A DNA stretch of 64,000 nucleotides, from contig NZ_JAKGAK010000018.1 of assembly GCF_023061185.1 (NCBI RefSeq), forward strand, positions 1 to 64,000. The letters are read 5' to 3'. Position numbers and translations under genes: made by a program. A model generated the notes under the pieces. That model had not been told where the DNA came from and did not search any database. It was given only the letters and a program-made list of their open reading frames with translations. Positions 1-64,000 of the stretch are shown one piece after another. Source of the stretch: Chromohalobacter beijerinckii. Lineage in GTDB: Bacteria > Pseudomonadota > Gammaproteobacteria > Pseudomonadales > Halomonadaceae. Each line of letters opens with the position of its first letter. Positions within the stretch are counted from its first letter, which is position 1.

Positions 1-1
1 C

Positions 2-259
2 AGCCGCCACTACACGGGCACGGTAAAGGCCTGTGGCCTCACGCAGGAGTTCACGACGCCATATACACCGGAACAGAACGGGCTCGTGGAGCGCTTCTTC
101 CGCTCCTTGAAGGAGGAGTGCATCTGGCTTCACCGTTTCGAATCGCTGGGCCAAGCCAGGGTCGTGATCAATCGCTGGATCCGGTACTACAACGAAGAGC
201 GGCCACATCAGTCTCTGGACTACGTGGCACCCCGAGCACACCCCGCATTAACGGCGTAG
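2..259 (+). CDS. IS3-family transposase OrfB, C-terminal part (cut by window start)
   Basis: The frame is open from base 2 and ends at a TAG. It encodes the last ~85 residues of an rve-type integrase. Visible marks are a Y-T-P-E-Q-N-G-L-V-E-R-F-F-R-S-L-K-E-E block, which carries the catalytic Glu of the DDE triad, and the family C-terminus Y-Y-N-E-E-R-P-H-Q-S-L. The N-terminal part lies outside the window, so intactness cannot be judged. It is followed at once by the IS right end and a partial duplicate of that end, and it borders the AT-rich modification cassette. The assignment to IS3 is firm; the subgroup is not determined. Confidence 0.9.
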   Translation, partial: SRHYTGTVKACGLTQEFTTPYTPEQNGLVERFFRSLKEECIWLHRFESLGQARVVINRWIRYYNEERPHQSLDYVAPRAHPALTA

Positions 260-354
260 GGTGTGCAGAAACCAGGGGGTCATTACAATGTGGCCCCGAG
301 CACATCCCGCATTACCGGCGTAGGATGTGCAGAAACCAGGGGGTCATTACAATC
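225..354. repeat. Tandem duplication of the IS right end (two ~65-bp copies)
   Basis: Copy 1 (about 225-290) and copy 2 (about 291-354) are nearly identical. Both carry CCCGCATTA, GGCGTAGG, TGTGCAGAAACCAGGGGG and TCATTACAAT, with a few substitutions and a two-base indel near the start. The segment GGGGGTCATTACA reads in reverse as TGTAATGACCCCC, the shape of an IS3-family terminal inverted repeat. The IS end therefore appears twice, once fused to the transposase gene and once alone. Confidence 0.8.
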
Positions 355-410
355 TGGCACCGTGAGCCGGATTATTCAGCCTTCGGCGTCAAGGTACGGC
401 AACGCATAAA

Positions 411-1892
411 TCAATGCTGGTAAATGTCAGCTATTGTTTTCAAAACAAAATCAGGGAATATTGGAGAGGAATCTAGTGATTCTCTAGATGTTTCACCAGT
501 TAGCACTAACAGGCCACGACATCCTATATTTCTGGCCAACAACATGTCAGTATGCAGCCTGTCTCCTACAATAAGACTATTAGAAGCCTCTATAGAGTTA
601 ATCATGTCCGGGCTTGGTTTTCCAAAAGTCTTTACAGGACATTTTTTTGTAGTGGTTTTAATCATGTCAACCAAGGAACCGATATCAGGAATCGGTCCAT
701 GCTCGGAAGGGCAAAAAGCATCACAGTGTGTAGCTAAATAGTCGACGTCAGAATTGATGTATTTGCATGCCTGGACCAATTTTGCATAGGTTAATTCAGT
801 GTCATAACCTACTATTACATATTCTGGGCTATCTGTGTCCACGTTGAAATCATGCTCTCTGAAAGTATTGACTAAGCTTTCCGTCCCTAGGACGTAAATC
901 TTAGTTACTTTGTTTTTTTTTAGGAATTCAATAACTCCGTCAGTTGACAGGATGATTTCCTGTTCGGAAGCGTCTACCCCCAGTTCTTTTAAGCGATCAA
1001 CATAGTCAGATTTGTTTTTGGATGAGTTGTTGGATAGATAGTATATTTTTTTGCCTTTTTCCTTTAGCGCTAGAATCGCTTCGGACGCGCCCGATATAGG
1101 GTTGCTGCCAACATAAATTGTGCCATCCAAGTCGAAATAGACATTTTTAATATCTTTGATTTTGTCGTCGAAATTTGAAAAAAGTCTATCTGCTAGAGCC
1201 AAGTCGTTGTAATTGTCAATTTCGACCCATCTATCGCCGGCGATATCAATAGGGTGGAATTCCAACGCACTCTGGTTGAGAAGCGACTGTAATGCGACTT
1301 CAGTCCAGTCCTTAAGATTTTTTTGCTCTTCGATGATATGGCTTATTTTTTTAAAAAATACACTGCTGGCTTCGGCAGAAAACTTATAAAAATCAATGGA
1401 GCACCCATGGGATTTTTCTTGGCCTATGGCTTTAGAAATATCATTTATTTGGCCACATGCCGACAAGCTGACTTTCATAGACTCCTCGTTATACAGCGAG
1501 GAATCTATGGCAATGGCGTTTGCGCTATTGAAATTAGCTAGCTTGCTTACAATGCATTTATCAATGCAGAGGTCGGCGTTATTTAAAATAAAACTTTTTC
1601 CAGCCGCATATTTTTTGGCCAAATATAAAGAGTACATATTGTTTGTTTCTTCATAGTGGGAATTTTCTATGAAGTTGATGGTTAGGCCTTTTATATGCTT
1701 GCAATACTCCTTTATGGCTTTCCCCTCGTAACCAATTATTATTAGTATTTCCTTGATACCAGCTTCCTGGTAGGCATCTAGCTGATACTCAAGTAACGGC
1801 TTACCAGCGCTTTTTACTAAGCATTTGGGTTTTTCATTTGTCATTGGCCGTAAGCGCGAACCAATACCAGCAGCAAGGATTATTCCGATCAT
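411..1892 (-). CDS. Bifunctional nucleotidyltransferase - HAD phosphatase fusion
   Basis: The protein has 493 residues. Residues 1-~240 are a sugar/choline-phosphate-type nucleotidyltransferase, with LAAGIGSRLRP and EKPK at residues 6-23 and N-N-A-D further on. Residues ~250-493 are a NagD/4-nitrophenylphosphatase-like HAD hydrolase: F-D-L-D-G-T (Asp254, Asp256), S-N-N, G-K-P-S-P (Lys425) and V-G-D-R-x-x-T-D (Asp444, Asp449). I chose the ATG at 1892 because AGGGGA lies 5 bases upstream and the fold starts there. An ATG at 1925 overlapping the upstream stop would add 11 residues. It is the last gene of the AT-rich cassette behind fliC. The likely role is NTP-dependent activation of a small phosphorylated substrate plus a phosphatase step. 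The substrate (choline-, glycerol- or sugar-like) is unknown. Confidence 0.8.
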   Translation of the reverse strand: MIGIILAAGIGSRLRPMTNEKPKCLVKSAGKPLLEYQLDAYQEAGIKEILIIIGYEGKAIKEYCKHIKGLTINFIENSHYEETNNMYSLYLAKKYAAGKSFILNNADLCIDKCIVSKLANFNSANAIAIDSSLYNEESMKVSLSACGQINDISKAIGQEKSHGCSIDFYKFSAEASSVFFKKISHIIEEQKNLKDWTEVALQSLLNQSALEFHPIDIAGDRWVEIDNYNDLALADRLFSNFDDKIKDIKNVYFDLDGTIYVGSNPISGASEAILALKEKGKKIYYLSNNSSKNKSDYVDRLKELGVDASEQEIILSTDGVIEFLKKNKVTKIYVLGTESLVNTFREHDFNVDTDSPEYVIVGYDTELTYAKLVQACKYINSDVDYLATHCDAFCPSEHGPIPDIGSLVDMIKTTTKKCPVKTFGKPSPDMINSIEASNSLIVGDRLHTDMLLARNIGCRGLLVLTGETSRESLDSSPIFPDFVLKTIADIYQH

Positions 1893-1921
1893 GTCTTTCC
1901 CCTGATAACTCGATGTCAAAC

Positions 1922-3112
1922 TCATTTGTCATGTAAGGCGGCATTAAGATGAGTCGTGACCTGGTTGAGCAATTCATCGTTCGGCAAATGCTGCTGAGAA
2001 TGCTCGGTCGTGGCCAGAGCTTTCCTCAAGTTACCTTTTTCCCAGTGAGAAAAAACGCGTGAATAAGCATAGCACTGGGTGAGCAATGAAAAACCGCATA
2101 GGTTTTTTGCTGCGATGACGGTATCGAAGTAAGGATCTGGCGTTTTCCAGTCTCCATAAATGACTTCTAACCAAGCTTCCGGGTTAACCAAAGACCATAT
2201 GGGTTGGCCTGTTGGTGACTCATCTTTGTATAGTTCTATGTCAATGTATTTTGTGTTACGACTCCATTCGTAAGGAATGTTGCTCATCCAGAAGCCTGTG
2301 AAAGTATCACCAGTTTTGGGGTCGACGACGAATCCCGAGAGATCTAGCGATACTTTTTTTACAGGATGGAAGAAAGCCCTTGGATTAATAAGGTTGTTTA
2401 TCTCAAGCGGCACCCAGCCATTGCGTTCCAAGCACTGACAAGCATTTTCCATTTCGGATTGAGGTAGACCAAAGTCCAAGTCCTTATCGAAAGGCAGCAG
2501 CTCTCCATCACGTACTAAGCCTAGCAGGGTCCCATACGAAGCAAAGGCATGAACACCAGATTTTGCTAGAAGAGACAAGGTGTCCCAGAGTAGCTCTTCC
2601 GTGCTTTGTTTTCCAAAGTCTGTTCTTAGTCTATGCTCTTTCTTTTTTGTGGGGTAATTTAGCCTCAGCCGCAAGGCTTCTTTGTATGAATCTACAGCTT
2701 TAGGTAGCTCTCCAATTCTTTGGTTGATGCTTCCATAAGCGACATGAACCGCTGGGCTGTTAGGTGCTATTTCTAACGTTTCCTTGAGTGTTGATAAACT
2801 CTTTTCAAGGTCGTTGTTTTTCATGTAAGCTTGCCCTAGTTCAACTAGAGCAGATGCCATTTTTGGGCTTAAATATACTGCCTTTTCAAGGTTTTCTATC
2901 CCTTCCTTTAATAGTTTTCCTTTGACTTGGAGCTTTCCAATTTCCAAGTAAGGAGTTGGGTTGCTAGGGCTTAAACCAATAGCTTGCTTGTAGACTTGAA
3001 TGGCAGTCTCAGGCTGATTTTCTTTGCTTAGGGTGCGGGCTCGGTTTAAGTATGAATTAATCGCACCTGTTTCCTTGTTAGCTTTCCGCTGAGATGCTTT
3101 TTTCTTAGACAT
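1922..3112 (-). CDS. TPR protein with LicD-like phosphotransferase domain
   Basis: The protein has 396 residues. After a Lys-rich N-terminus, residues ~20-150 hold about four TPR repeats (the A-Y-x-x-x-x-x-L-E-K-S-L pattern recurs). A LicD/fukutin-type nucleotidyltransferase-fold domain follows. Its signature is Y-G-T-L-L-G-L-V-R-D-G at about 193-203, then F-D-K-D-L-D-F-G, giving Asp209, Asp211 and Asp213 as probable metal ligands. LicD proteins move phosphocholine or related phospho-groups from a CDP-activated donor onto glycans. The ATG at 3112 has AGGGAG upstream and overlaps the preceding stop by 8 bp; an ATG at 3130 is an alternative. The TPR part may hold the acceptor protein. Translational coupling to both neighbours suggests one pathway. 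Confidence 0.75.
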   Translation of the reverse strand: MSKKKASQRKANKETGAINSYLNRARTLSKENQPETAIQVYKQAIGLSPSNPTPYLEIGKLQVKGKLLKEGIENLEKAVYLSPKMASALVELGQAYMKNNDLEKSLSTLKETLEIAPNSPAVHVAYGSINQRIGELPKAVDSYKEALRLRLNYPTKKKEHRLRTDFGKQSTEELLWDTLSLLAKSGVHAFASYGTLLGLVRDGELLPFDKDLDFGLPQSEMENACQCLERNGWVPLEINNLINPRAFFHPVKKVSLDLSGFVVDPKTGDTFTGFWMSNIPYEWSRNTKYIDIELYKDESPTGQPIWSLVNPEAWLEVIYGDWKTPDPYFDTVIAAKNLCGFSLLTQCYAYSRVFSHWEKGNLRKALATTEHSQQHLPNDELLNQVTTHLNAALHDK

Positions 3113-4064
3113 TTTTTTGAACTCCCTCATGTAGCATGCTTAGTTCCTTGCTAAACTCACTCCCCCAAGGTGGTGGTGTGTATTCAGAAGTAAAGACAAA
3201 AGCACCTTCTTCTTCGTCAAATTGGCTAATATATCCTCGCGATAAAAGATAGCTTTTTGCTCTTTCGGAAGAACCTTCCTCTAATACTTGATATGTTAGG
3301 TCATGTATATCAAAGACGGTATCCAAAAGGAAAGCGATTTTTTCTCTTTCATTGGATGTTAAGTGCTTTGATCTTTCTGCATCAGGTACAAAAATAGCAT
3401 CATAGGTGACCGTTCTTGTACTTTGATCCTTTTCAAGGGGCTTCTCTGAGACCATATGTGTTGCTTTTTGAGTTCCAGAAAAGCAATGAAAGCGTAAACC
3501 AAAGCTAGCCATGAGCTCATTAGCGCGAGTCCAGCTCGTTTGCCCATCATGTGTAAAAGTAAAAGGAATTTGTATATTACACAACAAGGTTTTTTTTAGT
3601 TTTTCCTTACCATGAGTGATAATTATTTCAATATCATTATAACAATCCAATGACACCCAATCGAAGCTTTCCACCCCAGTGATACTATCCAGCGCTATGG
3701 TATTTACGGGTAGTTCGCTGAGCTTTGTGATTTTATGGGCAAGAGAGGCAGGTAGGTCGCTATTAAGAACTGGTGGAAGAGTGCCGCTTAGCGTCGAGTC
3801 CAAGCATGCGAATAAAGTGCTAGGAGTGCCATCCCCGAGCGTGGTGTTTGGAAACACCTGCAGTCCATCAATATCCGAAAATTGACTTTTTCCATGAAGC
3901 GTGCTTGCCGTGTCTAGTACTATAAGCTCAAGAGCACCAAACTCCATGATCTGCATGAAATTCTTATAGCAAGGTAAGTTTCCGCCATTGTCAATTGCAA
4001 TGATCTTGCCTTCAAGCCTCCACCCAAATTGGGTGTTGTTAACACCTGCATTCGGATTGGGCAT
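3105..4064 (-). CDS. FkbM-like protein of the modification cassette
   Basis: The protein has 319 residues from the ATG at 4064, which has GGAG six bases upstream. In-frame starts at 4076 and a TTG at 4142 also exist. The central stretch (F-D-W-V-S-L-D-C-Y-N-D-I-E, followed ~30 residues on by T-W-T-like and E-L-M-A-S-F-G-L-R-F-H-C-F) recalls the C-terminal half of FkbM-type methyltransferases. I cannot see a clean SAM-binding glycine motif at the N-terminus, so it may be divergent or non-enzymatic. It is the first gene of the AT-rich cassette, just after the flagellin terminator, and its stop overlaps the next start. A role in modifying flagellin or another surface structure is inferred from position only. 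Confidence 0.5.
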   Translation of the reverse strand: MPNPNAGVNNTQFGWRLEGKIIAIDNGGNLPCYKNFMQIMEFGALELIVLDTASTLHGKSQFSDIDGLQVFPNTTLGDGTPSTLFACLDSTLSGTLPPVLNSDLPASLAHKITKLSELPVNTIALDSITGVESFDWVSLDCYNDIEIIITHGKEKLKKTLLCNIQIPFTFTHDGQTSWTRANELMASFGLRFHCFSGTQKATHMVSEKPLEKDQSTRTVTYDAIFVPDAERSKHLTSNEREKIAFLLDTVFDIHDLTYQVLEEGSSERAKSYLLSRGYISQFDEEEGAFVFTSEYTPPPWGSEFSKELSMLHEGVQKNV

Positions 4065-4156
4065 GTGCTTCTCCATAATATTAGCTTTAACTGTGGATGC
4101 TAATTGCAATACTGGTTTGTGTTCTAGGCTATCGGCTCGCAAGAGAATCTCTTACG

Positions 4157-4185
4157 AAAAAAAGGCCCCCTTTTGGGAGCCTTTT
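4157..4185 (-). terminator. Rho-independent terminator of fliC
   Basis: On the minus strand AAAAGGCTCCC, loop AAAA, GGGGGCCTTTT is followed by further T residues. It lies ~50 bp after the fliC stop and separates the flagellin transcript from the modification cassette. Confidence 0.9.
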
Positions 4186-4232
4186 CGATGGACGGGATGC
4201 CCATTAGGCAGCCCTCATCATCTAACCAACTA

Positions 4233-5324
4233 TTAACCCAGCAGTGACAGGGCGTTCTGCGGTAGCTGGTTGGCCTGAGACAAGACAGACGTACCGGCCT
4301 GCTGCAGAATCTGGTTACGCGTCATGTTGGAGACTTCATCCGCATAGTCGGCATCTTCAATGCGCGAGCGTGCGGAAGAGAGGTTGGTCTCGGTCGTGCT
4401 CAGGTTGGTGATGGCCGAGTCAAAGCGGTTTTGCATGGCACCCAGCTCGGAGCGCTGGCTATCAACATCACTGATTGCGCTATCGAGTGCACCTAGAGGG
4501 CTGCTTGTCTTAGACCCGTTGCCCTGCAATTCGCTCTCAGCAGTGACTGTCATGCTGGTAATTTCGCCATCATCGTTGGTTTCGGTTGTGACCGAGGCTG
4601 CGTAAGTGGCATCAGTTGAACCAGTCCCTTCGATGAAGAAACTACCATTTTCATCAACGCTGAGGGAGGCGCTGGAATAACCGGAGGGCAGGCCGTCAAA
4701 GGTAGCAGAGCTGATTGCTGTACTACTCCCTGAAGCCAACTCTGCCCCAAGAGCGGTGGTGATGCCGCTTGCAGCGCTACTGAGGCTGCCGCTATAACCA
4801 TTGACATTGAAGTCACCGAGATCCAGTTGCTCAGCGTTGACTTCCTTAAGGTTCATGGTGATAGTCTGGCCATCCTCGGAACCGACCTGAATGTCCATTT
4901 CCTGATTTTTGGCGAGAACATCAACGCCGTTGAAGCTGGTTTCTTCGGAGATACGGTCGATCTCGCCCAGGCGCGCGTCGATCTCGTCCTGGATGGAGTT
5001 CAAATCTTCCTGGCTGTTGGTGCCGTTTTCGGCCTGAACCGTCAGCTCACGCACACGCTGCAGGTTGTCGTTGACCTGGTTCAGTGCGCCTTCGGTGGTC
5101 TGGGCGACAGAGATGCCGTCGTTGGCGTTGCTCTGTGCCTGGCTGAGGCCGTTGATCTGGCTGCTCATGCGGTTGGCGATGGCCTGGCCGGCGGCATCGT
5201 CAGCGGCGCTATTGATCTTCAACCCCGAGGACAGACGCTCCATGGATGTGGAGAGAGCGCTCTGTGACTGGCTCAGGTTCTGCTGGCCGATCATGGCCGT
5301 GATGTTCGTATTGATCACTGACAT
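4233..5324 (-). CDS. fliC: Flagellin
   Basis: The protein has 363 residues. The conserved N-terminal D0/D1 region opens M-S-V-I-N-T-N-I-T-A-M, with S-S-G-L-K-I-N-S-A-A-D-D-A-A-G-Q-A-I-A further on. The C-terminal D1/D0 region (N-R-F-D-S-A-I-T-N-L, then R-S-R-I-E-D-A-D-Y-A) ends in Q-N-A-L-S-L-L-G. The central region is short, Ser/Thr-rich and variable, so it is exposed on the filament and a possible acceptor for modification. The start at 5324 has AGGAAGGAAC upstream and matches the family; a longer frame to 5390 is not supported. It is driven by the sigma-28 promoter at 5415-5441. It is exported through the flagellar gate and polymerises into the filament. Confidence 0.97.
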   Translation of the reverse strand: MSVINTNITAMIGQQNLSQSQSALSTSMERLSSGLKINSAADDAAGQAIANRMSSQINGLSQAQSNANDGISVAQTTEGALNQVNDNLQRVRELTVQAENGTNSQEDLNSIQDEIDARLGEIDRISEETSFNGVDVLAKNQEMDIQVGSEDGQTITMNLKEVNAEQLDLGDFNVNGYSGSLSSAASGITTALGAELASGSSTAISSATFDGLPSGYSSASLSVDENGSFFIEGTGSTDATYAASVTTETNDDGEITSMTVTAESELQGNGSKTSSPLGALDSAISDVDSQRSELGAMQNRFDSAITNLSTTETNLSSARSRIEDADYADEVSNMTRNQILQQAGTSVLSQANQLPQNALSLLG

Positions 5325-5414
5325 GTGATGTTCCTTCCTCTCTGTTGGGCTCCATTGGCCTGCCGTCGGTAATTCCGGGGCTTGCCACAACGGCGCCGTT
5401 GGCCGTTACCTCAT

Positions 5415-5441
5415 TTATCGGCGCAGGGGGAATTTGCTTTA
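5415..5441 (-). promoter_or_regulatory. Sigma-28 (FliA) promoter of fliC
   Basis: The minus strand reads TAAAGCAA, 11 bases, GCCGATAA. The -10 box is perfect, the -35 box is near-consensus and the spacing is exact. It ends ~90 bp before the flagellin ATG. Confidence 0.93.
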
Positions 5442-5533
5442 GGGGTGAATTGCAAATTTTTTCAGGGGCCGTGGCTGGGTATACTTAGCGCCTCTTCATT
5501 CACCCGGTCATTCACCCGGAGCTTGCGCCCGTC

Positions 5534-5767
5534 ATGCCCTCGCTGGATATCATGCTCGACCTTTCACTTGAGACGTGTCGCTACCATTACGAAGGCGCCA
5601 TGCAAACCGTGATCGCCACCAGCGTGGATGGGCGTCGGGTGAGCTTTCCCGCCACGGCACTGCGCCGCATCGTTACGCCGGATGGCGCGCACGGCGTGTT
5701 TCGATTGACGTTCAGTGAGGAGGGCAAGTTCATGTCGATGGTGGCGGTAAGGCGTTGGGAGGCGTGA
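5534..5767 (+). CDS. DUF2835 family protein
   Basis: A small protein of 77 residues. It begins M-P-S-L-D-I-M-L-D-L-S and contains the family core G-R-R-V-S-F-P-A-T-A-L-R-R-I-V-T and G-V-F-R-L-T-F. This matches my recollection of the DUF2835 family, which is common in gammaproteobacteria and has no known function. It is the only complete plus-strand gene between fliC and the IS element, and it is convergent with the Rpn-family gene. An in-frame ATG at 5552 would shorten it by six residues. Confidence 0.8.
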   Translation: MPSLDIMLDLSLETCRYHYEGAMQTVIATSVDGRRVSFPATALRRIVTPDGAHGVFRLTFSEEGKFMSMVAVRRWEA

Positions 5768-5816
5768 TCTTCTAACTACCGCGGCTATACCTCAACACGG
5801 CTATGCCTCAAAACAC

Positions 5817-5842
5817 GGAAAGCAACCCGAAGGCTGCTTTCC
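5817..5842. terminator. Bidirectional terminator-like hairpin
   Basis: GGAAAGCAACC, loop CGAA, GGCTGCTTTCC gives an 11-bp stem with one wobble and a stable tetraloop. It lies between two convergent genes. The T-runs are weak on both sides, slightly better on the minus strand (GTGTTTTG). Confidence 0.6.
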
Positions 5843-5894
5843 GCTTCAGAACGCCGTGTCACGATGTTTGGAGAGCGACGCGCCGCTGGTCGGG

Positions 5895-6839
5895 TCAATG
5901 CTTCAGTTCGGCTCGCAGTTCACGAACCTGGGCAATATCCAGATCCGCGGCCTTGGCAATGGCATCATCGGTCAGTTGTGTATCCCGAATCAGATTGCGA
6001 GCCGTCTCCAGTCGGCCTTCCTGGCGGCCTTCCTGACGGCCTTGCTGAAGACCTTGCTGTTTCCACTGTTCGGGCCATTTCTTCGCACGTTCGGCTAGCA
6101 TGTTGTGCACCTCGCTTAAGTCATCGAGCGCCTGCCACTCGATCTCTTCGTCTTCAGGTACCCAGCTGGGTAGCAGCACGCGCCGGATCCAGATGACAAA
6201 GTGCCGGCGTAGCTGGGTCTGTTCCGGCGCCTGGAGCCATTGTACCAGCAATCCGATCAGGTCGATGGCATCCTGCTGGCTCCTGTGATGTTCCAGCCGA
6301 AAGATGGCCGAGACGACATTCCGGGTTTCTTCCGACCACTGCTCATTGGCAACGATTGCCCCTTCGTCCAGCAACAGATAAGGGAGAGTCGGCCGGTAAT
6401 GTTCCAGGCCGCCGGGTACGGGTTGGACCAGTTCGGCGACGTCGAGCGCCGCGTTCCAGCGCCTTTCACCATTATAGAGCACGATGGGCAGCACCGGCGG
6501 TAGTTTGCCTTGCCGGGTCAGCTTGTTCTGCTTGACCAGGTCCTGATAGAGCAACCCGACATAGGTCATTATGCGTAGCGACATGAACGGATCGACGGTG
6601 CTCTGGAACTCGATCAGCAGATAGACGTAGAGCCACTCGTCGCCAAAGCGAACGCGCCAGATCACATCGTCCTCGCGGTCACGGAGGTCGTCGGTGACGA
6701 AGGTGCTGCTGACTTTCTCCAGCGAGTCGAAATCCAGGCGTTCGACCCACTCCTCTTTGACGAAGCCCGTCAGAAGGTCGTGGACGGTTCTCGGCTCGCT
6801 GAACAGGAGCTTGTAGCTTCTATCGTGTTGGTTGTTCAT
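5895..6839 (-). CDS. Rpn-family recombination-promoting nuclease / putative transposase
   Basis: The protein has 314 residues. It begins H-D-R-S-Y-K-L-L-F-S-E-P, and the PD-(D/E)XK core is recognisable as D-V-I-W-R-V-R followed by Y-V-Y-L-L-I-E-F-Q-S. This family is annotated as PD-(D/E)XK transposase/Rpn; E. coli RpnA-type members are DNA endonucleases that raise RecA-independent recombination. The C-terminus carries the usual Q-Q-G-L-Q-Q-G-R-Q-E-G-R low-complexity tract. The ATG at 6839 has GAGG six bases upstream; a longer frame reaches 6875. It lies alone on its strand in a region rich in mobile DNA. Its own mobility is doubtful, as most such genes are solitary. Confidence 0.85.
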   Translation of the reverse strand: MNNQHDRSYKLLFSEPRTVHDLLTGFVKEEWVERLDFDSLEKVSSTFVTDDLRDREDDVIWRVRFGDEWLYVYLLIEFQSTVDPFMSLRIMTYVGLLYQDLVKQNKLTRQGKLPPVLPIVLYNGERRWNAALDVAELVQPVPGGLEHYRPTLPYLLLDEGAIVANEQWSEETRNVVSAIFRLEHHRSQQDAIDLIGLLVQWLQAPEQTQLRRHFVIWIRRVLLPSWVPEDEEIEWQALDDLSEVHNMLAERAKKWPEQWKQQGLQQGRQEGRQEGRLETARNLIRDTQLTDDAIAKAADLDIAQVRELRAELKH

Positions 6840-6930
6840 GGCAATCCTCTTTCTCCTCTGGGCGTAGCGTACCATGGCAGGGCATGTGCCTTGCCCAAGG
6901 TCACCGCCGACGTTTTTCTCTCCCTAAAGG

Positions 6931-6957
6931 TAAAGTTTTATTAGCCTTTGCCGACAT
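6931..6957 (+). promoter_or_regulatory. Orphan sigma-28 (FliA) promoter facing the IS element
   Basis: TAAAGTTT (perfect -35) is followed by 11 bases and GCCGACAT (six of eight bases of the -10 consensus). It points rightward. The DNA just after it holds GAGG (6993-6996) and an ATG at 7001 encoding M-A-L-R-R before the IS left end. The next real genes are beyond the IS, so it was probably the promoter of the envelope operon now starting near 8611. Confidence 0.75.
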
Positions 6958-7046
6958 TTATAGGGGCGGTGCGTTACGCCGCCGCTCGATGCGAGGCCGC
7001 ATGGCTTTGCGTCGCGATGAAATAAATGACCAGAATGCGCGGCATG

Positions 7047-7066
7047 CCCCGTACTTTTAGTGCGGG
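7047..7066. repeat. IS left-end hairpin
   Basis: CCCCGTAC TTTTA GTGCGGGG has an 8-bp stem with one mismatch. It matches the right-end hairpin in form and is a probable TnpA recognition structure. Confidence 0.7.
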
Positions 7067-7078
7067 GAAGGATAGCGC

Positions 7079-7095
7079 GGGCCGCAAAGCGGCCC
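7079..7095. terminator. Hairpin directly after tnpA
   Basis: GGGCCGC AAA GCGGCCC is a perfect 7-bp stem touching the tnpA stop codon. There is no T-run, so it may be a weak terminator or an insulating structure within the IS left end. Confidence 0.5.
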
Positions 7096-7512
7096 TCAAT
7101 GCGGGCAGTTCTGCTGCTCGATATATTGGCGGACCACCGAGATCGGGGCACCGCCAACACTCCCGGCGAAGTAGCTCGGGCTCCACAGGGCATTCTTCTG
7201 GTACGCCGGTTTCACTAGCTCAGGGTGCATCAGCTTGAGTCTTCGGCTAGATACCCCTTTCAAGCTGTTTACTAAGCGAGACAACGCCACCTTGGGTGGG
7301 TAATTCACCAGCAGGTGGACGTGATCATCTTCACCGTTGAACTCCACCAGTTCCGCCTCGAAGTCGGTACATACGCGGCGGAACAGCCCCTCAAGGGATT
7401 CAAGATGCTCGGCACCAAAGAGCCTGCCCCTATACTTGGTAACAAAGACCAAGTGTGCGTGGAGCATGAAAACGCAGTGTCTGCCGGTTCTGTAGGGTTG
7501 TTGGTTATCCAT
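7096..7512 (-). CDS. tnpA: IS200/IS605 transposase TnpA (Y1 HUH)
   Basis: The protein has 138 residues, a normal length for the family. It contains H-L-V-F-V-T-K-Y-R, the HUH motif D-D-H-V-H-L-L (His64, His66) and the catalytic tyrosine in V-V-R-Q-Y-I-E-Q-Q (Tyr130). It cuts and joins single-stranded DNA at the IS ends, so the element looks able to move. The start at 7512 gives the standard N-terminus; an upstream frame to 7578 overlaps tnpB and is unlikely. It is divergent from tnpB. Confidence 0.93.
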   Translation of the reverse strand: MDNQQPYRTGRHCVFMLHAHLVFVTKYRGRLFGAEHLESLEGLFRRVCTDFEAELVEFNGEDDHVHLLVNYPPKVALSRLVNSLKGVSSRRLKLMHPELVKPAYQKNALWSPSYFAGSVGGAPISVVRQYIEQQNCPH

Positions 7513-7533
7513 AGACCAAGTATATTCTAGGTC

Positions 7534-8595
7534 ATGAAACAGACCAAGACCCTCAAGGTTCGAGTGAAGGATAAGCACGCCGCCGAGCTTAACCGCATGG
7601 CGCGTAGCGTGAACTTCGTCTGGAACTACGTGAACGAACTAAGCTCGCGGTCGATCCGAGAGCGAAGGGTCTTCTTGTCTGCGTACGACATCCAAAAGTA
7701 CACCAACGGAGTCGCCAAGGAGCTTGGCCTTCACAGCCATACGGTGCAGGAGGTTGGCAGGGAGTACGCGACCCGCCGCAAGCAGTTTCGCAAGTCCCGC
7801 TTGGCGTGGAGGAAGTCCCGTGGCGTGCGCCGTTCGCTCGGTTGGGTACCCTTCAAGTCAGGTGCAGCCAAGTGGAAAAGCGGTCAGGTGTTCCACAACG
7901 GCAGCTACTTCAAGGTTTGGGACAGCTTCGGCCTGTCGAAGTATGCGTTCCGTTCCGGCAGCTTCAGCGAAGACGCGCGCGGTCGCTGGTATTTCAATGT
8001 AGTGGTCGAGGTCGATGTACAGCCGTCCGTCGGCCAAGGGGCTGTCGGAATCGACTTGGGCCTGAAGGACGTGGCGACCTGTAGTGATGGCAAGCGGCTA
8101 AAGAGTGGCCGCTTCTACCATGATCTTGAAGACAAGCTGACCACGGCTCAACGGGCACGCAACAAGCGGCGTGTGAAGGCGATCCACGCCAAGATTAAGA
8201 ATCGGCGCAAGGATGCGCTACATAAGTTCTCCCGCCGGCTGGTCGACCAGCACGGCGAAATAGTGGTGGGCGATGTCTCGCCCACCAAGCTCGCGAAGAC
8301 CCGCATGGCCAAGTCGGTATTGGATGCCGGATGGGGCCAACTGAAGACGATGTTGGAATACAAGTGCGATCACGCAAGCATCGTCTTTCGAGAGGTTCGC
8401 GAGGCATACACCACCCGTACCTGTTCATCGTGCGGCTCGCTCAGTGGGCCACAGGGTGTAAATGGGCTGCGAGTAAGAGACTGGATGTGCGTGGAGTGTG
8501 GTGCGCTACACGACCGGGACGTTAACGCGGCCCGGAATATCCTCAGTCTCGGGGCAGGACGTTGCCCTCAAGAAGTTGGAATCCCCGTCCTTTAG
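7534..8595 (+). CDS. tnpB: TnpB-family RNA-guided nuclease (IS605 OrfB)
   Basis: The protein has 353 residues. RuvC-I is V-G-I-D-L-G-L-K-D (Asp174). The zinc ribbon is C297-x2-C300 ... C319-x2-C322. RuvC-III is H-D-R-D-V-N-A-A-R-N (Asp327/329). The RuvC-II strand reads I-V-V-G-D-V-S, with Gly246 where the usual catalytic Glu stands; E275 (L-E-Y-K) is the nearest conserved acid. In this family the 3' end of the gene and the IS right end form the guide RNA scaffold, and the guide is the flank just after the right end. Here that flank (from 8613) is the truncated lipoprotein gene. Coding is complete, ending just inside the right-end hairpin. Confidence 0.92.
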   Translation: MKQTKTLKVRVKDKHAAELNRMARSVNFVWNYVNELSSRSIRERRVFLSAYDIQKYTNGVAKELGLHSHTVQEVGREYATRRKQFRKSRLAWRKSRGVRRSLGWVPFKSGAAKWKSGQVFHNGSYFKVWDSFGLSKYAFRSGSFSEDARGRWYFNVVVEVDVQPSVGQGAVGIDLGLKDVATCSDGKRLKSGRFYHDLEDKLTTAQRARNKRRVKAIHAKIKNRRKDALHKFSRRLVDQHGEIVVGDVSPTKLAKTRMAKSVLDAGWGQLKTMLEYKCDHASIVFREVREAYTTRTCSSCGSLSGPQGVNGLRVRDWMCVECGALHDRDVNAARNILSLGAGRCPQEVGIPVL

Positions 8596-8602
8596 GGCGG
8601 GG
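8583..8602. repeat. IS right-end hairpin
   Basis: CCCCGTCC TTTA GGGCGGGG overlaps the tnpB stop. It is the right-end counterpart of 7047-7066 and probably the end of the guide RNA scaffold. Confidence 0.75.
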
Positions 8603-8643
8603 AGGACGTCAAGGGGTGCGCCTCGTACAAGCATCGCAATCAG

Positions 8644-10326
8644 ATGGAGGCGTTCAATACGTCTTATGTGGCGGGGGATTATCAGGCAGCGATCGAGGCG
8701 ATGGCGCCGTCTTCCTTGATGCCCGGCGAGCCCGACAAGGAAGAGCAGGTACTGGAGCTACTGCACCAGGCGGAGGCCTATCGCCTGGCGGGGGAGCCGC
8801 AAATGGCCATCGATCTCTACGATCAGGCCGAAGCGGGCATGAAGCTCAACGACACCGACAACTTGGCCGAGAAGGGGGCGGAGAACGCCTTGGCGGTGCT
8901 GGTCAATGATGCCCAGCGAGATTACCGGCCGATGCTTGCCGAGGCGGTGCTGGTGAATACCTATAAAGGCCTGGCGTTCTTGCAGCTAGGTAACGATGCC
9001 AGTGCGCGGGTTGAGTTCAACCGTGCCGATGATCGCACGCGGCGGGCGGTGGCTGCTTTTGCTGAGGAGATCGCCGAGCAAAAGGCGGCGCTCAAGGAGC
9101 AAGCGGAAGCCGATGCTAACCGCGAGCAGCAAGCCATTCAGCAAAGCCTCGATAGCGACGCGCTGCATGAGAGCGTCGCCCAGCAATACGGGGCCCCCTC
9201 GCAGTGGGGTGTTTACCCTGAATTCATCGTGCCCTCGGCCACCTATCTGCATGGCTTGTACTTCCTCGCCAGTGGTGAAAGCGGTGACATCGACCGCGCC
9301 GCGACCTCGCTTTCGCGCGTGGCGGCGATGTCCCCTGAGAGTGAGCCGCTCGCCGCGGATGCCGAACTAGCGCAGGCGATTGGCAGTGGCGAGACAAGCC
9401 GTGAGCGCATGGGGCAGCGGGTCTGGGTGGTCTATGAAAATGGCCTGGGCCCGGTCGCCGAGGAAAAGCGCCTCGATGTGCCGTTGCTGCTTTTTCATGG
9501 CAATACCCAAGCACCCGCCTATACAGGCATCGCCTTGCCCGACTATGCCGATCGCCACGCGGTGGGCGATGCGCTGTCGTTGGTCGATGCCCAGGGGCAG
9601 CGTTACGCCCCCGAGACGTTCGCCTCGATGGGCAAGGTCGTACAGACCGAAATGCAGTCACGCTTTCCCGCCATTCTGGGGCGCTCGGTAGCCTCGGCGG
9701 TGGTGAAGGCGCTGATGCAGAACGAGGCGACCGAACGCCTGGGCGTGGCTGGCCAGCTTGGCTCGGCGGTGCTCACGGCGATGACCACGCAAGCCGACCT
9801 GCGTAGCTGGCAGGCGACACCGGATCATTGGGAAGTGGCGCGTTTCGCGCGGCCTGCCTCGGGCGAGTTGACGCTCGAGACACCGTCGGGGCCGCTGGGT
9901 GATCTGAACCTGCCGGGCGGGCGTTATGTGCTGGTGGTGAGCCGCATCGTCAATGACACCATGCAGCGTCTGGATACCGACCAACTGGTGAAGAAGATTC
10001 GCGTGCAGTTGCTGCGCTCCGGCCGTGTGGTGACGACCACGGCGGTGGGCATCGACGGGCCCGAGGATGAGATGAACCAGCTCACGCGCACATTGCGGGA
10101 TTCCGAGGAGTTCGACCAGCGCGGAGTAGAAAAGAAGGGCACCTTGCAAGCGCCGGACCTGAGTCTTTCCGGCAAGATTCTCCAGCGCAATCGCCGCGTG
10201 GCGGATGAGCAGCAGGTGGAGTATTACATGCAGCTGACATTGACCGACCTGAGTAGCGGCTTAGCGCTGTGGGAAAACGAAACGCAAGTCATCAAGCGGG
10301 GCTCCGATGCCTCGGTGGCATGGTAA
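8644..10326 (+). CDS. COG3014-like + LpoB-like envelope lipoprotein, signal peptide lost to IS insertion
   Basis: The protein has 560 residues from the first ATG. Residues ~1-400 resemble the COG3014 lipoprotein family, with TPR-like helices and L-V-N-T-Y-K-G-L-A-F-L-Q-L-G-N-D-A-S-A-R-V-E-F. Residues ~420-560 match the penicillin-binding-protein activator LpoB domain: P-G-G-R-Y-V-L-V-V-S-R-I-V-N-D-T-M, D-T-D-Q-L-V-K-K-I-R and L-S-L-S-G-K-I-L-Q-R. Upstream of the ATG the same frame encodes G-C-A-S-Y-K-H-R-N-Q back to the IS end, where G-C-A is the remnant of a lipobox. The signal peptide is absent and no Shine-Dalgarno precedes 8644, so expression and localisation are probably broken. It is the first gene of a three-gene operon. 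Confidence 0.75.
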   Translation: MEAFNTSYVAGDYQAAIEAMAPSSLMPGEPDKEEQVLELLHQAEAYRLAGEPQMAIDLYDQAEAGMKLNDTDNLAEKGAENALAVLVNDAQRDYRPMLAEAVLVNTYKGLAFLQLGNDASARVEFNRADDRTRRAVAAFAEEIAEQKAALKEQAEADANREQQAIQQSLDSDALHESVAQQYGAPSQWGVYPEFIVPSATYLHGLYFLASGESGDIDRAATSLSRVAAMSPESEPLAADAELAQAIGSGETSRERMGQRVWVVYENGLGPVAEEKRLDVPLLLFHGNTQAPAYTGIALPDYADRHAVGDALSLVDAQGQRYAPETFASMGKVVQTEMQSRFPAILGRSVASAVVKALMQNEATERLGVAGQLGSAVLTAMTTQADLRSWQATPDHWEVARFARPASGELTLETPSGPLGDLNLPGGRYVLVVSRIVNDTMQRLDTDQLVKKIRVQLLRSGRVVTTTAVGIDGPEDEMNQLTRTLRDSEEFDQRGVEKKGTLQAPDLSLSGKILQRNRRVADEQQVEYYMQLTLTDLSSGLALWENETQVIKRGSDASVAW

Positions 10327-10339
10327 AAGGAGCCTTCTC

Positions 10340-11827
10340 ATGAGCATGTTGTCGTCTACGTCACCGTATAAAGGGTCGTACAAGCCGCTTGTCGCCGCCA
10401 TTGGTTTGGCCTGCCTGGCGCTGGCGCCGATGAGCGCGTTCGCGCAGTCGGGCGATGCCGGTTCTGATGCGGCGTCCAACACGACACCCTCGACCTCAGA
10501 TTCTTCCGCCCCAGATTCCTCCGCCCCCGCTTCACAGGAAGAGTCGCCATCGCCGTTCATGGCGGTGAAAGAGGTGTCGAACAGCGGCGAGTTGATCCAG
10601 CGTTTTCTCGAGCAGCGGGGCTGGCAGCAAGGGCCGCATGCAGGCAATCCGAGTGGTGGCAATCTAGTCGTGGCGACGGAGAGCATCGCGGCGGATCCGT
10701 CGACCATCGAATTTAGCCAGGCGCGCTTGATCGCCACCGAAGAAGCCTTCCTCAAGGCGATGGGGGAGCTGGTCTCGCAGGATGCCGTGAACGTCGGCAA
10801 GACCATGGCGGACCGCTTCATGAAAGATGGCCTGCCCGAGGAAGTCAAAGATACCACCGGCCTGGATGCCTTGGGCGAGGCCGTGGCGAGTCGCCTGGCC
10901 GAGAGCTCGGTACAGGCACTCAACAAGGTCATCGAGGAGCTGGGCGGCGATGCCAGTCAGCTACCTCAGCTCAATATCGCCGAGCGCAAGCAACTGCTGT
11001 ATGACGAGTTCGTGACCAGCACGACCTGGCAGGCAATGGGTCAGCTCTCGGGCGTCGGCGTGTTCGGGTTGGTGGAAGAAACCGGGGGCGATGGCCCGGT
11101 GAACAACGGCTCGGTGAGTATCGTCGTGGTGCAGTCGCCCCGCTTCAGCGAGTTGGGTCGCCAGCTGCGTAACGGCGGCGGCGCGCCGGCCCAGGCGTTG
11201 CCGGTGGCTTCGGTGATGGAGGATTTGCGCCCCATGCTGGATGCCGGCACGCCGATGCTGGGGCTGTTCGGCGTTCAGCCGGTGGTCAAGGAGGGGCGTT
11301 TTGGGTTGATGTCGTTTGGCATGAGTGCGCCAGCGCTGGTGCGCGGCACCATGCAAGAGTACGAGATCAACGCCGAGATGGAGGCAGCACGCCAGAGCGC
11401 CAAGCTGATGGCGGATGGCTGGCTGGCGCAGTTCGCGACGATGACAGTGCAGGGCCAGAAGGAAAGCAGCAAGCGCAAGCTACGCGAGCAGGTGCGTGAA
11501 ACGCGTGGCGATGGCACGTCGCGCATTCTGACCCAAGAAGGCATCGGCCGCATGGTGCGCAATGTCATGCGTTCGGAATCGCAGGCCAACTTGAAAGGCG
11601 TGCAGACCATCGGCCAATGGAGCACTCCCGATCCGCAGACCGGGCATCCGTATCTGGGTTACGTCAAATACTGGTCGCCGGGCACGGCGGCGAGTGCCGA
11701 GGCGCGCATGGAAGCACGTAACAACCCGGGTAGCGATGGCGCGGCGTCCACGTCTGGCGCGTCTTCGGAAGATAGTACGACGACGCCCGAGAGTTCGCGT
11801 TCCACTGGCTCGTTCGGGGAATGGTAA
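10340..11827 (+). CDS. Exported protein of unknown function (middle gene of envelope operon)
   Basis: The protein has 495 residues. It has a Sec signal peptide with hydrophobic L-V-A-A-I-G-L-A-C-L-A-L-A and probable cleavage after A-F-A, so it is periplasmic. A low-complexity Ser/Asp/Pro linker follows to about residue 80. The globular body (E-L-I-Q-R-F-L-E-Q-R-G-W, I-A-T-E-E-A-F-L-K-A-M, then a long region through Y-L-G-Y-V-K-Y-W-S) has no motif I can assign safely. It may belong to the family called DUF6844, but I recall this only weakly. It ends in another Ser/Thr-rich tail. The ATG at 10340 has AAGGAG seven bases upstream. Its stop overlaps the next start, so it works with its two neighbours in the envelope. 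Confidence 0.65.
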   Translation: MSMLSSTSPYKGSYKPLVAAIGLACLALAPMSAFAQSGDAGSDAASNTTPSTSDSSAPDSSAPASQEESPSPFMAVKEVSNSGELIQRFLEQRGWQQGPHAGNPSGGNLVVATESIAADPSTIEFSQARLIATEEAFLKAMGELVSQDAVNVGKTMADRFMKDGLPEEVKDTTGLDALGEAVASRLAESSVQALNKVIEELGGDASQLPQLNIAERKQLLYDEFVTSTTWQAMGQLSGVGVFGLVEETGGDGPVNNGSVSIVVVQSPRFSELGRQLRNGGGAPAQALPVASVMEDLRPMLDAGTPMLGLFGVQPVVKEGRFGLMSFGMSAPALVRGTMQEYEINAEMEAARQSAKLMADGWLAQFATMTVQGQKESSKRKLREQVRETRGDGTSRILTQEGIGRMVRNVMRSESQANLKGVQTIGQWSTPDPQTGHPYLGYVKYWSPGTAASAEARMEARNNPGSDGAASTSGASSEDSTTTPESSRSTGSFGEW

Positions 11828-13128
11828 TGGCGCACGCACAGAGAAGCGCATGGCGCGTGTGGCTGCTGATCGTCGCTGGCGCGCTGGCGTGGGCGATGCT
11901 TGCCGCGCCGGCGTGGGGCGGCGTCGAGATACGCCAGGTTGAGGCGAAATCAACGGGGGCCACGCGTGACGAGGCGATTTTCAATGCCTTGGGCGAGGCC
12001 GTGCGTCAGGTGCACGGCGCTAAAGTCGACGCCAGCCGCGAGATTCGTCGCTCCATGCAGCGTACCTCGGTGCGTGACGAGCAGGGGCATTCGACTACCG
12101 TCGAGCAGTCGTCGCGCTACGACAGCGGCACCCGCGTGGAAAGCCAGGGGCTGATCAGCGGCTATGAGGTGCTGGGCGTGTCGCCGGCCATGGGTGGCGG
12201 GCAAATGGCGCATCTTCGTGTGAAGGTGCCGGTCTACCGTGCGCCCGGCTCGGCGGCGCAGTCCAATCGCCAGCGCTTGGCCGTTTACCCGGTGGAGATC
12301 GACGCGGACCGGTTGCGTCTGACCGGTGAGCGCCTGGCGCCGGGAGATGCGTCGCGGCGACTGACGCAGTCTCTGGTGCGGGCGTTCGTCGGCTCGCGGC
12401 GCTTCTCCGTGCTGGATCGTGACATGCGCGACGCCATCGCGGCCGAGCAGCGTTTCGTGGCCTCGGGGCAAGTCCCGCTTGAGCAAAAAGCCATGTTGGG
12501 ACGCAACCTGGGCGCGGACTATTTGGTCACGAGCCGCCTGACGGGCATGGACATGGCGCTGAAAACGGTGACCAACCCGGTTTCCGGCGAACCTTCTCAA
12601 GAAGCCACCGGCGCTGCGACGCTGGAAGCGCGGGTCGTCGTGCCGGCGACAGGCCAAGTCATGTGGAGCGAGACGCTGAATGTCTCGCTGGATGATCTGG
12701 GCATCGCGTCGAGTTCGGGGGACTTCACGCAGCAGGTGTTCGATGCCTTGGGGAGCGAGCTGACCTTCCGCGCGTTGAACGTGATCTACCCGCTGCGTGT
12801 CGTGGAAAGCAGAGGCGATGAGATCGTGCTCAACCAGGGCGGCGCCATCGTCCAGGCCGGGCAGCGCTTCGGCGTGTTCGACATCGGCAAGCGTTACACC
12901 GATCCTTATCACGGCGAAAGTCTGGGCCCGCGCGAGAACTGGACGGCGGACGTCGAGATCACCCGGGTCACGGATAAGATCGCATATGCACGCATCATCA
13001 ACGGCCAAGTCGAAGGTGATGGCCAAGTGCTACGCCGCACCGCCACTGGAAAGGAAGCAAGAGAGTCGGAGCGCGCGGCCCAGCGCGGTACGCGTGAACG
13101 AGTGTGCCTGCCGATGGACCCGTGCTGA
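11827..13128 (+). CDS. CsgG/FlgT-like secreted protein
   Basis: The protein has 433 residues, starting at an ATG that overlaps the previous stop (TAATG). A signal peptide (W-L-L-I-V-A-G-A-L-A-W-A-M-L-A, cleavage near P-A-W-G) has no lipobox. Three parts follow. The first is an N-terminal domain with A-T-R-D-E-A-I-F-N-A-L-G-E-A-V-R-Q-V. The second is a CsgG-like middle domain with S-R-R-F-S-V-L-D-R-D and L-G-A-D-Y-L-V-T-S-R-L. The third is a C-terminal domain with I-V-L-N-Q-G-G-A-I-V-Q-A-G-Q-R-F-G-V-F. This order resembles Vibrio FlgT, which forms the H-ring of the flagellar basal body, but identity is low and CsgG/HfaB-like alternatives remain open. It closes the operon and a terminator follows. 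Confidence 0.65.
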   Translation: MAHAQRSAWRVWLLIVAGALAWAMLAAPAWGGVEIRQVEAKSTGATRDEAIFNALGEAVRQVHGAKVDASREIRRSMQRTSVRDEQGHSTTVEQSSRYDSGTRVESQGLISGYEVLGVSPAMGGGQMAHLRVKVPVYRAPGSAAQSNRQRLAVYPVEIDADRLRLTGERLAPGDASRRLTQSLVRAFVGSRRFSVLDRDMRDAIAAEQRFVASGQVPLEQKAMLGRNLGADYLVTSRLTGMDMALKTVTNPVSGEPSQEATGAATLEARVVVPATGQVMWSETLNVSLDDLGIASSSGDFTQQVFDALGSELTFRALNVIYPLRVVESRGDEIVLNQGGAIVQAGQRFGVFDIGKRYTDPYHGESLGPRENWTADVEITRVTDKIAYARIINGQVEGDGQVLRRTATGKEARESERAAQRGTRERVCLPMDPC

Positions 13129-13160
13129 GCGGGAACGAACGATCATCAGCAGTACTTAAA

Positions 13161-13184
13161 CCGAGGCATTGCCTCGGTTTTTTT
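13161..13184 (+). terminator. Rho-independent terminator of the envelope operon
   Basis: CCGAGGCATTGCCTCGG is followed by seven T residues, ~30 bp after the last stop. Confidence 0.93.
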
Positions 13185-13316
13185 ATGCCAGGCATAAGGA
13201 TTGTCGTAATGGAACATGTAGGCCGCCTTCGAAACATATGCCAACGTGCACTTGTTAAGAATTGCTGATATTGATATCTAATACTAACGGCTGTAACTGA
13301 ATATGAGGCTTATGCC

Positions 13317-13604
13317 ATGTCGATGAAGAACCCTCCGCACCCGGGTAGGATGCTGCGGCGTCGTATCGTTCCGGCCCTGAATATGAGTGTGACCGAGCTA
13401 GCGGAAAAGTTGGGCATGTCTCGCAACTCGGTGTCTCGAGTATTGAACGAGCACGCTGCCATTTCTCCAGATTTCGCCGTTCGCCTTGAGTCTGGCGGGA
13501 TCGGTGAGGCGGCGCATTGGCTGCGCATGCAGGCCGCCCATGATCTCGCCGAGGCGAAAGCGAAAGAAAAAAACCACATCGAAAGATTCGCTCAGACCGC
13601 GTAA
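13317..13604 (+). CDS. HigA-family antitoxin-like HTH regulator (no HigB partner)
   Basis: The protein has 95 residues. N-terminal N-P-P-H-P-G-R-M-L is the HigA hallmark. It is followed by a Cro/C1-type helix-turn-helix: S-V-T-E-L-A-E-K-L-G-M-S-R-N-S-V-S-R-V-L-N. The C-terminal helix is R-L-E-S-G-G-I-G-E-A-A-H-W-L-R-M-Q. HigA proteins neutralise the HigB ribosome-dependent RNase and repress their own operon. HigB is normally the gene just upstream, but the 190 bp there hold no such frame. The start at 13317 has an in-frame ATG at 13323 as an alternative. It is probably a solitary repressor or the remnant of a broken toxin-antitoxin pair. Confidence 0.8.
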   Translation: MSMKNPPHPGRMLRRRIVPALNMSVTELAEKLGMSRNSVSRVLNEHAAISPDFAVRLESGGIGEAAHWLRMQAAHDLAEAKAKEKNHIERFAQTA

Positions 13605-13793
13605 GTCGCGGGGTAGGCGTGAAGCTAGACATTTAAGCGGTCTTGCCAACGCCTAGGCGAGTGTCGTCTGTCGGCTCTTAGCAGAGCGTCGTTTCAGGTG
13701 ATGAGGTGCCGTCAGCCATGAATGGTGTCATTGGCATCCAGCTAATCCTTGATGCATCCTTGACCGAACGGACAGCATGAGGTGGAAGACGCG

Positions 13794-14801
13794 ATGACGA
13801 CGAGCGAGACGGCGATGACGACGTGGCTGCGCGCACTGCCCAAGGCGGAGCTGCATCTGCATATCGAAGGCACGCTGGAGCCGGAGCTGATGTTCGCTCT
13901 GGCGGAGCGCAATGGCGTAACGCTGCCGTACGACTCTGTGGAGGCGGTGCGCGCGGCGTACGATTTTGAGGATCTGCCGTCGTTCCTCGGTTTGTATTAT
14001 CAGGGCATGGGCGTGTTGCATACGCAGGATGATTTCTATGATCTGGCGATGGCGTATTTTGCCCGCGCGCGGGAAGACGGTGTGGCGCATGTCGAGCTGT
14101 CGTTCGACCCGCAGGCGCATTTGGTGCGCGGCGTGCCGCTCGAGGCGCCGTTTGAGGGGTTGCTGGCGGCATGCCGCGAGGCCGAGTCGCGTTACGGGAT
14201 TTCCTCGGCACTGATCATGAGCTTTCTGCGTGACCGTGACCCCGCCGAAGCGCTGGAGGTGTTCGAGCAGGCGACGCCTTGGCACTCGGCGATCGACGCG
14301 GTGGGGCTCGATAGCGCCGAGCGCGATCATCCGCCGGGGCGTTTCGCCGAGGTGTTCGCGCGGGCGCGGGCGCTGGGCATTCCCGGCGTGGCGCATGCTG
14401 GGGAAGAGGGGCCTGCCGCGTATATCCGCGAAGCCTGGGAGGCGCTCGAGGTATGCCGAATCGATCACGGTGTACGCTGCCTGGAAGACCCCGAACTGGT
14501 CGCACGATTGAGCGACGCCCGCATACCGTTGACCGTGTGTCCGCTTTCCAATGTCAAGCTCAAGGTAACCGACTCGCTAGCCGAACATCCGCTGCCCGCT
14601 CTGCGTGAGGCGGGGCTCAACGTTACCCTCAATTCCGACGATCCCGCCTATTTCGGCGGCGGGATGCTGGATAACTACGTCGCCTGTCACGAGGCCTTCG
14701 GCTGGACGCGGGACGACTTCATCGATATGACTCGCAACGCTTTGCAAGCCGCTTTCATGGCTGAAGAAAGGCGCGAGGCGCTGCTGGAACGGCTGGCTTG
14801 A
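13794..14801 (+). CDS. Adenosine/adenine deaminase family protein
   Basis: The protein has 335 residues. Metal-binding H-L-H-I-E-G-T-L is near residue 25. H-A-G-E-E-G, the catalytic R-I-D-H-G-V-R-C and S-D-D-P-A-Y follow in the family order. The wording of the N-terminus (P-K-A-E-L-H-L-H-I-E-G-T-L-E-P-E-L-M-F) is closer to the adenine-specific deaminases of pseudomonads than to classical Add, so adenine to hypoxanthine in purine salvage is my first guess. The ATG at 13794 has GGAAG five bases upstream; a GTG at 13782 is possible. The gene is monocistronic in appearance. Confidence 0.87.
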   Translation: MTTSETAMTTWLRALPKAELHLHIEGTLEPELMFALAERNGVTLPYDSVEAVRAAYDFEDLPSFLGLYYQGMGVLHTQDDFYDLAMAYFARAREDGVAHVELSFDPQAHLVRGVPLEAPFEGLLAACREAESRYGISSALIMSFLRDRDPAEALEVFEQATPWHSAIDAVGLDSAERDHPPGRFAEVFARARALGIPGVAHAGEEGPAAYIREAWEALEVCRIDHGVRCLEDPELVARLSDARIPLTVCPLSNVKLKVTDSLAEHPLPALREAGLNVTLNSDDPAYFGGGMLDNYVACHEAFGWTRDDFIDMTRNALQAAFMAEERREALLERLA

Positions 14802-14880
14802 TTTCTAATAACAAACGTCTTTAACGAAAAGGTTCTTCGCAGACCAGCGTGAAACGGTAAGGCCCCACCATGCTCACCGC

Positions 14881-14956
14881 TATCGGGAATAAATTCCCTC
14901 CCACAAGGACAAGCTAACCGGCAGGGGGTTGTGGGAGCGAACTTGTTCGCGATGAT
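14881..14956. repeat. REP-like inverted pair (BIME-type)
   Basis: A left arm (ATCGGGAATAAATTCCC then TCCCACAA) and a right arm (TTGTGGGA then GCGAACTTGTTCGCGAT) face each other across ~25 bp. Each arm is itself palindromic and the TCCCACAA/TTGTGGGA heads are exact complements. This is the design of REP doublets in pseudomonads and relatives. It lies in the otherwise gene-free 14.8-15.1 kb stretch, where I see nothing else except the terminator at 14991. Confidence 0.7.
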
Positions 14957-14990
14957 CTGTGCCGCATTTCCCAGCAAAGTGCGATGAACC

Positions 14991-15019
14991 GAAAAAAGCC
15001 CCATCCAAATGGATGGGGC
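14991..15019 (-). terminator. Rho-independent terminator, minus strand
   Basis: On the minus strand GCCCCATCC, short loop, GGATGGGGC is followed by six T. It would end leftward transcripts coming from flgMN and the small ORF at 15129-15320. Confidence 0.85.
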
Positions 15020-15128
15020 AAAGCTTTGTACGCAGAGATGAGGCCATTGGGATGCAGCTTCGTCTCACTGCGTATATTACCCGGATATAGGCTTTACCAT
15101 AGCGATGAATTAGTGCCATTAATCTACG

Positions 15129-15320
15129 TTAATCCTTGTAAGTAGCTGTATTGCAGCGGTGAAGACAACGTGGTGGTGGCGTGGGCGGTCGGCGCTGGTA
15201 GTGCGTGGTATGTCGCGGCCGATGCAATGGTGGCATTTGAGCGCGCGCGGGCGTTGGGGCGTCAGTGGGTAGCGCAAGACGGATCAGTAGCAGGCTGAGA
15301 GCAACGGCGATGAGGTCCAT
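15129..15320 (-). CDS. Possible small membrane or exported protein
   Basis: A 63-codon frame starts M-D-L-I-A-V-A-L-S-L-L-L-I-R-L-A-L, one short hydrophobic helix, then a Pro/Arg/His-rich tail without recognisable motif. AGGGGAG lies seven bases before the ATG and a good terminator follows ~110 bp after the stop. The tail composition is poor for a folded protein, so this may be a chance frame. No homologue is recognised. The neighbouring 15321-15466 holds nothing I can name. Confidence 0.3.
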   Translation of the reverse strand: MDLIAVALSLLLIRLALPTDAPTPARAQMPPLHRPRHTTHYQRRPPTPPPRCLHRCNTATYKD

Positions 15321-15466
15321 GGCATGACTCCCCTGGGGCGTTGAGCATGCCATTAGTATGGTTCATTTCGGTAGGTTTCTCATGCCTGTATGCAAGGCGA
15401 GGGGAGAGGCTGCTACAGCGTTTGAAGAGGGGCGTGCTTGGACAATAGGCTGAGTCGATGCGCGTG

Positions 15467-15919
15467 TTATACCCGCGAGCTGATGCGGTTGAGGCCTTTG
15501 TGCCGTGAGCGTCCATCGGCTTCGTACATCGTGCTGCCAGCGGCTTCTTTCAGGAAGTTGAGCATGCGCTGGTTCTGTTCCATGCGGTTCATGGCCAGCA
15601 AGCCGTTGATGCGGTTGAGCTGACGCGCCTCTTCACCGGTACTGCGCAGCTGATGCCAGCTGTCTTGTCGCGCTACCTCGGTGGCGGCGCGTTCGGCGCT
15701 TTGGCGGCTTTCGCCGTGGCCTTGTTCATGCAACAGGCGGCGGCGTTCGGCGTCGAGCGTTTCCAACTCGGCGGCGACTTGGGACTTCGCCTCGGCGAGG
15801 CGTTCCAGCTCGGGACCATCGACCTCGCCCTGGGACAAGGATTGCCGCTCTTCGCGCAGCAAGGTGACGAAGCGCTGCATGGCGTCGAGTTGGCGGTCCA
15901 GGGTTTCGGCGAGCGACAT
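15467..15919 (-). CDS. flgN: Flagellar chaperone FlgN
   Basis: The protein has 150 residues and is almost entirely helical (L-L-R-E-E-R-Q-S-L, L-A-E-A-K-S-Q-V-A-A-E-L-E-T-L). The C-terminal N-R-I-N-G-L-L-A-M-N-R-M-E-Q-N-Q-R-M-L-N-F-L is typical of FlgN. FlgN holds the hook-filament junction proteins FlgK and FlgL before export; both are encoded ~9 kb away. It lies 65 bp after flgM on the same strand and so is probably expressed from the flgM sigma-28 promoter. Confidence 0.9.
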   Translation of the reverse strand: MSLAETLDRQLDAMQRFVTLLREERQSLSQGEVDGPELERLAEAKSQVAAELETLDAERRRLLHEQGHGESRQSAERAATEVARQDSWHQLRSTGEEARQLNRINGLLAMNRMEQNQRMLNFLKEAAGSTMYEADGRSRHKGLNRISSRV

Positions 15920-15984
15920 AATGGCGTCCCATCCATCCTTTGGTTTTGTGCCGGGTATCAGGCCGGCGTGTAGTCGAACCGAGA

Positions 15985-16275
15985 TTAGCGGGCCGACGTG
16001 TCGCCGAGCATATCGCGGACACTATCGATCAAGCCATCGGCGATCTTGCCGGTGTCGAGTTCCATCTGACCATCGCTGATGGCCTGGCGGATCTCGTCGA
16101 CACGAGCAGTGTCGATGTCCTGGCTGGTGTCGGCTTCATTGCTCTGACTCAGCGTGGTGATGCTGGCCGGCGAATCGGCTTGCGCGGTGTCATCGCCACG
16201 GCGTGTACGCTGGGCGGCGTCACTCTGCTCACTCTGGGCGGCCTGAGTCGGCGGATGTAAGTTGGAAATTTTCAC
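15985..16275 (-). CDS. flgM: Anti-sigma-28 factor FlgM
   Basis: The protein has 96 residues beginning (M)K-I-S-N-L at a GTG, the usual FlgM N-terminus. The C-terminal sigma-binding part reads V-D-E-I-R-Q-A-I-S-D-G-Q-M-E-L-D-T-G-K-I-A-D-G-L-I-D (written here in pieces of the family pattern). The frame continues upstream to 16320, but that start falls inside the sigma-28 -10 box, so it cannot be used from this promoter. FlgM holds FliA inactive until the hook is complete and FlgM itself is exported. Confidence 0.92.
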   Translation of the reverse strand: MKISNLHPPTQAAQSEQSDAAQRTRRGDDTAQADSPASITTLSQSNEADTSQDIDTARVDEIRQAISDGQMELDTGKIADGLIDSVRDMLGDTSAR

Positions 16276-16309
16276 AATTGGGCTCTCTTGCAGCGCGGGC
16301 TTGTACCCT

Positions 16310-16336
16310 TTATCGGCCACGTTAATAAAAACTGTA
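16310..16336 (-). promoter_or_regulatory. Sigma-28 promoter of flgM
   Basis: The minus strand reads TACAGTTT, 11 bases, GCCGATAA: perfect -10 box, seven of eight in the -35 box. It lies ~35 bp before the GTG start of flgM, giving the expected autoregulatory loop. Confidence 0.92.
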
Positions 16337-16413
16337 GGGCACTGACCGCACCTTTTTGAATGAGGTGAGCCACTGCCACGCTGCCAGTATTGTAGCGTCT
16401 GTTGACGTGTCTA

Positions 16414-17142
16414 TCAGTAACGGACCGCGAGTCTTCCCCGTGCATCCACCTGGCCTCGAAGTACTTTCCCATCCGGCATGCGAGCGCGGACCGAGTCGCC
16501 TTTGCCGCCATTGTTCAATGCCTCGCCTTCGCGCGTCACCGTAAAGTCCTCACCGCCTGCGATGAGCGTCACGGATTCGCCGCGATGGACGAGATAGGGC
16601 TGGCGAAGCCTGTCGCCGCGCAACGCCATGCCTTTGGTGAGCCGCTGGGTGATGACTTTGCCAATGGCCTGGCTCGGGTCATCAAGCGCGTTGCGAGGGC
16701 GGCGCGAGACATCGGCGCGTTCCCAGTCGAGCATATCGGCGCTCAGTTGTTCACCGCGTTTGATGGCCGTGGCTGCCACTAAAAAGCGCACGCTGGCCGA
16801 GACGGTCGCTTGCACGTAACGCACCTGTTCATCGTTGCTGCAACGTATGCCGACCATGACGCGGCCTTGTGGGACGCCATCGCGAGGTAGGAACGGCTGC
16901 GGCGAGCGGCATTCAGGAAGACGCGAGGTGTCGCTTTTAAGCTCGACGCCGACATCGTCTCCCAGGGACGCGGCCTGACTCATCAGGAAGTGTCGGGTGA
17001 CCTGGGCGATGGCGTCATCCGACGCAGCCAACGCTGTGGGCGTTGCCGCTATTGCAAGCAGGCCCAGCACGAGCCCGACCGCCACGAGCCTGGGTCGCCG
17101 CGCGAGACTGAATGCCCGAATTGCGTTGAGGATGCGCTGCAT
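16414..17142 (-). CDS. flgA: P-ring assembly chaperone FlgA
   Basis: The protein has 242 residues. A signal peptide (R-L-V-A-V-G-L-V-L-G-L-L-A-I-A-A) ends near A-L-A-A. An SAF/ChapFlgA domain follows (F-L-V-A-A-T-A-I-K-R-G-E-Q-L), and the C-terminus has V-T-L-I-A-G-G-E-D-F-T-V-T-R-E-G-E-A-L. FlgA is a periplasmic protein that helps FlgI assemble into the P-ring. It is divergent from flgB with ~200 bp between, where class II flagellar promoters are expected but I cannot identify a clear one. Confidence 0.93.
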   Translation of the reverse strand: MQRILNAIRAFSLARRPRLVAVGLVLGLLAIAATPTALAASDDAIAQVTRHFLMSQAASLGDDVGVELKSDTSRLPECRSPQPFLPRDGVPQGRVMVGIRCSNDEQVRYVQATVSASVRFLVAATAIKRGEQLSADMLDWERADVSRRPRNALDDPSQAIGKVITQRLTKGMALRGDRLRQPYLVHRGESVTLIAGGEDFTVTREGEALNNGGKGDSVRARMPDGKVLRGQVDARGRLAVRY

Positions 17143-17347
17143 TGAGTGAGCCTGAATGAGTGCCGAGGTCGATGACCTGATTCTAGTGGGAGTCAGCGTC
17201 AGGCAAAGGTGGAAATGGCGCTCAAATGTCGGCTTGTTTAGTCGTTTGCAGTGACGGCGGCGCGGCTATTCTGCATCGTGCAAATTTCCCCATGTCTAGC
17301 GAAGGGGAACGAACCGCGAAACGAACGCGATGACAGGGACACAGGGC

Positions 17348-17770
17348 ATGATCGACAAGCTTTCAGGCTACCTGGATCACCACCAGGAGGCGCTTAGCCT
17401 TCGCCACGAGCGTCAGAAGGTATTGGCCAACAATATCGCCAATGCCGATACGCCGAATTACAAGGCACGTGATTTCGACTTCTCGGCGGAACTGGACCGC
17501 GCCATGGAATCCGGAGGGAGCGGCCGGGAGGGTGGCTTGTCGCTTACCACGACCTCCGCGCGTCACATACCCGCGCAGGCGTCGGGCGGTGGCGGTGTCC
17601 ACGATCTGCTGTACCGCGTTCCCGAGCAGCCGAGCCTGGATGGCAACACCGTTGATATGGATCGCGAGCGCGCCGCGTTCGCCGACAACGCGCTGCGCTA
17701 TCAGGCCAATACGACGATTTTGACTAGCAAAATCCAGGGCATCAAAGGTGCCATGCAGCCTGAAAGGTAA
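17348..17770 (+). CDS. flgB: Flagellar proximal rod protein FlgB
   Basis: The protein has 140 residues. It begins M-I-D-K-L-S-G-Y-L-D-H-H-Q-E-A-L and has the rod signature L-A-N-N-I-A-N-A-D-T-P-N-Y-K-A-R-D. I chose the ATG at 17348 because it gives the family N-terminus and has AGGGAC upstream; the ATG at 17330 adds six residues. It is the first gene of the flgBCDEFGHIJ row. Gly/Ser-rich inserts around residues 55-65 and 85-90 are ordinary for this family. Confidence 0.94.
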   Translation: MIDKLSGYLDHHQEALSLRHERQKVLANNIANADTPNYKARDFDFSAELDRAMESGGSGREGGLSLTTTSARHIPAQASGGGGVHDLLYRVPEQPSLDGNTVDMDRERAAFADNALRYQANTTILTSKIQGIKGAMQPER

Positions 17771-17779
17771 ATGATCGCT

Positions 17780-18187
17780 ATGTCCATGTTCAGCATTTTC
17801 GATATTTCCTCCTCGGCGATGAGTGCGCAGTCACAGCGCATGAATGCCACCGCCAGCAACATGGCTAACGCCGATAGTGTGGCCGGCCCCGATGGCGAGC
17901 CCTATCGCGCCAAGCACGTCATGTTTCAGGCGCAGTCTCAGGGCGGCAGCGAGGTGGGCGGCGTGCGCGCGACCGAGGTGGTCGAGGACGATTCACCACC
18001 GCGTATGGAGTATCGCCCCGAGCATCCCTTGGCGAATGAAGAGGGCTACGTGGCCATGCCGAACGTCAACCCGGTCGATGAAATGGTCGACATGATCGCG
18101 GCGTCGCGTTCCTACCAGGCCAACGTCGAGGTCATGAATACCAGTAAGTCGCTGATGAGTCAGACGCTCACCATCGGACAAGGTTAA
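17780..18187 (+). CDS. flgC: Flagellar proximal rod protein FlgC
   Basis: The protein has 135 residues: M-F-S-I-F-D-I-S-S-S-A-M-S-A-Q-S-Q-R-M-N, then A-S-N-M-A-N-A-D-S, with the C-terminal helix N-P-V-D-E-M-V-D-M-I-A-A-S-R-S-Y-Q-A-N. The family start is at 17780; an ATG at 17771, directly after the flgB stop, would add three residues. It assembles in the proximal rod together with FlgB, FlgF and FliE. Confidence 0.94.
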   Translation: MSMFSIFDISSSAMSAQSQRMNATASNMANADSVAGPDGEPYRAKHVMFQAQSQGGSEVGGVRATEVVEDDSPPRMEYRPEHPLANEEGYVAMPNVNPVDEMVDMIAASRSYQANVEVMNTSKSLMSQTLTIGQG

Positions 18188-18198
18188 CGGAGAGAAAA

Positions 18199-18906
18199 AT
18201 GGCTAGTTCGGTTATCGGCAGCAATACGCTTGCCTCGATCAACGGTACGCCCAATGCCAACGCCGCGAATGAAACGCGTACTACCGGCACGGAGTCTTCG
18301 GGAGATCTCAACGAACGCTTCATGACGCTGTTGATCACTCAGCTGCAAAACCAAGATCCGACGAAGCCGATGGACAATTCGGACATGACGGCGCAGTTGG
18401 CACAGATCAACACCGTCAGCGGTATTCAGGAACTCAACGACTCGCTGGGTGAGATCAACAATCAGATCGATGCCGGCAAAACGCTGCAGGCTTCGTCGCT
18501 GATCGGCCAGGGCGTGATGGTGCCGGGCAGCACCGTGCGCGTGGGTGAAGGCGAAGATGGTAGCGTCGTGGCCACCCCGCTGGGCGCCGAGCTGGCCACG
18601 GGCGCCGATGAGCTCGAGATTACCATCACCAATGGCTCTGGCCAGGTCGTCCATAAGAGTGTCGAGGAAAACGTACCGGCGGGCGTGCAGGCCTTCGACT
18701 GGCCGGGCACGGGCCTGGATGGCAATGCCGTGGCCGAGGGCGCCTATAACGTCGAGATGACGGCCAAGGTCGGCGGCGAAGAGGTTCCCGTCACACCGCT
18801 CAATTATGCCTTGGTACAAGGCGTGACCTCGGGTGAGAACGGTCCGACCCTCGATTTGGGCACCTCCGATAGTGTCGCCTTAGAAGACATACGTCAGATT
18901 CTTTGA
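18199..18906 (+). CDS. flgD: Hook-capping protein FlgD
   Basis: The protein has 235 residues. The N-terminal export and cap region has L-N-E-R-F-M-T-L-L-I-T-Q-L-Q-N-Q-D-P and D-N-S-D-M-T-A-Q-L-A-Q-I-N-T-V-S-G-I. It is followed by FlgD Ig-like and tudor-like domains (A-F-D-W-P-G-T-G-L-D-G-N-A). It forms the temporary cap on which FlgE subunits add. GGAGAG precedes the ATG. It lies 11 bp after flgC, so it is co-transcribed. Confidence 0.95.
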   Translation: MASSVIGSNTLASINGTPNANAANETRTTGTESSGDLNERFMTLLITQLQNQDPTKPMDNSDMTAQLAQINTVSGIQELNDSLGEINNQIDAGKTLQASSLIGQGVMVPGSTVRVGEGEDGSVVATPLGAELATGADELEITITNGSGQVVHKSVEENVPAGVQAFDWPGTGLDGNAVAEGAYNVEMTAKVGGEEVPVTPLNYALVQGVTSGENGPTLDLGTSDSVALEDIRQIL

Positions 18907-18943
18907 TCACGATTTGAATCCAAATTAACGCGGGGAAGGGAAA

Positions 18944-20116
18944 ATGGGCTTTTCACAATCATTGAGCGGGGTCAACGCGGCCTCGTCGCAGTTGGACACC
19001 ATCGGCAATAACATTGCCAACTCGCAGACCGTGGGCTACAAAAGTTCCTCGGTACAGTTCGCCGATATCTACGCCAACAGCCAAGGGTTGGGGACGCGCG
19101 TCGCGGACACGGTGCAGAACTTCGGTACCGGCAGTCTCGAAACCACCGGGCGTAGCCTCGACTTGGCCATCGCCGGCGATGGCTTCTTCCAGTTTTCGCA
19201 GAACGAGCAAATGGCGTATTCGCGCAATGGCCAGCTCACCATGAGCGCCGACGGTTACTTCGAGAATGCCCAGGGCGCGCGCCTGACGGACCAGCAAGGC
19301 GAGCCGCTGCAGGTAACGGAGTTTAGTCAGGGGGCTCAAGAGACGGTTGGGGTCGACACGCAATTTAACTTGAATGCCGAAGCAGACGAAATTGACCGTG
19401 CTACGGTCCCTTTTTCTCAAGATGATAGCGACTCTTACTCTTACGTTACCAATGCCGGCACCGTGTACGACTCATTGGGTGTCGCGCACGATATGAGCCT
19501 TTACTACTCCAAGACAGGGGCTAATACGTGGAACGTGCGAGCTGCGCTCGATGGTGAGATGGCTGCTGGCACGGGGGAAACTATCAGCTTTAATACCAAT
19601 GGGCAGATCCCTGATGGTGATCAGACAGCTTTCAACTTTGACTTTGGTGATTTAGGGAATGGATCAGCTAATCCCTTTGATTTCGAAGTTGATTTGGCGG
19701 GAACTACCCAGTATGGCGCTGAGTTTGAGCTGAGAACTTTTGCTCAGGACGGTAATGCCTCGGGCACCTTCGTGGGCGTGGATATCACCGAGAACGGTGA
19801 GATCCTGGCCAACTACTCCAATGGCAATAGTGGCGAAGTCGGCACCATCGGTATGGCCAACTTCCGCAATCCTGCCGGGCTGACGCCGGAGGGCGACAAC
19901 CTGTGGACGGCGACCCAGGAGTCTGGCGCGGCATTGCTGGGCCAGGCCGGTACCGGGCAGATCGGGAGCCTGGAGTCGGGCACGGTGGAAGCCTCCAACG
20001 TGGACCTGACGCAGGAGCTGGTCGACATGATCATCGCCCAGCGCAACTTCCAGGCCAACAACAACGCCATCCAGACCCAGTCCGATATTCTGGAAACGGT
20101 CACCAACTTGCGTTAA
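18944..20116 (+). CDS. flgE: Flagellar hook protein FlgE
   Basis: The protein has 390 residues. It begins M-G-F-S-Q-S-L-S-G-V-N-A-A-S-S-Q-L-D, with N-N-I-A-N-S-Q-T-V-G-Y-K-S-S at the N-terminus and L-T-Q-E-L-V-D-M-I-I-A-Q-R-N-F-Q-A-N-N at the C-terminus. The middle (about residues 130-270, bases 19330-19760) is the surface-exposed hook domain. It is clearly richer in A/T and uses different codons from both ends. A strong Shine-Dalgarno (GGGGAAGGG) precedes the ATG. A hairpin follows the gene. Confidence 0.96.
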   Translation: MGFSQSLSGVNAASSQLDTIGNNIANSQTVGYKSSSVQFADIYANSQGLGTRVADTVQNFGTGSLETTGRSLDLAIAGDGFFQFSQNEQMAYSRNGQLTMSADGYFENAQGARLTDQQGEPLQVTEFSQGAQETVGVDTQFNLNAEADEIDRATVPFSQDDSDSYSYVTNAGTVYDSLGVAHDMSLYYSKTGANTWNVRAALDGEMAAGTGETISFNTNGQIPDGDQTAFNFDFGDLGNGSANPFDFEVDLAGTTQYGAEFELRTFAQDGNASGTFVGVDITENGEILANYSNGNSGEVGTIGMANFRNPAGLTPEGDNLWTATQESGAALLGQAGTGQIGSLESGTVEASNVDLTQELVDMIIAQRNFQANNNAIQTQSDILETVTNLR

Positions 20117-20121
20117 CGCCT

Positions 20122-20148
20122 AAGCCGGCCGGCCGTTTCGGCCGGCTT
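20122..20148 (+). terminator. Hairpin after flgE
   Basis: AAGCCGGCCG, loop GCCGTTT, CGGCCGGCTT, then TTCATTCG. The 10-bp stem has only a partial T-run, so it is probably an attenuator between hook and distal-rod genes rather than a full stop. Confidence 0.6.
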
Positions 20149-20179
20149 CATTCGTTGTGAGTCGAGCAGGACGATCAGC

Positions 20180-20944
20180 ATGGATCGGATTATCTATACC
20201 GCCGGTAGCGGCGCCAGCCAATCGATGAATCAGCAGGCGGTGGTCAGTCACAATCTTTCCAACGTCTCGACACCGGGGTTTCGCGCTGAACTCGACGCGA
20301 TGCGCGCGGTGCCGGTGGAAGGCGACGGCCGTCTGGCGACACGTACCACGGTAGCGGCGACGACGCCGGGCACGGATTTTTCACCGGGCAATATGAATGC
20401 GACGGGGCGGCGTCTGGATGTCGCCATGCAGGAAGATGCCTTCCTTGCCATTCAGGATCCGCAAGGCGGCGAGGCCTACACGAAGCGTGGCGATCTGCAG
20501 GTCAATGCGGATGGCATGTTGACCGTCAAGGGCGAACCCGTCATGGGCGACAACAATGCCCCGGTCGTGGTGCCGCCGGATGCGGATTTCTCGATTGGCT
20601 CGGATGGTTCGATCAGCGTGATCGAGGCCGGTGCCAACCCCGATGAAATCGCGCAGGTGGGGCGTTTGAAGCTGGTCACGCCGGACCAGCAGGCATTGAC
20701 GCGTGGCGACGATGGCTGGTTCCGCCTGCCGCCGGGAGAAGATGCCGACATAGCGGCACCGCAACCTCAGAACGAGGATGCGCGTCTGCAATCCGGCGTG
20801 CTGGAAGGCAGTAACGTTAGCGCCACCGATGCCATGGTCGCCATGATCGACGGCGCGCGTCGCTACGACATGCAGATGAAGGTGATCGAGAGCGCCGACC
20901 AGAACGCACAACGCGCCAATAGCTTGTTGTCGATTCAAGCCTAA
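20180..20944 (+). CDS. flgF: Flagellar rod protein FlgF
   Basis: The protein has 254 residues. It begins M-D-R-I-I-Y-T-A-G-S-G-A-S-Q-S-M-N-Q-Q-A, with N-L-S-N-V-S-T-P-G-F-R-A at the N-terminus and the C-terminal M-V-A-M-I-D-G-A-R-R-Y-D-M-Q-M-K-V-I. FlgF is a rod subunit between the proximal rod and FlgG. It follows the flgE hairpin by ~30 bp and precedes flgG by 55 bp. Confidence 0.95.
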   Translation: MDRIIYTAGSGASQSMNQQAVVSHNLSNVSTPGFRAELDAMRAVPVEGDGRLATRTTVAATTPGTDFSPGNMNATGRRLDVAMQEDAFLAIQDPQGGEAYTKRGDLQVNADGMLTVKGEPVMGDNNAPVVVPPDADFSIGSDGSISVIEAGANPDEIAQVGRLKLVTPDQQALTRGDDGWFRLPPGEDADIAAPQPQNEDARLQSGVLEGSNVSATDAMVAMIDGARRYDMQMKVIESADQNAQRANSLLSIQA

Positions 20945-20999
20945 TCGCGCTAACGAATTTCCGGCATCGCCCCGCGGTGCCCTCTAACAGGTAAGAGTC

Positions 21000-21782
21000 A
21001 TGATTAGATCGCTGTGGACGGCCAAGACGGGGCTTGAATCCCAACAGGTCAAGCTCGATGTCATTTCCAACAACCTCTCCAACGTGTCGACCAATGGCTT
21101 CAAGCGCTCGCGGCCGGTGTTCGAGGACCTGCTCTATCAGAACGTGCGTCAGCCCGGTGCGCAGGCCTCGGCGGTAGATACGCTGCCTTCCGGCTTGCAA
21201 GTAGGGACCGGGGTGCGCCCGGTCGCCACCGAGCGTTTGCATACCCAGGGCGGCTTGCAGAACACCGATAATTCCAAGGACCTGGCCATCAATGGCGACG
21301 GTTTCTTCGCGGTACAGATGCCCGATGGTGGCACTTCGTATACCCGTGATGGCAGTTTCCAGATCGATGAGACCGGCCAGATGGTCACCGCCGGCGGTTA
21401 TCCGCTCGATCCGCCCATCGTGATCCCGGAAAACGCGCTGTCGGTGTCGGTTTCTCAGGATGGCGTGGTCTCCGTGACCCAGCCCGGCGATACCGCGTCG
21501 CAGGAAGTGGGCCAGCTCATGGTGTCCAAGTTCATCAACCCCGCCGGCCTGCAGAGCATGGGCGAGAACCTTTATCAGGAAACCGATGCTTCCGGGCCGC
21601 GCAATGATTTGATTCCCGGCATGGAAGGCGCGGGCCGGTTGTATCAAGGCTACGTCGAAACCTCCAACGTCAATGTGGTGGAGGAGATGGTCAGCATGAT
21701 CGAGACCCAGCGTGCCTACGAAATCAACAGCAAAGCGGTGGAAACGTCCGATCAGATGCTGTCGCGCCTGACGCAGCTGTGA
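21000..21782 (+). CDS. flgG: Flagellar distal rod protein FlgG
   Basis: The protein has 260 residues, the typical length: [16 protein letters not shown], then [15 protein letters not shown], and the C-terminal [20 protein letters not shown]. It builds the distal rod, the drive shaft inside the P- and L-rings. It is the most strongly conserved of the rod genes here. Confidence 0.97.
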
Positions 21783-21826
21783 GGAGTCGCGTCGTGACCG
21801 GAGTGGACGTAGAAAGAGGGAAGAGC

Positions 21827-22525
21827 ATGGGCGCACTGATGTCTGGACGCAGTGGGTTGGGCCTGTCGGTGCGCGTGCTATGCCTGCTCGTGCTGTTGAT
21901 CATGAGCGGCTGTGCGCAGTTGCCGCATGAGTCGGTAGTGCCCGATACCGGCCCGGTGACCTATCCCGAATCGCCCATGTCGCAGCCCAACGGGGCGATC
22001 TATCAGGCGCGCTATGGGTATCAGCCGCTCTTTCAGGATCGGCGTCCGCGTCAGATCGGCGACATCATCACGATTACGATCAATGAAGATGTCAGCGCCA
22101 GCAAGGATTCTTCGGCCAATGCCAACCGCGAGGGCAGCATGGGGTTGGATCTGGAGACGATTCCCGACCTGATGAGCTTCCTCGAGGATAACGGTATGGA
22201 TGTCTCGGGCGAAAACGACTTCGAGGGTACTGGCGGCGCGAGTGCCAGCAATACGTTCACCGGCACCCTGACAGCGACGGTGGTGGATATTCTGCCTAAC
22301 GGGAATCTCAGTATCCGTGGGGAAAAGCGTATCGCCATCAATCAGGGCACCGAGTACATCCGCTTCTCTGGGGTTGTCGACCCTCGCTCGGTGACGACGC
22401 AGAATACCGTTCCCTCGGGGCAAGTGGCCGACGCACGCATCGAATACGTGGGTGACGGCTACATCAACGAGGCGCAGCACATGGGTTGGCTCCAGCGTCT
22501 CTGGCTGAACATTGCGCCTTTCTGA
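21827..22525 (+). CDS. flgH: L-ring lipoprotein FlgH
   Basis: The protein has 232 residues. A lipoprotein signal with lipobox I-M-S-G-C is near residue 28. The mature part contains Y-G-Y-Q-P-L-F-Q-D-R-R-P-R-Q-I-G-D-I-I-T and F-S-G-V-V-D-P-R-S-V, followed by the C-terminal Y-V-G-D-G-Y-I-N-E-A-Q-H-M-G-W-L-Q-R, typical of FlgH. The ATG at 21827 has GAGGGA five bases upstream; a longer frame back to 21779 overlaps flgG and is less likely. It forms the outer-membrane L-ring. Its stop codon lies in a 17-bp tandem repeat. Confidence 0.95.
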   Translation: MGALMSGRSGLGLSVRVLCLLVLLIMSGCAQLPHESVVPDTGPVTYPESPMSQPNGAIYQARYGYQPLFQDRRPRQIGDIITITINEDVSASKDSSANANREGSMGLDLETIPDLMSFLEDNGMDVSGENDFEGTGGASASNTFTGTLTATVVDILPNGNLSIRGEKRIAINQGTEYIRFSGVVDPRSVTTQNTVPSGQVADARIEYVGDGYINEAQHMGWLQRLWLNIAPF

Positions 22526-22563
22526 TGAGTGCGCCTTTCTGATGAGTACGCCTTTCTGATGAG
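22513..22563 (+). repeat. Three tandem copies of a 17-bp unit at the flgH stop
   Basis: The unit TGCGCCTTTCTGATGAG occurs at 22513-22529, 22530-22546 and 22547-22563; the third copy has one change. The first copy encodes the last FlgH residues A-P-F and the stop. The others extend the flgH-flgI gap and supply extra ATG triplets. Confidence 0.9.
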
Positions 22564-22576
22564 GATGAGATACGCC

Positions 22577-23686
22577 ATGAGAAGTTTGCTGCGCTGGATG
22601 GGCGTGCTGTTGTTGTGTGGTGTCTGCGCCGCTCCCGCACAGGCCGAGCGCATTCGTGACCTGGCGAGTTTCGCCGGGGTGCGCGAGAACCAGTTGGTGG
22701 GTTATGGCCTGGTCGTGGGGTTGGACGGCACGGGTGACCAGACGACGCAGACGCCGTTCACGGGCCAGACGTTGATCAATATGCTGTCGCAGTTGGGCGT
22801 GAGTATTCCCGAAGGCACCAACATGCAGTTGCGTAACGTGGCCGCGGTCATGGTGACGGCGCAGTTGCCTCCCTTCGCGCGTCAGGGCCAGGAAATGGAT
22901 ATCACCGTTTCCTCGATGGGTAACGCCGACAGCTTGCGTGGCGGCACGCTACTGATGACGCCGCTGCGTGGGGTGGATGGCAACGTCTACGCGATGGCAC
23001 AGGGCAACTTGCTGGTCGGTGGCGTGGGCGCTCAGCAGGCCGGCAATAGTGTTCAGGTCAACCACACGGCGGCCGGGCGTATTCCCGGTGGGGCCACGGT
23101 CGAGCAGGAAGTGGCCCTGCGCTTGGGGCGCGGTGATGGGACGCTGGACCTTTACCTCAATGAGTCTGACTTCACGACGGCGCAGCGCGTCGTCGAGGCC
23201 ATCAACCAGGACTTCGGTGAGCCTGTGGCCGCGGCGATGGATGGCCGCTTGATCCGTTTGAAATCGCCTAGCGATAGCAACTCGCGGGTCAATTTCATGG
23301 CGCGCATCCAGAACCTGGACGTTACGCCCAATGCAGGCCCGGCCAAAGTCATCGTCAATTCGCGTACTGGCTCGGTGGTCCTCAATCGTGAGGTGACGCT
23401 GGACCGGGCGGCGGTGGCGCACGGCAATCTCTCGGTGACCATCGATTCCACGCCTCAGGTCAGTCAGCCCAATCCCCTGAGCGACGGCGATACGGTGGTG
23501 GTGCCGGATGCGGACATTTCCATCCAGCAAGAAGGCGGGGCGCTGCAAATGGTCAATACCAGCGCCGAACTCATGGATGTCGTCAATGCCCTCAACGCGC
23601 TGGGCGCTTCACCCCAGGATCTGATGTCGATTCTGCAGGCGTTGAAGTCCGCGGGCGCGCTCAACGCGGAACTGGAGATCATCTGA
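22577..23686 (+). CDS. flgI: P-ring protein FlgI
   Basis: The protein has 369 residues from the ATG at 22577. Several earlier in-frame ATGs exist because of the tandem repeat. The signal peptide is [17 protein letters not shown], cleaved after A-Q-A. The mature part starts [23 protein letters not shown] and matches FlgI throughout. It forms the periplasmic P-ring with help from FlgA. Its stop overlaps the flgJ start (TGATG). Confidence 0.95.
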
Positions 23687-24774
23687 TGAGTGTCGATGGA
23701 CTCAGCAATCAGTTCGCCCTCGATGTGCAGTCGTTGTCGCGGCTCAAGCACACGGCCAGCAATTCACCCGAGAAGGGACTTTCCCAGGCGGCGGATCAGT
23801 TCGAGGCGGTGTTCCTGCAGATGATGCTCAAGAGCATGCGCGATGCGATTCCGCAGTCCGACCTGCTCAGCAGCAATGAGACCGATACCTATACCTCGAT
23901 GCTCGATAAGCAATGGGCACAGAAGCTCTCGGGGGACATTGGGCTCTCGGACATGCTAGTCGAGCAATTGCAGGGTCGAGGCATTGTCGGTCGCGATGAC
24001 GACGTGACGCGCAGCGATCTGATTGCCGGTATCCCGCGTGGCACGCCGCGCGTATTGAGCGATCCGGTCGTATCCAAAGATACAAAGGATGACGCTGTGA
24101 CGCAGGCATCCGATACCTCGTCTGCAAGATCGACGATGCCGGAAGTGGCGGAAAGTCGTGAGACACGGCCATCGGTGGCGGCAACCAATACGGGCGAGAC
24201 GCGTGCGGCGCCGCATGTCGAAGAATTCCTGTCGCGCTTGCGTGAGCCTGCCGAGGCGGCCGCCCAGGAGAGCGGCGTGCCGGCGTCCTTGATTCTGGCG
24301 CAAGCGGCTTTGGAAACCGGCTGGGGTGAGCGTGAGATCCCCACCCGTGATGGCGGCAACAGCCATAATCTCTTCGGTATCAAGGCTAGCGACGGCTGGG
24401 ACGGGGATGATACGAGTATCATGACCACGGAGTATGTCGATGGCCGGGCTCGCCAGCAAAGCGATGATTTCCGCGTCTACGACTCCTTCGAGGCTGCCTT
24501 CAAGGATTACGCCCAGTTGATTGGTAACAACCCGCGTTACGCCGGCGTGGTCACCGCATCGACACCGGAAAACGCGGCGCGCGCATTGCAGTCCGGCGGC
24601 TATGCCACCGACCCGAACTACGCCGATAAGGTGATCGATGTGATGGCGCAGATCGATGAAGGCCTCGCGAGCGGCTCAACGTTGGCCCGTGCCACCGAGC
24701 CCTTTGGCGCCGACGCAGAAGCTGACAATGCCGATCCCTATGGCGTGTCGCGCATGCCCACGGGCATTTTCTGA
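23686..24774 (+). CDS. flgJ: Rod-cap protein FlgJ with peptidoglycan hydrolase domain
   Basis: The protein has 362 residues. The N-terminal rod-binding domain has A-A-D-Q-F-E-A-V-F-L-Q-M-M-L-K-S-M-R. A Ser/Thr-rich linker spans ~110-165. A glucosaminidase domain follows (S-L-I-L-A-Q-A-A-L-E-T-G-W-G, with the catalytic Glu in A-L-E-T; S-H-N-L-F-G-I-K-A). It caps the growing rod and opens the peptidoglycan. This is the two-domain form usual in gammaproteobacteria. Confidence 0.96.
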   Translation: MSVDGLSNQFALDVQSLSRLKHTASNSPEKGLSQAADQFEAVFLQMMLKSMRDAIPQSDLLSSNETDTYTSMLDKQWAQKLSGDIGLSDMLVEQLQGRGIVGRDDDVTRSDLIAGIPRGTPRVLSDPVVSKDTKDDAVTQASDTSSARSTMPEVAESRETRPSVAATNTGETRAAPHVEEFLSRLREPAEAAAQESGVPASLILAQAALETGWGEREIPTRDGGNSHNLFGIKASDGWDGDDTSIMTTEYVDGRARQQSDDFRVYDSFEAAFKDYAQLIGNNPRYAGVVTASTPENAARALQSGGYATDPNYADKVIDVMAQIDEGLASGSTLARATEPFGADAEADNADPYGVSRMPTGIF

Positions 24775-24794
24775 GCCTCCGCATGGATTTTTCC

Positions 24795-24821
24795 TCAAGT
24801 CGTGCGCGGTCTTGCCGATAC
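24795..24821 (+). promoter_or_regulatory. Sigma-28 promoter of flgKL
   Basis: TCAAGTCG, 11 bases, GCCGATAC. The -10 box has seven of eight consensus bases and the -35 box five of eight, with exact spacing. It lies ~70 bp before flgK. Confidence 0.75.
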
Positions 24822-24893
24822 AACAAGTAATCACTATTCGTCGTGCCGGCCATCTTCGATAGGGCCCGGTACCCCTAGCCAGGAAAACGTGTC

Positions 24894-26543
24894 ATGAGCA
24901 TTTTCTCGATCGGCCTGAGCGGCCTAAGTGCGGCCCAGACAGCGTTGTCGACGACCAGCAACAACCTGAGCAACGTCTACACCGAAGGCTACAATCGTCA
25001 GTTGCCGATTCTCGGGGAAAGTTATAGCAATGGCTCGACGGGCACCGGGGTTTCGGTCGACGAAGTGCAGCGCCAATTCAATAGCTACATCACCGAGCAG
25101 TACAACGACGCCAACAGCCAGACAAGCGCCCTGGAAAGCTATCAGAGCCAGGTGTCGCAGATCGACAACCTGCTGGCCGATAGCGATGCGGGGCTAGCGC
25201 CCCTGATGCAGGACTTTTTCTCCAGCCTGGACGATCTTTCCGGCGCGGCATCCGATCCCGCGGCCCGCGAAGGAGTGTTGGGTACGGCGTCGTCCATGGC
25301 GGCGCAGTTTCGTTCTTTCGACTCTTACCTAGGCGACATGCGCAGTAGCCTCAATGGTCAGCTCGAAGGGACGGTGACGGACATCAACAACACTGCTACG
25401 CAGATCGCCTCGCTCAATGACCAGATCACCCAGGCGCGCGCCAAGTCCGGTGAAGAGCCCAACACGCTGCTCGACAAGCGCGACAAGCTGGTGTCCGATC
25501 TCAATGAATTAGTGGGCGCGGACCTGAACGTTCAGGATGGCGATACCTACAACATCAACCTGGAAAATGGCCAGCCGCTGGTGTCAGGCACGCGGAGCTA
25601 TGACCTCGAAGCGGTGTCTTCCAGCGAAGACCCGTCGCGCACGGTGATCGGTTATCGCGACGCGGCGGGCAACGTCAACCAGATCGATGATAGCGCCTTC
25701 GAGAACGGCGAACTGGGCGGCTTGTTGTCATTCCGCAGCGAAACGCTGGACAGCGTGCAGAACCAACTGGGCCGCATGACGGCGGTGTTGGGGTCGGAAT
25801 TCAACGCCGTGCATGAGCAAGGTGTCGATCTCAACGGTGAGGATGGCGAGGCCTTTTTCAATGTTGGCTCGCCGCGCGTGATGAGCAATAGCGAGAATGA
25901 CGGTAACGGCGAGATCACTGCCGAATATGGCGACGTCAATAAGCTGACCTCGAGCGATTACCGTATTACCGCCACCGAAGATGACGGTGTGTACGAATAC
26001 GAGCGGCTTTCCGATGGCAAGACCGGCACGCTGCCGGACCCGGATACCGGTGAGATGACAGTGGATGGTGTCGCCCTGAATGTGACCGGTACGCCGGAGG
26101 AAGGCGATACCTTTATGCTACAGCCCACGCGCACCGCCGCGCAGGACTTCGAAGTGGCGATCAGCGAAGGCTCGGAGATCGCCGCCTCGAGCAGTGGGGA
26201 TGGTGACGATAGCAACGGCGAAGTCGGGAGCGGCAACAACGAAAACGCATTGGCGCTGCTCGACTTGCAGAGCGAGAAGATCGTCGGCGGAACATCGTCG
26301 GTCAGTGACGCCTACGCCTCCCTGGTCAATGACGTGGGTAATACCACCAACATCACGCAGGTCAATCTGGACGCGCAATCGGGGCTTACCGAGCAACTGC
26401 GCGAGTATCAGCAGTCCGAGTCCGGTGTGAACCTTGATGAAGAGTACGCCAACCTGGTCCGTTACCAGCAGTATTACCAGGCCAATGCGCGGGTCATCGA
26501 CGTGGGCTCCCAGGTTCTCGATTCGGTTCTGCAGTTGCGTTGA
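24894..26543 (+). CDS. flgK: Hook-filament junction protein FlgK (HAP1)
   Basis: The protein has 549 residues. It begins M-S-I-F-S-I-G-L-S-G-L-S-A-A-Q-T-A-L, with S-N-N-L-S-N-V-Y-T-E-G-Y-N-R-Q at the N-terminus. The C-terminal part V-N-L-D-E-E-Y-A-N-L-V-R-Y-Q-Q-Y-Y-Q-A-N is characteristic. The central region is acidic, as expected in a halophile. It is the FlgN client and joins hook to filament. It is followed by flgL. Confidence 0.96.
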   Translation: MSIFSIGLSGLSAAQTALSTTSNNLSNVYTEGYNRQLPILGESYSNGSTGTGVSVDEVQRQFNSYITEQYNDANSQTSALESYQSQVSQIDNLLADSDAGLAPLMQDFFSSLDDLSGAASDPAAREGVLGTASSMAAQFRSFDSYLGDMRSSLNGQLEGTVTDINNTATQIASLNDQITQARAKSGEEPNTLLDKRDKLVSDLNELVGADLNVQDGDTYNINLENGQPLVSGTRSYDLEAVSSSEDPSRTVIGYRDAAGNVNQIDDSAFENGELGGLLSFRSETLDSVQNQLGRMTAVLGSEFNAVHEQGVDLNGEDGEAFFNVGSPRVMSNSENDGNGEITAEYGDVNKLTSSDYRITATEDDGVYEYERLSDGKTGTLPDPDTGEMTVDGVALNVTGTPEEGDTFMLQPTRTAAQDFEVAISEGSEIAASSSGDGDDSNGEVGSGNNENALALLDLQSEKIVGGTSSVSDAYASLVNDVGNTTNITQVNLDAQSGLTEQLREYQQSESGVNLDEEYANLVRYQQYYQANARVIDVGSQVLDSVLQLR

Positions 26544-26635
26544 TGTCGCTGATCGAGCGGCGCAGTAATGTTGGATTTCGTTTCCAAAGACAATACGACG
26601 CTGGGTGAGCACAGCGTGGTGACGAGGTAAGAAAA

Positions 26636-27868
26636 ATGCGTATCAGCACCGTGACGATGTACGAGCAAGGCGTTTCGGCGATGAATCGTCAGCAAGCCGA
26701 TTTCACGCAGGTTGGTCAGCAGATCGCCTCTTGGAAAAGTGTGGTGAATCCTTCCGACGACCCGCGCGCAGCTTCGCGGGCGGTGGGGGTGTCGCAGTCT
26801 TTGGCCGTCAATGAGCAGCAGGAAAGTAGTCGAACGAGTGCACGTAACTCTCTTAGCCAAGAGGAGAGCGTCCTTAATAGCGTCAGCGATGCCATCGGTT
26901 CGGCCAAGTCACTGGTCGTGCAAGCCGGTAACGGTACCTTGAGCGACGCCGACCGCGAGTCGCTGGCCTCCGATCTCGAAGGTGCCTATGAAACGCTGAT
27001 CGGGCTTGGCAACACCACCGATGGTAATGGCACCTACTTGTTCAGCGGTTATCAGGATAATGCCAAGGCCTTCTCGCGGACTGATGGCGGCGACGGCGTC
27101 GATACCATAAGCTATGAAGGCGATCAGGGCGTCAAGAAACAGAAGATCGATGCCGAGCGCTCGATGAACACCAGTGATACGGGTTCCGACGTGTTCATGA
27201 AGTTCTCGTCGGGAAGCGAATATATCGCCGAAGCCGGTGAAGACAACACGGGGAACATGACTTTCTCTGGGCCGGATGTCGTGGATCCCCAGGCAGATAG
27301 ATATGGGGAAGCCTTCACCATTAATTTCAGTGTCGATGGTGATGACATTACCTATGAAGCGTACGACGATGATGGCAATACTGTTGACGTCCCCTACGAA
27401 GAGGGTAAGTCCATTACATCGAATGGCGTACGACTGACCTTGGAAGGCAAGCCGGAAGACGGTGATTCGTTGACCGTCACACCGGGTGGCGATATGAATG
27501 AGCAGCAGGCCAGCCTGTTCAAGACCATCGGTGATACCATCAACGCCTTGCGCCAGCCTGTCGAGACCGACGCCGATCAGGCGGCACTGGACAACACTCT
27601 GTCTACCGCGAGCCGCAAGTTGGATGCCTCGCTGGATAATGTGCTGACCACACGGGCTTCGGTCGGCGCGCGCATGAACGAGTTGGACGCCTTGGACGAT
27701 GTCGGTGGCAACCGTGAGATTGCCTATGAGCAGACGCGCTCCGATCTAGTCGATCTGGATTACAATTCGGCGATCTCCGATTATATGCTCAGCCAGGTAG
27801 GGCTGCAGGCGTCACAGAAGTCGTTCGCCGATATTCAGCAGATGTCCTTGTTTCAGTATCTGAACTAG
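26636..27868 (+). CDS. flgL: Hook-filament junction protein FlgL (HAP3)
   Basis: The protein has 410 residues. It begins M-R-I-S-T-V-T-M-Y-E-Q-G-V-S-A-M-N, with the N-terminal coiled region and the C-terminal Y-N-S-A-I-S-D-Y-M-L-S-Q-V-G-L-Q-A-S-Q. The middle (bases ~27265-27430) is AT-richer than the rest, again in the exposed domain. It is the last gene of the rightward flg block and ends at a strong hairpin. Confidence 0.95.
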   Translation: MRISTVTMYEQGVSAMNRQQADFTQVGQQIASWKSVVNPSDDPRAASRAVGVSQSLAVNEQQESSRTSARNSLSQEESVLNSVSDAIGSAKSLVVQAGNGTLSDADRESLASDLEGAYETLIGLGNTTDGNGTYLFSGYQDNAKAFSRTDGGDGVDTISYEGDQGVKKQKIDAERSMNTSDTGSDVFMKFSSGSEYIAEAGEDNTGNMTFSGPDVVDPQADRYGEAFTINFSVDGDDITYEAYDDDGNTVDVPYEEGKSITSNGVRLTLEGKPEDGDSLTVTPGGDMNEQQASLFKTIGDTINALRQPVETDADQAALDNTLSTASRKLDASLDNVLTTRASVGARMNELDALDDVGGNREIAYEQTRSDLVDLDYNSAISDYMLSQVGLQASQKSFADIQQMSLFQYLN

Positions 27869-27901
27869 GCACCGGTCGAACGCCATAGACCGTGCGAGAG
27901 C

Positions 27902-27933
27902 AAAACGCCACGTCCTTGCGGACGTGGCGTTTT
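27902..27933. terminator. Bidirectional terminator between flgL and fliR
   Basis: AAAACGCCACGTCC, loop TTGC, GGACGTGGCGTTTT is a perfect 14-bp stem with A-run and T-run on opposite sides. It serves both convergent flagellar operons. Confidence 0.93.
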
Positions 27934-27960
27934 ACGTTTAGTAGGGTGTTCAAACCCTAG

Positions 27961-28746
27961 CTAGCCACCCGCTAGACGCTGCACCACCTCCTGCATCATA
28001 TGCAGACTGTCGCTGAAGACGATCTCCAGAAAGCGCAGCAGGTCCGGCATTAGTGTCATTAGCAGCACGAGGCCGGTGGTCAGGGTCATGGGGAAACCTA
28101 TCGAGAAGATCGACAACTGCGGCGAGGCGCGGTTGAGCACCCCAAGCGTCAGGTTGATGATCAGTAGCGAAACGATCAAAGGCAATGCCAGCAGCACACC
28201 GGACTTGAAAATTTCACTTCCCCAGTAGGCGATGAGTTCGCCAGCGCTGCCATCTACTCTGGGGCCACCGATTGGCAGGGTCTGAAAAGAGTTGGCGAGT
28301 ATCTCCAGCGTCATCAAATGCCCGTTGAGCGCCAGGAACATGAGCAGAGTGATCATCTGAAAGATGCGCGACAGCACCATGCTGTTGCCCACGCCCGGCG
28401 TGAAGAAGGTCGCAAACGCCAGCCCCATCTGCAGACCGATGAATTCGCCAGCGGCCTGCACCACTGCAATGGTCACGCGCATGACCATTCCCATGGCGAC
28501 GCCGATCAGCATTTCTTGAATCAGAATGCCGAACGCCGCCACCGAGAAGATCGGCGTGTCGGGCATGGGGGGTAGCGTCGGTGCGATGACGACCGCCAGC
28601 AGTGCCCCTAGAACGATCGACACCTGGCGCGGTACGCCGTGCTGGTTCCAGATCGGGGTCGCCGAGAGGAAGGCCAGGATGCGCACGAACGGCCAAAAGA
28701 ATAGCGTCAGCCATTCATGCAATTGGTCGAACGTTACCTGAACCAT
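27961..28746 (-). CDS. fliR: Flagellar export gate protein FliR
   Basis: The protein has 261 residues with about six membrane segments. It carries FliR landmarks: W-P-F-V-R-I-L-A-F-L-S-A-T-P-I near the N-terminus, G-E-F-I-G-L-Q-M-G-L-A-F-A-T-F-F and L-L-I-I-N-L-T-L-G-V-L-N-R-A-S-P-Q-L. It forms the export channel with FliP and FliQ. It is the last gene of the leftward fli row; flhB is not in the window. Confidence 0.95.
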   Translation of the reverse strand: MVQVTFDQLHEWLTLFFWPFVRILAFLSATPIWNQHGVPRQVSIVLGALLAVVIAPTLPPMPDTPIFSVAAFGILIQEMLIGVAMGMVMRVTIAVVQAAGEFIGLQMGLAFATFFTPGVGNSMVLSRIFQMITLLMFLALNGHLMTLEILANSFQTLPIGGPRVDGSAGELIAYWGSEIFKSGVLLALPLIVSLLIINLTLGVLNRASPQLSIFSIGFPMTLTTGLVLLMTLMPDLLRFLEIVFSDSLHMMQEVVQRLAGG

Positions 28747-28752
28747 GGGTGT

Positions 28753-29022
28753 CTAGCTGACCATCGTGGGTAGGTTCTGAAATAGCTCGCGGGTAAAGTC
28801 GACGATCGTTTGGATCAGCCACGGGCCTGCCACGACCAAGGCGCCGAAAACGCCCAGTATCTTGGGGATGAAGGTCAAGGTCATCTCGTTGATCTGCGTG
28901 GCCGCTTGAAACAAGCTGACCAACAGGCCGATCAACAGGGCCGTCATCAGTAGGGGACCGGCGAGCATCAGCGTGACTTTCATGCCCTGGTACGCCAGTC
29001 CCATGACCATTTCGGGGGTCAT
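28753..29022 (-). CDS. fliQ: Flagellar export gate protein FliQ
   Basis: The protein has 89 residues and two membrane helices, with M-T-P-E-M-V-M at the start and Q-A-A-T-Q-I-N-E-M-T-L-T-F-I-P-K-I between the helices, an almost invariant FliQ segment. It lies six bases upstream of fliR on the same transcript. Confidence 0.96.
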   Translation of the reverse strand: MTPEMVMGLAYQGMKVTLMLAGPLLMTALLIGLLVSLFQAATQINEMTLTFIPKILGVFGALVVAGPWLIQTIVDFTRELFQNLPTMVS

Positions 29023-29086
29023 GGCAGCGTCTCCTTAATATCGGTGGCAAGGGCGTCGTCGGTGTACGCTCATGCCGTATATCGGC

Positions 29087-29863
29087 CTACATATAGAAGC
29101 TTTGGGCCAGCGAGCCGATGAGCAAATTCCAGCCGTCGACGAGCACGAATAGCATGAGCTTGAAGGGCAGAGAAATCGTCGCCGGTGGCACCATCATCAT
29201 CCCCAGTGCCATCAACACACTGGCGACCACCAGGTCGATGATCAGAAACGGAATGAAGATACTGAAACCGATCTGGAACGCGGTCTTGAGTTCGCTGGTC
29301 ATGAAGGCAGGCACCAGCAGGCGCATCGGGACATCTTCGGGGCCCTGCATTTCATCGGCGTCGGCCATGCGCGCGAAGAGCGCCAGGTCGGTTTCGCGCG
29401 TCTGGGCGAACATGAACTCGCGAAACGGCTGACTGCCTTGCTTCATGGCTTGTTCGAGGCTGATCTGGTCCTCGGAGAAAGGCACCCAAGCCTGTTCATG
29501 CACGCGGTCGATGACCGGCGACATGATGAAAAACGTCATGAACAACGCCAGGCCCAGCAGTACCTGGTTGGGCGGCGTCGATTGGGTGCCGATGGCGGTA
29601 CGCAGCAGGCTCAACACGATGATGATGCGAGTAAAGCAGGTCATGCCCAGGAGCAGCGCGGGCAAGAAGGCCAGCGAGCTGAGCAGGAGCAACGTCTGCA
29701 GGCTCAACGACCAGCGTTGACCGCCGTCGCCGGTGGGTTCGGTGACAATGCCCGGAATTTCCTGCCCCCAGCCCAGCGCGGGCCAGACAAGTAACAGCAA
29801 TGCCAGGCCACGACGCAGCATGACGGCGACGTCTATCCGATTGAGCATGGCAGCGACGTTCAT
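29087..29863 (-). CDS. fliP: Flagellar export gate protein FliP
   Basis: The protein has 258 residues. It has a cleavable signal peptide ([14 protein letters not shown]), then [20 protein letters not shown] and [21 protein letters not shown]. FliP forms the core pentamer of the export gate. The start overlaps the fliO stop by 4 bp (ATGA). Confidence 0.96.
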
Positions 29864-30336
29864 CGATCGGATTCCTTGTCCGCAGTAGCCCCGTCCTGAG
29901 GTCGCGAGGAGGATGAGTCCGGCGATTTGCGTCCGATATTCTGCGCCAGCGCTTGGCGAAAGCGTTGGGCAAAGCTACCGCTAAGCGATGCCGGGGACGT
30001 CGGTTCCGGTGTGTCGCTCGCCTTGGCGGCCGGCATATCCTTGAGCAATGTGACTTGGTTGCCGCCGACGCCCAGTACCAGCCAGCGTCCGTCGATCTCG
30101 ACGACGGTGACGCGCTCGCGTTGGCCGATGGCGGTGTTGGACACCACTTTGACGTGTTGGGACGCGCGCAGACGCCCCGGTGTCAGTCGGCGCAGCAGCC
30201 AGGCACATAGCAATATGATGGCGACGATCAACGCCAGAGAAAGGGTGGTCTTGCCTACCCAAGCCATTCCCATGGCGGCGTCACCGCCACCGTCGAGCGA
30301 GACGGCCGCCTCGCGTGCGCTATCGGCGACACTCAT
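29860..30336 (-). CDS. fliO: Flagellar protein FliO
   Basis: The protein has 158 residues. A single membrane helix ([18 protein letters not shown]) is followed by the FliO cytoplasmic domain with [19 protein letters not shown]. The tail is polar and Ser-rich. FliO scaffolds FliP assembly. The gene overlaps fliN and fliP by 4 bp each, so translation is coupled. Confidence 0.92.
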
Positions 30337-30872
30337 TTGTTCAGCTTTTTGACGCGTTCCGAGGGGGTGATGATTTCGGTGATACGGATGCCGTACTTGT
30401 CATCCACGACCACGACTTCCCCCTGCGCGATCAGATAGCCGTTGATGAGAATGTCCATGGGTTCGCCGGCCAGGCCATCCAGCTCGATCACCGAGCCCTG
30501 GGCGAGCTCGAGCAATTGCTTGATGGTGATGCGCGTACGCCCTAGCTCCACGCTGAGTTTGACCGGGATATCCATGATCAGCTCGAGATCGCGCGGCGTC
30601 GTGCCGGCTGCTCCCTCGTCGAGCTGCTTGAACACTTCATGATCGGCGTTTTGCGCGCGTGATGCGTTGTCGCCCGATGTGATTTCGGCGCTTTCTTCTT
30701 CGGTCGACTGCTGCTCGGCCATTGCTGCCGCCCACAGGTCTTCTTCCGCGTCGGCGGCGCTTTCATCAGTGTCCTGTGACACATCGGTGTCCTTGGACGC
30801 ATCTTGCTCTGCCATGGCGTCGGCCCACTCGTCCTCGGTGCCTTTCTGATCGGGGTTCTTGGAATCAGTCAT
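30333..30872 (-). CDS. fliN: Flagellar motor switch protein FliN
   Basis: The protein has 179 residues. An acidic N-terminal extension of ~80 residues precedes the conserved SpoA domain: I-M-D-I-P-V-K-L-S-V-E-L-G-R-T, L-A-Q-G-S-V-I-E-L-D and N-G-Y-L-I-A-Q-G-E-V-V-V-V. The ATG at 30872 has AAGGA eight bases upstream and overlaps the end of fliM by 8 bp; a frame back to 30893 is less likely. FliN builds the base of the C-ring. Confidence 0.95.
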   Translation of the reverse strand: MTDSKNPDQKGTEDEWADAMAEQDASKDTDVSQDTDESAADAEEDLWAAAMAEQQSTEEESAEITSGDNASRAQNADHEVFKQLDEGAAGTTPRDLELIMDIPVKLSVELGRTRITIKQLLELAQGSVIELDGLAGEPMDILINGYLIAQGEVVVVDDKYGIRITEIITPSERVKKLNK

Positions 30873-31881
30873 CTTTCGGATCCTTCGCTGCAACTTGGCT
30901 CGAGCCGTGTTCGATGAGGTGCCGAACGCGCAATGCGCGTTGGGATTTTTGGCTGCCGTAATCGCACGTCATCACGGGAATACCGTCGACGCTGACATTC
31001 ACCGCCTCGGGCAATTCGATGGGGATGATGTCACCCACCGACAGCTCGGTGATGTCCCGCAGACGCAAGGGAATGTCGACGAAATCGGCGGTCAGCTCCA
31101 CGTCCGAGTGGCGAATCTCGTGGGCCATACGCGCCTCCCACTGCTGCTCCTCGTCGGGATGCGTGTCGTGCAGAGGGCTGGCAAGCGTGTCGCGGATCGG
31201 CTCGATCATCGGGTAGGGAATGCAGATGTTGAACTCGCTGGAGAGATTGCCGACCTCAACGCGGAAGGTGCTGTTGACGACGATCTCGTTGGGCGAGTTG
31301 GTGATGTTGGCGAACTTCACCTGCAGTTCCGAGCGTGTGTATTCGATATCCAGGGGATAGACCGATTTCCACGATTCGCTGTAGCCATCCAGCGCCAGCT
31401 TGAGCATGCGGTGGATGATGCGCTGTTCGGTGCGCGTGAACTCACGTCCCTCGGATTTGGTGAGGAAGCGTCCATCGCCGCCGAACAAGTTGTCGACCAC
31501 CATAAAGACCAGGCTGGGCGGAAATACCACCAGCGCCGAGCCACGCAAAGGTTTCATGGTGATCAGGTTGAGGTTCGTGGGCACCGGGAGGTTGCGCGAG
31601 AATTCGCTATAGCTTTGATAGCGAACGCTTTCCACGGTGATGTCGGCGCTACGCCGCATCAGGTTGAAAAGCGCCACGCGAAACTGGCGGGCGAAGCGTT
31701 CGTTGATGATGTCCAGCGCATGGAGCCGCTCGCGTATAATGCGATGCTGCTTGGCGGGATCGAACGGACGCACCTTTCCCTGGCGCGAAGCATCGTCTTC
31801 GTTCGCGCTATCCTCGTCACCGCTCACGCCCTTTAGGAGCGCGTCGATCTCTTCCTGCGAGAGCAGATCGTCTTGGGACAT
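30865..31881 (-). CDS. fliM: Flagellar motor switch protein FliM
   Basis: The protein has 338 residues. The N-terminal CheY-P-binding motif region is L-L-S-Q-E-E-I-D-A-L-L. The middle domain holds L-N-L-I-T-M-K-P-L-R-G and V-V-D-N-L-F-G-G-D-G-R. The C-terminal SpoA-like domain ends in V-R-H-L-I-E-H. FliM links FliG to FliN in the C-ring and sets rotation direction. Confidence 0.96.
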   Translation of the reverse strand: MSQDDLLSQEEIDALLKGVSGDEDSANEDDASRQGKVRPFDPAKQHRIIRERLHALDIINERFARQFRVALFNLMRRSADITVESVRYQSYSEFSRNLPVPTNLNLITMKPLRGSALVVFPPSLVFMVVDNLFGGDGRFLTKSEGREFTRTEQRIIHRMLKLALDGYSESWKSVYPLDIEYTRSELQVKFANITNSPNEIVVNSTFRVEVGNLSSEFNICIPYPMIEPIRDTLASPLHDTHPDEEQQWEARMAHEIRHSDVELTADFVDIPLRLRDITELSVGDIIPIELPEAVNVSVDGIPVMTCDYGSQKSQRALRVRHLIEHGSSQVAAKDPKDD

Positions 31882-31887
31882 GTCGTC

Positions 31888-32361
31888 TTATTGCACAATG
31901 AATTCGGAAAATAGCACGCCGGTGACGTCCAATGGCGGCTGCGGCTCGGCCAACGGCTCGTCGAACAGCGTCAGAATCTGATTGGCAAGGTGTTGCTTGC
32001 CCTGTGGCTCGATGAGAGACCCGGCTTCTTGGCTGGATAGCAGCATCAGCAAGCGACTGCGTACCTCCGGCATGTATTGCTCGAGAACCTCTTTCGTCTT
32101 GTCGTCGCCCACCTTCAATGAGAGTCCGACATAGAGCAGACGGTCGCTGTATTCGTCATCTTGCAGGTTGACCGTGAACGGTTCGATCTTGACGAAAATC
32201 GGCGCTGGTGCTTCCTCGGGCTCGCTCGGCTCCTCGTTGGCCGATGCCTCCTGGCGCGAGTCCATGAGCAGGTAGACACCAATGGAGCTGCCGACCGAGA
32301 ACAGGACAATCAGGAGTCCTATTAGCCATAGAGACTTGCCGCGCTTGTTGGTTTTGGCCAT
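31888..32361 (-). CDS. fliL: Flagellar basal-body-associated protein FliL
   Basis: The protein has 157 residues. One N-terminal membrane helix (L-W-L-I-G-L-L-I-V-L-F-S-V-G) precedes a periplasmic stomatin-like domain with V-K-I-E-P-F-T-V-N-L-Q-D and L-L-Y-V-G-L-S-L-K-V. It ends F-S-E-F-I-V-Q, as is common in FliL. It supports stator function. It is separated from fliK by ~155 bp with no gene. Confidence 0.93.
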   Translation of the reverse strand: MAKTNKRGKSLWLIGLLIVLFSVGSSIGVYLLMDSRQEASANEEPSEPEEAPAPIFVKIEPFTVNLQDDEYSDRLLYVGLSLKVGDDKTKEVLEQYMPEVRSRLLMLLSSQEAGSLIEPQGKQHLANQILTLFDEPLAEPQPPLDVTGVLFSEFIVQ

Positions 32362-32517
32362 CGTTTATGTCATTCGCTTCGGCGTAGATGAGTGGGCCGA
32401 GTATGGCGATAGGAAGCGCTATTCGATTGCTCGAATAGAAAGCTTCACGCACGCCACTTCGGGCTTTGTCGAGACGTCCATCGACGAACGCCTCTCACGT
32501 GTTATCGGCAGCTAGGC

Positions 32518-33900
32518 TCAGGCATAAAGGCTAATTCCCGAAGACGCGATATATTGCAGTGGCGTCTCGGTTAGACTCGGCATGTCAGCGTTCGCGTCAC
32601 CGGCAGCGAACAGTCCCCCTTGGGCGTCACCGCGAGAGCCGGGTTGGCCTTGTTGCTCGCCGGATTGCTGCTGGAACTGATCCTGCTCACCGACGGAGGT
32701 CTCGCCCAGGGAGATCCCGCTATCGGCAAGGGCTTCGCGCAATTGCGGGATCGCTGCTTCAAGGGCATGACGCACGGCACCATGAGCGGAGAAGAACTGC
32801 AGGTTGGCCTGTTGCTGATCGCCCATCTTGAGTGAGACGCTCAATGGACCGAGTTCAGCGGGGTGCAGCCGCAATTCGACTTGTTGGTCACCGCGCTGTG
32901 CCATGCGCACGACCTGCTGGCCGAGTGACTGTCCCCATTCGGCCATGCCGACCTGAGGCGTGAGTGTTGCGGTGGCGGATGCACCGGCGGCGCTGGCCGC
33001 AGAACTGGCATTGGCGGCGGCACTGGAAGTGGCATTACCCGAGGCGGCGTTGTGGCCCAGATTGGTGAACAGCGATGAGTCACTGCCCTGTCGCTCGAGG
33101 CCCTGCTGGCCGGTCAGCGTGTCGCCACGTTGTGCATCGGCGACGGCCTGCGCCTGTTGCACGAGGGTGGCACTGAAGGCCGCCGTCGGGGAGACCTGGC
33201 CATTGCCTTGTGACGAGGCGCTCTGTGCATTCTGCATCAGTTGGGCGAGGGACTGCGTGTCTTGGCCTGTACCCGCATTCGTGGTGGCATTGGTCAGCCG
33301 TGCCATGAGGTCTTGGCGCGAGAGGGCATCGCCCGCGGCGTCCTGCATGCCGCTGGAGGATTGCTGAATGAGCAGCATGCGTTGCTGGATGTCGTTGAGC
33401 GAAAGATCGCCACTTTGGCTGGCAAGCATGCCGGCACTGCCCTGAGATTGAGCAGTGCCAGTGGCCGCAGCGTTCATCGGCAGCTGCGCGGCAAGTAGTG
33501 CCGCCATAGCGTCATCGGCGAGCTTCGAATCGCCCTGTTGCGCATCGCCGCCCAATGCTTGCTGTATCTCCGCCAGTCGTTGCGTCAGGGCCTCTAGCTG
33601 GCTGGGGTCCCCGCTTTCGAGCCAGTCGCTGAGCAGCTTGGCGTCATCGCTGTCTTGCATCAGCTCGTTGAGCGCCGTGACGAGGTCGTTGCCGTCCTGG
33701 CTTGCGGTGTCTTTTGACAGTAACTCGGTACCAGCATCGGTCTTGGCATCCGAGCCGCCACGCGCCTTGCCCAGGAGGCTCGCAAACGGTGAGGCGCTGT
33801 CGTCGGCATTCTTGCCGCCACGCGTCTCACCCGCGTTGCCAAGGTTGGTCGCGGAGGCTTGATTACCGCCTTGAAGGTTGGTGAGCAGGGCAATATCCAT
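32518..33900 (-). CDS. fliK: Hook-length control protein FliK
   Basis: The protein has 460 residues. The long N-terminal part is Gln/Ala/Ser-rich and repetitive, the usual ruler region. The C-terminal Flg_hook domain has V-E-L-R-L-H-P-A-E-L-G-P-L-S-V-S-L-K and A-L-E-A-A-I-P-Q-L-R-E-A-L. The ATG at 33900 has GAGG seven bases upstream; an ATG at 33906 has no room for a binding site. It controls the switch from hook to filament export. Confidence 0.92.
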   Translation of the reverse strand: MDIALLTNLQGGNQASATNLGNAGETRGGKNADDSASPFASLLGKARGGSDAKTDAGTELLSKDTASQDGNDLVTALNELMQDSDDAKLLSDWLESGDPSQLEALTQRLAEIQQALGGDAQQGDSKLADDAMAALLAAQLPMNAAATGTAQSQGSAGMLASQSGDLSLNDIQQRMLLIQQSSSGMQDAAGDALSRQDLMARLTNATTNAGTGQDTQSLAQLMQNAQSASSQGNGQVSPTAAFSATLVQQAQAVADAQRGDTLTGQQGLERQGSDSSLFTNLGHNAASGNATSSAAANASSAASAAGASATATLTPQVGMAEWGQSLGQQVVRMAQRGDQQVELRLHPAELGPLSVSLKMGDQQQANLQFFSAHGAVRHALEAAIPQLREALADSGISLGETSVGEQDQFQQQSGEQQGQPGSRGDAQGGLFAAGDANADMPSLTETPLQYIASSGISLYA

Positions 33901-33912
33901 GAGCATGCCTCG

Positions 33913-34410
33913 TCAAAAGCGGTTATTGGAATGCGTGGTGTTCGTCGAGGTGACGTCGAGGCCACGATCGTTTTTTTGGCGACGCGACATGCGCGCCGAC
34001 ATCTCATCGAAGAGCTGCTGCTCACGCCGTGTGGCGCGTTTCTGTTCGACCTGTTCGCGGCGTGACACCAGCGTATCGTAAGTGTTGAGCTTGCGTCGCT
34101 CGCCTTGCCACGCTTGTTGCTGGCGATCGAGCTGGCGTTGTTGGTCGTTGAGCACCTTGCGCTGGCTGGCGATGGCCTGATCGAGGGAGGCCAAAAACTG
34201 TTGGTAATTGTGCCAGTTGGCGGGCTCGATGCCCTTTTCCATGTTCTTATCGAGGCGCTGACGATACTCGTGTCGATAGTTCAAGAGCTGGTCCAGGCGC
34301 TGTTGCGTTTCCTGCAGACTGCGACGGGAATGCCCCACCGACTGTGCCGCCTGGTCGCAGGTTTCCTGCGCCAGTTCCTTGAGCGTGGATAGCGGAGAGC
34401 GTGCGTTCAT
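33913..34410 (-). CDS. fliJ: Flagellar export protein FliJ
   Basis: The protein has 165 residues and is almost wholly coiled coil: L-K-E-L-A-Q-E-T-C, Q-Q-R-L-D-Q-L-L-N-Y-R-H-E-Y and W-H-N-Y-Q-Q-F-L-A-S-L-D-Q-A-I. FliJ is the stalk that couples the FliI ATPase ring to the gate. It lies between fliI and fliK in the normal order. Confidence 0.92.
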   Translation of the reverse strand: MNARSPLSTLKELAQETCDQAAQSVGHSRRSLQETQQRLDQLLNYRHEYRQRLDKNMEKGIEPANWHNYQQFLASLDQAIASQRKVLNDQQRQLDRQQQAWQGERRKLNTYDTLVSRREQVEQKRATRREQQLFDEMSARMSRRQKNDRGLDVTSTNTTHSNNRF

Positions 34411-34444
34411 GAGAGCTCCTTACCGCGAGGCAGAGTGAATGACA

Positions 34445-35851
34445 TCAGCGCGTCTCCGGAAATAGCGATGCCAGGGCGTCCAGCGTCGCAGTGACATCGG
34501 CTTGTTCGTAGATTCCCTGCTGGAGGAAACCTTCGAGACGCGGATAAAGCGCGACGGCGCGGTCGAGCTGCGGGTCGTGCCCCGCAGCGTAAGCACCGAC
34601 GCTGATCAGGTCGCGATTGCGTTGATAACGCGAGAAAAGCTGCTTGAAGCGGTTCGCTCGGCGCTGGTGAGCGCCCTCGGTGATTTCGGTCATCGCGCGG
34701 CTGATCGAGGCTTCGATATCGATGGCGGGGTAGTGCCCGCTTTCTGCGAGATCCCGCGAGAGCACGACGTGGCCATCGAGAATGGCGCGTGCGGCATCGG
34801 CGATGGGATCCTGCTGATCGTCGCCTTCGGTCAGCACGGTATAGAAGGCGGTGATCGATCCGCCGCCGGGTTTGCCGTTGCCGGCACGCTCGACGAGCCC
34901 GGGTAAGCGCGCGAAGACGGATGGCGGATAGCCTTTGGTGGCGGGTGGTTCGCCCACGGCGAGGGCGATCTCGCGCATGGCCATGGCGTAACGTGTCAGG
35001 GAGTCCATGATCAACAGGACGTTACGCCCTTCGTCGCGGAAGCCTTCGGCGATGCGTGTGGCGTAGGCGGCGCCTTGCAAGCGCTGCAGCGGCGAGACGT
35101 CGGCAGGCGCAGCGACGACTACGGCGCGCTCGCGTCCCTCAGTGCCAAGGATGTTTTCGATGAAGTCCTTGACCTCGCGGCCACGCTCGCCGATCAGACC
35201 GACGACGATGACATCGGCTTGGGTGTAGCGCGACATCATGCCGAGCAACACACTCTTGCCGACCCCCGAGCCTGCGAAAAGTCCCATGCGTTGCCCACGA
35301 CCGACGCTCAACAGGCCGTTGATAGCGCGAATGCCGACATCGATGACGGACTCGATGGGAGCCCGGTCAAGCGGATTGATGGGGCGCGTGTTCAAAGGCG
35401 CATGGGGCGCGTTTTCCAGTGAGCCCTTGCCATCGAGCGCGCGGCCGTTACCGTCCAGCACGCGTCCGAGGAGTGCATCGCCGAGAGGAAAACGGCGCGC
35501 GCTGGCGGCATCGCGCTGATTGCTGCCCAGCGTCAGCACACGTGCCCCTGGCACCAAGCCTTGGGTGTCACCAAGTGGCATGAGGAACAGCCGATCGCCG
35601 GCAAAGCCGACCACTTCGGCTTCGGCATAGTCGGTATGTCCATGCTGGGCGAGTTCCACCAGGCACGCACTGCCCAGGGGCAGGCGCAGGCCGGTCGCTT
35701 CGAGCACCAGGCCGGTGGCACGCACGATCTTGCCGTAGGGGCGGCGTGAATCCAGCCCCTCGATACGCTGCGCGACCTTACCCAGGGCGCGCTCCCAATG
35801 GGCGCCGTGGGAGGTCTCGTTGTGCGTGTCGGCAAGGTGCGTCTCAGTCAT
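34445..35851 (-). CDS. fliI: Flagellum-specific ATPase FliI
   Basis: The protein has 468 residues. The Walker A motif is [11 protein letters not shown] and the Walker B region is [23 protein letters not shown] and D-G-H-V-V-L-S-R are conserved. The ATG at 35851 overlaps the fliH end; a GTG lies one codon earlier. It is the F1-beta-like hexameric ATPase that energises subunit unfolding at the export apparatus. Confidence 0.97.
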
Positions 35852-36614
35852 CACTGGCCTCCGGCCCCGTTGTCGATGCAGGCGCGACGTGGCGCTGGCG
35901 ACGTTGATTCAACGCGGTTTGCCAGCGAGTCTCGAGCGTGGCATCGAGCCCGCCGGTGGCGCTTTCGGCACGGCAACCGCCACGTTGCAGCGAGGCATCT
36001 TCGTGCAGCGTCCAGTGGGCCGCTTCGAGCTCGTTGCCGACATGGTCGTTGACAAGAGCAAGGTCGTCGGGATGTAGCCATAACTGAGTGGAGCCGTCGA
36101 GCACGGGCTCCTCGTGGAGTAGCTGGCGCACGAGCGTTACGACATGTTCGGGCGTGGCGACCAATGCTTCATCGGCTAGATGCTTGCCGGTAAGCATGGC
36201 CAGTTCGACGAGTTGATCGGCGAGCTGGGTGTCCATTGTATCCAGCGCGGTGCGGAACTCGCCGGCCAGTCGAGCGAGCGGGGCGAGGGCGTCGTCGAGC
36301 TGGCGCTTGGCCTCCTGGTCGCCTGTCTCGCGACCCTCTTGGAGCCCCTTTTCGTAACCGGCCTGACGGCCTTCTTCGAAACCGGCGTCGTAGCCTTCGC
36401 GATAGGCGCTTTCGCGGGTCTTGTGGTGCAGTGCCTGGCGTTCTTCGATGAGACGCTGACGCTGTTCTCGCCGGCGTTGTTCGAAGCGTCGCGCACGGTC
36501 GAGCTGATCGCTGCCATCGCCACCGGAACGCGGTAGCTCGTCCATGCGCCAGGGGCGCCAGCGTTGCTCGTCGGGCGTATGGATGACGGCATCGGATAGC
36601 GGCTTGTCAGACAT
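35844..36614 (-). CDS. fliH: Flagellar assembly protein FliH
   Basis: The protein has 256 residues. The central part holds the GxxxG-like repeats typical of FliH ([20 protein letters not shown]), and the C-terminal domain resembles the V/F-type ATPase stator. The gene overlaps fliG and fliI. FliH regulates FliI and docks it to the C-ring. Confidence 0.94.
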
Positions 36615-37602
36615 AACTGTCGTCGCCTCCGCTCAGCACGATCTCGCCGTTGTCGGCAAGGCGGCGAACGATCTGGAGAACCGCTTTCTGCTCGGCCTCC
36701 ACCTGTGACACGCGTACCGGGCCGCGGGCTTCGAGATCTTCCCGCAGCAGGGTGGCCGCACGTTGCGACATGTTCTGGGTGATCTTGTCGACCAGGGCTT
36801 CCTGCGCCCCCTTGAGGGCCACCACCAGCGAGTTGGTATCGACTTCCTTGAGGATGAGCTGAATACCGCGGTTGTCGATACCCAGTAGATTCTCGAACAG
36901 GAACATCTCGTCGATGATGCGCTGTGCCAGGTCGTCGTTGTGCGCCCGTACGGCATCGATGACCAGCTCTTCCTGAGACGAGTTCATCAGGTTGAGGATC
37001 TCGGCGGCGGTTCTCGCGCCCCCCATCTTGCTGCGCTTGACGTTCTGGCCGTCGAGCATGCTGCCGAGTACTTCGGTGAGCTCTTGCAATGCCGCTGGCT
37101 GCACGCCGCTGAAGGTGGCGATACGCAGCACGACATCGTTGCGCAGCTTCTCATCCAGCTGCTCGAGCACGTCGGCGGCCAGGTTGCGGTCGAGATGGAT
37201 GACGATGGTGGCGATGATCTGCGGGTGCTCATCGCGAATCAGCTCCGCCACGGTCGTGCTTTCCATCAAGTTCAGCGCGTCGATGCCCGAGGCGGAGCCG
37301 GTCGTCTCGAGGATGTCCTCGATCACGCTATTGGCGCGCTCGCTGCCCAATGCCTTGGTGAGCACGGTGCGTATGTGCTCGCTGCTGTGCAGGTTGACGG
37401 CGGAGAACTGGTCTATCTCGTCATGGAATTCGCGCAGGGCCTCTTCCATGTCCTCGTGCGAGATTTGGCTCAAGGAGGCCATCTCCAGGCTGATTTCCTG
37501 GACCTCTTTGTTGCTGAGGTACTTGAAGACCTCGGCGGCGCTGTCCTCGTCCAACGAGAGCAGCAGAATTGCGCTTCGGCGAGCGCCACTCATCTTAGTC
37601 AT
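36607..37602 (-). CDS. fliG: Flagellar motor switch protein FliG
   Basis: The protein has 331 residues. It has A-I-L-L-L-S-L-D-E-D-S-A-A-E-V-F-K-Y-L at the N-terminus, the E-H-P-Q-I-I-A-T-I middle motif and the C-terminal torque helix region L-I-L-K-E-V-D-T-N and S-Q-R-A-A-T-L-L-R-E-D-L-E. FliG binds the FliF C-terminus and generates torque against MotA. Its start overlaps the end of the fliF frame by 8 bp. Confidence 0.97.
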   Translation of the reverse strand: MTKMSGARRSAILLLSLDEDSAAEVFKYLSNKEVQEISLEMASLSQISHEDMEEALREFHDEIDQFSAVNLHSSEHIRTVLTKALGSERANSVIEDILETTGSASGIDALNLMESTTVAELIRDEHPQIIATIVIHLDRNLAADVLEQLDEKLRNDVVLRIATFSGVQPAALQELTEVLGSMLDGQNVKRSKMGGARTAAEILNLMNSSQEELVIDAVRAHNDDLAQRIIDEMFLFENLLGIDNRGIQLILKEVDTNSLVVALKGAQEALVDKITQNMSQRAATLLREDLEARGPVRVSQVEAEQKAVLQIVRRLADNGEIVLSGGDDSYV

Positions 37603-39398
37603 GGGAACCCATCCACCCTCTGACGATCATGGCGACGAGACGCGGGTCTTCCTGCGCGATCTCACGTACGTCTCGGAGGTTTTGCTCATAACTGGCCGAG
37701 CGCCGCTCGCGGCGCTTCTGTGGCGGCGCCGGCGGTTCTGCCTCGGCGCCAGCGGTCTCGGCTTGAGTAGTCGCGTAGGCGTCGGTACCGCCGCCCGCAC
37801 CAGCGCCAGCGGCGTTCGGCGTGGCGGGTGTAAAGGCGGGGCGCTCGGTCTGGCGTTGAACCAGCGGACGCAGCACCTTGAACCACAGGAATAGGGCGAC
37901 GAGGCCGATCAGCAGGTATTTGCCCAACGTGGCGGCCAGCGACCACAGCAAGGTGGATTCCCACCATGGAGATTCGGGGCGCTGCTCGTCGGTATCTTCG
38001 AAGGGCGAGTTGACGACCTCGAGCTGGTCGCCACGTGCTTCCGAGAAGCCCATGGCCTGTTGTACGAGGCTGCGGATGCTAGCGATTTCGTCGTCGCTCA
38101 AGGGCACGCGCGTCGGGTTGCCGTCCTCGTCGACACCGTCGCGGTAGTTGACCACGATGGCGGCATTGAGGCGTTCGATGGCACCGGTCTGATGCTGCAC
38201 GTGTTCGACCTGGTGATCGACCTCGTAATTAATGGTGTTGTCGCGGCTTGTACGCCCCAGGGTGGCGTTTGCCTGGGTTGCGGCGGCGTCGCCATCTTCG
38301 GCCTGAGCGTTATCGTCTTGTGCGTCGTCGCCTTCGCCATCGCCCGCGTCGTCCTCCTGGGGGGGCGTTGATGGGGGAGGCGGCCGTTCCCGGAGGCTGA
38401 TTGCTCAACGCGCCAGGAATCCCCATGGCCAGGTCGGAATCGCCGCTATAGGTGATGCTCGATTGCTCGCTGCGTACGGCGGCTTCGTTGGGCGGTTGGT
38501 TGGGGGAATAGGTTTCGCTGGTGCCTTCGCGCTTGGAGAAGTCGAGCTGAGCGGAGACTTCGGCCTTGACGTTCCGCGCGCCAAGGATGGGCGCCAGGAT
38601 CGATTCGATGCGCTCGGCATAGTTGCGCTCGACGCGGGATACGTAATCCAGCTGTGTGCCGCTGAGCGCGTCGTTGCCATCGCTAGCCGGGGAGAGTAGC
38701 CGTCCCGCCTGGTCGACCACGGCGACATCGCCGGTGGCCAGCTCGGAGACGCTGCTCGAGACCATGTGCATGATCGCCTGTACCTGGCCTTCACCCAGGA
38801 CGCGACCGCGTTGCAGGTCGAGCATCACCGAGGCGCTGGCCGGTTCGCTTTCGCGTACGAAGACTGAAGGTTTGGCCATGGCGAGATGGACGCGGGCTTT
38901 GGAAACGGGGCCCAGGTCCTCGATGGTGCGCGACAGCTCGCCTTCGAGGGCGCGCTGGTAGTTGACATGCTCGGTGAACTGACTGATGCCGAACGACTGC
39001 TCGTCCATCAGTTCGTAGCCCACGCCGGAGGCTTCCGGCAGGCCTTGTTCGGCGAGCTGCATGCGCAGCTTGTTGACCCGGTCGGCAGGCACCAGCAGTG
39101 CCTGACCGTTTTCGCTGAACTCGTAGGGCACCCCCATGCTGTCGAGCTCGGCGACGATCTTTCCGCCATCTTCTTGGGTGAGCGTCGAGTAAAGTACGCG
39201 GTAATCAGGGGAGCTTGCCCACATCAAAAGCGCGGCGATGATCGCGACACACGCGGCGGCGGCGATAATCAGCGGTACGCGCGGATTACTGCGCAGTCGA
39301 TCGACAAACGATTGGGCGTTGCCCGTGGCGGCGTTGCCTTGACGTTGTCCTGACGTACCTTGGTTGGCCTCGGTCGAGGAGGATGCTGCTGTGCTCAT
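37595..39398 (-). pseudogene. fliF: MS-ring protein FliF, split by a +1 frameshift
   Basis: Two adjacent frames together give a complete FliF. The N-terminal part (39398 to ~38365) has one membrane helix (V-P-L-I-I-A-A-A-A-C-V-A-I-I-A-A-L), R-V-L-Y-S-T-L and Y-E-L-M-D-E-Q-S-F-G-I-S-Q-F-T-E. Its frame then runs into an Arg-rich tail and stops at 38310. The C-terminal part (~38359 to 37595) holds N-Y-E-V-D-H, a second helix and the FliG-binding end. The frames join if the run of seven G at 38359-38365 had six. The ATG at 39398 has GGAGGA upstream; a frame to 39428 exists. As written the protein lacks its second helix and FliG-binding tail and cannot make a working MS-ring. Sequencing error, mutation or phase variation are all possible. 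Confidence 0.9.
38359..38365. repeat. G7 homopolymer at the fliF frameshift
   Basis: A run of seven G (seven C in the coding strand) marks the exact place where the two fliF frames diverge. Six would restore the frame. Confidence 0.9.
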
Positions 39399-39487
39399 GT
39401 CATCCTCCGGCAACGCCGGGGTAGGCACTGAAAAGGTCCAGCGGCAAGCATGGGGGTGTCCAACTCCAGAATTCTGCGCATCGTTTG

Positions 39488-39526
39488 ACGTCTCGTGACG
39501 GTGCGATCGATACCGTCACGAGACGT
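39488..39526. promoter_or_regulatory. Perfect 15-bp inverted repeat between fliF and fliE
   Basis: ACGTCTCGTGACGGT, nine-base spacer, ACCGTCACGAGACGT. The arms match without mismatch. There is no T-run on either side, so it is not a standard terminator. It lies in the shared upstream region of two divergent flagellar units (280 bp, no gene), where it could be an operator or a leader hairpin. I see no clear sigma-54 or sigma-28 box here. Confidence 0.7.
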
Positions 39527-39678
39527 ATGTTTGATGACCGCCATTATGTGTAGCTAAGAAAACCCTAAAGGGTGGAAAAGCCGATGTTTTAGGTCCCAAT
39601 TGCAGATATGAGGCAGGCCAGGTTGCTGATAAGGTTCAGCAACGTATTCCAGAGCTGTTCGATCGGCGGAGAAAATTC

Positions 39679-40002
39679 ATGAGTGCACCTGCCATTTCAC
39701 AGGCGCTTCAGCAAATGCAGTCCATGGCCAATCAGGCGAGCCAGACGCCTGGGAGCCAGGTCAATACGTCGGTCGGCGGCGGTGGTTTTACCGGCGAATT
39801 GCATAGCGCGATTTCACGTATCAATCATTTGCAACAAACCGCCAATGCGCAGGCAGAAGCTTTTGAGGCGGGGGCGCCGGGCGTGGAGCTCAACGATGTA
39901 ATGGTCGATATGCAAAAGGGCAGCATCGCCTTCGAGATGGGCAAGCAGGTACGCGATCGCGTGGTTACTGCCTATAAGGATGTCATGAATATGCAGGTGT
40001 GA
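39679..40002 (+). CDS. fliE: MS-ring/rod adaptor FliE
   Basis: The protein has 107 residues. The C-terminal part E-L-N-D-V-M-V-D-M-Q-K-G-S-I-A-F-E-M-G-K-Q-V-R-D-R-V-V-x-A-Y is the FliE signature (given as a pattern). GGAG lies upstream of the ATG. It is divergent from fliF, an order seen in many gammaproteobacteria. FliE joins the MS-ring to the rod, so it needs an intact FliF. Confidence 0.95.
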   Translation: MSAPAISQALQQMQSMANQASQTPGSQVNTSVGGGGFTGELHSAISRINHLQQTANAQAEAFEAGAPGVELNDVMVDMQKGSIAFEMGKQVRDRVVTAYKDVMNMQV

Positions 40003-40105
40003 CGCATTAGCGTGTCATTCAGGCACCGTCATCCCCGGCGGTGCGACGCGTCTTGGCTTTTCTGCGAGTCGCTGCCTCCCTATCGATAACGCTACAACAC
40101 CTTAT

Positions 40106-41209
40106 CTAGCGGTAACGCTGCAAGAAGCGCGCATCGATATAGCGCTTGAGCCGCAAGGCCAAGCGACCCCCTCGCCAGTGTTCTCCGTAAAGTGCCAATC
40201 CCTTGTCGTGCATGTCGATGATGGCCAATGCCGTTGCCGGTGGATGGTAGTCGCTTAATGGTGCGCCATTCTGCAAGGCAATCAGATTCTGCAGTAGCAC
40301 GGGGCCTTGGCGGACGCCTTCGATACCGCGCTTGGGAAGGCTGCGATCGATCAGCGAGGCGCAGTCGCCGACGGCGAAGATCGTCGCGTGTTCCTCACTT
40401 TGTAGTGTCGCCTTGATGCGGATGCCGTTGTCGTCGAGCGCCAGTGGCAGGTCGGCGACGCAGTACGCGGGGCGCAATCCCGTGGCGAGGACGATGTCGT
40501 CGGGTGAAACATCGAGGCTGTCGAGCCAGCCGGCGCCGCCGTCGAACGCCACGTTGGGATGCCAGTCGACGCCCAGGCGCGAGAGCTGACGGCTGGCCCA
40601 TCGCGACGCGGCGTCTGGAGCGTTGGGTATGAGGCGTGGGTGGCGCGTGACAAGGCGAATATCGTTGTCGTTGGCCCCTAGGCGTTTGCTCAACCCCGCT
40701 AGGTTGGCGGCCATTTCCACGCCGGAAGGCCCGCCGCCGACCACGACCATATGCAAAACTCGGCGCTGCTGAGCGGCATCGAGTACATGCTGGCGTAGTG
40801 CGTCGAGGCGCTCGATGGGTTTGACGTGCCAGTAACGTGTGTTGCCCCAGGTAGGCACGGTCGAGCCGGTCGGGGTTGGCGGGACGACGTCGCTGCCCAC
40901 ATTGAGTGAGAGTACGTCGAATGCGATGTGATGACCGTCAGCCAGGAAAACATGCTTGGTGTGCACGTCGAGTGCCACGAAAGGCGCTGTGACATGCTCG
41001 ATGCCATGGCGTGCGGAGAGGGCGGCGATATCGAGGCTGCAGGCATCACGCGGCGCGCCCCCGAGTAGTCGTGCGGCCATGCCCGAATACCAGAAGCGCG
41101 TGGGGGCTACGAGTGTGATGCGATAGCCGGCGCGACGTAATGCAGTAGCATGTTTCAGCAAGTGGAGGTGCGCGTGACCGGCACCCACCAGCACCAGGTG
41201 CGTCGTCAT
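40106..41209 (-). CDS. FAD-dependent pyridine nucleotide-disulfide oxidoreductase (NDH-2-like)
   Basis: The protein has 367 residues. The N-terminal Rossmann motif is V-L-V-G-A-G-H-A-H-L. A second dinucleotide motif, M-V-V-V-G-G-G-P-S-G-V-E-M-A-A, is in the middle. The C-terminal FAD contact is I-F-A-V-G-D-C-A-S-L. The G-A-G-H-A-H-L-H-L-L start is typical of a group annotated as NADH dehydrogenase-like, related to domains fused to SelD. No redox-active Cys pair is evident, so a quinone-reducing or other NAD(P)H oxidase role is more likely than a disulfide reductase. The physiological substrate is unknown. Confidence 0.82.
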   Translation of the reverse strand: MTTHLVLVGAGHAHLHLLKHATALRRAGYRITLVAPTRFWYSGMAARLLGGAPRDACSLDIAALSARHGIEHVTAPFVALDVHTKHVFLADGHHIAFDVLSLNVGSDVVPPTPTGSTVPTWGNTRYWHVKPIERLDALRQHVLDAAQQRRVLHMVVVGGGPSGVEMAANLAGLSKRLGANDNDIRLVTRHPRLIPNAPDAASRWASRQLSRLGVDWHPNVAFDGGAGWLDSLDVSPDDIVLATGLRPAYCVADLPLALDDNGIRIKATLQSEEHATIFAVGDCASLIDRSLPKRGIEGVRQGPVLLQNLIALQNGAPLSDYHPPATALAIIDMHDKGLALYGEHWRGGRLALRLKRYIDARFLQRYR

Positions 41210-41303
41210 GAAGGCGTGTTTCCTCGGGCCAGTCGGCCGCCGCGCGACACGTCGTGGCGGTCATGCACTCACTCTAGACGATGTCGGTGCCGTGACGCTT
41301 GTC

Positions 41304-42251
41304 TTACTTGGCGCCAGCGTACCTGCCTTGCCAAGCGGAAAGCGAATACAGCGCCAGCCCGAACCAGATGAGCACGAAGGTGATGAGTTGCAGCGTGCCT
41401 AATGGCTCGCGAAAGATCAGCAGTGCGATCAAGAATTGCAGAGTGGGGTTGATGTACATCAAGAATCCCACTGTCGACAGACGTAGACGACGCGCGGCCC
41501 CGGCGAAGGCCAGCAACGGCAGGGCCGTTAGGGCGCCGCTCGCGATCAATAGCAGGGTGTTGTGGGCGGTGCCACCAAAATGGGATATACCGGCCATCTC
41601 GAACCAAGCCACGGCAAGTAAGCCGAGGGGCAAGAGTATCAGTGTCTCGACGAACAGCCCCGAGAGCCCATCCAGGCTGACTTGCTTGCGCAACAGACCA
41701 TAGGTGCCGAAGCTTAGAGCAAGACAAATGCTGATCCAGGGTAGGCCGCCGAGACCCACCAGTTGAATGCCGATGGCGACGACGGCGATGGCCACTGCGG
41801 CGCCCTGGAGGCGTGACATGCGCTCGCGCAATACCAGCATGCCCAGCGCCACGTTGATCAGCGGCGTCATGAAATAACCGAGGCTGGCCTGGAGGACGTG
41901 GTGGGTCTCCACGGCGTAGATGTAGAGCCCCCAGTTGAAGCCGATGAGCAAGGCGCAGCCGAGTACCCGCACTAGCAGGCGTGGCGCGCGCAAGGCGCTC
42001 CTGACGGGTTGCCAGCGCCCCAGGAGGGTGACTACGAGGACCAGAAACAGACACGCCCAGAGGATGCGGTGGGTCAGGATTTCCCAAGCGGGCACACCAT
42101 CGAAAAGCGCGAAAAAAAGTGGAAAGCAGCCCCATAGCGTATAGGCGATCACGCCGAATGCAACGCCCTTGGCAGCGTCTTTATCGGCGGCGGTCTTCGA
42201 TGCGGAAGACGTGTCTTGCGTGGCGCTTTCTCTGGCATTCTCTTGGGCCAT
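41304..42251 (-). CDS. rarD: EamA-family transporter RarD
   Basis: The protein has 315 residues with about ten membrane helices. The N-terminal G-V-A-F-G-V-I-A-Y-T-L-W-G-C-F-P-L-F-F, then E-I-L-T-H-R-I-L-W, and L-Q-A-S-L-G-Y-F-M-T-P-L-I-N-V are RarD hallmarks. A polar 25-residue N-terminal extension precedes the first helix. It is a drug/metabolite exporter-type carrier with unproven substrate (chloramphenicol-related phenotypes are reported in pseudomonads). It is divergent from the amidase gene. Confidence 0.92.
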   Translation of the reverse strand: MAQENARESATQDTSSASKTAADKDAAKGVAFGVIAYTLWGCFPLFFALFDGVPAWEILTHRILWACLFLVLVVTLLGRWQPVRSALRAPRLLVRVLGCALLIGFNWGLYIYAVETHHVLQASLGYFMTPLINVALGMLVLRERMSRLQGAAVAIAVVAIGIQLVGLGGLPWISICLALSFGTYGLLRKQVSLDGLSGLFVETLILLPLGLLAVAWFEMAGISHFGGTAHNTLLLIASGALTALPLLAFAGAARRLRLSTVGFLMYINPTLQFLIALLIFREPLGTLQLITFVLIWFGLALYSLSAWQGRYAGAK

Positions 42252-42372
42252 GGGGACCTCAACGTGGGGCGATGATGCCGAACAGGCGAACGCTAATCTA
42301 ACATGGACGAAAGGGGCTTGCCGCTGCCCTGAGCTGGCCTTCAGACTGAATCTTCAATCCGGGAGGTATGTG

Positions 42373-43176
42373 ATGAGCGAATTGCGTACGACGCTGGTGC
42401 AGGCTGACCTGCGCTGGGAAGACCCCCAAGCCAATTGCCGCTTGCTCGAGGAGCGCCTGGGCACGCTCTCGTCCGAGGATACGGACTTGATCGTGCTGCC
42501 GGAAATGTTCGCCACGGGGTTCACCATGAACTCCCGCGAGATGGCCGAACCCATGGCGCAGAGCGCCACCGTTGGCTGGATGGTCGAACAAGCCCGCCAG
42601 CGTGGCTGTGTGGTGACCGGCAGCGTGGCCGTTGTCGAAGACGGAGAGTACTTCAACCGTCTCGTCTGGGCGCGCCCGGATGGCGATATCACGTATTACG
42701 ACAAGCGCCACCTGTTCCGCATGGCCGGCGAGCACGAGCGCTATGGCATGGGCAGCGAGCGCGTCATTGTCGAGCTCAAGGGATTTCGAATCCTGTTGAG
42801 TGTCTGCTACGACCTTCGGTTTCCCGTATGGCTGCGCCAGCAGCCCGCACCGGGCGAACATTTCGAGTATGATGCGTTGCTGTGCGTCGCCAACTGGCCC
42901 GCGCCTCGCCGTCAACCTTGGCGGACCCTGCTACAGGCACGTGCCGTCGAAAACCTCTGCTATGTGATCGGCGTCAACCGTGTGGGGGAAGACGCCAAGG
43001 GGCTGGCGTTCGCGGGCGACTCGATGCTCGTCGACTTCAAGGGTGAGCCCTTGATCGACGAACCGCGCGACGTACCCTTCATGCGTACCGGCCACCTGGA
43101 TCGCCAGGCGCTGAGTACATTCCGTGACAAATTTCCGGCCTGGATGGACGCCGATCGCTTCCAGGTCGAGGAGTGA
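42373..43176 (+). CDS. Nitrilase-superfamily amidase (YafV/Nit2-like)
   Basis: The protein has 267 residues. The Glu-Lys-Cys triad is visible: L-P-E-M-F-A-T-G-F (Glu), Y-D-K-R-H-L-F (Lys) and L-S-V-C-Y-D-L-R-F-P (Cys). The sequence around these sites matches omega-amidase YafV, which hydrolyses alpha-ketoglutaramate-type amides and takes part in metabolite repair. The ATG at 42373 has GGAGG six bases upstream; the frame continues upstream without a better start. It is followed by rsuA nine bases later. Confidence 0.9.
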   Translation: MSELRTTLVQADLRWEDPQANCRLLEERLGTLSSEDTDLIVLPEMFATGFTMNSREMAEPMAQSATVGWMVEQARQRGCVVTGSVAVVEDGEYFNRLVWARPDGDITYYDKRHLFRMAGEHERYGMGSERVIVELKGFRILLSVCYDLRFPVWLRQQPAPGEHFEYDALLCVANWPAPRRQPWRTLLQARAVENLCYVIGVNRVGEDAKGLAFAGDSMLVDFKGEPLIDEPRDVPFMRTGHLDRQALSTFRDKFPAWMDADRFQVEE

Positions 43177-43185
43177 ATTTCCTGC

Positions 43186-43893
43186 ATGCGTCTCGACCGT
43201 TTTTTAAGTGAAAGTACCGAGCTGACGCGCTCGCTAGCCAAGAAAGCCCTGCACCGCGGCGAGGTCGAAGTGGATGGCGAAGTGATCAAAAATGCCGCCT
43301 TCAAACTCGATGACAAACAAGACGTACGCTGGATGGGGGCCCCATTGGCCTTGGTGGGCGTGCGGTACCTGATGCTCAACAAGCCCACGGGCTATGAGTG
43401 CACGACACGGCCGGGGCGCTACCCCTCGGTGGTAGAACTGCTGGATGTCACCAAGCGCGAGCGCCTGCACATCGCAGGGCGCCTGGATGTGGACACCACC
43501 GGGCTCGTGTTGATCACCGAGGACGGCCAATGGTCGCATCGACTGACATCCCCCAAACGGCGCTGCGACAAGCATTACCTCGTGACGCTGGCCCAGCCAC
43601 TGATGGACGGGGCGGAAGACCTCCTGGCAGCGGGGTTGATGCTGGAAAGGGAAGATAAGCCAACATTGCCTGCGCACCTCGAACGTCTGTCGGCGCCGGA
43701 CGAAGGCGAACTCGTTCAGGCGCGCCTGGTCATCCAAGAAGGCCGCTACCATCAGATCAAGCGCATGTTCGCGGCGTTGGGTAACGAGGTCGTGGCGCTG
43801 CATCGTGAACGAATCGGCGATATCGTCCTCGACTCAGCGCTAGCGCCGGGAGAGTGGCGGGAACTTACCGAGGCGGAAATCGCTTCCATCTAG
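43186..43893 (+). CDS. rsuA: 16S rRNA pseudouridine-516 synthase
   Basis: The protein has 235 residues. An S4-type RNA-binding N-terminus (M-R-L-D-R-F-L-S-E-S-T) precedes the catalytic core with A-G-R-L-D-V-D-T-T-G-L-V-L (catalytic Asp) and the RsuA/RluB-type Y-M-L-N-K-P-T-G-Y-E-C-T. It makes pseudouridine in helix 18 of 16S rRNA. RluE/RluF-type alternatives are less likely given the length. Confidence 0.92.
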   Translation: MRLDRFLSESTELTRSLAKKALHRGEVEVDGEVIKNAAFKLDDKQDVRWMGAPLALVGVRYLMLNKPTGYECTTRPGRYPSVVELLDVTKRERLHIAGRLDVDTTGLVLITEDGQWSHRLTSPKRRCDKHYLVTLAQPLMDGAEDLLAAGLMLEREDKPTLPAHLERLSAPDEGELVQARLVIQEGRYHQIKRMFAALGNEVVALHRERIGDIVLDSALAPGEWRELTEAEIASI

Positions 43894-43968
43894 TTTATAC
43901 CGTTATCTTGTTATGCGCTTATCGCGTCTTAACCTGACAAGCCCATAACTGGCCTCTGAAAAAGTTCG

Positions 43969-45564
43969 TCAGGTGCCGAAATGCAATCCAGAGGCCTCGA
44001 GAAGGCGCTTGGTATATGCTTCTCGAGGCTGCCTGAGTAGCGTCTCGCAGTCGCCTTGCTCGACGATCTCACCATCTTTGAGCACCACGATTCGGTGCGC
44101 CATGGCGCGCACCACGGCGAGGTCATGACTGATGAACAGATAACTCAGCCCGCGTCGTGCCTGAAGGCCGCGCAGCAAGCTGATGAGCTGCTTCTGCACG
44201 CTGCGGTCGAGCGCTGAAGTCGGTTCGTCTAGTACGAGTAGATCGGGTTCGAGAATGATGGCGCGCGCCACGGCGATACGCTGGCGTTGGCCGCCCGAGA
44301 ACTCATGCGGATAGCGCGCTGCGCAATTCGCCGGCAGGCCAACTTCTTCAAGGGTGGTGGTGACGCGCTGCTCGATCTCCTCGTCGCTGAGAGCTGGGTG
44401 ATGGAAGCGTAGCCCTTCGCTGACGATATCCATGACCGGCATGCGTGGCGAGAGCGAGCCGTAAGGATCCTGGAAGACGACTTGAAAACGCCGCCGACGG
44501 CGGCGTAGCGCGTTGCCGCGTAATGTATCCAGGCGCTCACCATCGAAGAGAATCTCGCCGTCGGCGGCGGTCAGGCGTAGAAGCGCTAATGCCAGGGTGG
44601 TCTTACCGGAGCCGGATTCCCCGACCAGGCCCAGGGTTTCGCCGCACGCCAGGGTGATATCCAACGGTTGGACGGCCACGAAGGGGGCGGGACGGCGCCC
44701 GAACCAGGACTTGCTCCGCGTGAAGGAGACGCCGAGGCGGCGTGCTTCGAGCAGCATCTTGCGTGCCGCCGGCAACGGCGCGGCATGGCCATCGGGGTTG
44801 GCGGCGAGCAGGTGTTGGGTATAGGCCGCGTGAGGGGCGTCGAAGACGCGTGTGACGCTGCCACTTTCGACGAGCCGTCCATGCTGCATGACATGCACGC
44901 TGTCGGCATGCCGGCGCACCAGATTGAGATCGTGGGTGATGAACAGCATGGCCATGCCATTGGCGTCGCGTAACCGTGCCAGCAAGGCCAGAATTTCCTG
45001 CTGCACGGTGACGTCCAGCGCCGTGGTCGGTTCATCGGCAATGAGAAGCTGCGGTGCGTTGGCAATGGCCATGGCGATCACCACGCGTTGGCGTTGTCCA
45101 CCCGAGAGCTGGTGAGGGTGCGCCTCGAGCATTTCGTCGGGGCGCGGCAGTTGTACTTCCACCAGCAGTTCCCGGGCGCGCTGGCGGGCGGCGCGACCAC
45201 GCAATCCTTGATGTAGGCGCAAGGTTTCGCCGAGTTGTTTGCCGACCGTGTGCAAGGGGTTGAGCGAGGTCGTGGGCTCCTGGAACACGAAGCCGACCTG
45301 CCCGCCGCGCAGCGCATTCCAGCGCGCCTTTGGGAGACCGTCGAGCGATTCTCCCAGGAGCCGGCGCGTGCCGTCGACCTTGGCGCTGGGCGGCAACAGG
45401 TCGAGCGCGCCGAGAGCGGATACCGACTTGCCGGAGCCCGATTCGCCGACCAACGCGGCGGTTTCGCCACGGCGTATGGTGAGTGACAGGCCCTCGACGA
45501 CGCGCATGTCGCCGAAGGCGATGCGCAGGGCATCGAGTTCGAATACGACGTCGTCATTGGCCAT
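43969..45564 (-). CDS. yejF: Peptide ABC transporter, double ATPase YejF
   Basis: The protein has 531 residues with two full ABC domains. Walker A motifs are G-E-S-G-S-G-K-S and G-E-S-G-S-G-K-T. Signatures are L-S-G-G-Q-R-Q-R and F-S-G-G-Q-R-Q-R. Walker B motifs are L-L-I-A-D-E-P-T-T-A-L-D and L-L-V-L-D-E-P-T-S-A-L-D. The ATG at 45564 overlaps the yejE stop and has GGGAG eight bases upstream; the longer frame to 45693 runs inside yejE. It powers import by YejABE, known in enterobacteria for short peptides such as microcin C. Confidence 0.93.
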   Translation of the reverse strand: MANDDVVFELDALRIAFGDMRVVEGLSLTIRRGETAALVGESGSGKSVSALGALDLLPPSAKVDGTRRLLGESLDGLPKARWNALRGGQVGFVFQEPTTSLNPLHTVGKQLGETLRLHQGLRGRAARQRARELLVEVQLPRPDEMLEAHPHQLSGGQRQRVVIAMAIANAPQLLIADEPTTALDVTVQQEILALLARLRDANGMAMLFITHDLNLVRRHADSVHVMQHGRLVESGSVTRVFDAPHAAYTQHLLAANPDGHAAPLPAARKMLLEARRLGVSFTRSKSWFGRRPAPFVAVQPLDITLACGETLGLVGESGSGKTTLALALLRLTAADGEILFDGERLDTLRGNALRRRRRRFQVVFQDPYGSLSPRMPVMDIVSEGLRFHHPALSDEEIEQRVTTTLEEVGLPANCAARYPHEFSGGQRQRIAVARAIILEPDLLVLDEPTSALDRSVQKQLISLLRGLQARRGLSYLFISHDLAVVRAMAHRIVVLKDGEIVEQGDCETLLRQPREAYTKRLLEASGLHFGT

Positions 45565-46660
45565 GCGCGGTTCTCCCGGGTAGGTCATCGGTATCGGCGG
45601 TAGTCGATGTGGTGGTGCTGGGAACGTGGCGCGGATCGAAGGCATCACGTAGCCCTTCGCCGATGAAGACCAGCAGCGAAAGCATGATGCCAAGACTCAG
45701 GAAGGCCGTGATGCCAAGCCAGGGCGCCTGCAGGTTGTTCTTGCCCTGGGCGACGAGTTCGCCCAACGAGGGTGAGCCTGGCGGTAGGCCGAAGCCCAGG
45801 AAATCCAGCGCGGTGAGCGTGGTGATCGCCCCGGTGAACAGAAACGGGATGAAGGTCAGGGTGGCGACCATGGCATTGGGCAGCACATGGCGCCACATGA
45901 TCAGGCGCGAGGGCAATCCCATGGCGCGTGCCGCGCGCACGTACTCGAGATTACGCGCGCGCAGGAATTCGGCGCGCACGATGTCGACCAACCCCAGCCA
46001 GGAAAACAGCAGCATGATGCCCAGTAACCACCACAGGTTGGGCTGCACCAGGCTGGCGAGGATGATCAGCAGGAATAGCACTGGCATACCCGACCAAATC
46101 TCGATGATGCGCTGGCCGATCAAATCGACCTTGCCACCGAAATAGCCCTGTACGCCGCCGAACAGGACGCCGAGCGCCATGGAGCCCACCGTTAGCACCA
46201 CGGCGAAGACCACCGACAGACGAAAGCCATAGAGTACACGGGCGAAGACGTCGCGGCCGTGGTCGTCGGTTCCCAACCAGTGGCGTACCGAGGGCGGCGA
46301 GGGTGCAGGCCCCGTCAGCTCGCGATCCAGCGTATCGTAGGAGAAGGGCACGGGGGGCCATAGCATCCAACCCTGCGAGGAGATGCTTTCCCGGACGACA
46401 GGGTCGCGGTAGTCGGCTGTCGTGGGGAGAAAACCGCCGAACTCGGTTTCAGGGTAATCGAATACCACCGGGGCGTACCACTGGCCCTGGTAGTGCATGA
46501 CGATGGGCTTGTCGTTGGCGACCAGTTCCGCGCCCAGGCTGACGATCAGCAGCAGGACGAAGGCCCACAACGACCACCAGGCGCGCCGGTTGCCGCGAAA
46601 GATCTGCCAGCGGCGGCGGGCGATGGGAGACGGTTGCGCGCGCTTGCGAAGTGTCATCAT
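45554..46660 (-). CDS. yejE: Peptide ABC transporter permease YejE
   Basis: The protein has 368 residues. The first helix is [14 protein letters not shown]. The region after it ([12 protein letters not shown]-like) is the long periplasmic loop found in Yej[20 protein letters not shown] is the OppC-type signature. The start at 46660 overlaps the yejB stop (ATGA). Confidence 0.92.
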
Positions 46661-47724
46661 GCCTCCCGCGCCGCGAAGTCGATGCGAGGGTCGACCCACA
46701 CATAGGTGAGATCCGAGATCAGCTTGAGCACCAGTCCGATCAAGGTGTAGAGATACAGAGTGCCGAAAATGACCGGATAATCGCGCTGCATGACGGCTTC
46801 GAAACCAAGTAATCCAAGGCCGTCGAGCGAGAAGATCACCTCGATCAACAGCGACCCGGTAAAGAAAATGCCCACCAGCGCTGAGGGGAGCCCTGCGATG
46901 ATGATCAGCATGGCGTTGCGGAACACGTGCCCGTAGAGCACACGGTGCTCACTGGCGCCCTTGGCGCGTGCGGTGAGCACGTATTGTTTATGGATTTCGT
47001 CGAGGAAGCTGTTCTTGGTCAGCATGGTGAGCGTGGCGAAACTGCCGATGGCCGAGGCCAGCACGGGCAGCGCGATGTGCCAGAAATAATCCTGGATCTT
47101 GCCCCACCAGGAAAGGTCGGCGAAGTCGGGCGAGGTCAGCCCGCGCAGAGGAAACCAGTCCAGATAGCTGCCGCCGGCGAATACCACGATCAGGAAGATG
47201 GCGAACAAGAACCCCGGCACGGCGTAGCCTACGATGATCAGTCCCGAGGTCCAGACATCGAAGCGCGAGCCGTGGCGCAGGGCCTTGCGTATGCCGAGTG
47301 GTATCGAAATCGAATACACCAACAACGTCGTCCAGAGTCCCAGCGAGATCGACACCGGCAGGCGTTCAACGATCAGGTCGATCACCGGTCGCCCGCGAAA
47401 GAAGCTATCGCCGAGATCGAAGGTGGCGTAGTCGGCCAGCATGCCGAAAAACCGTTCCACAGGCGGCTTGTCGAAACCGAATTGCTTTTCCAGTTCTGCT
47501 TCGAGGCGTGGGTCGATGCCGCGTGCGTTGCGGGTATCGCCACCGGTTGTCTCGCCGCCGCCTTCCAGGCGCGTGCTGGCATTGCTGTCCATGCCCTCGA
47601 AGCGAGCCAGCATCTGATCGATAGGACCGCCCGGCGCCACCTGCACGATAATGAAGTTGAGCAGCAAGATGCCCAGCAGGGTGGGGATCATCAGCATCAG
47701 GCGGCGTAGGATGTAATTAGCCAC
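46657..47724 (-). CDS. yejB: Peptide ABC transporter permease YejB
   Basis: The protein has 355 residues. It begins [19 protein letters not shown], with V-A-P-G-G-P-I-D in the first loop and D-L-G-D-S-F-F-R further on. Five further helices of the OppB type follow, and [13 protein letters not shown] lies near the end. It pairs with YejE. Confidence 0.93.
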
Positions 47725-47734
47725 GATGTTGTCC

Positions 47735-49570
47735 TTAGCGTTCGCCGCGTTGGCGTTGCTCTATCCGGGACGCGCGCTGTGGATCGACCCACCAGCTCGA
47801 TAGATCGAAGGTGTATTCGGGGAAGGGCTGGGGATAGCCGAACTTGTCCCATAGTGCCACGCGAGTGCCATCGAGGTGCCATTGGGGAATGACGTAGAAA
47901 CCCCAGCGCAGTACTCGGTCGAGGGCGCGCGCGGCGGTGTCCAGTGCCTGCCGACTGCCGGCACGAATCAGACTATCGACCAGACCGTCGATGGCGGGGT
48001 TCTGCAGGCCGATCAAGTTGCGGCTGCGTGGCGCGTCGGCGTAGTCGCTGGTCCAGAATTCGCGCTGTTCGTTACCTGGATTGGCGGACTGTGGAAAACT
48101 GCCGAGAATCAGGTCGAAATCGAAGTTGCGCTGGCGCGTCAGGAACTGATTGACGTCGACCACGCGCAGGTTGGCCTCGATGCCGAGACGCTCGAGGTTT
48201 TGAATCAGCGGCAGGGTCACGCGTTCGAACTGAGTATCGTAGAGCAGGAATTCGAGGCGCAGCGGCTGTTGGGTCTTGCGGTTGACCAGCGTCCCATCGC
48301 GAACCTCATACCCGGCGTCGCGAAGCAGTCCCAGCGCTTTTTTCAGGCGTGCTCGCAGCCCTTCGGGCCGGGGAGCAGGGAGGGGCGTGTCGAAGACATC
48401 CTGAGGCAGGCGATCGCGATAGGGCGCGAGTAGCTCGCGTTCGGCATCGCTGGGTAGGCCGCTGGCTTCCATTTCGGAGCTTTCGAAGTAGCTATCGGTT
48501 TCCTCATAGGCGCCGTAAAAAAGATGCTCGTTGAGCCAGTCGAAGTCGGTGGCCAGCGTCAACGCTTCGCGAACGCGGCGGTCCTGGAATTTCTCGCGCC
48601 GCAGGTTCATGACGAAGGCTTGCATGCCGGCGGGCTGAGCGTCGGGGACGACCATGCGTTTGATGAAGCCTTCCTCTCGAGCGGGGGTGTCGTAAGCGGT
48701 GGCCCAGTTCTTGGCGCTGCTTTCTCGGCGTAAATCGAGATTGCCGGCCTTGAAGGCCTCCAGCGCCACGGTCTGATCCCGATAGTAGTCGTAGACCAGA
48801 CGGTCGATATTGTGCCGCCCACGGTTGATGGGCAGGTCGCGCCCCCAGTAATCTTCGACACGTTGATAGACGATGCGGCGCCCTGGCGAGAGGCTCTCGA
48901 CCGCATAAGGGCCGGACCCCAACGGCTTGTCCAGCGTCGGCGCAGCGAAGTCGCGCGAGTCCCAATAGTGTTTGGGTAGCACCGGAAGCTGGCCGAGGAT
49001 CAATGGCAACTCACGCGAATTGTTATCGCTGAATTCGAAGCGCACGGTGTCGTCATCCAGCGCTTCGATCTTGTCGACATCGGCGTAGTAGGCGCGATAG
49101 AACGGCTGCCCCTCGTCGCGTAGCAGGCGAAAGCTGAACACGACGTCTTCCGCCGTCACGGGGTGGCCGTCGTGGAAGCGTGCTTGCGAGCGTAGATCGA
49201 TTTCCATCCAGTGGCGGTCGGGATCGAGGCGGATGCCGCCTGCCAGTAGCCCATACATGGTGAAGGGCTCATCGGCGCTGGCTTCCATCAAGGTATCGTA
49301 GACGTGGTTCAGACCGTCGGCTGGGTTGCCTTGGATGATGAAAGGGTTGGTCGAATCGAAGCTACCCTGTGCGGCGCGCCGCATTTCGCCACCCTTGGGG
49401 GCATCCGGATTGGCGTAGGGCAAATGCGAGAAATCATCGGGCAGGGCGGGTGCGTCGTAGAGCGAGATCCCCGCGACGGTTGGCACGTCTGCGACTGGCT
49501 CGGCCAGTGCCGCGAGGCTGGTCGCCCATAGGCAAGAACCCAACAGCAAGGTGAGAACGAACGAGGGCAT
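47735..49570 (-). CDS. yejA: Peptide-binding protein YejA
   Basis: The protein has 611 residues. The signal peptide ([13 protein letters not shown]) is cut near A-L-A-E. The SBP family 5 fold has [24 protein letters not shown] and [12 protein letters not shown]. It is the first gene of yejABEF and lies ten bases before yejB. The ATG at 49570 is preferred over a TTG one codon earlier. Confidence 0.93.
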
Positions 49571-49599
49571 CAACCGATTCCTTGAAGCAAGATGCGCAG

Positions 49600-49620
49600 G
49601 GGCCGGTGAAGCACCGGCCC
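49600..49620. terminator. Hairpin between mltD and yejA
   Basis: GGGCCGGTG AAG CACCGGCCC is a perfect 9-bp stem without a T-run. It probably separates the mltD transcript from yejABEF. Confidence 0.55.
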
Positions 49621-49675
49621 GCTTGCTAGCCTACCCTAGCGGTGTCGCGCTGAGTAGGGGCATCGCTCAATGCGC

Positions 49676-51007
49676 TCAGCGAGCGGCCTGACGCAAGGTC
49701 AGACGTTGGCCGGGTTGTAGATAATCGCTTTGATCGAGCTGGTTCCAGCGTGCTAGATCGCCGACGCTGACGTCATGGCGCGCCGCGATACGCGACAGGC
49801 TATCACCCGGCTTGACGCGCACTTCGCGTGTGGTGTCGTGACTGGCCATGCTAGGGGAATGGCCGGTGGTTGGGACCATCAGCGATTGCCCGATGCGCAA
49901 TGAATCGCCGCTGATCGCGTTCTGCTGACGTAGCACGCTGATGGGAATGTCATGACGCGCGGCGATGCCGGAAAGGGTGTCGCCACGTTTGACCACGTAA
50001 TGCGCCTTGGTCTGACGTTTCTCGGCAGGCAGCGTGTCGAGCTTGGCGAGAAAGCGCTTGCGGCTGTCGGCGGGAATCACCAATTTGGCGTTTTGATCGG
50101 GGCGTGTCGCCTCGCGACGAAAGGCCGGGTTGAGTTTGCGCAGTCGTGCTTCACTAACGCCGGCGAGCTGCGCGGCATCGGTCAGCGCGAGTTGGCCCTT
50201 GGTTTTTACTTGGGCAATGGCGGGGCGATCGGGAATGTCGGGTAAAGTGACCGCGTAGCGCTGCGGATCGGAAACCACCGCGGCCAACGCCAGCAGCTTG
50301 GGCACATAGTCCATGGTTTGACTGGGCAGCGAGAGATGCCAGTAATCGATGGGCTTGCCTTGGGCGGCGGCCCGCTCACGTGCGCGGTTGACCGTCCCCG
50401 CGCCAGCATTGTAAGCCGCCAGGGCAAGTTCGAGATTACCCTCATACCATTGGTCGGCGAGTGTCTGCAGATAATCCAGAGCGGCGGCTGTCGAGGCGAC
50501 GACATCGCGACGGCCGTCATACCACCATGTGTCGGTCAGGCCCATGGCCTCGCCAGTGCCCGGCATGAATTGCCAGAGTCCTGAGGCGCCGCCGGGATGG
50601 GCGGCGGTAGGATCGTAAGCGCTTTCGATGAATGGCAGCAGTGCCAGCTCGGTGGGCATGTCGCGCGCTTCGAGCTGACGGGTGACCCAGCGTAGCCAGG
50701 GGCGCGCGTTTTGGGCGACGGACGAGACGTATTCGGGATGCTCGGAAAAGTAGTCGAGCCAGTCTTTGACGCGCGGATTCTCAATGTCGTGGGGCAATCC
50801 GAAGCCGCTTTTAAGGCGCGCCCAGGCATCGGCTTGCGTGGCGCTTTGAAGCTCTAGCGCTTGCCAGAAGGTCGCATGGTGCGCCGATGCAGCCGTGTCG
50901 TCGCCGGTCGGTGAGCCACTGTCCGCTAGCGCGGGTAGTGACAGGGGGATCAGAAAAAGACCTCCCGCCAAGCCCAAAGCTTGGCGGCGGATCGATCGAA
51001 CGTGCAT
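49676..51007 (-). CDS. mltD: Membrane-bound lytic transglycosylase D
   Basis: The protein has 443 residues. It has a signal peptide (L-G-L-A-G-G-L-F-L-I-P-L-S-L-P-A-L-A) without an obvious lipobox. The transglycosylase domain carries the catalytic Glu in P-F-I-E-S-A-Y-D-P, then G-A-S-G-L-W-Q-F-M-P-G-T and A-Y-N-A-G-A-G. Two C-terminal LysM domains (V-K-R-G-D-T-L-S-G-I-A and V-K-P-G-D-S-L-S-R-I-A) bind peptidoglycan. It lies next to gloB as in E. coli. The missing lipobox suggests a soluble periplasmic form. Confidence 0.92.
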   Translation of the reverse strand: MHVRSIRRQALGLAGGLFLIPLSLPALADSGSPTGDDTAASAHHATFWQALELQSATQADAWARLKSGFGLPHDIENPRVKDWLDYFSEHPEYVSSVAQNARPWLRWVTRQLEARDMPTELALLPFIESAYDPTAAHPGGASGLWQFMPGTGEAMGLTDTWWYDGRRDVVASTAAALDYLQTLADQWYEGNLELALAAYNAGAGTVNRARERAAAQGKPIDYWHLSLPSQTMDYVPKLLALAAVVSDPQRYAVTLPDIPDRPAIAQVKTKGQLALTDAAQLAGVSEARLRKLNPAFRREATRPDQNAKLVIPADSRKRFLAKLDTLPAEKRQTKAHYVVKRGDTLSGIAARHDIPISVLRQQNAISGDSLRIGQSLMVPTTGHSPSMASHDTTREVRVKPGDSLSRIAARHDVSVGDLARWNQLDQSDYLQPGQRLTLRQAAR

Positions 51008-51055
51008 GGGAAGCGAACCTCTCTAGGGCGGTGACATCAACTGGGCATGGTGTTG

Positions 51056-51823
51056 CTAGAAGCGGTCTTTCCATGCGCGCAACGTGGCAAAGGCGCTACT
51101 GGCGTCGTCGGCATTGCCTTGTTCGGCTACTGCCTTGAGCAGGCCGGGTTGGTCGATGCGCAAGAAGGGATTGATCTGGCGCTCGGAGCCGATGTTGGTG
51201 GGCAGCGTGGGCCGCTCCAGCCGGCGTGCTTTTTCGCACTCCTCGAGGTAGGCGTCCCGCGTGGGGTTGTCGGGCTCGGCAGCCTGAGAGAAGCGCAGGT
51301 TGGCCAGCGTATATTCGTGTCCCGCGAACACCATGGTGTCGTCGGGCAATGCAGCGAGACGCTCAAGCGAGCGCTGCATCTGCTCGGGCTCGCCTTCGAA
51401 CAAGCGCCCGCAACCGGCCGAGAACATCACGTCGCCGCAAAACAGCAGTCCTGGCGTTCCGGGGGCGTAGAAGGCGATATGGTCGAGCGTGTGCCCGGGG
51501 ACTGCTAAGACTTCGAAGCGCCGTCCCTGCACGCGGCATTCGTCATCGTCGCCAACGACTTCTTCAACGGCAGGGATGGCCGCGTTGTCGGGGCCGATTA
51601 CGCGTGGCGCGTAACGTTTGACCAGTGTTTCGATGCCGCCCGTGTGATCGTGATGATGGTGGGTGACCAAAATCGCCACCAAGTTCAAGTTTTCGCGTTC
51701 CAGGTATTCGATGACGGGTTGCGCGTCGCCGGGATCGACGATCGCCACCTTATCGCTGGCATCCTGGCGGAGCAGCCAGATATAGTTATCCTGGAACGCG
51801 GGAATTGGAATCACGGTCAACAT
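51056..51823 (-). CDS. gloB: Hydroxyacylglutathione hydrolase (glyoxalase II)
   Basis: The protein has 255 residues. The metallo-beta-lactamase motif T-H-H-H-H-D-H-T-G-G binds two metals. G-H-T-L-D-H-I and F-C-G-D-V-M-F-S-A-G-C-G-R-L follow, and G-H-E-Y-T-L-A-N-L-R-F is the glyoxalase II signature. It hydrolyses S-lactoylglutathione in methylglyoxal detoxification. It is divergent from the yafS-like gene. Confidence 0.96.
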   Translation of the reverse strand: MLTVIPIPAFQDNYIWLLRQDASDKVAIVDPGDAQPVIEYLERENLNLVAILVTHHHHDHTGGIETLVKRYAPRVIGPDNAAIPAVEEVVGDDDECRVQGRRFEVLAVPGHTLDHIAFYAPGTPGLLFCGDVMFSAGCGRLFEGEPEQMQRSLERLAALPDDTMVFAGHEYTLANLRFSQAAEPDNPTRDAYLEECEKARRLERPTLPTNIGSERQINPFLRIDQPGLLKAVAEQGNADDASSAFATLRAWKDRF

Positions 51824-51944
51824 AATACGCTAGACCTCGGCAAACGTCGGAAACACGCCTAGCGTCACGCCATGCGCGATGGCGGACGGCAGCGTAAAAT
51901 GCGACAACCTTGGGGGGGAATGGGCCGTCGTGTCAAATTCGCAT

Positions 51945-52733
51945 ATGACAATGACGTTGGCGCAGGCCGTCCGCGAGGGGCGCCGCTTCTGGGGCTCCGA
52001 GGGTGGCGTTGCATTATGGCAGGCACAGCGTGCCTGCCTGGGACCACTCTGCGAGTCGCGCTTCGGGTCTCACAGCTTGCAACTCGGCATGGCGTCGCGG
52101 CTGACCGACATGTGCCCGATTCGCCATGCGATGAGTTGGGCGCCGACACGCGCCTTGGCTCAGGATGATGCCACCTTGGTGTGCGATCCAAGCACCTTGC
52201 CGCTTCCCGATGAAAGCCTCGATCTCGTGCTGGTGCACCACCTGTTGGAGGTAATGCCCAACGCACACCACTTGGTGCGTGAGGCGGCACGGGTCACGCG
52301 CGATGATGGCATGCTGGTGGTGATGGGCTGGAATCCCTTCGGCGCCGATGCCCTGGGGCATTTATCCCCCGCCAGTCGGCGTCGTTGGCCCTGCAAGGGG
52401 CGATGGCGGCGCAGCGGCCGGTTGCGGGAGTGGCTGGCGTTTGTCGATTTCGAGATCGACCGCGTAGACTACTGCGGCTTTCGCCTGCCTGGCGGGCATA
52501 TACACAACTTGGGACTCGAAACGCTGGGGCGCCGCTATAATCTTCCCTTTGGGGGATGTTATCTGATCGTCGCCCGGCGTAAGCAGATCCCCGTACAGCC
52601 GGTGCGCACCTTGCTGCGCCGCGATTCAATGGCGGGCAACTGGCTCGGCCCCGCCGCGCTTCATCGCGATCACGGCGGGCGCTCGGGCCGCGCCACGCAC
52701 GCCCACGACGATAGGATGGCCGAGGTTGACTGA
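51945..52733 (+). CDS. SAM-dependent methyltransferase-like protein (YafS)
   Basis: The protein has 262 residues from the ATG at 51945; a GTG at 51930 is another candidate and no start has a strong binding site. It has a type 11 methyltransferase core: [18 protein letters not shown], then [20 protein letters not shown]. It lacks an obvious G-x-G-x-G loop. The position between gloB and rnhA is that of E. coli yafS, whose function is unknown. Confidence 0.8.
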
Positions 52734-52752
52734 TACTCCCACCGTGGGCGAT

Positions 52753-53220
52753 ATGCCTCACGTGACCATTTATACCGACGGCGCCTGTCGCGGTAATCCC
52801 GGGCCCGGTGGTTGGGGCGCGGTGCTGCGTTATGGCCAGCACGAGAAAACCCTTAATGGCGGCGAGGCCGAGACCACCAACAATCGCATGGAACTGATGG
52901 CCGCGATTCAGGCGCTACGAATCTTGACGCGTCCCTGCGAGGTGGCGCTATGGACCGATTCCGAGTATCTGAGAAAGGGTATTACCCAGTGGGTCCATGG
53001 CTGGATCAAGCGTGGCTGGAAGACCGCCGCCAAGAAGCCGGTCAAAAACGCCGAATTATGGCGTGAACTACTTGAGGAAGCCCAGCGTCATCGCATCGAA
53101 TGGCGCTGGGTAAAAGGACACAGTGGCCACGAAGGTAACGAACTGGCCGATACGCTCGCCAACGCCGCCACCGACGATGTACAGGCGGCTCAGCGGCGGG
53201 CCATGGCAGGAGAAGAGTAA
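52753..53220 (+). CDS. rnhA: Ribonuclease HI
   Basis: The protein has 155 residues, the same as E. coli. Catalytic acids are in [26 protein letters not shown] and [15 protein letters not shown] carries the mobile His. The start at 52753 gives the family N-terminus; upstream GTG/TTG codons overlap the previous gene. It removes RNA from RNA-DNA hybrids. dnaQ follows three bases later. Confidence 0.96.
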
Positions 53221-53223
53221 GCA

Positions 53224-53979
53224 ATGCGTCAGATCGTACTGGACACCGAAACGACCGGCATCGATCCCAAGGATGGGCATCGTCTGATCGAGATTGGGGC
53301 GGTGGAGGTAGTCAATCGCCGGTTGACCGGTAATAACTTTCACCAATACATCAATCCCGAGCGCGATATCGATCCCGAGGCCGTAGCAATACACGGTATC
53401 ACCAATGAGCGCGTTGCCGACGAACCCGTGTTCGCGGATGTTGCCGATGCTTTCTGGGAATACATTCGCGGCGGCGAACTGGTAATTCACAACGCAGCGT
53501 TCGACGTCGGCTTCATCGATCATGAATTCGGCCTGCTGCAGAATAAACGTGGTGGGCCGCGGCTGGGCCCGGTCGCGGAGCACTGCGGCGTGCTCGATAC
53601 GCTCGCCATGGCGCGTAAGTTGCATCCAGGGCAGCGCAATAGCCTGGACGCGCTGTGCAAGCGTTACGCCATCGATAATGGCCGCCGAGTACTCCACGGC
53701 GCCTTGCTCGATGCGGAAATCCTGTCCGATGTCTACCTGGCGATGACCGGGGGGCAAACGGCGCTTTCACTCGCCGGCGTTGAAGGGGGCGATGACGCGG
53801 AGGGAGCGAATAGTGTCAGCGGCATTCGCCGCGTGGCGCGGGAAGGCGTAACTTTAGCGGTGACGCGGCCCAGCGAGGCGGAATTGAATGCGCATAGAGC
53901 CAAGCTCGACGGCATTCGCCAGGCGGCGGGTGAGTGTCATTGGGACGCGTTGGACGAGGCGTCGCAGGGGTCGTCATGA
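53224..53979 (+). CDS. dnaQ: DNA polymerase III epsilon subunit (proofreading exonuclease)
   Basis: The protein has 251 residues. Exo I is L-D-T-E-T-T-G, Exo II is H-N-A-A-F-D-V-G-F-I-D, and Exo III epsilon is H-G-A-L-L-D-A-E-I-L. The C-terminal ~70 residues form the alpha-subunit-binding tail. It lies in the conserved rnhA-dnaQ order, but here both genes face the same way (they are divergent in E. coli). Confidence 0.96.
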   Translation: MRQIVLDTETTGIDPKDGHRLIEIGAVEVVNRRLTGNNFHQYINPERDIDPEAVAIHGITNERVADEPVFADVADAFWEYIRGGELVIHNAAFDVGFIDHEFGLLQNKRGGPRLGPVAEHCGVLDTLAMARKLHPGQRNSLDALCKRYAIDNGRRVLHGALLDAEILSDVYLAMTGGQTALSLAGVEGGDDAEGANSVSGIRRVAREGVTLAVTRPSEAELNAHRAKLDGIRQAAGECHWDALDEASQGSS

Positions 53980-54770
53980 CGATCACTTCGACACCGACAT
54001 TCGTGAGGGAGCTGCCCGGCGCAGATACGCCGCGCTGGGGATATTGGATTCGTTTCGGCGAATCGGGTATCGCCCCAGGTGAAGAGGGGGGCATTCTACA
54101 GTCGCCCGGCGCTTGGCCGGAACAAGCCATGCCGCTAGGAATGTGGCAGGGCTTGCCAGTCGCGATGGCGCATGAGAGCGGCGAGGCAGGCTGGCCCCCG
54201 GCGCGTGACTGGCTGGCGCGCTTGCCCGCCGCACAGGGCGATCTGCTGGCCACGGCGCTGCAAGTCAACGCCTGGGCGCGTGACCATCGCTTTTGCGGCC
54301 GCTGCGGAACGCCGATGCAGCGTCTATCGCACGAGTTTGCCATGCAGTGCAAGGCGTGCGGCCATCGCAGCTATCCGCGCATCTCGCCGTGCATCATCAC
54401 TTTGGTGACCCATGGGCGAGACCTGTTGCTGGCGCGCAACGCGCGTTTTCCCGCCCGGCGTTATTCCACCCTGGCAGGGTTCATAGAGCCGGGAGAAACC
54501 GCCGAGAACGCGGTGCGGCGTGAAGTCCATGAGGAAGTCGGGGTCGAGATCGGGCGGGTCAGCTTCTTTCGCAGCCAGTCATGGCCGTTTCCGCATTCAC
54601 TGATGCTGGGTTTTTTTGCTGAGGCAGCTAGCCGACGCATTCGCATCGATGGCGTAGAGATTGCCGATGCCGCTTGGTTCACACCACGCCATTTGCCAGA
54701 ACTGCCCCCTAGTCATTCGATTTCGCGTCAGTTGATCGAGACGCACCTCAGCGCGGTGGCGATGCGCTGA
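53976..54770 (+). CDS. nudC: NADH pyrophosphatase / NAD-cap hydrolase NudC
   Basis: The protein has 264 residues. A zinc ribbon (C-G-R-C-G-T-P-M ... C-K-A-C-G) precedes the Nudix box G-F-I-E-P-G-E-T-A-E-N-A-V-R-R-E-V-H-E-E. The NudC-specific S-Q-S-W-P-F-P-H-S-L-M follows (Gln-Ser where E. coli has Gln-Pro). It hydrolyses NADH and removes NAD caps from RNA. The ATG overlaps the dnaQ stop (ATGA). Confidence 0.94.
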   Translation: MTITSTPTFVRELPGADTPRWGYWIRFGESGIAPGEEGGILQSPGAWPEQAMPLGMWQGLPVAMAHESGEAGWPPARDWLARLPAAQGDLLATALQVNAWARDHRFCGRCGTPMQRLSHEFAMQCKACGHRSYPRISPCIITLVTHGRDLLLARNARFPARRYSTLAGFIEPGETAENAVRREVHEEVGVEIGRVSFFRSQSWPFPHSLMLGFFAEAASRRIRIDGVEIADAAWFTPRHLPELPPSHSISRQLIETHLSAVAMR

Positions 54771-54797
54771 GGTGTAACGACGAAAGAAAAGAGCGGG

Positions 54798-55115
54798 TCA
54801 GCCGCTGGGGAACAGGCTGGTGAGCTTGCTGGCCAGCATGACATTGCCGGCGGCCTTGAGCTTGCCGCTCATGAAGGCTTGCATGCCATTGATTTCGCCG
54901 CTCATCACGCCTTTCAGAGTCTCGGTGTCGGTGGTCAGGCTGACGGAAGGGTCGTCGTGTTCGCCTTGCTGAACGTCCAAGGTGCCGTCCTGAATATGCA
55001 GGTAGTAGTCATCGGCATCGCTGATGTGGAACTGGAAGATATCATTCATGCCCCGGGCGGCGGCAGGATCGAAGCGCGACTGAAGTTTTTCGATGACGGT
55101 GCTGGCGTCGGCCAT
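54798..55115 (-). CDS. SCP2 sterol-binding domain protein
   Basis: The protein has 105 residues, one SCP2 domain: F-H-I-S-D-A-D-D-Y-Y-L-H-I-Q-D-G, then D-P-S-V-S-L-T-T-D-T-E-T-L, and N-G-M-Q-A-F-M-S-G-K-L-K-A-A-G-N. Stand-alone bacterial SCP2 proteins bind lipids or act as hydrophobic-ligand carriers; the role here is unknown. It is convergent with nudC. Confidence 0.9.
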   Translation of the reverse strand: MADASTVIEKLQSRFDPAAARGMNDIFQFHISDADDYYLHIQDGTLDVQQGEHDDPSVSLTTDTETLKGVMSGEINGMQAFMSGKLKAAGNVMLASKLTSLFPSG

Positions 55116-55215
55116 GATCGGTCACTCTATGGTGTTAATGGAAGCTCCAGCCTATTTCAAACAAATGTTTCATACAAGAGCTGGATTGATTGTCATCCAA
55201 GCATGAGGTAGCGAC

Positions 55216-56268
55216 GTGATTGAATGGATAGCGGAATACGCCTTGTTTGCCGCCAAGCTGGCGACACTGGTGATCGCCCTGGGTGTGCTGATCGTGTTGG
55301 TGGTGTCTATTAAGCAGCGTGCCAGTGGGCAGCAAGGCGATGATAACCGTTTGCGCGTGGTGGCATTGAATGAGCGCCAACGGCAGCGGCGTGAATCGCT
55401 GCGCCTGGCCGGGATGCCGCCCGCTCGGCGGCGCCGTGCACAAAAAGCGTTGCGCAAGCAGGAAAAGGCACGCCGCAAAGGAAAGGATGATGCACCTGAC
55501 GAGGTGCCATCGCGAGTGTGGGTGCTCGACTTCGATGGCGATCTCAAGGCATCGCGTACCCCGCAGCTGGCGGAGCAGGTTTCACTGTTGTTGGGTGAAT
55601 TGCAGGCCGAGGATGAAGTGGTCGTGCGTCTTACCTCGGGCGGCGGCTTGGTGCATGCCTATGGGCTTGCCGCTGCACAACTCGACCGGCTGCGCGATGC
55701 CGGGGCGCATCTTACTGTGTGTGTCGATAAGGTCGCCGCCAGCGGGGGGTACATGATGGCGTGCTGCGCGCATCGTTTGATTGCGGCGCCGTTCGCTGTC
55801 ATTGGATCGATCGGGGTCGTCGCGCAGGTGCCCAACGTGCATCGCCTGCTCAAGAAACACGATATCGATGTCGAGCTGCTCACGGCGGGGCGTTACAAGC
55901 GGACCTTGACCGTGCTCGGGGAAAATACCGACGAAGGACGCGCCAAGTTTCTTGACGATTTGCAGGAAACGCACGATCTCTTCAAGCGCTACGTTGGCGA
56001 GCGGCGTCCGGCGCTGGACGTCGACAAGGTGGCGACCGGCGAAATCTGGTATGGCCGTCAGGCCCTCGAGGATGGCTTGATCGATGAGATCGCCACTAGC
56101 GACGGTTATCTTGCGGTGCGCATGAAGGAGGCGCAGGTTCTACATGTGAGGCTGGAACCGCACCATTCGCTGTTGCAGCGTGTCGGCGTGGGGGCCTCGA
56201 TGGGGATCGAGCGTCTGGGGGATAGCGTCATGGAGCGCTTGGAAGCTAGCGGTTGGCAGCGGCGCTGA
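55216..56268 (+). CDS. sohB: Inner-membrane S49 peptidase SohB
   Basis: The protein has 350 residues from a GTG. One N-terminal helix (L-A-T-L-V-I-A-L-G-V-L-I-V-L-V-V) is followed by a highly basic stretch and the S49 domain. The catalytic Ser is in V-A-A-S-G-G-Y-M-M-A and Lys in G-R-Y-K-R-T-L-T-V-L-G-E-N-T. The first domain keeps L-T-S-G-G-G-L-V-H. The stop codon lies in the loop of a hairpin. Confidence 0.93.
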   Translation: MIEWIAEYALFAAKLATLVIALGVLIVLVVSIKQRASGQQGDDNRLRVVALNERQRQRRESLRLAGMPPARRRRAQKALRKQEKARRKGKDDAPDEVPSRVWVLDFDGDLKASRTPQLAEQVSLLLGELQAEDEVVVRLTSGGGLVHAYGLAAAQLDRLRDAGAHLTVCVDKVAASGGYMMACCAHRLIAAPFAVIGSIGVVAQVPNVHRLLKKHDIDVELLTAGRYKRTLTVLGENTDEGRAKFLDDLQETHDLFKRYVGERRPALDVDKVATGEIWYGRQALEDGLIDEIATSDGYLAVRMKEAQVLHVRLEPHHSLLQRVGVGASMGIERLGDSVMERLEASGWQRR

Positions 56269-56278
56269 GCCGCTGCCA
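56254..56278. terminator. Hairpin overlapping the sohB stop
   Basis: TGGCAGCGGC, loop GCTGA, GCCGCTGCCA has a perfect 10-bp stem, no T-run. It lies between convergent sohB and the ArsR gene. Confidence 0.55.
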
Positions 56279-56285
56279 GGGCCTA

Positions 56286-56609
56286 TCAGCGGGATTTGCC
56301 GTAGAGCGCGACCAGTGAATCGATCACAGTGCGGGCCTCGTCGCCTGCCAGTGAATAGTAGATGGTCTGCGAGGCACGGCGTGTGACCACCAGGTTCTCA
56401 CGACGCAGGATGGCCAGGTGCTGCGAAAGCGCCGACTGGCTGAGGTTGAGCTTGCGATTTAGTTCGGTGACCGAAAGCTCGGCGTTGTCGAGCAGGCACA
56501 GGATGCGCAGGCGGTTTTCGTTGGCCATGGCCTTGAGTAGCGTCGTGCCTTTGTCGATGGCGCTGTAACCAGCGTCGATCAGGGCGGAGGCAGGCTGGAG
56601 CGGGCGCAT
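56286..56609 (-). CDS. ArsR-family transcriptional regulator
   Basis: The protein has 107 residues. The winged helix has L-L-K-A-M-A-N-E-N-R-L-R-I-L-C-L-L, then N-L-S-Q-S-A-L-S-Q-H-L-A-I-L-R-R-E-N-L-V as recognition helix, and the wing R-R-A-S-Q-T-I-Y-Y-S-L. A single Cys (C-L-L) does not make a metal site, so it may sense something other than arsenite (BigR/SqrR-like regulators are one idea). AGGAG lies seven bases before the ATG at 56609. Confidence 0.85.
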   Translation of the reverse strand: MRPLQPASALIDAGYSAIDKGTTLLKAMANENRLRILCLLDNAELSVTELNRKLNLSQSALSQHLAILRRENLVVTRRASQTIYYSLAGDEARTVIDSLVALYGKSR

Positions 56610-57046
56610 ATTGTCTCTCCTACGTTGGGATTGGCTGCCGAGGGGCGAGGGATAGGCGCCCCGCGGCAAAGGGATGCTCGTGTGTCGAATGACCGTCTAT
56701 GTCCGGCGTATCCTTTCACCTATTGGACAAGCAGTCATTCCCTGTTACTCATTCTTGATTTAGTGAATCATCAATAACTTCGCCAGCCTTGTCCAAGGTA
56801 GTCTTCAACGGTATTTCATCGGTTAGGGCGCGGTGTTGTCGGCAGGCCGTAGGATGGGGCACTGCAATGGCGATTACCATCTCGTAAGGCACTGAAGTAA
56901 CGACGATAGTTCCTTTTCGTCTGCGGTGCTCGACGATGGACGCGTTACCCCATGGCGAGAGCAAGCAAAACGTCTCGCTGGTCGGCATCGGTGAAATCCT
57001 TTACAATCCCGCCGCTTTCGCTCGGCGTCTTTCACGCCGTCCCGCC
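56610..57046. other. Gene-poor stretch upstream of yhhQ
   Basis: The ~440 bp lacks a convincing gene. A minus-strand frame at 56749-56988 (79 codons, ending V-I-D-D-S-L-N-Q-E) has no Shine-Dalgarno and no family I know; it may be a degraded gene. The first half is AT-richer than the flanks. A TACAAT -10-like box at 57003-57008 probably belongs to the yhhQ leader. Confidence 0.5.
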
Positions 57047-57092
57047 TTGAGGGTTCCCTTACCCCTCGGCCTCTTTCGGCAACTAAAAAGGT
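57047..57092 (+). ncRNA. Probable preQ1-I riboswitch of yhhQ
   Basis: GAGGG, loop UUCCCUUAC, CCCUC forms the P1 stem-loop. It is followed by a small GCC/GGC hairpin and the tail AACUAAAAAGG that would fold back as P2. GGGTTCCCTTACCCC plus AACTAAAAAGG is the pattern of preQ1 class I aptamers. The tail includes the yhhQ Shine-Dalgarno (AAGG), so ligand binding would block translation. The inserted mini-hairpin is unusual. Confidence 0.7.
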
Positions 57093-57097
57093 GCTAC

Positions 57098-57772
57098 ATG
57101 TTTGTGCTCGATTCTCGCCAAGCGCGCCGCTTGATGGGGTGGCTCGTGAGTTTCCATATTGTCGTCATCGCGGCCAGCAATTACCTGGTGCAGTTGCCGT
57201 TCTCGATGTTCGGCGTGCACACTACTTGGGGAGCCTTCAGCTTTCCATTTATCTTTCTCGCCACCGACCTGACCGTGCGACTGTTTGGCAAGCGCCGGGC
57301 GCGCACGACCATCGCGCGCGTCATGCTTCCTGCCTTGCTGATTTCCTATGTGGTGTCGGTGCTGTTTCAGGATGGCGCCTTTCAGGGGGCCTCGGCGCTG
57401 GGTGATTGGAACCTGTTCGTGGGGCGTATCGCGCTGGCGAGTTTCATGGCCTACGTGCTGGGACAGTTGCTGGACATTCACGTCTTCGATCGCATGCGGC
57501 GGCTGCGTGCTTGGTGGGTGGCGCCGGCGTTTTCGACGCTATTGGGTAACCTGGCCGATACCTTCGCGTTCTTTGCCATCGCTTTCTGGAATGGGCCCAA
57601 TGCGTTCATGAGCGCCCACTGGGTCGAAATCGCCTGGGTGGATTATGCCATCAAGCTGAGCGTCAGCCTGGCTTTCTTCCTGCCGTTGTATGGTGTGTTG
57701 CTGGGGGCGTTGACGCGCCGCTTGGCGCATGTCGCCGATGCCTCCGAGCAGGTGTCGGGGCACAATGCCTGA
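57098..57772 (+). CDS. yhhQ: Queuosine precursor transporter YhhQ (VUT family)
   Basis: The protein has 224 residues with about six helices. S-F-H-I-V-V-I-A-A-S-N-Y-L-V-Q-L-P and T-T-W-G-A-F-S-F-P-F-I-F-L-A-T-D-L-T-V-R-L are conserved in the COG1738 family, followed by Q-L-L-D-I-H-V-F-D and L-G-N-L-A-D-T-F. E. coli YhhQ takes up preQ0 and preQ1. The preQ1-I-like leader supports the same role here. The frame continues upstream to 56936 but the ATG at 57098 fits the family and the riboswitch. Confidence 0.92.
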   Translation: MFVLDSRQARRLMGWLVSFHIVVIAASNYLVQLPFSMFGVHTTWGAFSFPFIFLATDLTVRLFGKRRARTTIARVMLPALLISYVVSVLFQDGAFQGASALGDWNLFVGRIALASFMAYVLGQLLDIHVFDRMRRLRAWWVAPAFSTLLGNLADTFAFFAIAFWNGPNAFMSAHWVEIAWVDYAIKLSVSLAFFLPLYGVLLGALTRRLAHVADASEQVSGHNA

Positions 57773-57823
57773 AACGCCTCTGGTACTATGCCGGCATGAC
57801 TTGAATGGCTGACGAGGCAAATT

Positions 57824-58591
57824 GTGGAATTACATCATGTCGATACCGGCGGCGCCGGGCGCCCACTGGTGGTGTTGCACGGCTTGTTCGGCAGCGCCGA
57901 CAACTGGCGCTCGCATATCAAGCGTTGGCAGGAAAGCCGCCGCGTGATCGCTGTCGATCTGCGCAACCACGGAAAATCTCCTCACCAGTCAGGCATGGGC
58001 TATGCCGCTCAGGCGGCGGACGTCGACGCCTTGCTGGATCGTCTGGCGATCGACAGTTGCGATCTGCTGGGTCACTCGATGGGGGGTAAGGTCGCCATCA
58101 CCTTGGCGCGTCAATCGCCTGAGCGTGTCGCGCGCTTGATCGTTGCCGACATCGCGCCGATTGCTTATGAACATGGTCACGAAGCGATCTTCAAGGCCAT
58201 GCGTGCGGTCGAGCGGCAGCCGCCTGCGGACCGCAAGGAAGCCGACCGGATCATGGCCGGATTCGTCGAGACGCCGGCAATACGGCAGTTCTTGGCGACC
58301 AACCTGGTTCGTGGTGAGAATGCCACGTTGGAGTGGCGCGTGGGGCTCGACGAGATTGAAGACGATTACGCCCATATCGTCGCAGTGCCGGACGGAAGCG
58401 GCGCTTACACAGGGCCGACGCTCGTGCTGCGTGGCGAGCGTTCCGACTACGTTGGCGATGATGTGTTGCCGGCGGTCGAGTCGGTGTTGCCGGAGGCGCG
58501 TATCGAGACCATTCCCGATGCGGGGCATTGGCTGCATGCCGAGCAGCCCGAGGCGTTTCAGGAAGCCTTGGCACGCTTTCTAGCGGTATGA
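57824..58591 (+). CDS. ybfF: Alpha/beta hydrolase (YbfF-like esterase)
   Basis: The protein has 255 residues from a GTG with GAGG six bases upstream. Oxyanion H-G-L-F-G-S-A-D-N-W, nucleophile elbow G-H-S-M-G-G-K (Ser), D-L-R-N-H-G-K-S and the C-terminal G-H-W-L-H-A-E-Q-P match YbfF, an esterase that acts on acyl-thioesters and short esters. It is monocistronic, ending before a long hairpin. Confidence 0.88.
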   Translation: MELHHVDTGGAGRPLVVLHGLFGSADNWRSHIKRWQESRRVIAVDLRNHGKSPHQSGMGYAAQAADVDALLDRLAIDSCDLLGHSMGGKVAITLARQSPERVARLIVADIAPIAYEHGHEAIFKAMRAVERQPPADRKEADRIMAGFVETPAIRQFLATNLVRGENATLEWRVGLDEIEDDYAHIVAVPDGSGAYTGPTLVLRGERSDYVGDDVLPAVESVLPEARIETIPDAGHWLHAEQPEAFQEALARFLAV

Positions 58592-58597
58592 AATGGC

Positions 58598-58638
58598 GCA
58601 CCGGCCATGCGAGAAAAGCCTTTTCGCATGGCCGGTGC
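58598..58638. terminator. Long hairpin between ybfF and thiY
   Basis: GCACCGGCCATGCGA and TCGCATGGCCGGTGC are perfect 15-bp arms around an 11-base loop that itself holds AAAAG/CTTTT. It lies between convergent genes and has no external T-run. Confidence 0.65.
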
Positions 58639-58647
58639 GGCTTGGGG

Positions 58648-59634
58648 TCAAGGCTGGCTGAGATCGACGGCGAGGCGTGACAACGGGCTCTTGGCCTTGA
58701 TCTGGCCGCGCTCTAGCAGAAACGACTCGAAGGCATCGTAGCGATGCCCATCGAGAGCCGCAGGCCGCAAGGCGAAGCGTGGAATGGTGTTATACCAGGC
58801 TTTCTTGTTGACGGGTGTGTCCAGCGCCGGATCGGAGGCTTTGAAGGCTTTCCAGCCCTCGTCGGGATGGTTGATGATCCATGCCGTGGCTTCTTCGACG
58901 GCGGCCATGAAACGGGTATAAGCATCGCGATTCGCATCCAGGGTGTCGCGATTGGCGATGAAGATCAGTTCATCGTAGGTGGGGACGCCTTCTTCCTCGA
59001 TATAGAAAGCTCGCCCCTTGACGCCTTCCTGCGCCATCTGTGCCAGTTCGAAATTGCGAAATGCACCAGTAACGGCATCGACCTTTTCGCCGATCAGCGC
59101 CGGTGTCAGGGCGAAGTTGACGTTTACCATCTCGACGTCCTCCGGCGCCACGCCATTGTGCTCGAGCATGGTATTGAGCAGCACTTCCTCGACGCCGCCT
59201 ACCGAATAGCCGATGCTTTTGCCGGCCAAGTCTTCCATGCTCTCGATGTCGCTATCGGCGCGTACCAGCGTGATGTTGAGCGGCGTTGCGATCAGAGTGC
59301 CCACACGCACCAATGGCAAGCCCTGGTCTACTTGTAGGTGTAACTGAGGCTGATAGCTGATGGCCATGTCGATCTTGCCGGCGGCGACTAGCTTGGGAGG
59401 GACGCTGGGATCGGCGGGTGAGATCAGCTCAACGTCGAGCCCGTGGCGCTCGAAGAAGCCGCGTTGTTGGGCGATGACCAGGGGGGCGTGCGACGGGTTG
59501 GTGTACCAGTCGAGCATGACTTTCAGGGATGTCGTCTGCGTCGTGTCGTCGTCATCTGCAGCCCATGCCGGGCCGGAAGCGATCAATACCAACGCAAGGC
59601 AAGCTCCCATGAAGCGTCGAGTCAAACGTAGCAT
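58648..59634 (-). CDS. thiY: Thiamine-precursor (HMP-type) ABC transporter, binding protein
   Basis: The protein has 328 residues. The signal peptide is cut near A-W-A-A. The NMT1/THI5-like fold has L-K-V-M-L-D-W-Y-T-N-P-S-H-A-P-L-V-I-A, G-K-I-D-M-A-I-S-Y-Q-P and G-K-S-I-G-Y-S-V-G-G. ThiY proteins bind formylaminopyrimidine or related pyrimidine precursors. It lies in the operon thiZ-thiX-thiY behind a TPP riboswitch, which fixes the substrate class. Confidence 0.88.
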   Translation of the reverse strand: MLRLTRRFMGACLALVLIASGPAWAADDDDTTQTTSLKVMLDWYTNPSHAPLVIAQQRGFFERHGLDVELISPADPSVPPKLVAAGKIDMAISYQPQLHLQVDQGLPLVRVGTLIATPLNITLVRADSDIESMEDLAGKSIGYSVGGVEEVLLNTMLEHNGVAPEDVEMVNVNFALTPALIGEKVDAVTGAFRNFELAQMAQEGVKGRAFYIEEEGVPTYDELIFIANRDTLDANRDAYTRFMAAVEEATAWIINHPDEGWKAFKASDPALDTPVNKKAWYNTIPRFALRPAALDGHRYDAFESFLLERGQIKAKSPLSRLAVDLSQP

Positions 59635-59751
59635 GTGATGTTCTCCTGCGGATCCCCGCCCATTGAAGCGTGGCGGGCATTATCGTTATCGCCGTGAAAG
59701 GCGGCGTATGGGGCGTTGCCACGTGGTGGCGGACGCTGCCCCGGGCGGTTG

Positions 59752-60519
59752 TCAGCTAGTAGCGCCAATGCGGTCTTCATGCCATGGCATGAGGCGTCGC
59801 ATGACGGCGTCGGTAGTGAAGTAGAGTGCGACCCCGAAGGTGACCAGAATCAGCAAGGCGGCAAACATCAGGTCGACCTGCATGCGCGCGTTGGCATCGA
59901 GCATCAAATACCCCAGGCCCTGGCTGGAGCCAACCCACTCGCCGATCACTGCGCCGATGGGGGCAGCGCTGGCGGCCATGCGCATGCCCGATGCCAGCGC
60001 CGGTAAGGCGGCGGGCAGTTGGATGCGCAATAGCCGGCGTCGACGGTCGGCCCCTAGTGTCTGGGCTAGATCCAACCATCCTTGTGGCGTCTGACGCAGG
60101 CCGTCGTAGCATGTCGAGGCGACCGGAAAATAAATGATCAACGTGGCCATGACGATTTTCGCGGTCATTCCATAACCCAGCCATAGCATGAGAATAGGCG
60201 CGAGGGCGAACAAGGGCACGGCTTGGCTGATCAGTAATATCGGCAGCAGGGTGCGCCGCAAACCGTGAAAGCGCGCTAGGGCCAGTGCGGTGCCTAGCCC
60301 GCTGATGCACCCGATGAGTAGCCCCGCGACGATCTCGATCACCGTGATACCGGCATGATGCCACAACAGTTGCTGGTGCGACGCGAACGCTTGCATGACA
60401 GACAGCGGCGAGGGCAGAACATAGCCGGGAACGCCGGTGACGACGACGAGTACCTGCCATAGCCCGAGGATGGAAAGAATCCCCAAGAGGGCGGGCCAGA
60501 GACGCTTGAGTACGCTCAT
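59752..60519 (-). CDS. thiX: Thiamine-precursor ABC transporter permease
   Basis: The protein has 255 residues and six helices of the SsuC/TauC type, with E-I-V-A-G-L-L-I-G-C-I-S-G-L-G-T-A-L-A-L-A and the EAA-like loop D-L-A-Q-T-L-G-A-D-R-R-R-R-L-L-R-I-Q-L-P-A-A-L-P. Its start meets the thiZ stop. Confidence 0.87.
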   Translation of the reverse strand: MSVLKRLWPALLGILSILGLWQVLVVVTGVPGYVLPSPLSVMQAFASHQQLLWHHAGITVIEIVAGLLIGCISGLGTALALARFHGLRRTLLPILLISQAVPLFALAPILMLWLGYGMTAKIVMATLIIYFPVASTCYDGLRQTPQGWLDLAQTLGADRRRRLLRIQLPAALPALASGMRMAASAAPIGAVIGEWVGSSQGLGYLMLDANARMQVDLMFAALLILVTFGVALYFTTDAVMRRLMPWHEDRIGATS

Positions 60520-61280
60520 TAGGTGCTCCCCTCGTTGTTGGTATGAGGGGCAGAATGAAGGCGCGCCACCAACTGCGATTGCATGCGCTGTACGTCGGGT
60601 GCGTCGAGCGCGCGGGGGCGCTGCCCGCCAGGAACCTCGAAGTCGCTTAACGACGCCGGCTGATCGCTTAGTATCAGGATGCGATCGCTCAGGCGCAGGG
60701 CTTCGAGCGGATCGTGCGTCACCAGGAGCACAGTACGCCCGGCCAGCAGGCGTGCGGCGAGTTCATGAAGCTCCAAGCGAGTGATGGCGTCGACGGCGGA
60801 AAAGGGCTCGTCCATCAATACCACCGGTGCGTCCTCGAAGAGTGTGCGTGCCAGCGCCACTCGTTGGCGTTGCCCGCCGGATAGCGTCTTGGGCCATTGC
60901 TCGGCCTTGTCGCTTAGGCCGACCTCGTCGAGCAGGGTCATCGCGCGCTGACGTTGCGCCGCCGTGGGGCGCCCACGCAGCGCAGGGCCGAGCAGGACGT
61001 TGTCGATGACCTTGCGCCAGGGAAGTAATTGATCTTGCTGGGCCATCCACGCCAGGCGGCCGGCCAACGGGCGCTGATCGCTAGTGGTGAGGGTCAAGGC
61101 GTGAGTGTCGGGAATGGGGAGGTCGGCGATCATGCGCAGCAAGGAGCTTTTGCCGCTGCCGCTGCGGCCGAGCAGCCCCGTCCAACTGCCTGCCGCGAAG
61201 GTGGCTGAAAGGCCATCGAATAGCCATTGCCCCGAAAAGGCGAGCCGCGCATGGGAAAGAGAAAAACCGAGGGACGTCAT
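60519..61280 (-). CDS. thiZ: Thiamine-precursor ABC transporter ATPase
   Basis: The protein has 253 residues. Walker A is G-L-L-G-R-S-G-S-G-K-S-S, signature L-S-G-G-Q-R-Q-R-V-A-L-A and Walker B V-V-L-M-D-E-P-F-S-A-V-D. The ATG at 61280 has GGAG five bases upstream; a TTG lies one codon earlier. It is the first gene after the TPP riboswitch. Confidence 0.88.
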   Translation of the reverse strand: MTSLGFSLSHARLAFSGQWLFDGLSATFAAGSWTGLLGRSGSGKSSLLRMIADLPIPDTHALTLTTSDQRPLAGRLAWMAQQDQLLPWRKVIDNVLLGPALRGRPTAAQRQRAMTLLDEVGLSDKAEQWPKTLSGGQRQRVALARTLFEDAPVVLMDEPFSAVDAITRLELHELAARLLAGRTVLLVTHDPLEALRLSDRILILSDQPASLSDFEVPGGQRPRALDAPDVQRMQSQLVARLHSAPHTNNEGST

Positions 61281-61321
61281 CAAGGCTCCATGAATGGGGC
61301 GAAGGACGTGCCGACGGCACG

Positions 61322-61416
61322 CTCTGGTATTTCCTCCGCCGGTGCTAACCGGATCAGGTTCCAGGGTTGCGCGTGGCGCTCTCAGCCCATTGCGTGATGG
61401 GCACCCCTATCCAGAG
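61322..61416 (-). ncRNA. TPP riboswitch (THI element)
   Basis: On the minus strand GGGGTGCCC, GGGCTGAGA, ACCCTGGAACCTGAT, CCGGTTAGCACCGGCG and GGAGGAAAT occur in the canonical order, closed by P1 (CTCTGG/CCAGAG). It lies just before thiZ and should switch off uptake of the pyrimidine precursor when thiamine pyrophosphate is plentiful. A TACAAT -10-like box lies at 61423-61428 upstream. Confidence 0.96.
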
Positions 61417-61502
61417 ACGATTATTGTATCCTGATACGGCGGCGACTGCCCAGACATGCCAGAGTCGCCGTCTCGCTATCGCTTGGGCTGGCAGGAGTGT
61501 GC

Positions 61503-62345
61503 ATGTATCCCGATCCCGCATTGACGCATCGCGTCGAGGTCTTCACCGGTCATGCGCTGGCCCCATTGCCCTTGGCTTGGGATGACAGCGCCAATTGGTT
61601 GTGGCGAACGCGTGATGAGGCACCGCGGTTGCTCAAGCTGGCACGAACGCACTCGGCCCAGGACCCATTCTGGCAGGGGATGGATCGGCTCTTCGGCTTC
61701 GACCGTTGGCGCTGTCCCGAGGCGCTGACGCGCTTGGCCGGCGCCTTACCGACACATTTGCCACTTCCACCATTACCTTTGACGTATTTGGGCGCGCTGC
61801 ATCAGACGCCGCTCTGGAGCCTGCCGTGGAGCGATGGGGCGCCGGCCCGGATGGGAGAGGTATTTGCTGAACTTTTGGGAAGTCAGTTGGGGCATCTGCA
61901 TCGCGAAACGGTGTCGGGCTGGGGGCACCCTCTGGAAACAGTTTGGACGCTATCGCAGTGGCCGCGACGGGCGCGCGACTTTTTGAGACACCACCCACGT
62001 TGCGCCGATTGGGGGGCACTGCCCGATTTTCCTGTGCCCTCACGCGCGGTGTGGTGCCTGCCCGATTTGCGTGCCGATCAGTTCCTGAGCGGTGCCACCG
62101 GCTGGCTATGGAGTGACTGGGAAGCACTGGTATGGGCGCCGCTCGAGTTCGATCTATGCGTGGCTGAACTGCTCATGACGGAAGGCGCCGAGCGAGATGC
62201 TTTTGTCACCGCCTACCGGCGACAGTCACCGAATGTTGCGCTTGGCGAATATCGTCAGGGTATGCGCGCTCTTATCTGGGCCATGCGATTACAGGGCGAT
62301 ATCGACTGGCATATCTTGGAATCGCATCCTGCCTGGTTGATGTAG
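61503..62345 (+). CDS. Unknown protein with aminoglycoside-phosphotransferase-like C-lobe
   Basis: The protein has 280 residues, starting at an ATG with AGGAG five bases upstream. No family is recognised with confidence. The C-terminal third has C-L-P-D-L-R-A-D-Q-F-L followed by W-L-W-S-D-W-E-A-L-V-W-A-P-L-E-F-D-L, which mirrors the catalytic loop (H-G-D-x-x-x-x-N) and the I-D-W-E motif of APH/choline-kinase folds. His and Asn of the loop are replaced (Leu, Gln) while both Asp remain. The N-terminal part is rich in Trp, Leu and Pro. It is divergent from the thiamine operon; a link to small-molecule phosphorylation is only a guess. Confidence 0.5.
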   Translation: MYPDPALTHRVEVFTGHALAPLPLAWDDSANWLWRTRDEAPRLLKLARTHSAQDPFWQGMDRLFGFDRWRCPEALTRLAGALPTHLPLPPLPLTYLGALHQTPLWSLPWSDGAPARMGEVFAELLGSQLGHLHRETVSGWGHPLETVWTLSQWPRRARDFLRHHPRCADWGALPDFPVPSRAVWCLPDLRADQFLSGATGWLWSDWEALVWAPLEFDLCVAELLMTEGAERDAFVTAYRRQSPNVALGEYRQGMRALIWAMRLQGDIDWHILESHPAWLM

Positions 62346-62411
62346 ATAACAGCATGGCGTGTCGGGACATGGCATACTAGGCCCTTGAATTTAGGGAGAT
62401 AGTCGTTAGTC

Positions 62412-64000
62412 GTGGATACCATCAACAGCCTTTTTTTGTTTTCGGGATTTCTAATTGCGCTCAGTATCGTCGCGAGCCGCGTCTCGTCGCGCATCGGTGT
62501 GCCGCTGTTGGTGCTGTTCCTGGGGTTGGGCATGATGGCTGGCGAGGAAGGCGTGCTGGGCATCGAGTTCGACGACTATTCGCTGGCTTATTTGATTGGG
62601 CACCTGGCGCTGGCGATGATCCTCCTCGATGGCGGCTTGCGTACGCGCCTCAAGACGTTTCGCGTGGGTCTCAAGCCGGCGCTGTGCCTAGCGACATTAG
62701 GGGTCTTCGTGACCAGCGGGCTCGTTGGCCTTTTGGCGACTTGGATATTCAACCTTTCCTTAGTGGAAGGCCTGCTGGTGGGGGCAATTGTTGGTTCAAC
62801 GGACGCTGCAGCGGTCTTTTCGATGCTCAGCGGTCAGGGGGTAACGCTCAACGAGCGGGTAGGCGCGACGCTGGAGATCGAGTCGGGCACCAACGACCCG
62901 ATGGCGATCTTCTTGACCATCACCCTGGCCGAAGTGCTGGTAAACGGTGCCAGCGGTGTCGGGCACACGCTGATGACGTTCGCCTCGCAGTTCGGGTTGG
63001 GCTTATTGTTCGGGGTTGGGGGTGGCTGGTTCGCTGCCAAACTGCTGCGCTGGCTCGATCTGGCGTCGGGGCTCTATTCGCTACTGGCGCTGGCATCGGG
63101 GTTTTTCATCTTCGGCTTGACCAGCGCGGCTGGCGGTAGCGGTTTCCTGGCGATTTATCTAGCGGGCTTGATGATCGGAAACCAGCCCGGGCGGCACCTC
63201 ACGCATATTCTACCGGTCCACGATGGCTTGGCGTGGCTGAGTCAGATCGGGCTTTTCCTGGTGCTGGGTTTGTTGGTGACACCCAGCGAAATGATCGATT
63301 ACGCCATACCGGGCGCTGTCTTGGCGCTGGGTCTGATTTTCGTGGCGCGTCCGTTGGCCGTATTGGTTTCGCTCAAGCCGTTCTTCAATTTTCGCTGGCG
63401 GGAGCTCGGCTTCATTTCTTGGGTGGGCTTGCGTGGGGCGGTGCCCATCGTCCTTGCCATATTCCCGGTGATTGCGGGGGTCGAGAATGCGACGCTGTAT
63501 TTCAACGTCGCCTTCTTCGTGGTGCTGATGTCGTTGTTGATGCAGGGCGCCTCACTGGCACGGGTGGCGCGTTGGATGCGGGTCGAAGTGCCGGCCGGCA
63601 CAACGCCCAATCGCCGCGGCCCGCTGGGGGTGTTGCCGGAGAACGATTATGAAATGTTCGTTTACAAGGTCGAGAACGAAGCGCTCGAGGACGTGCCCAT
63701 TCGCCTGCTGCGCTTCCCGTCAGGGGCCTTGATTTCCGGCCTTTTTCGCAAGCACACCATGCTGCATGCCAAAGGAAGTACGCGGCTGAAACTTGGCGAT
63801 GTCATTTGTGTCATCGGTCGCAGCGAAGATCTGGCGGCGCTCAATCGCTTGTTCAATGGGGATGCCACACTCAAGCGTGAGCGCGCCTTCTTCGGCACCT
63901 TCACGTTGGATGGAGAAGCCGTCATGAGTGATGTGGCGGACGCCTATGGACTGACTTTAAGCGCCGGAGAACAAAACATGACCCTGGGTGAGTTCGTGTC
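62412..64000 (+). CDS. nhaP2: Potassium/proton antiporter NhaP2 (CvrA), cut by window end
   Basis: At least 529 residues; the stop is outside the window. About twelve helices (V-P-L-L-V-L-F-L-G-L-G-M-M-A-G-E-E-G, G-S-T-D-A-A-A-V-F-S, E-S-G-T-N-D-P-M-A-I-F-L) form the Na+/H+-exchanger fold with the N-D-P motif. A TrkA-C domain (A-L-I-S-G-L-F-R ... G-D-V-I-C-V-I-G-R) and the start of a CorC/HlyC-like domain follow. The GTG at 62412 is the first possible start, as a TAG precedes it; AGGGAG is 13 bases upstream, rather far. The family expels K+ for H+, useful for a halophile. Confidence 0.92.
   Translation, partial: MDTINSLFLFSGFLIALSIVASRVSSRIGVPLLVLFLGLGMMAGEEGVLGIEFDDYSLAYLIGHLALAMILLDGGLRTRLKTFRVGLKPALCLATLGVFVTSGLVGLLATWIFNLSLVEGLLVGAIVGSTDAAAVFSMLSGQGVTLNERVGATLEIESGTNDPMAIFLTITLAEVLVNGASGVGHTLMTFASQFGLGLLFGVGGGWFAAKLLRWLDLASGLYSLLALASGFFIFGLTSAAGGSGFLAIYLAGLMIGNQPGRHLTHILPVHDGLAWLSQIGLFLVLGLLVTPSEMIDYAIPGAVLALGLIFVARPLAVLVSLKPFFNFRWRELGFISWVGLRGAVPIVLAIFPVIAGVENATLYFNVAFFVVLMSLLMQGASLARVARWMRVEVPAGTTPNRRGPLGVLPENDYEMFVYKVENEALEDVPIRLLRFPSGALISGLFRKHTMLHAKGSTRLKLGDVICVIGRSEDLAALNRLFNGDATLKRERAFFGTFTLDGEAVMSDVADAYGLTLSAGEQNMTLGEFV

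Follow-up and report, generated by a model that had tools for sequence, protein, structure and literature searches.

The question raised by this locus is how a flagellar-type promoter and the body of a lipoprotein gene came to lie on opposite sides of a transposable element, and whether the envelope operon beyond that element belongs to the flagellar regulon. The window analysed here is the whole stretch of 64,000 nucleotides at the start of contig NZ_JAKGAK010000018.1 of Chromohalobacter beijerinckii. Our account as a whole, which we consider very probable, is that an operon with a flagellar promoter received an insertion sequence (IS) at the start of its first gene, lost 96 bp running from one TGAC to another and, separately, lost 410 bp in a deletion that fused its first two genes. 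Alignment with congeners establishes, at the level of DNA, the structure of the locus and what it has lost; the causes of these losses and the function of the operon are conclusions of graded strength.

The locus and its sigma-28 box

From left to right, the window holds fliC (4233..5324, minus strand; PF00669 and PF00700; sigma-28 box at 5415-5441), a gene of the Rpn family (5895-6875, minus strand), the sigma-28 box of the operon (6931..6957, plus strand), the IS, a fusion of gene 1 with an LpoB-like gene 2, genes 3 and 4, a gene that we take to be adenosine-deaminase-like, and flgN and flgM (15467..16336, minus strand; FlgN by PF05130) with their own sigma-28 box at 16310-16336, flgM being presumed from its position. 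The order fliC-operon-adenosine deaminase-flgN is the same in three congeners, C. canadensis 85B, C. sarecensis DSM 15547 and Chromohalobacter sp. 296-RDG (genomes G002, G007 and G008), with which the window groups in one genus.

The box of the operon, TAAAGTTT-N11-GCCGACAT, agrees with the FliA consensus used for all box scores at 14 of 16 positions. The initial annotation had described it as near-perfect; it is indeed a real box and the second best of the window (both strands, spacings 10-12), but with two positions off it is imperfect. The best box (15/16) precedes flgM at 16336 on the minus strand, and the third rank, at 13/16, is shared by the box before fliC (5441, minus strand) and a site at 29104 (minus strand). 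First-order Markov simulation of 300 sequences of 700 bases gave none with at least 13/16 and 1% with 12, at spacing 11 only. Genome-wide, 10 sites carried no more than 2 mismatches. Apart from the flgM box and the operon box, these included sites upstream of what we take, by eye, to be FliD-like and chemoreceptor-like genes, and no motility gene was recognised by eye downstream of the remaining ones. At 3 mismatches, 21 sites were found versus 12 for the reversed pattern; the motif is thus weak and near background at this level, and the box by itself is no proof. The exact E. coli consensus, searched as a variable-gap pattern, had no match in the genome.

Relatives lacking the IS had been expected to show promoter, signal peptide and lipobox together, and this is what was found in all three congeners having the operon. 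The box (14, 14 and 13 of 16) is followed there, in one piece, by a ribosome site, AAGGGA, an ATG, a lipoprotein signal peptide (for instance MKTITRGVVLALLAASVTGC) and the rest of the operon. A FliA gene scored above cut-off in 15/15 genomes examined. The operon is probably under FliA (sigma-28) control in this lineage, and its four genes probably form one transcript. The ATG at 7001, by contrast, which had been proposed as the gene start (M-A-L-R-R), has to be abandoned: its frame ends after 11 codons in C. canadensis, and in the window it is a spurious start (7001..7060, plus strand), a non-gene running into the IS. The exact string of this stretch was absent from the corresponding loci (L061 and L062) of two other congeners.

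The insertion sequence and its target

The IS, of 1582 bp, extends from CAGAATGCG to GTCAA (7031..8612), its ends being defined from related copies at other sites. Its assignment to the IS200/IS605 type, made in the initial annotation, is borne out by profile matches for both of its genes. The Y1 (HUH) transposase gene tnpA lies on the minus strand (7096..7578), as an open reading frame from GTG 7578 with an inner ATG at 7512 as alternative start, and, over 7099-7533, matches PF01797 (1.1e-39) and NF033573 (1.7e-41; 141.4 bits, cut-off 55). The tnpB gene, of the RNA-guided nuclease family, lies on the plus strand (7534..8595) and matches NF040570 (2.9e-73; 247.4 bits, cut-off 100) and PF07282 (6.9e-23). 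The element has subterminal palindromes, a guide complementary to its 5' target and, from its flanks compared with empty sites, no target duplication. At the left end (7043..7067, plus strand), the guide CATG (7043-7046) precedes the palindrome CCCCGTAC...GTGCGGGG (7047-7067); at the right end (8579..8612, plus strand), the sequence displays a guide GAAT, a palindrome CCCCGTCC...GGGCGGGG and a cleavage site TCAA. Promoter and RNA candidates in this region were rejected. A sigma-70-like site within the IS (7409-7436, plus strand) was within chance (one seen, 0.6 expected), and a search of 5300-14000 against Rfam at E 1 gave three matches, all far under the gathering scores, of which HgcC and SmY over the right end of the IS were treated as chance.

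The left guide, defined as the four bases on the 5' side of the left palindrome, was assigned by guide-target covariation among related copies. The 54 sources (the window, L010-L014, L016-L043 and L173-L192) were picked among the matches obtained, and one left end was scored in 34 of them, the rest having no palindrome match, being cut off or being duplicates; 12 of the 20 sources of one fetched batch were scored, and an extra match in L037 without a recognisable tip was dropped. The guide/target pairs were AAAA/TTAT (14), CATG/TGAC (7), GATA/TCAT (4), AATG/TTAC (2), CAAA/TGAT (2) and five single pairings. The tip pattern, T.A[TC] before C, fixes target bases 1 and 3, and the test bore on base 2 and on base 4 as T versus C. 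The first guide base is complementary to the second target base in 33/34 left ends, versus a mean of 13.9 and a maximum of 24 with shuffled targets (10,000 shuffles), and the fourth guide base to the fourth target base in 30/34, these left ends being related by descent and thus amounting to fewer than 34 independent cases. Such covariation indicates that TGAC is the own preferred target of this IS. According to PMC5934647, A+16 of the IS608 guide pairs with T-3, the same pair as guide base 1 and target base 2 here, and IS608 is also described there with GAAT as right guide and TCAA as the cleavage site of the right end, as in the present element. The element shares with IS608 and ISDra2 a tnpA and a tnpB, subterminal palindromes and insertion 3' of a short, guide-chosen target; it differs from them in its left guide and target (CATG and TGAC, compared with AAAG and TTAC) and in the target-to-target deletion of host DNA that accompanies it.

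These junctions also bear on the continuity of the sequence itself. The assembly is a draft in 60 contigs, and an erroneous joining of unrelated pieces could in principle mimic a rearranged locus. Such an error is nevertheless extremely unlikely: one copy of the IS was detected in the genome, which makes a misjoin at a repeat improbable, the IS junctions fit the target biology described above, and the gene order is that of the three congeners.

The 96-bp loss and the gene fusion

In the alignment with C. canadensis (locus L060), the window matches along the former operon leader (6958..7030, plus strand) up to its final TGAC (7027-7030), which would be target site 1 of the IS, and the match resumes on the other side of the element with GGGGTGC (8613..8619, plus strand), recognised by congener comparison as the remnant G-C of a lipobox, with its Cys codon at 8617-8619. 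Exactly 96 bp are missing in between (L060 7666-7761), and with them the ribosome site, the start codon and the signal peptide as far as the G-C of the lipobox. Two earlier proposals, that the IS had split a lipoprotein gene and that a small deletion was needed as well, thus hold: gene 1 is intact in the three congeners, and here the IS and the loss of 96 bp, signal peptide included, between two TGAC stand at its start.

The ends of the deletion correspond to two TGAC, at 7662 and 7758, which are the sole TGAC within L060 7560-7770; the matching stretch holds three TGAC in C. sarecensis and two in sp. 296-RDG. The left TGAC is predicted by the specificity of the IS; the evidence comes from the right one alone, for which chance gives about 1 in 256. 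From a mechanistic point of view, an IS with the guide CATG, choosing TGAC, would have entered the start or signal-peptide region of gene 1. The DNA between the two TGAC would have disappeared either during that event or later, with action of TnpA at both sites as the most likely cause. TnpA would probably have caused the 96-bp deletion, then, by joining two of its own target sites. It is possible, if doubtful, that the IS inserted plainly and that the 96 bp were lost separately by slippage between the TGAC, with no part for TnpA: the two TGAC also form a 4-bp direct repeat, which could slip without the transposase, and a 410-bp deletion nearby has a one-base overlap, indicating that other kinds of deletion occur here. 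TGAC is, however, the target of this very IS, and one end of the deletion falls exactly at the tip of the element. A joining of the two target sites by TnpA is accordingly the reading that we prefer for the 96-bp loss.

In relatives, gene 1 encodes a TPR lipoprotein, which we take to be of COG3014 type, following the initial annotation. Its signal peptide there, MKTITRGVVLALLAASVTGC or an equivalent, ends in a lipobox, and G19 and C20 are the same in all of the 24 relatives selected for an alignment; in the window, the signal peptide with its lipobox is gone and G-C alone is left after the IS. The frame after the element is open only from 8596, within the IS, its first start codon is ATG 8644, and upstream of that ATG, as far back as the stop that precedes 8596, the frame has no start codon; a lipoprotein is therefore not to be expected as its product. 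The first frame had been described as opening in G-C-A-S, and this motif does occur at 8614, after the IS, but the frame consists of two fused genes, not one. In the three congeners they are separate, with some 500 codons for gene 1 and some 200 for the LpoB-like gene, which has a lipobox of its own. Here, a second deletion of 410 bp (L060 9066-9475), with a one-base overlap, has fused the truncated gene 1 in frame to gene 2 (8596..10326, plus strand; junction at 9916) and has removed the LpoB lipobox as well. A microhomology GCCGG was considered for this deletion and ruled out, the window having one G more than that join predicts. The likeness of the gene 2 part to LpoB, the activator of PBP1b, rests on PF13036 (2.8e-33); it differs from LpoB in being fused and in having lost its signal here, and the fused protein scores 108.1 with TIGR02722, just below the cut-off of 110.55.

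With the 96-bp and 410-bp losses, the operon has been stripped of its two lipoprotein signals; by prediction, neither lipoprotein would now be lipidated or exported, and lipoprotein function has probably been lost. The open fused frame still comprises 560 codons from ATG 8644, and lineage changes, polarised with C. sarecensis, were counted in the window and in C. canadensis. Gene 1 has 6 nonsynonymous and 21 synonymous changes in the window versus 6 and 19 in C. canadensis. The LpoB part gave the same counts, 0 and 2, in either lineage; for gene 3 they are 8 and 25 versus 4 and 33, and for gene 4 they are 5 and 17 versus 5 and 13. Since the counts for gene 1 resemble those of C. canadensis, it looks as if the damage is recent, or else as if the fused frame is still in use; a frame that is both open and conserved makes some residual function possible. 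Gene 1 itself is a TPR protein with a strand-rich C-terminal part according to its model (pLDDT 78.4); it matched no PDB sequence profile at E 1, and its Foldseek matches were for the most part TPR proteins, with no match at E 0.001.

The promoter is now separated from the gene body by 1.6 kb, with the IS in between. No terminator-like site was found in 6850-8760 (shuffles averaged 2.1), and sigma-28 transcripts might for this reason cross tnpB and reach the open genes 3 and 4. A more far-reaching version, in which the operon still works, its sigma-28 transcripts crossing the IS and its gene 1-LpoB fusion acting as a new functional protein, would draw on this same finding, on the 560-codon frame and on the lack of any sign of relaxed selection. 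We regard it as quite improbable, both lipoprotein signals being lost and the frame having no start codon upstream of 8644, back to its preceding stop. Damage to the two lipoproteins, with genes 3 and 4 left open, remains the preferred reading of the present state of the operon.

Distribution and possible function of the operon

Gene 1 was found in 4/10 genomes of the genus, C. beijerinckii included; the other six have no operon and all have flagellin, so the operon is not needed for flagella there. In the stretches around adenosine deaminase of these six congeners, fliC was present, no operon gene was found and no 12/16 box faced adenosine deaminase (6/6). Among 201 sampled genomes of the family, 14 carry gene 1, 9 of them strongly, and a box of at least 13/16 (spacing 11) precedes 7/9 of these strong operons, that of the window being counted. 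Six of the seven boxed operons lie no more than about 7 kb from fliC; for the seventh, in Aidingimonas, the 16.5 kb fetched contain no fliC. The two unboxed operons, in G019 and in Halomonas salicampi (G128), lie away from fliC and have no box of 12/16.

A second set, found by two peptide patterns and limited to the best 80 of 85 relatives (79 loci), was scanned over the 500 bases before the match start rather than before a curated start codon. A box of at least 13/16 occurred in 7/8 of the Halomonadaceae loci listed (L094-L101); seven of these genomes also belong to the other set, the new one being Vreelandella rituensis, with no fliC in its 17.5-kb locus, and two of the loci (L097 and L099) have the box with no flagellin in the fetched stretch. 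No box of 12/16 was seen in 29/29 of the loci listed as L102-L130 (27 labelled Marinobacter, one Ectothiorhodospira and one metagenome-assembled genome labelled Halomonas). Among the loci listed, a box of at least 13/16 was found in 0/1 Litorivivens and 0/41 Helicobacter-type loci, 6/41 of the latter having a 12/16 box, which was not taken as support. All four genes occur together in Halomonadaceae, in Ectothiorhodospira and in part of the Marinobacter loci.

Could the box, then, have arisen by chance or be out of use, with the operon outside the flagellar regulon? This is improbable, though the unboxed loci just described (all 29 of the Marinobacter-dominated set and two of the nine strong family operons) and a motif near background at 3 mismatches speak for it. 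The box stands at 13-14/16, with spacing 11, before most of the strong family operons, a level that no random sequence reached; flagellin lies near six of the seven boxed operons, gene 4 resembles FlgT, and the congeners without the operon have no such box toward adenosine deaminase. Control by sigma-28 in this lineage is thus retained as our reading. With the box present in Halomonadaceae and missing from the Marinobacter-dominated set, and with six congeners devoid of the operon, flagellar control would be, as far as seen, a trait of Halomonadaceae and not of these protein families in general. The initial annotation had placed the operon proteins in the flagellar regulon without such a restriction, and the proposal stands for this lineage, where the box precedes the operon, but does not extend to the 29 mostly Marinobacter loci. 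It had also held that relatives carrying the operon elsewhere or without the box would speak against it; such relatives were found only outside the genus (G128, G019 and the 29 unboxed loci), and not among the three operon-bearing congeners.

Genes 3 and 4 are open and each 97% identical to their C. canadensis counterparts. Gene 3 (10340..11827, plus strand) encodes an exported DUF6844 protein (PF20891, 2e-7), with a nearly full-length profile match to FTT_1539c (PDB 4qvr; E 2.5e-4). FTT_1539c comes from Francisella, which is not known to have flagella, so DUF6844 would not be flagellar as such. Gene 4 (11821..13128, plus strand) encodes a predicted exported protein with a signal-peptide-like start and a CsgG domain (PF03783, 5.6e-13). 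The top PDB match of its model (pLDDT 64.4, pTM 0.52) is FlgT, 3w1e (E 4.5e-18, 414 columns), followed by a chain of the LPHT ring, 8z5n (4.2e-17), and then by the first CsgG (1.6e-6). Superposition of residues 150-407 on FlgT (VIA) gave Z 13.7 over 226 residues, with an rmsd of 13.5 and a TM of only 0.26/0.31, a low value that fits an unsure placement of domains in the model. At the level of profiles, FlgT_M matches 13/20 gene 4 homologues (best 3.8e-6), is unlisted for the protein of the window and is over cut-off in 0/15 genomes; PDB sequence profiles gave 3jc8 alone, at 0.15. FlgO/FlgP-type Pfam models had no listed match for the window genes, and among the homologues of genes 1 and 4 scanned, LPP20 matched 3/20 gene 4 homologues weakly (best 0.011), with none listed for FlgO. 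By its modelled fold, gene 4 is FlgT-like.

According to PMC7990780, the Vibrio H ring comprises two outer-membrane lipoproteins and the periplasmic FlgT. Like Vibrio flgT, flgO and flgP, the operon encodes envelope proteins next to flagellar genes, one with a FlgT-like fold; unlike them, it combines the FlgT-like protein with a COG3014-type TPR lipoprotein, an LpoB-like lipoprotein and a DUF6844 protein, has a sigma-28 box and is missing in most congeners. A literature search found no matching paper on COG3014, alone or together with flagella. By analogy, an H-ring-like flagellar role of the operon proteins is conceivable, and we hypothesise that two lipoproteins and a FlgT-like protein behind a sigma-28 box would form a ring-like accessory of the motor. 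The ancestor of C. beijerinckii would have had a four-gene envelope operon behind a FliA promoter, between fliC and flgMN, and the intact copies behind a flagellar-type promoter in the congeners point to a flagellar role for these little-known proteins.

More tentatively, Halomonadaceae may build a flagellum-associated outer-membrane structure of novel make-up, at a late stage of flagellum construction and under sigma-28, as a motor accessory gained and lost by species at the flagellin locus; in C. beijerinckii the IS would have captured its promoter, with tnpB and its guide RNA transcribed along with flagellin. The parts of the proposed structure would be the COG3014-type TPR lipoprotein, the LpoB-like lipoprotein, the DUF6844 protein and the FlgT-like protein. 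The insertion as such is ordinary; what deserves attention is the FlgT-like operon with its link to sigma-28, together with the record of guides and targets that the IS provides. The copies of this element display an IS608-type guide-target rule in nature, and the locus a deletion running exactly from a target site to the next target site. For the Halomonadaceae, this offers a testable lead: a poorly studied envelope operon, including a FlgT-like protein, that appears to be wired to a sigma-28 box in one family.

The operon and its downstream neighbour

In the window, the COG3014-type gene and the LpoB gene of the operon are joined with the frame kept (8596-10326) by a deletion of 410 bp, through which the second lipobox of the operon was lost. 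Between gene 4 and adenosine deaminase lies a lone helix-turn-helix protein (13317-13604), which we take to be HigA-like; four of the nine congener stretches hold a match to it, at 98-100% identity, and it was not found in the other five.

When window 8596-14830 was compared with loci L060 (C. canadensis) and L068, identity to C. canadensis was 94-95% in the operon and 87% in the adenosine deaminase region, where genome G005 was nearer (92%). This change of nearest relative between the two regions points to a possible mosaic ancestry around the operon.

Sigma-28 boxes and the fliC-promoter interval

Within 5765-6890, an Rpn-family (Transposase_31) gene lies between fliC and the operon's promoter. 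Its position is occupied in C. canadensis and C. sarecensis by a presumably HipA-like gene, and neither gene is present in this interval in sp. 296-RDG; the interval therefore looks like an insertion hot spot.

A further lipoprotein-like gene is preceded, at a distance of about 70 bases, by a sigma-28-like box with 3 mismatches (locus L089, G000:C23:154466-154492). Some 150 bases from this box is a second, divergent one (L082), which has 2 mismatches.

Guide and target of the IS200/IS605 elements

In IS200/IS605 left ends of the window's bacterial family (loci L010-L043 and L173-L192), guide and target tetranucleotide covary naturally, as the pairs CATG/TGAC, AAAA/TTAT, GATA/TCAT, AATG/TTAC and CAAA/TGAT.
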